From JBFMHD01 sp040752395 [NCBI: Candidatus Hydrogenedentota bacterium] (GTDB lineage: Bacteria > JBFMHD01): a stretch of DNA of 12,467 nucleotides. The notes beneath the pieces are model-generated. The model had not been told where the DNA came from, ran no database searches, and saw nothing but the letters and a program-made list of their open reading frames with translations. Below are positions 1 to 12,467 of this stretch, in pieces. Location of the stretch: contig JBFMHD010000068.1 in the NCBI GenBank assembly GCA_040752395.1, forward strand, positions 1-12,467. Direction: 5' to 3'. The stretch's first letter is position 1; every line of letters begins with the position of its first letter. The translations under genes were made by a program, and so were the position numbers.

Positions 1-13
1 GCCCCCTATGAAA

Positions 14-94
14 AGTCTTGAGTCTTGAGTCTCGAGTCCTGTTTTGACTCACGACTTGCGACTCACGACTTGCGACTCACGACTCACGACTCTT
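14..94. repeat. Two adjacent heptamer tandem arrays, roughly inverted to each other
   Basis: Four units of AGTCTTG (14-41; the last two vary) are followed by seven units of GACTCAC or GACTTGC type (46-94). Both arrays keep an exact 7-bp period. The reverse complement of AGTCTTG reads in register as GACTCAA, so the arrays are imperfect inverted complements and could fold into one long imperfect stem. They precede the dispersed core at 110-160, as another heptamer array precedes the second core at 6002. Confidence 0.85.
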
Positions 95-109
95 TTTATA
101 TCATCTTTA

Positions 110-160
110 GTTTTTCATACCTTGTGTAGAGCGCAACCCGCGCTCATGAGTACTCCTTCG
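110..160. repeat. Dispersed repeat core, copy A, with hairpin
   Basis: By hand alignment 42 of 49 positions match copy B at 6002-6050. The core holds a hairpin, GAGCGC at 129-134 and GCGCTC at 140-145 around AACCC. In copy B the stem is kept although a C is replaced by T (G-C to G-T). Heptamer arrays lie on both sides: GACTCAC upstream and three perfect TTCGGAG units downstream. Both copies are intergenic, so this looks like a small non-coding dispersed element. Confidence 0.8.
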
Positions 161-166
161 AAAAAC

Positions 167-187
167 TTCGGAGTTCGGAGTTCGGAG
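167..187. repeat. Heptamer array, three TTCGGAG units
   Basis: Three perfect contiguous 7-bp units at 167-173, 174-180 and 181-187, immediately downstream of dispersed core A. The period matches the other heptamer arrays in the window although the sequence differs. Confidence 0.85.
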
Positions 188-334
188 CAGAGTATTTGTT
201 CGGTTTTGTGTGGGTTTGTTTATGTGTGTGGAATTTACTGCGAGGCAGGCTGCGAAGTCTTCCTTGACAATTATTTTGTTTTTACACCGAACATCCCTGT
301 CCAGCTATTACTTCCTATCTCCTCTATCGTCAAT

Positions 335-348
335 AGTTTTCGAAAACT
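335..348. other. 14-bp palindrome directly after the serS stop
   Basis: AGTTTTCGAAAACT is its own reverse complement and ends one base before the serS stop codon (349-351, read leftward). As RNA it could form a 5-bp stem with a TCGA loop. No T-run follows on the transcript side, so it is a weak candidate for transcript end processing rather than a standard terminator. Confidence 0.4.
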
Positions 349-1623
349 TTATGATTTAATAATATTTTTGCCAACTATATCTCTTAAAACCTCTGGCACT
401 ATTATAAAACCTTCTTCTGTCTGATAGTTTTCCATTATAGCAATAAGTGTTCTACTTATAGCTACCGCTGTTCCATTTATCATATGAACGAATTTTTTAT
501 CACCATTTAGAGTTTTATATTTTATATTTAACCGTCTTGATTGATAATCAGTGCAGTTAGAAGTAGATGTAATTTCACCAAAGTCGCCTTTTTCCCCGCG
601 GCCAGGCATCCAGGATTCAATATCAAATTTTCTATAAGCAGGTGCACCGAGCTCCCCACTGCATACTTCTACTATTCTGTATGGAATTTTTAAATCCTGA
701 TATATTTCTTCTTCTATTTGAAGAAACTTTTCATGAATAGTATCAGAATCCTCTTGTTTTGTAAAAGCGAACATTTCTACTTTAGAAAATTGATGGACTC
801 TAAAAAGCCCTTTAGAATATTGTCCATAAGCACCTGCCTCTGTTCTAAAGCAGTGTGAAAAACCGCAGTATAAAAGGGGTAACTCTTTCTCATATAAGAT
901 ACAATCTGAAAGCATACCAGCCAGCGTTATCTCAGCAGTACCCACAAGACATAAATCAAAGTTTGCTATAGAATAGATATTTGTCTCAGGTCCGCGGGGA
1001 TTAAAACCTGCTCCTTCAACTATTTCGCTTCGTGCAACATCAGGTGTGATTATTAATGTAAACCCCTTTTTTTGAAGTTTTTTTAAAGCAAAAACACAAA
1101 GAGCAAACTCAAGTAATACAGCCTCTTTTTTTAAGTAATAAAACTTCTGTTGGGATACCCTTGATGCTGTGTCAAAATCTATCAAATCAAGTTTTTGACC
1201 AAGCGATATATGATCAAGTGGTTTGAAATTAAATACAGGGATATCACCCCATCGCTTTATTTCTCTATTAGAGTGTTCATCTTTACCTACAGGTATATGA
1301 GGGTGAGTGAAATTAGGTATTTTTTTGAATAGTTCCCAGAATTTTTTATCTATATCCTCATACTCTTTTTCAATGATAGATAATTCGTTTTTTATATTTT
1401 TACCTCTTTCTACCAGCGTATTTTTCTCATCAATAGCCACTTTCTGTTTAAGTTTATCAGCGATAGTATTTCTTTCGCATCGTAATTCTTCAATTCTTTT
1501 TATTAACTCGAGACGTTTATTATAGAATGATATAACCGCATCAAGGTCGAGATTAAGATTTCTATTACGGAGATTTTGTTTTATCTCATTGTATTTTTCT
1601 TTTAATAATTTTGGGTCGAGCAA
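349..1623 (-). CDS. serS: Seryl-tRNA synthetase
   Basis: This cytoplasmic class II synthetase charges tRNA-Ser with serine. The 424-residue length is typical. Residues 1-110 have the charged, heptad-like composition of the tRNA-binding coiled-coil arm. The catalytic core shows the serine-site TAE at 229-231, motif 2 from FRTEAG at 259 through RVHQFSKVE (275-283), and motif 3 NGTAVAISRTLIAIMENYQ at 383-401. The start is TTG at 1623: AAGGAG lies 7 bases upstream, and the protein then begins MLDPKLL, the usual family start. The start region overlaps the preceding lipoprotein gene by 38 bp, which suggests translational coupling. It is the last gene of the leftward cluster. Confidence 0.97.
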   Translation of the reverse strand: MLDPKLLKEKYNEIKQNLRNRNLNLDLDAVISFYNKRLELIKRIEELRCERNTIADKLKQKVAIDEKNTLVERGKNIKNELSIIEKEYEDIDKKFWELFKKIPNFTHPHIPVGKDEHSNREIKRWGDIPVFNFKPLDHISLGQKLDLIDFDTASRVSQQKFYYLKKEAVLLEFALCVFALKKLQKKGFTLIITPDVARSEIVEGAGFNPRGPETNIYSIANFDLCLVGTAEITLAGMLSDCILYEKELPLLYCGFSHCFRTEAGAYGQYSKGLFRVHQFSKVEMFAFTKQEDSDTIHEKFLQIEEEIYQDLKIPYRIVEVCSGELGAPAYRKFDIESWMPGRGEKGDFGEITSTSNCTDYQSRRLNIKYKTLNGDKKFVHMINGTAVAISRTLIAIMENYQTEEGFIIVPEVLRDIVGKNIIKS

Positions 1624-2092
1624 GTATATTCTCCTTTTTAAGTTCTATAAATTCGTCTAAAAAATTATCATAATAAAAAACATAGGATTCTTTATTTTCA
1701 TTTGTCAGTATTATTCTCTTATTATTATCAGTAATTTCAAGTTTAAAGTGATACGCAGGAACAATATCATTTTTATATATTTCGTATAATTTAAATTTAT
1801 TTTCGCAGGATAATAAAGAAAGCAAGGCAAATCCATTGTTATCTTTTTTGATAACAAAAAATACATAATCAAAGATACGGTCATTGTTTATATCAGCAAC
1901 TTTATAAAACGGGTATTGGGCTGTTACTTTATAGATATTATCCCAGTATTTAATTATATCTTCATAACAAGCAAGCCTGTATTCCTCGCTAATATTTTCC
2001 GTATATTTCTTTAATATAAGCTCAATATCACTATCATCAGAATAACAGGAACAAAAAAATAATATAAACAATAGAAGCAGTGTCCCTTTCAT
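1586..2092 (-). CDS. Small predicted lipoprotein of unknown function
   Basis: The 168-residue product begins with Lys, then a hydrophobic stretch (residues 4-13) ending in FFCSC, so a lipobox Cys at 14 or 16 is likely and the mature protein would be membrane-anchored outside the cytoplasm. Residues 67-75 read DINNDRIFD, an Asp/Asn-rich loop like the calcium-binding loops of FG-GAP or EF-hand repeats. The next residues are a YVFFVI strand. I recognise no family. No clear Shine-Dalgarno precedes the ATG. It lies between holA and serS, separated from holA by about 90 bp holding an inverted repeat, and its 3' end overlaps serS by 38 bp. Confidence 0.8.
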   Translation of the reverse strand: MKGTLLLLFILFFCSCYSDDSDIELILKKYTENISEEYRLACYEDIIKYWDNIYKVTAQYPFYKVADINNDRIFDYVFFVIKKDNNGFALLSLLSCENKFKLYEIYKNDIVPAYHFKLEITDNNKRIILTNENKESYVFYYDNFLDEFIELKKENILARPKIIKRKIQ

Positions 2093-2110
2093 AATAGGTT
2101 ATTTTACAGA

Positions 2111-2151
2111 CTCAGTTTAGATTGGTCAAGGAGTGGTTTACTCTAACTGAG
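2111..2151. other. Inverted repeat between holA and the lipoprotein gene
   Basis: CTCAGTTTAGA at 2111-2121 faces TCTAACTGAG at 2142-2151, a 10-bp stem with one bulged T and a 20-base loop. It lies in the 91-bp gap between two leftward genes. No T-run follows in the leftward direction, so it may be an mRNA processing or stability element rather than a terminator. Confidence 0.45.
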
Positions 2152-2183
2152 GCATTACAAATTGTCGAATGAGATGGGGCAAT

Positions 2184-3197
2184 CTACGATAATAATTTAG
2201 ATATTAAGAGTTCGGTTTCAGTGGCTCTAATCTTTTCAGAAGATGTTTTTAATGATTTTTCTAAATAGGCTAAAGTCTCTTCAAGTTTATTTAAAAAAGA
2301 ATCATCAAGACGGGAATACTTTGGCAGATTGTTCTTCTGATGATAATTTAATGGTTTTGAAAATAGCGCTTTACAGAAGTCTTCTACTTTACAGAGTGGA
2401 TTCTTGATGTTTTCGTCTAACAGGTATTTGTAATATTTAATTATTCTGAGATTTTTGATACATACAGAAATAAAACCTAATAAAGAGATATCCTTTATTA
2501 CATAATTTTTAAATTCCTTTAAAAATTTTGCTAAATTTCTATCAAAAATTGAATCTAAAAGACCAAAGAAATCGTCTTGTATATAACTAACCCTTAGATT
2601 TTTCAGCTCATTTAACGTAATAATAGATTTATTTTCACCTAAAAATGTCTTTAATTTCAAAAGCTCAGGTAATATCCTTGAGGGGGAATAACCATATTCT
2701 TCAATAAAATATCTGATAGCATCATTACTCAATTTTAATCCCAATTTGTCACCCTCTTCTCTTATGAATTCGATAAAATCATATTTATCAGGAGTCTTTA
2801 TCTCAATAAATGAATTATTTTGCTGAAACATTGTTATTATTTGTTTCATCTCTTTTATACTGCCTTTTGAATCAATGAGTAATAAAAGGCAGTCAGGATT
2901 AGTAGACTTTAGAAAAGGACTCAGTAGTTTTTTATCCTCAATATCTTCAATACCTCGATAGAATATACATCTTAAAGAAGCAAACATATCACAGGTTGAA
3001 TAAATCTCAAAAAGTTTCTCTATAGCTAAATCAGGGTAAGAATATTTAAGTATTGATAGATTATTAATATTTTTTACTCTCTTTTCTATATCGAAGGTAT
3101 AATTTTTTATAAGTAAACCATCATCACCAGAGATTAGATAAACGCCCCCGGTAAACTTATTTTCAAGTTGTTTTAAAAGTTTAAAAGACATAAGCAT
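2184..3197 (-). CDS. holA: DNA polymerase III, delta subunit
   Basis: HolA is the clamp-loader subunit that opens the beta sliding clamp. At 337 residues it has the usual length. The N-terminus GGVYLISGDDGLLIKNY fits the VYLxxGxxxxLI opening of the family, where the Walker-type site is degenerate. The segment near residue 170, SPSRILPELLKLKTFLGEN followed by a threonine-led helix, fits the conserved linker before the C-terminal helical collar domain, which here is rich in Lys and Leu. There are two close start codons (3197 and 3191): GAGG lies 4 bases before the first and 10 before the second, so MSFKLL at 3191 is an equal candidate. Its position just after an LptE-like gene matches the common lptE-holA order. 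Confidence 0.88.
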   Translation of the reverse strand: MLMSFKLLKQLENKFTGGVYLISGDDGLLIKNYTFDIEKRVKNINNLSILKYSYPDLAIEKLFEIYSTCDMFASLRCIFYRGIEDIEDKKLLSPFLKSTNPDCLLLLIDSKGSIKEMKQIITMFQQNNSFIEIKTPDKYDFIEFIREEGDKLGLKLSNDAIRYFIEEYGYSPSRILPELLKLKTFLGENKSIITLNELKNLRVSYIQDDFFGLLDSIFDRNLAKFLKEFKNYVIKDISLLGFISVCIKNLRIIKYYKYLLDENIKNPLCKVEDFCKALFSKPLNYHQKNNLPKYSRLDDSFLNKLEETLAYLEKSLKTSSEKIRATETELLISKLLS

Positions 3198-3251
3198 TTA
3201 ACCTCAAAACCATACTACCAGGCCAAAAAGAAAGCAAACTCAACTGATTTA

Positions 3252-3806
3252 TTATTGGCTTTGAGATCTCTGCTCCTGGTAAGACTCAGCTTCAGGCCAG
3301 CCCTCAATAACTCTTGAGACAATATCCTTTGCCAGATCCAGGGCAGCTCTATATTTAGCATCTTTTTCAGTCTCAGGCGTAGAAGCCACAACAGAAAAAC
3401 TCGCTTCGCCAGATAGATAACCGCCTGTCTGAGTATAGTCTTCAAAAAGTAATTCGTTCTTTACTTTATCGTAAAACCTTATTCGAACACTAATCTTTAA
3501 TCTGTTTTCTGTCACAATATTTTTCACATAATCCCAGGCAATCGGCTGTACTTCATATTTTGTTATAACACCCTCTAAAACAGCATGGGCTTCTGATTCT
3601 TTATCTACAATCTGTAGTCTCCCATCCTTTAAAAATTCACCTATAACAGTATTTGTAACGTCTACCTCAAGGTTATATTCACCAACTTCGTTTACGAACT
3701 TTTTCACATAAATTTTTTCTATATAAGTTGGGAGTTCCAGTTTTACTTCATAACATGAAGCAAATAATAAAGGTATCAATAATAATAAAATAATTTTATT
3801 TTTCAT
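3252..3806 (-). CDS. lptE: LptE-like LPS-assembly lipoprotein
   Basis: The 184-residue precursor has a signal peptide (KNKI, then a Leu-rich stretch) ending in the lipobox LFASC, with the acylated Cys at 18. The mature part begins with a short beta strand, then IEKIYVKKFVNEV and later GRLQIVDKESEAHAVLEGVITKY. This is the pattern of the LptE/RlpB family (DUF4136-like sheets: compute names, then test an alternating strand against a D-rich turn). LptE plugs the LptD barrel in the outer membrane and helps insert lipopolysaccharide. The assignment rests on this pattern and on the holA neighbour. Its C-terminus is Gln/Ser-rich. If correct, the host has an outer membrane with LPS or a similar lipid. 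Confidence 0.72.
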   Translation of the reverse strand: MKNKIILLLLIPLLFASCYEVKLELPTYIEKIYVKKFVNEVGEYNLEVDVTNTVIGEFLKDGRLQIVDKESEAHAVLEGVITKYEVQPIAWDYVKNIVTENRLKISVRIRFYDKVKNELLFEDYTQTGGYLSGEASFSVVASTPETEKDAKYRAALDLAKDIVSRVIEGWPEAESYQEQRSQSQ

Positions 3807-3841
3807 AACCTCTAACCTCCGGATACGGCGACCACGCTATC

Positions 3842-4579
3842 TTACGAATATGGGTCATATTTAGAATGAACTTTTTTTGATTCAACACTTCGTTCGCCGC
3901 TAATTTTTAATAGTTCAGAAGCCATCTCGTTTAAAAACGATGGGGTCTCATTATCATATTGAGATGCTTCTTCAAAATACTTTTTAGCAAGTTCAAACGA
4001 GTTCTGTCTGAAATATGTCATCCCTACCATAAAACATATTTCCCGCTTCTTTGAGCTTTCAGGAAATCGGGTTAAAATTTCAAGATATTTTTCTCGCGCA
4101 AGAGTCCATTCCTCAACCCTGTCAAGACAATAACCCCATCTGAATAATACCTCGTCTATTATATTACTATTTGGATTATCTGTATAGAGTTTTTTATATA
4201 AAAAAGAAGCTTCTTCAAACTTTTTAAGTTCTTCAAGACATAAACAAGAGAGAAAACCAGCTTCGTTTCTATGAACGGATTGCGGAAACTCGAGGTAGAA
4301 ATCTAAAAAAGATTTATGGGCTTCCTCCCACTGATGTAATTCTTTATGTATAAAACCTTTTAATAGTTTGGAAACTAAATAATATGGTGATTTAGAATCT
4401 TTAATTAACCACTCTATTAAAGTTAAGGCTTTAGAAAAATTTTTTAGCCTGTAATATATTATTGTATATGAATAAATATAATTAGGATTAGTTGGTTCGA
4501 TGTTATTTGAGTTTAACAACATTAAAGCTTCTTCATATCTTTCATTATCTATCAAGTCTCTTAATCTATCATCAATCAT
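3842..4579 (-). CDS. Tetratricopeptide-repeat protein
   Basis: The 245-residue product is built from helical pairs of TPR type. Examples are the YEEALMLLNSN helix near residue 15, the FSKALTLIEWLIKD helix near 48, WEEAHKSFLDFYLEFPQS near 84, FEEASFLYKKLYTDNPNS, WTLAREKYLEILTRFPESS, and FELAKKYFEEASQYD. These carry the small-residue and Tyr/Phe spacing of the repeat and the closing Pro. No signal peptide is seen, so it is probably a cytoplasmic scaffold; its partner is unknown. Its start codon overlaps the pth stop as ATGA (4576-4579), so the two are probably translated together. It lies upstream of the LptE-like gene. Confidence 0.85.
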   Translation of the reverse strand: MIDDRLRDLIDNERYEEALMLLNSNNIEPTNPNYIYSYTIIYYRLKNFSKALTLIEWLIKDSKSPYYLVSKLLKGFIHKELHQWEEAHKSFLDFYLEFPQSVHRNEAGFLSCLCLEELKKFEEASFLYKKLYTDNPNSNIIDEVLFRWGYCLDRVEEWTLAREKYLEILTRFPESSKKREICFMVGMTYFRQNSFELAKKYFEEASQYDNETPSFLNEMASELLKISGERSVESKKVHSKYDPYS

Positions 4580-5160
4580 AGGAGTTTTTTATAGATATTT
4601 TGTGTTTTTATTGGTCCAAATTTTATGCATTGAATTAAAATTTCTACTATATTATCTAATATCTTTTCTAATTCGTTTATTTCGGTCTCTGTGAAATTAC
4701 TTAAAACATAATCTTTTAAATCTACGTTTTTAATTCTTGGCCCAATACCTATTCTTAACCTGAAAAAATCGTTTGAGTTGAAATGATAAATAATATTTTC
4801 AATACCATTATGTCCCCCTGCACTTCCCCCTCTCCTGAACTTTATCTCGCCAATAGGTAAATCAACATCATCATAAATTACAAGTAATTGCGAGGAAGTA
4901 AGAGATAAAGAATTAAAAGCACTGATTACTGATTCTCCTGAAAGATTAACGTAAGTCAAAGGTTTTAATAATGCAAAAGAACTACCACCAATGTTTCCAC
5001 TACAGAAAAATCCTTTATATTTTTTTCCCCACTTTAGGATACCAATTTTTTCAAACAACCTGTCAATAACAATAAACCCTATATTATGCCTGGTATAGAC
5101 GTATTCTTTTCCTGGATTACCCAGACCTACTATCAAAAACTCCACATTGGTTCTTTTCAT
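4576..5160 (-). CDS. pth: Peptidyl-tRNA hydrolase
   Basis: Pth frees tRNAs from peptidyl-tRNAs that drop off the ribosome. The 194-residue protein carries the bacterial signature from GLGNPGKEY at residue 12 to TRHNIGF at 23. The catalytic His is H25, and N15, D97 (in YDDVD) and N118 (in GGHNG) match the substrate-binding residues of the E. coli enzyme (N10, D93, N114). KPLTYVNLSG at 66-75 is also typical. The start ATG overlaps the rplY stop as ATGA (5157-5160), and the stop overlaps the next gene in the same way, so this is a tightly coupled rplY-pth-TPR unit. Confidence 0.96.
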   Translation of the reverse strand: MKRTNVEFLIVGLGNPGKEYVYTRHNIGFIVIDRLFEKIGILKWGKKYKGFFCSGNIGGSSFALLKPLTYVNLSGESVISAFNSLSLTSSQLLVIYDDVDLPIGEIKFRRGGSAGGHNGIENIIYHFNSNDFFRLRIGIGPRIKNVDLKDYVLSNFTETEINELEKILDNIVEILIQCIKFGPIKTQNIYKKLL

Positions 5161-5909
5161 TTTTTCGGTGGCTTTTCAGTTGGTTTCTCTTTTTTATCCT
5201 GTGTTTGAGCTGTTTCTTTAGCCTTTGCTTCTTCTTTTGCTTTTGGCTTTTCTAAAGGAGTAGCAGCAGCACCTTCTTCAACCTCTTCTTCTTCTTCTTT
5301 GCCTTTCTTAATAACCTCAGGCTCTTCAACAGCAGCTTTAGATACCTCGAGCTCTTCTTCCTTAGCTGGCGGCACTACCACTACAACGGTCTCATCCTGC
5401 GAATGCAAAACTTTTATTTTATCAGAAAATTTTAATTCTTTTATATGCAGAGCATCATTTATTTTCAAATTGCTGATATCTACTTCTATTTTTTCAGGAA
5501 TATCTAAAGGCAGACATTTAATCTTGATACTTTTAAGGAGTATATCCAGGATACCACCCATTTTAATGCCAGGTGAAATGCCTGTGATTGTAATAGATAC
5601 ATTTGTTGTAACTTCCTCATCAAGCTTTATGTTTTGAAAGTCAAAATGAATTATTTTATCTGTTACTACATCCTTTTGAATAGCCTTGATAATGACAGGA
5701 TATTTTTTACTATTTAGCTCAACCTCGAATAATTTTATTTTTTTATGAAGTATCCTGTCTAATTCTTTTGGATTGATTAATATAGGTATTGGTTCTATCG
5801 AGGAACTATATATTATTCCGGGTATATCACCATTTCTACGAATAAAACGCACTAATGATTTGTTACCTGTATCTCTTTTTGTGACTTTTATAGTTAATAA
5901 CTCAGCCAT
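5157..5909 (-). CDS. rplY: Ribosomal protein bL25 (general stress protein CTC type)
   Basis: This 250-residue protein binds 5S rRNA in the large subunit. The N-terminal domain has the family pattern GNKSLVRFIRRNGDIPGIIYSS and later KDVVTDKIIHFDFQNI. A CTC-type second beta domain follows (TNVSITITGISPGIKMGGIL, then CLPLDIPEKIEVDISNL). I chose ATG 5909 because AGGAGG lies 10 bases upstream and the protein then opens MAELLTIKV. A longer frame to 5978 would read into a heptamer array. The last 75 residues or so form an unusually long tail of Lys, Glu, Ala and Pro, probably disordered. The usual neighbours prs and pth flank it. Confidence 0.94.
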   Translation of the reverse strand: MAELLTIKVTKRDTGNKSLVRFIRRNGDIPGIIYSSSIEPIPILINPKELDRILHKKIKLFEVELNSKKYPVIIKAIQKDVVTDKIIHFDFQNIKLDEEVTTNVSITITGISPGIKMGGILDILLKSIKIKCLPLDIPEKIEVDISNLKINDALHIKELKFSDKIKVLHSQDETVVVVVPPAKEEELEVSKAAVEEPEVIKKGKEEEEEVEEGAAATPLEKPKAKEEAKAKETAQTQDKKEKPTEKPPKK

Positions 5910-5957
5910 TTGCTTATCCTCCTCTGAAAAACGCTGTAACTCTAATAATATCAAGTA

Positions 5958-5985
5958 GAAGCAAGAGGCAAGAAGCAAGAAGCAA
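5958..5985. repeat. Heptamer array, four GAAGCAA units
   Basis: Four contiguous 7-bp units (the second is GAGGCAA) sit between rplY and prs, 49 bp upstream of the rplY start and 16 bp before dispersed core B. The 7-bp period is the same as in the arrays beside copy A, with a different sequence. Confidence 0.85.
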
Positions 5986-6001
5986 GATAAACAAACATCT
6001 G

Positions 6002-6050
6002 GTTTTTCATACGTTGTGTAGAGCGCAAACGCGCTTATGTTGACTCCTTT
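6002..6050. repeat. Dispersed repeat core, copy B, with hairpin
   Basis: This is the partner of the core at 110-160. Its hairpin is AGCGC at 6022-6026 and GCGCT at 6031-6035 around AAAC, with an outer G-T pair. It lies in the 146-bp gap between prs and rplY and ends just before the prs stop codon (6056), so transcripts from prs into rplY would carry it. The pattern of heptamer array plus core repeats the layout at the left edge. Confidence 0.8.
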
Positions 6051-6055
6051 GTTGG

Positions 6056-7000
6056 TTATATAAACAGCGAACTTACACTTGAATTGTTATGGATTCTAAT
6101 AATAGCCTCGCCCAGAAGAGAAGCGACCGATAAAGCTGTTATTTTTTTACTCAGTTTTTTATTAGTAAGCGGTATAGTGTTAGTTACTATAAGTTCTTCG
6201 ATTGGGGATTCTTCGATTTTATCTATAGCATTACCTGATAAGACAGGATGAGTACATGCAGCTATGATTTTTTTAGCACCGCGTTCTTTTAATACAAAAG
6301 CGGATTTAGCTATAGTTCCCGCGGTATCAATTATATCATCGATTAAAATATTGATATAGCCCTCAATTTCGCCGATGACATTCATAACCTCGGATACATT
6401 AGCTCTAGGTCTACGTTTATCTATTATAGCAAGTGTGCAGCCAAGCCTGCTTGCAATCGCTCGAGCACGCTCAACACCACCTGCATCAGGCGAAATTATA
6501 ACAACTTCATCAACATTGTAATTAGTTTTGATATATTCGATAATAACCGGTGCAGCATAGAGATGGTCAACTGGTATATCAAAGAAGCCTTGAATCTGGT
6601 CCGCATGTAAATCCATTGCAAGAACTCTATCTGTTCCTGCTGCTACTATAAGATTTGCTATAAGTTTAGAAGAGATTGGTACTCGCGGCTGATCTTTCCT
6701 GTCCTGCCTCGCATACCCGAAATATGGGACAACTGCTGTTATCCTTTCTGCCGAGGCGCGTTTGGCAGCATCAACCATAAGCAATAATTCCATAATATTT
6801 CTATTTGCGGGATAACAGGTGGGCTGCACGATGAATACATCAGCACCACGAATATTTTCATTGTATTTTACACTGATCTCACCATCTGAAAATTGAGTCA
6901 CAACTACATCGCCATAAGGGATCTTTAAATAATCACAGATTTCCTGACTAAGGACCGGATTTGAATTACCTGAAAATATTTTCAATGGTCTGTCCTTCAT
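6056..7000 (-). CDS. prs: Ribose-phosphate pyrophosphokinase
   Basis: PRPP synthetase makes 5-phosphoribosyl 1-diphosphate from ribose 5-phosphate and ATP for nucleotide, His and Trp synthesis. The 314-residue length is standard. Visible motifs are the [10 protein letters not shown] opening, [11 protein letters not shown] (92-102) with the ATP loop, [19 protein letters not shown] (129-147), the catalytic DKRRP at 194-198 and the PRPP-binding loop DDIIDTAGT at 221-229. GAGG lies 8 bases before the ATG at 7000. It heads the leftward cluster; a possible promoter is noted at 7114-7119. The gene also contains the only CTAG I find in the window (6405-6408). Confidence 0.97.
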
Positions 7001-7113
7001 AAAGATTACCTCGCCAAGCTAAATTAATCCCATTAGAGATAATGCTACAAAGCAGTGGGCCTCTCTCTTTAATGTAATTTTTTAACAGGTTAAAGTTTCT
7101 GGTATCAATAATT

Positions 7114-7119
7114 ATTATA
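7114..7119 (-). promoter_or_regulatory. Possible -10 element upstream of prs
   Basis: Reading leftward, TATAAT sits about 115 bp before the prs start codon, giving a leader of roughly 107 nucleotides. No good -35 lies at the right spacing; a TTGACA is present but only three bases away. This is only a weak candidate. Confidence 0.3.
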
Positions 7120-7234
7120 TTTGTCAAATAAATTATTTGAGCTCTCTGTTTGTCTTCTATGTATCCCATCAGTCTTTGGTTTTAGTTCCTAAGTTCGGTG
7201 TTTGGTTTATAGATTACTTATTTTTAGTAATGCA

Positions 7235-7329
7235 TCAGAACGTGTGAAATAATCATCATTAATACCGACTAACTCTTTTATTATCACTCCCAGTTTTCTA
7301 AAAAAGTCTAATTTTTTCACACGTTCTGA
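7235..7329. other. 15-bp perfect inverted repeat, 65-bp spacer
   Basis: TCAGAACGTGTGAAA at 7235-7249 is the exact reverse complement of 7315-7329. The arms lie between prs and the tRNA promoter and match no other site I can see. They might be an operator pair, the ends of a tiny lost element, or the stem of a structured transcript. Confidence 0.7.
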
Positions 7330-7356
7330 GGGAATACTATTTTTAATTATTTTGTC

Positions 7357-7384
7357 TTGACATTAAAAAATAATTATATAAAAA
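7357..7384 (+). promoter_or_regulatory. Sigma-70-like promoter of tRNA-Asn
   Basis: A perfect TTGACA (7357-7362) is followed by TATAAAAA. The best-spaced -10 is TAAAAA at 7379-7384 (16 bp); TATAAA at 7377-7382 fits consensus better but has only 14 bp. Transcription would begin around 7390, shortly before the mature tRNA start. Confidence 0.6.
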
Positions 7385-7404
7385 GGGTAAGGTTTTAATA
7401 AATT

Positions 7405-7481
7405 TCCGCGGTAGCTCAATCGGTAGCAGCGGCTGGCTGTTAACCAGTAGGTTGCAGGTTCGATTCCTGCCCGCGGAGCCA
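7405..7481 (+). tRNA. tRNA-Asn (anticodon GTT), CCA encoded
   Basis: The acceptor stem TCCGCGG pairs with CCGCGGA (7471-7477). The anticodon loop CTGTTAA (GTT at 7439-7441) sits on a GCTGG/CCAGT stem and the T arm is GCAGG/CCTGC with TTCGATT. The discriminator G7478 is followed by CCA. The D arm is one base longer than usual (GCAGC where GAGC is expected), leaving a 3-bp D stem or an extra loop base. From 7473 onward the sequence is also identical to the 5' part of the ParB-type HTH gene at 10075, so this tRNA marks the island edge. It is complete and probably functional. Confidence 0.95.
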
Positions 7482-7496
7482 GTCAATACGATCCAT
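7473..7496 (-). pseudogene. 5' remnant of the ParB-type HTH gene, fused to the tRNA end
   Basis: Reading leftward from ATG 7496, the frame gives MDRIDWLR, matching MNRIDWLR of the intact gene that starts at 10098. It then passes directly into the tRNA sequence and loses all similarity. Only about eight codons remain. The switch point is exactly where the tRNA 3' end and the HTH gene share GCGGAGCCA, so recombination at this shared 9-mer can explain the junction. Confidence 0.75.
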
Positions 7497-7500
7497 GGCA

Positions 7501-7524
7501 CCCAGACTGGTTAACAGTGCAGGG
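7501..7524. other. Stem-loop upstream of the HTH start, tRNA-side copy
   Basis: ACTG (7506-7509), loop GTTAA, CAGT (7515-7518), with an outer CCC/GGG pair (7501-7503 and 7522-7524). The copy at 10103-10125 keeps the fold with different stem bases. Positions 7506-7517 are also the reverse complement of the tRNA anticodon-arm half 7437-7448. Confidence 0.55.
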
Positions 7525-7539
7525 GGTTCAAAGTATATT
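7511..7539 (+). promoter_or_regulatory. Outward promoter into RM1
   Basis: TTAACA (7511-7516), a 17-bp spacer, and TATATT (7534-7539). Transcription would start near 7546, only about 8 bases before the methyltransferase ATG, so this message would be almost leaderless and would lack the AAGG at 7540-7543. Read-through from the tRNA promoter would supply it. The same promoter layout recurs at 10113-10140. Confidence 0.5.
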
Positions 7540-7553
7540 AAGGTAAAGATTAT

Positions 7554-9110
7554 ATGCAAAAATTAAGTTTTAAAACCGAGAAAGAATTTCAGGAAGCAAT
7601 CTTACGGGAAAAAGCAAAAGGAACTCCTGATATAGAAATTGGGCAAAAATATGGAGTTACTTTCAGATATATTGAAAAACTTATTACTAAATCACAAGGG
7701 CTCAACATTAGTGCTTTCAAGGTTTCTAAAAAAGTAAAACGACTTTACCCAAAGGACTTTAAGGAAGAACAAACTACTGTTTGGAATTTTAAAGAGAGAG
7801 GTAATTGGGCAACTCACAGTGGAGAATACAGAGGCAATTGGTCTCCATACATTCCTCGTAATGTGATTCTTAAATATTCAAAGCCCGGTGAATTGGTTTT
7901 AGATTATTTCTGTGGCGCGGGAACAACTGCTGTAGAATCAAGATTACTTGGAAGAAGGTGTATAGCATTTGATATTAATGATAAGGCCATTGAACTGGCA
8001 AAGAAGAATATAGATTTTAGCATAGAATCAAAGCAGTTGACTTTTATTGATGAAAAAAACAATTTGAAAATTTATGAGCCAGAATTATCAGTTGGCGACG
8101 CAAGAGATTTATCATTCATACAAGATAACTCCATAGACTTAATCTGCGCTCACCCTCCCTATGCGAATATTATTCATTACACAGATTCTAAAAAAGGCGA
8201 TCTATCATTCTTCGATATTGATGAATTCCTAAGAGAAATGGCTAAAGTTGCAAAAGAAAGTTTTAGAGTACTAAAGCCTGGTAGACAATGCGCTATCTTA
8301 ATAGGTGACACACGTAGGCAAAAACATGTAATTCCATTAGGTTTTCAACTTATAAATGTTTATCTGAATGCTGGTTTTCAGTTAAGAGAGCTTGTTATTA
8401 AACGCCAACACAACTGTAAAACTACAGGATTTTGGTATGCCAATAGTATAAAATATAATTTCCTTCTCTTGGCTCACGAGTATTTACCAATTTTTGAAAA
8501 ACCCAAAACACCTCTTTCTTTAAGAGTAAAAGAGAAAGGTGTGGGTTATGGTTTAGTTGCTCCCACCTTGGAAAAACCGCCACTAAAGAGGAAATTAGAC
8601 GAACTTGAGGCCAGAACAGTATGGATTTTACCAGGGAAAGATTTTGAAAAACGGTTAAATAAGAATGTGATTGACCGATATTCAAACGGTGATGGCTATT
8701 CGACTGTTACTTTTAATTTTCATTCTAAAATTGAAGCATGCTTCTCTGAGAAAGGAGAAAAAAGGAACAAGGGATTGCTTTTCATAAAATCACCATTTTT
8801 GAATGGCAGTCCTTCACAACCAAATATTGAAACCTACTTACAAGAAATAAATGAGATCACAAAATTGAATTCACTCAAGAAAGGCGGTTTTTTGGTAATT
8901 CAAACCCAGGATGTAAGAATAAATGGGTATATAGAACCTATTGCCAAAAGGTTGGTAGATATATTGGTGCTTGATAATTTATGGCTCAAGGAGATTATAG
9001 TTATTATTCAAAAAGATACAAATTTACCCCCAAAAAACCCGGGGGATTATTTAAAAATAGCACATCAATATTTACTCGTTTATGAGGTAAAAAATGAAGA
9101 AACTCTTTAG
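7554..9110 (+). CDS. Permuted DNA amino-methyltransferase, RM1
   Basis: This enzyme would methylate adenine N6 or cytosine N4 at the RM1 site, which cannot be read from sequence. Residues 20-46 look like a helix-turn-helix. The SAM-binding motif I, DYFCGAGTT (117-125), comes before the catalytic HPPY (200-203). This is the reverse of the beta-class order seen in RM2. The conserved block GNWATHSGEYRGNWSPYIP (83-101) and IGDTRRQKHVIPLGF (250-264) fit a known family of stand-alone bacterial methyltransferases. Residues about 408-512 repeat the second half of the domain in degenerate form (SPF instead of HPPY). AAGG lies 10 bases before the ATG. Its end overlaps the next gene by 17 bp, as expected for an RM operon. 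Confidence 0.9.
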   Translation: MQKLSFKTEKEFQEAILREKAKGTPDIEIGQKYGVTFRYIEKLITKSQGLNISAFKVSKKVKRLYPKDFKEEQTTVWNFKERGNWATHSGEYRGNWSPYIPRNVILKYSKPGELVLDYFCGAGTTAVESRLLGRRCIAFDINDKAIELAKKNIDFSIESKQLTFIDEKNNLKIYEPELSVGDARDLSFIQDNSIDLICAHPPYANIIHYTDSKKGDLSFFDIDEFLREMAKVAKESFRVLKPGRQCAILIGDTRRQKHVIPLGFQLINVYLNAGFQLRELVIKRQHNCKTTGFWYANSIKYNFLLLAHEYLPIFEKPKTPLSLRVKEKGVGYGLVAPTLEKPPLKRKLDELEARTVWILPGKDFEKRLNKNVIDRYSNGDGYSTVTFNFHSKIEACFSEKGEKRNKGLLFIKSPFLNGSPSQPNIETYLQEINEITKLNSLKKGGFLVIQTQDVRINGYIEPIAKRLVDILVLDNLWLKEIIVIIQKDTNLPPKNPGDYLKIAHQYLLVYEVKNEETL

Positions 9111-9652
9111 CTTGTTAAAAGCAATCTATTACTATCTGGAATCCTCTTACAAAATATGGAAAGTCAAACGAATGCAAGAAGACGACCTTGTTTATATAAC
9201 CAAGGCAAATGTGCATTTTGAAGTTTATCCTGGCAGCAAACAACAATCTCCCTATGACTTTATTGTAAAATTCAGAGAACCAAATAAGCGTGAAAGAACC
9301 CCTGCACATGTTCACTTGATTGTAGAGATGTATGTTAAACATGCCTATAATTCATCATTAACTCTAAAATTAAAAGACCACATTCTAATAATGCTAAGCC
9401 AGATTAAACCTGTGGTTACATTTCCACCGGCCCTTCAGTTTTTTAAACCCGAACACATTGAACCTTTTTAGAGACTTGGATAAGGTTGGAGAATTTACAG
9501 TAGAATTTTTGCTTGTTGCAATAGAGCTCGTGGCGATACAAGAGAAAACCAATTATCCCACAGGAACTGTGACTGAGAATTTGTATAAGAACTTTGGAGT
9601 TAAAGATAGATTTTCAGTAATTCAAGCGGCGATATGGAAAGGTAGAAAGTAG
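9094..9652 (+). pseudogene. Frameshifted putative RM1 restriction endonuclease
   Basis: Two frames form one protein of about 185 residues. The first (9094-9471, 125 residues) starts after GAGG and six bases, within the methyltransferase end. It ends at a TAG inside a run of five T (9466-9470). Skipping one T continues as EPFRDLDKVGEFTVEF to 9652. The second frame alone has only a TTG without a ribosome site. The N-terminal part contains RTPAHVHLIVEMYVKHAY; the later part contains AIELVAIQEKTNYPTG. I do not recognise a named nuclease family; the role is inferred from coupling to the methyltransferase. The break may be a real mutation, a sequencing error at the homopolymer, or +1 recoding at CCT-TTT-TAG. 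The stop is only 2 bp from the HTH gene end. Confidence 0.7.
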
Positions 9653-9654
9653 TA

Positions 9655-10098
9655 TTAACCTGGAAGTAATTTTATTTGTTCTTTCATTTTGTTGAATTCT
9701 TGGATTTGTTTTGATGACTCTTTTATATTAAGAAGAGGCCGCAGGCGGCGTTCCGAGAAGAAGCGGATTGTCTTCTGTTCCTGGAGGGACAGAAGAGCCT
9801 TCTGGATTTCTGGTGCCAGTTTAAGGAGTGCCATTATCTGGCTAACTCTGGCTCTGGTAATGCCCATCTCCCGGGCTATATCGGACTGTGTTTTTATGAA
9901 TGGGGCCTTGAATAGGTTCTCGTAGCGTCTGGCTTCCAGAAGTGGGCATTCATAAACCTTCTGGGGCTTGACCGGTGGCATGCCGATGCCTATAAATAGT
10001 CGTCTGTTTCTGATTTCCTGGTAGATATTGAACTCCTGCCACCAGGGAATATCTTCGCAGTGAATGGGCGGTATGCGGAGCCAGTCAATACGATTCAC
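9655..10098 (-). CDS. ParB-type HTH DNA-binding protein, copy 1
   Basis: The 147-residue protein has a KorB/ParB-like HTH, SDIAREMGITRARVSQIMAL, after an opening RIDWLRIPPIHCEDIPWW. It lacks the ParB nuclease-like N-domain, so plasmid partition is not implied. It probably binds DNA at or near its own boundary. I prefer GTG 10098: the remnant beside the tRNA has ATG at the same place, and the copies differ by one base just upstream. GTG 10149 would give 164 residues. Neither start has a clear Shine-Dalgarno. The 3' end stops 2 bp from RM1 and the 5' end faces an outward promoter. Residues from RMGI onward are repeated exactly at the right edge. Confidence 0.85.
   Translation of the reverse strand: MNRIDWLRIPPIHCEDIPWWQEFNIYQEIRNRRLFIGIGMPPVKPQKVYECPLLEARRYENLFKAPFIKTQSDIAREMGITRARVSQIMALLKLAPEIQKALLSLQEQKTIRFFSERRLRPLLNIKESSKQIQEFNKMKEQIKLLPG
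9753..9878. repeat. 126-bp perfect direct repeat, copy 1
   Basis: Identical base for base with 12342-12467, as far as the window goes. It covers the HTH motif and following helices. To the left, towards the 3' end of the gene, the two copies diverge clearly. Confidence 0.95.
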
Positions 10099-10127
10099 TG
10101 CACCCAGCGTGGTTAACACGCAGGGGA
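10075..10127. repeat. Island boundary repeat, HTH-gene copy
   Basis: The second copy of the boundary repeat at 7473. It spans the first codons of the HTH gene, its start codon, the stem-loop and the -35 of the outward promoter. Identity is complete over the first 20 bases. Confidence 0.9.
10103..10125. other. Stem-loop upstream of the HTH start, copy 1
   Basis: GCGTG (10107-10111), loop GTTAA, CACGC (10117-10121), then an A-A mismatch and an outer CCC/GGG pair (10103-10105 and 10123-10125). Compared with 7501-7524, two stem pairs have changed on both sides (C-G and G-C for A-T and C-G), so pairing is kept. Confidence 0.6.
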
Positions 10128-10140
10128 GTTTATATATAAA
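10113..10140 (+). promoter_or_regulatory. Outward promoter into RM2
   Basis: TTAACA (10113-10118), a 16-bp spacer, TATAAA (10135-10140). Transcription would begin near 10147, within the palindrome TTGTGCACAA (10142-10151), leaving a leader of about 79 bases before the methyltransferase. It matches the layout at 7511-7539. Confidence 0.6.
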
Positions 10141-10141
10141 G

Positions 10142-10151
10142 TTGTGCACAA
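10142..10151. promoter_or_regulatory. 10-bp palindrome at the RM2 transcript start
   Basis: TTGTGCACAA is its own reverse complement and lies over the predicted start point of RM2 transcription. It might be an operator for the HTH protein encoded next to it. A second inverted repeat, AAATGGT/ACCATTT (10183-10189 and 10208-10214), lies just before the RM2 start. Confidence 0.35.
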
Positions 10152-10225
10152 ACGAACTGTTTCGGTTATTTTAAATTAGGCGAAATGGTGGCTTTAAGCA
10201 AGACAAAACCATTTGAGAATATGAT

Positions 10226-11515
10226 ATGAAAACGCTACACAAAATAATAATTGGTGATTCAAGGCAAATGAAGGAGGTTGTAAATGAATCAGTTCATCTC
10301 ATTATTACCTCTCCTCCCTACTGGCAGTTAAAGGATTATGGGAATGGAAGGCAGATAGGTTTCAATGATACTTATGAAGAATATATAAACAACCTTAATT
10401 TGGTGTGGGACGAATGCCACAGGGTTTTACATAAAGGTTGTCGTTTATGTATTAATATTGGCGACCAGTTTGCTCGTTCTGTATATTATGGAAGGTATAA
10501 AGTCATTCCGATAAGAACAGAGATAATCAAGTTCTGTGAAAACGTTGGTTTTGATTACATGGGTGCTATCATCTGGCAGAAAGTCACTACTTGCCATACC
10601 ACTGGTGGCGCAACAGTAATGGGTTCTTTCCCTTACCCAAGAAGTGGGATTCTTAAACTTGATTATGAATTTATCTTGATTTTCAAAAAATATGGCAATC
10701 AGCCAAAAGTAAATCACGAAGTTAAAGAACAATCAAAATTAACTCAAGAGGAATGGAATCAATACTTTACTGGACACTGGAATTTTTCGGGAGAAAAACA
10801 GGATGAACATCTGGCGATGTTTCCTGAAGAATTGCCGAAGCGACTTATTAAAATGTTCAGTTTTGTCGGGGATACTGTGCTTGATCCATTTCTTGGAAGT
10901 GGAACTACCTCTTTGGCAGCTAAGAACCTGAATAGAAACTCAGTTGGATATGAAATAAACGAGGAATTTTTAGCAGGCATAAAAGAAAAACTCGGACTAA
11001 GACAAAGTACTATTTTTCAAAATGCCAGTTTTGAGATAATCAAGCAAAAAGATATGAGACTAAACTTTAAAGAAGAGATTAAAAGATTGCCTTACATCTT
11101 CAAAGATCCTATAAGATTTGACAAAAAGATTGACCCCAGAAAATTAAGGTTTGGCTCTAAAATAGACAATTCTCATTCTGAAAGGGAAACATATTATACT
11201 GTGAAAGAAATAGTCTCGCCAGAAATTTTGATTTTAAATAATGGATTAGAAATCAAGTTATTGGGTGTAAAAGAGAAGCCAGAAAAGAATGGAGAGGCTA
11301 TTCAATTTTTAAGGAATAAAACGCGTGGACAAAAGGTATTCATAAAGTTCGATACTACAAAGTATGATGAGAAAAATAACTTGCTTTGTTATCTTTATTT
11401 GTGGAATAAGACTTTTTTAAATGCTCATTTGATTAAAAATGGTTTGGCTGACGTGGATGTTGCAAAAAACTATAAATACAAATCTAAGTTCTTGACTTAT
11501 CGGAAGAGAGTATAA
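10226..11515 (+). CDS. Beta-class DNA methyltransferase with SNase-like C-terminus, RM2
   Basis: This is the modification enzyme of the RM2 pair. The catalytic motif IV is TSPPYW (28-33), the form typical of cytosine-N4 enzymes. Motif I is DPFLGSGTT (220-228), in the usual beta-class order, and GYEIN at 241 follows. The partner is an MjaI-type nuclease, so the predicted site is CTAG. Residues about 323-429 add a staphylococcal-nuclease-like domain: a V-x-L-NNG-IKLLGV strand, EAIQFLRNKTRGQKVFIKFD, a YLYLW strand and LNAHLIKNGLADV. The nuclease Arg35 and Arg87 positions are not Arg here (Lys344 and a neutral residue), so it probably binds rather than cuts. The stop codon abuts the next ATG with no gap. 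Its own ribosome site is weak. Confidence 0.92.
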   Translation: MKTLHKIIIGDSRQMKEVVNESVHLIITSPPYWQLKDYGNGRQIGFNDTYEEYINNLNLVWDECHRVLHKGCRLCINIGDQFARSVYYGRYKVIPIRTEIIKFCENVGFDYMGAIIWQKVTTCHTTGGATVMGSFPYPRSGILKLDYEFILIFKKYGNQPKVNHEVKEQSKLTQEEWNQYFTGHWNFSGEKQDEHLAMFPEELPKRLIKMFSFVGDTVLDPFLGSGTTSLAAKNLNRNSVGYEINEEFLAGIKEKLGLRQSTIFQNASFEIIKQKDMRLNFKEEIKRLPYIFKDPIRFDKKIDPRKLRFGSKIDNSHSERETYYTVKEIVSPEILILNNGLEIKLLGVKEKPEKNGEAIQFLRNKTRGQKVFIKFDTTKYDEKNNLLCYLYLWNKTFLNAHLIKNGLADVDVAKNYKYKSKFLTYRKRV

Positions 11516-12148
11516 ATGGCAAAAGAATGGATATTGAATCAGGCGAATATGAGGTGGGGGCTGACTAAGAAAAACAAAGTTGGTCCGGTTTCGGAATTGA
11601 TAAGAAAGTGTTCCCCTAAGTCCTTGAAGGATTGGGAGGAGTATTATTATAAAAATGTCTACTCCAAACAGCATTTGGAAGAACTTGGCAGAAGGCTATA
11701 CATAAAGATAACCGAAGTATGTCAAGCAGAAATAGAAAGCATAACAGAGGAAGCTTGTATTGATTTTATCATTAATTTGGTAATTGGTAGAACCTACGAG
11801 GGCTATCAGTCTGAAATACAAACCATTTATGGGCAATTACAAGAGGCATTAGGTGTTAAAGTGGAACCGGCCCCAGATGAATGGGATAGAGGATATAATG
11901 TTGATTTTTTCATTAAGGTTAAGGAGAAATATATTGGGCTTCAAATTAAACCAGCAGGATATGCTTACATTACCCAAATCATCAATGAATTAGAATTTCA
12001 AAAAAAGACACATGAGAAATTTACCGCCAAATATGGAGGTAAAGTATTCTATGTTATCTCAGTAAAGGAAGGGAAAAAGAAAATCATCCATAACGACTCG
12101 GTTATTGAAGAAATCAGAAAAGAAATTGAGAGATTGAAGAAAGAATGA
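11516..12148 (+). CDS. MjaI-family type II restriction endonuclease
   Basis: The 210-residue protein matches the MjaI family, whose founding member from Methanocaldococcus jannaschii cuts CTAG. Family-like blocks are the opening KEWILNQANMRWGL, KVGPVSELIRKCSPKSLKDW (21-40), LYIKITEVCQAEIESITEE (61-79) and EPAPDEWDRGYNVDFFIKV (117-135). A PD-(D/E)xK-type core is visible as D130 and then LQIK145. GGAAGAG lies a few bases before the ATG, inside the methyltransferase end, and the genes are contiguous, so modification and restriction are made from one message. No frameshift or missing core residue is seen. Confidence 0.93.
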   Translation: MAKEWILNQANMRWGLTKKNKVGPVSELIRKCSPKSLKDWEEYYYKNVYSKQHLEELGRRLYIKITEVCQAEIESITEEACIDFIINLVIGRTYEGYQSEIQTIYGQLQEALGVKVEPAPDEWDRGYNVDFFIKVKEKYIGLQIKPAGYAYITQIINELEFQKKTHEKFTAKYGGKVFYVISVKEGKKKIIHNDSVIEEIRKEIERLKKE

Positions 12149-12163
12149 CGCCACCGCATTACC

Positions 12164-12231
12164 TAACACAGCATATATGCTGCGGGCTTATGCCCTTCTC
12201 CTTTGCAACGTTGTATATGCTGGAAATGTTA
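12164..12231. other. Imperfect inverted repeat resembling an integron attC site
   Basis: TAACA plus CAGCATATA (12164-12177) pairs with TATATGCTG, four unpaired bases (GAAA, 12223-12226) and TGTTA (12227-12231). The left end, ACCTAAC at 12161-12167, fits the attC box RYYYAAC; the right end, GTTATCC, fits only partly. The interior has a 14-bp palindrome (12169-12182) and a GGGC/GCCC hairpin (12184-12195). It could also be the end structure of the RM2 message. Confidence 0.4.
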
Positions 12232-12258
12232 TCCTGCGATCTATATTCATAGAGGGGG

Positions 12259-12467
12259 CTAAATTTTCTCTTCTATTTTCTTGAATTCTTCTATCTGTTC
12301 TATCGGATCTTTTATTGTTAAGAGTGGTCGCAGGCGGTGCTCCGAGAAGAAGCGGATTGTCTTCTGTTCCTGGAGGGACAGAAGAGCCTTCTGGATTTCT
12401 GGTGCCAGTTTAAGGAGTGCCATTATCTGGCTAACTCTGGCTCTGGTAATGCCCATCTCCCGGGCTA
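12259..12467 (-). CDS. ParB-type HTH protein, copy 2 (5' part beyond the window)
   Basis: A second copy of the HTH gene, cut by the right edge. The visible C-terminal 68 codons or so hold the HTH (GITRARVSQIMALLKL) and the same helices as copy 1. The last 20 residues differ: TIKDPIEQIEEFKKIEEKI instead of the longer NIKESSKQIQEF tail. The DNA from 12342 on is identical to copy 1. It lies about 110 bp after the RM2 stop, convergent with it. Its start and neighbour are not visible. Confidence 0.85.
   Translation of the reverse strand, partial: AREMGITRARVSQIMALLKLAPEIQKALLSLQEQKTIRFFSEHRLRPLLTIKDPIEQIEEFKKIEEKI
12342..12467. repeat. 126-bp perfect direct repeat, copy 2
   Basis: Partner of 9753-9878. 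It runs to the window end, so the true repeat may be longer. To its left the two genes diverge. Confidence 0.95.

What the first reader, a model, noticed from the sequence alone, without database searches (positions are those of the whole stretch)
7473..12467. RM cassettes alternate with copies of one HTH gene that carries an outward promoter
Two unrelated RM pairs both sit directly downstream of the same segment: HTH start codon, stem-loop, then TTAACA-(16 or 17 bp)-TATAWW pointing into the cargo. On the far side of each pair lies the 3' end of the next HTH copy, in one case 2 bp after the cargo stop. The sequence shows the repeated layout; a cargo platform that supplies a promoter, comparable in logic to an integron, is my inference. 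If right, a third cargo with the same promoter should follow the 5' end of HTH copy 2, just beyond this window.
Basis: partly seen in the sequence, partly recalled or inferred. Interest (0 to 1): 0.75.

Follow-up and report, generated by a model that had tools for sequence, protein, structure and literature searches.

The report
Gene-cassette array anchored at tRNA-Asn
Two restriction-modification type cassettes sit head to tail behind a bacterial tRNA-Asn gene, joined at a short copy of the tRNA's 3' end, and related arrays in other bacteria suggest an integron-like way of stacking and exchanging useful genes at a tRNA.

Summary
The first copy of the shared segment abuts the 3' end of a tRNA-Asn(GTT) gene; the second repeats that tRNA end (GCGGAGCCA) inside the 5' end of the HTH gene. 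The window is thus a tandem cassette array at tRNA-Asn: core, left end with promoter-like site, cargo, convergent ParB-type HTH gene, core. Relatives agree: HTH copies lie within 7 kb of tRNA-Asn(GTT) in 15 loci (15 of 27 tRNA predictions on scanned HTH stretches), and the same left end precedes seven cargos, one in a phage contig. Omnitrophota have arrays with up to four HTH copies, and one cassette, 99% identical over 3.1 kb in two genomes, starts and ends exactly at the GGGGAG core between different flanks (its HTH gene has in-frame stops). No recombinase was recognised in the window; distant HTH homologues are encoded directly downstream of large serine recombinases. Most likely: att-flanked cassettes moved in trans, recombinase inferred. 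The promoter travels with the cassette, so there is no integron-style platform promoter. The predicted third cargo was untestable.

The parts
7405..7481 (+). tRNA-Asn (anticodon GTT), anchor of the array
   Evidence: ARAGORN; Rfam RF00005, 65.6 bits
7473..7481 (+). core copy 1, GCGGAGCCA (tRNA 3' end)
7482..7540 (+). left end of cassette 1, with TTAACA 7511-7516 and TATATT 7534-7539
   Evidence: alignment with other left ends; promoter scan
7554..9110 (+). cargo 1: type II DNA methyltransferase (518 aa)
   Evidence: PF01555 1.3e-31; PADLOC MTase_II 2e-93
9094..9652 (+). cargo 1: second gene, split over two frames (9094-9471 and 9458-9652); possibly the restriction partner
   Evidence: no family match (pieces searched apart)
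9655..10098 (-). HTH_ParB protein copy 1 at the right end of cassette 1 (GTG start 10096-10098)
   Evidence: PF17762 7.4e-9; AF2 model resembles Noc/ParB DNA-binding domain
10054..10080 (+). right-end motif TTCGCAGTGAATGGGCGGTATGCGGAG, overlapping the HTH 5' codons
   Evidence: 7 matches in 1.09 Mb of fetched loci, all beside an HTH 5' end (motif drawn from these same loci)
10075..10083 (+). core copy 2, GCGGAGCCA
10084..10143 (+). left end of cassette 2, with TTAACA 10113-10118 and TATAAA 10135-10140
10226..11515 (+). cargo 2: type II DNA methyltransferase with C-terminal SNase domain
   Evidence: PF01555 1.4e-46 and PF00565 1.4e-7; PADLOC MTase_II 1.6e-198
11516..12148 (+). cargo 2: MjaI-type restriction endonuclease
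   Evidence: PF09568 6.9e-45
12259..12467 (-). HTH_ParB protein copy 2, 3' part, cut by the window end

Best explanation
The window holds a tandem array of site-specifically inserted gene cassettes at the 3' end of tRNA-Asn. Each cassette runs: core (tRNA 3' end, GGAGCCA), left end with a promoter-like site, cargo genes, convergent HTH_ParB gene whose 5' side carries a conserved right-end motif, next core. Shown by comparison: the unit, its boundaries at the core, anchoring at tRNA-Asn(GTT) in several lineages, and one whole cassette found between different flanks in two genomes. Inferred: a recombinase acting in trans, most likely a large serine recombinase of the kind whose downstream partner gene is homologous to the HTH protein, joins circular cassettes to the core. 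The HTH protein is most likely an accessory or directionality factor and perhaps a repressor of the left-end promoter, but some cassettes keep only a broken HTH gene, so it may act in trans too. Insertion at the core leaves the tRNA end intact and places cargo behind the promoter of its own left end.
For: tRNA 3' end repeated at the cassette junction. Asn(GTT) is 15 of 27 distinct tRNA predictions on the scanned HTH-bearing stretches (12, 3; duplicate stretches L116 and L152 dropped); in 11 of the 15 tRNA and HTH converge. L004 and L075 carry the same left end directly after tRNA-Asn. L008 and L009 share nearly the same sequence after two different tRNA-Asn genes. L224 and L225 share 3,130 bp at 99.0% plus 154 bp at 98%, starting at GGGAGCCA and ending at GGGGAGGG, with different flanks. 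Motif GTTC-N14-18-GGGGAG: 12 of 17 occurrences in 20 contigs lie within 225 nt of an HTH 5' end. HTH dN/dS 0.06-0.22 in nine usable cross-genome pairs. The HTH hit lies within 1 kb downstream of a serine recombinase in 19 of 82 hits, with hhalign homology over 117 columns (prob 99).
Against: No recombinase was recognised in the window (7 proteins scanned). In 11 of 19 searched genomes no PF07508 recombinase was found, including G001, G003-G008 and G154 (assemblies may be incomplete). The close relatives of the window protein never sit beside a serine recombinase. The exchanged L224/L225 cassette carries an HTH copy with in-frame stops, and 9 of the 57 matches listed have stops. The GTTC motif is missing at 9 of 22 hand-picked non-tRNA junctions, among them every window-type one, and at 19 of 31 HTH copies in the 20 Omnitrophota contigs. 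L005 starts at a chromosomal site without a recognised tRNA. L004 and L075 have only GCGGAG(C/T) at the far HTH end. Eleven of the 15 tRNA-Asn loci have HTH E-values of only 1e-11 to 1e-21 and may be a wider family. No excised circle was seen.
Confidence: 0.68

Rival explanations
1. Accretion of decayed integrative elements: several elements with a serine or other integrase inserted one behind the other in tRNA-Asn and lost their integrases, leaving att-flanked remnants (cis-mobilisable elements). Nothing is a dedicated cassette system. This overlaps with the best explanation and differs in whether integrase-less units still move.
For: HTH homologues sit beside serine recombinases with tRNA-Asn 2-3.5 kb away in L137 and L144, and a serine recombinase fragment lies beside tRNA-Asn in L242. 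Most cassette genomes searched lack PF07508. Some HTH copies are broken.
Against: Cassettes are compact: cargo and HTH stops are 2, 3 and 8 bp apart or overlap by 4 bp (window, L005, L075, L002). A right-end motif recurs. One cassette in which no recombinase was recognised was exchanged recently as a unit.
Confidence: 0.35
2. One reading: a fixed platform (HTH gene with an outward promoter) into which cargo is inserted, as in an integron.
For: Promoter-like TTAACA-N15-17-TATA in front of seven cargos.
Against: The promoter segment also occurs at the tRNA without an HTH body (window, L075, L004), so it moves with the cargo. Many Omnitrophota left ends begin with a terminator-like hairpin (by eye). 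The core is tRNA-derived.
Confidence: 0.07
3. Repeats made only by duplication and homologous recombination between HTH copies, with no site-specific event.
For: The two window HTH copies share a long identical DNA stretch.
Against: Identity between junction types breaks at the 7-9 bp core, also next to a tRNA gene that has no HTH homology. The L224/L225 cassette ends exactly at the core.
Confidence: 0.08
4. The mobile event uses a tyrosine integrase of an ordinary tRNA-Asn genomic island acting in trans; the serine recombinase link of the HTH family is coincidental.
For: Tyrosine integrases usually target tRNA genes (start of the abstract of PMC4383910 in the listing). A 7-bp core fits an overlap region (recalled). 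L093 repeats 18 bp spanning its tRNA end. The close HTH relatives have no serine recombinase beside them.
Against: No tyrosine recombinase in 38 loci by a crude pattern without a positive control. The wider HTH family is tied to serine recombinases.
Confidence: 0.3

Closest known systems
Integrons and their gene cassettes
   Same: Tandem head-to-tail cassettes, a recombination sequence tightly packed at the 3' end of cargo, varied adaptive and defence cargo, array at one chromosomal site
   Different: Anchor is the tRNA-Asn 3' end, core is GGAGCCA, cassettes hold several genes and encode an HTH protein, the promoter is carried by the cassette, and no integrase was recognised in the arrays
pdif/dif modules of Acinetobacter plasmids (starts of abstracts seen)
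   Same: Small modules flanked by short sites and moved by a recombinase encoded elsewhere
   Different: They use XerCD dif-like sites; here the sites are tRNA-Asn ends with an HTH gene in the module
Genomic islands in tRNA genes (start of the abstract of PMC4383910, Islander) and cis-mobilisable elements (recalled)
   Same: tRNA 3' end as target, tRNA kept whole, tandem accretion with repeated ends
   Different: Units of about 1-7 kb without a recognised integrase, a recurring right-end motif, and a shared HTH gene at many junctions
DUF2924 - large serine recombinase - HTH loci of Myxococcota (found here)
   Same: Homologous HTH protein; in two such loci the HTH gene lies 2.0-3.4 kb from tRNA-Asn
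   Different: They encode the recombinase; the cassettes here do not. Their exact ends could not be placed

Membership tests
Integron | integron integrase gene (intI, tyrosine recombinase) next to the array | tested here: inconclusive
   none among 7 window proteins scanned; no match to a crude tyrosine recombinase pattern in 38 loci, no positive control; no profile search was run
Integron | crossover at GTTRRRY in attI/attC | tested here: not met
   identity breaks at GGAGCCA / GGGGAG; GTTRRRY is recalled
Integron | tandem cassettes exchanged as units | tested here: met
   one cassette, L224/L225
tRNA genomic island | insertion at a tRNA 3' end that keeps the tRNA whole | tested here: met
tRNA genomic island | integrase encoded in the element | tested here: not met
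   no integrase among 7 window proteins, 8 L075 proteins or the four L005 cargo proteins; present beside distant HTH relatives such as L137 and L144
pdif module | XerC and XerD half-sites at module ends | not tested
   no dif alignment was run; the core is a tRNA end
ParB/Noc DNA-binding proteins | ParB-type HTH domain | tested here: met
   PF17762 above its cut-off; PDB Noc/ParB hits
ParB/Noc DNA-binding proteins | N-terminal CTPase/nuclease domain of full ParB | tested here: not met
   145-aa protein with a short beta hairpin before the HTH domain; only the HTH region matches
Serine recombinase partner (directionality factor) | encoded directly beside a large serine recombinase | tested here: inconclusive
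   19 of 82 hits of the wider family, none of the close relatives of the window protein

The most novel reading that the evidence does not exclude
A second, integron-independent gene-capture system: bacteria of many phyla use the 3' end of tRNA-Asn as a landing site where recombinase-less cassettes, each ending in a ParB-type HTH gene or its remnant, are stacked and exchanged by a serine recombinase in trans. The left end carries a mirror copy of the tRNA-Asn anticodon arm that helps synapsis or regulation, and phages carry cassettes between hosts.
Probability: 0.35. Interest if true: 0.92.

Novelty: new variant of a known kind. Interest (0 to 1): 0.8.

Why it matters
Integrons are the textbook case of stacked gene cassettes. 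A second cassette system anchored on a universal tRNA gene, with defence and metabolic cargo, would explain how poorly cultivated phyla gather restriction, AbiE and transporter genes. It gives annotators a simple signature (GGAGCCA junctions plus a convergent HTH gene) and offers a testable recombinase-HTH pair.

Tried and rejected
Searches for the window HTH protein in IMG/VR, phages and plasmids found no relative; a search for the MjaI-type enzyme in IMG/VR found none. The whole-genome route for the window is closed, so the third cargo could not be tested. A search with prs in 147 genomes gave at best 65% identity for a near full-length match and showed tRNA-Gln beside prs, so no empty tRNA-Asn site for the window. 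A profile of the left end found, among the loci held at that time, only the left ends it was built from (plus duplicate L015) and a partial match in L001 at E 0.014. A check for long direct repeats in nine regions showed HTH-linked pairs only in L084 and L079, and none in L002, L007, L009, L081 or L082. Exact far ends of the serine recombinase elements L137 and L144 could not be placed. The mirror match of the tRNA anticodon arm in the left end (12 nt in the window, 11 nt in L075, 0 of 300 resampled sequences each) is absent in L008, L136, L093 and L077, so I keep it as a lead only. In one search the L002 and L075 rows were misframed by me and are not used; pairs with saturated dS are also left out. 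Ten paper searches listed nothing on tRNA-Asn cassette arrays; only listings and abstract starts were seen, no paper was opened.
Full report
Observation. The window repeats a 44-nt segment (7473-7516 and 10075-10118, 89%) and a 205-nt HTH 3' part (9674-9878 and 12263-12467, 89%). Between them lie two cargos that start with a methylase. Cargo 2 is an N6_N4 methylase with an SNase tail plus an MjaI-type enzyme. Cargo 1 is a type II methylase followed by a gene whose frame is broken and whose pieces match no family. TTAACA and TATAWW sites stand in front of both cargos. The first HTH stop is 2 bp beyond the cargo stop.

The missing piece is a tRNA gene. ARAGORN finds tRNA-Asn(GTT) at 7405-7481. 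Its last nine bases, GCGGAGCCA, begin the first repeated segment and recur at 10075-10083, inside the 5' codons of HTH copy 1. Left of the core the two junctions are unrelated (tRNA against HTH); right of it they match. The repeating unit therefore runs from core to core: 7473-10074 and from 10075 on. The promoter belongs to the cassette, not to a platform.

Close relatives. One genome scan gave 12 loci from records titled Goldbacteria, Nitrospirae, Omnitrophota, Stahlbacteria, Elusimicrobia, WOR-3, Eisenbacteria, Myxococcales/Myxococcota and an uncultured bacterium. In L005 (Elusimicrobia) two cargos, each with a type II methylase, each follow the same left end, with one HTH gene between them; the far end is an HTH 3' remnant next to chromosome, and no tRNA was found. 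In L075 (genome G154) the left end directly follows tRNA-Asn and leads Fic, HNH-repeat, AbiEi and AbiEii genes, whose last stop lies 8 bp before the stop of a convergent HTH gene; beyond it lie a methylase with a TdeIII enzyme and an AbiV gene. L004 is the same chromosomal place with fewer genes: an 8.5-kb stretch of L075 is absent there and synteny then resumes. Alignment of six left ends shows an invariant TGGTTAACA and a TATA block 15-17 bp downstream. A seventh, from an IMG/VR phage contig, reads core, left end, TTAACA-17-TATACT, methylase; several neighbouring genes match phage families.

How common. With the HTH profile, 7 of 147, 22 of 294 and 1 of 35 genomes matched at E up to 1e-6, 3 of 295, 3 of 45, 9 of 20 and 17 of 329 at 1e-10 and 41 of 384 at 1e-8. 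Close relatives (E below 1e-60) are rare; most matches are the wider family.

tRNA-Asn anchoring. On the HTH-bearing stretches scanned with ARAGORN in intron mode and with both modes there are 27 distinct tRNA predictions, after dropping two duplicate stretches: 15 are Asn(GTT), 12 are others, of which three rest on implausibly long introns. Not every HTH match was scanned (for example L042-L048 were not). The Asn loci are the window, L004, L006, L008, L009, L075, L077, L093, L136, L137, L142, L144, L232, L239 and L242. In 11 the tRNA and HTH converge; in L008, L009 and L136 the HTH domain is 270-330 bp behind the tRNA on the same strand; in L006 it lies upstream. L008 and L009 have different tRNA-Asn genes followed by nearly the same sequence from GGAGCCA on. 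L077 has three copies of a 231-nt repeat starting at the core. L093 repeats 18 bp spanning its tRNA end 5.2 kb downstream. Eleven of the 15 loci have HTH E-values between 1e-11 and 1e-21; only the window, L004, L075 and L006 are stronger.

Arrays and exchange. In the phylum of G1166 (record titled Candidatus Omnitrophota) several contigs have same-strand HTH copies: L223 has 3, L224 has 4, L225 has 3, L226 has 2. Junctions there read ...CGGGGAG(CCA), often followed by what looks like a terminator hairpin. L224 and L225 share 3,130 bp at 99.0% and a further 154 bp at 98%, separated by about 70 bp present only in L224. Identity begins at GGGAGCCA and ends at GGGGAGGG, and the flanks differ. This is a whole cassette (AbiEi, AbiEii, SWIM protein, HTH) in two settings; its HTH copy has in-frame stops in both genomes, so the protein is not needed from that copy. 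The same kind of cassette occurs at about 77% identity in L223. Other cargo on array contigs includes TrkH/TrkA, KaiC/KaiB, ammonium transporter with P-II, a peroxidase with Fur, GNAT, PIN, and, near tRNA-Asn, a Schlafen-type helicase (L239) and a Gp49/HTH pair (L242); not every one was shown to be bounded by cores on both sides.

Right-end motif. GTTC-N14-18-GGGGAG occurs 17 times in 20 contigs, 12 of them within 225 nt of an HTH 5' end; 19 of the 31 HTH copies there lack it. Of 22 non-tRNA junctions that I picked by hand, 13 have GTTC at -24 to -20 (9 of 16 after merging similar ones); all GGAG positions in five of these contigs, true junctions included, have it in 18 of 316. The junctions without it include every window-type one. 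A form shared by the window type and L223, TTCGCNGTGARTN5-12GGAG, occurs 7 times in 1.09 Mb over 89 loci, always beside an HTH 5' end; the motif was drawn from these loci, so this shows specificity rather than an independent test. In the window it is coding, in L223 it lies outside the HTH domain, and in L002 it persists although the HTH 5' region is disrupted, so the DNA itself seems to matter.

HTH protein and recombinase. Pfam gives HTH_ParB. The model (mean pLDDT 84) resembles the Noc/ParB DNA-binding domain. Nine usable cross-genome pairs give dN/dS 0.06-0.22; pairs with saturated dS, two misframed rows and the partial window copy 2 are left out. In the wider family, 19 of 82 hits lie within 1 kb downstream of a large serine recombinase, 16 of them with a gap of 122-228 bp, and DUF2924 precedes it in several. 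Profile comparison aligns the window-type protein with these partners over 117 columns (prob 99, 27% identity), although the L144 partner alone matches no Pfam family at 0.001. L137 and L144 have such a pair with the HTH gene 2.0-3.4 kb from tRNA-Asn, and L242 a recombinase fragment beside tRNA-Asn. Against this, only 8 of 19 searched genomes hold PF07508 at all, and none of the close relatives has the pair. The serine recombinase step is therefore an inference.

Judgement. Shown: array, boundaries, tRNA-Asn anchor, one cassette in two settings. Inferred: recombinase, role of the HTH protein, promoter function. It works like an integron cassette array, but the junction is not an integron site. 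It may grade into accretion of integrase-less tRNA elements; the compact units, recurring motif and recent exchange speak for a system. Ten literature searches listed nothing on it, but the library is partial.

Noticed in passing
L004 11557-11844 and L006 7548-7936: Group I introns (Rfam RF00028, 87 and 85 bits) at tRNA-Asn(GTT) genes; ARAGORN reads these tRNAs only in intron mode.
   Followed up: partly
L239 about 2781-2803: An inverted copy of the tRNA-Asn 3' end (TGGCTCCGAGGGTAGGACTCGAA) lies about 50 nt behind the tRNA-Asn gene.
   Followed up: no
window 7439-7444 and 7510-7515: The tRNA-Asn anticodon arm and the left end form a mirror pair (CTGTTAACCAGT / ACTGGTTAACAG) nearly symmetric about the core; also seen in L075, not in L008, L136, L093, L077.
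   Followed up: partly
window 10226-11515: DNA methylase fused to a staphylococcal-nuclease-like domain.
   Followed up: no
window 110-136 and 6002-6028: A 27-nt near-identical repeat (GTTTTTCATACSTTGTGTAGAGCGCAA) and a 19-nt repeat in three copies spaced 14 nt at 46-92.
   Followed up: no
window 7225-7253 and 7311-7339: 29-nt inverted repeat (86% complementary) between prs and tRNA-Asn.
   Followed up: no
L197 3887-4948: Phage contig in which a cassette left end and methylase follow the 3' end of another methylase gene.
   Followed up: partly
L165-L194: tRNA-Gln(TTG) is predicted near prs in 27 of 30 fetched loci from the phylum of G004; the window has none.
   Followed up: no
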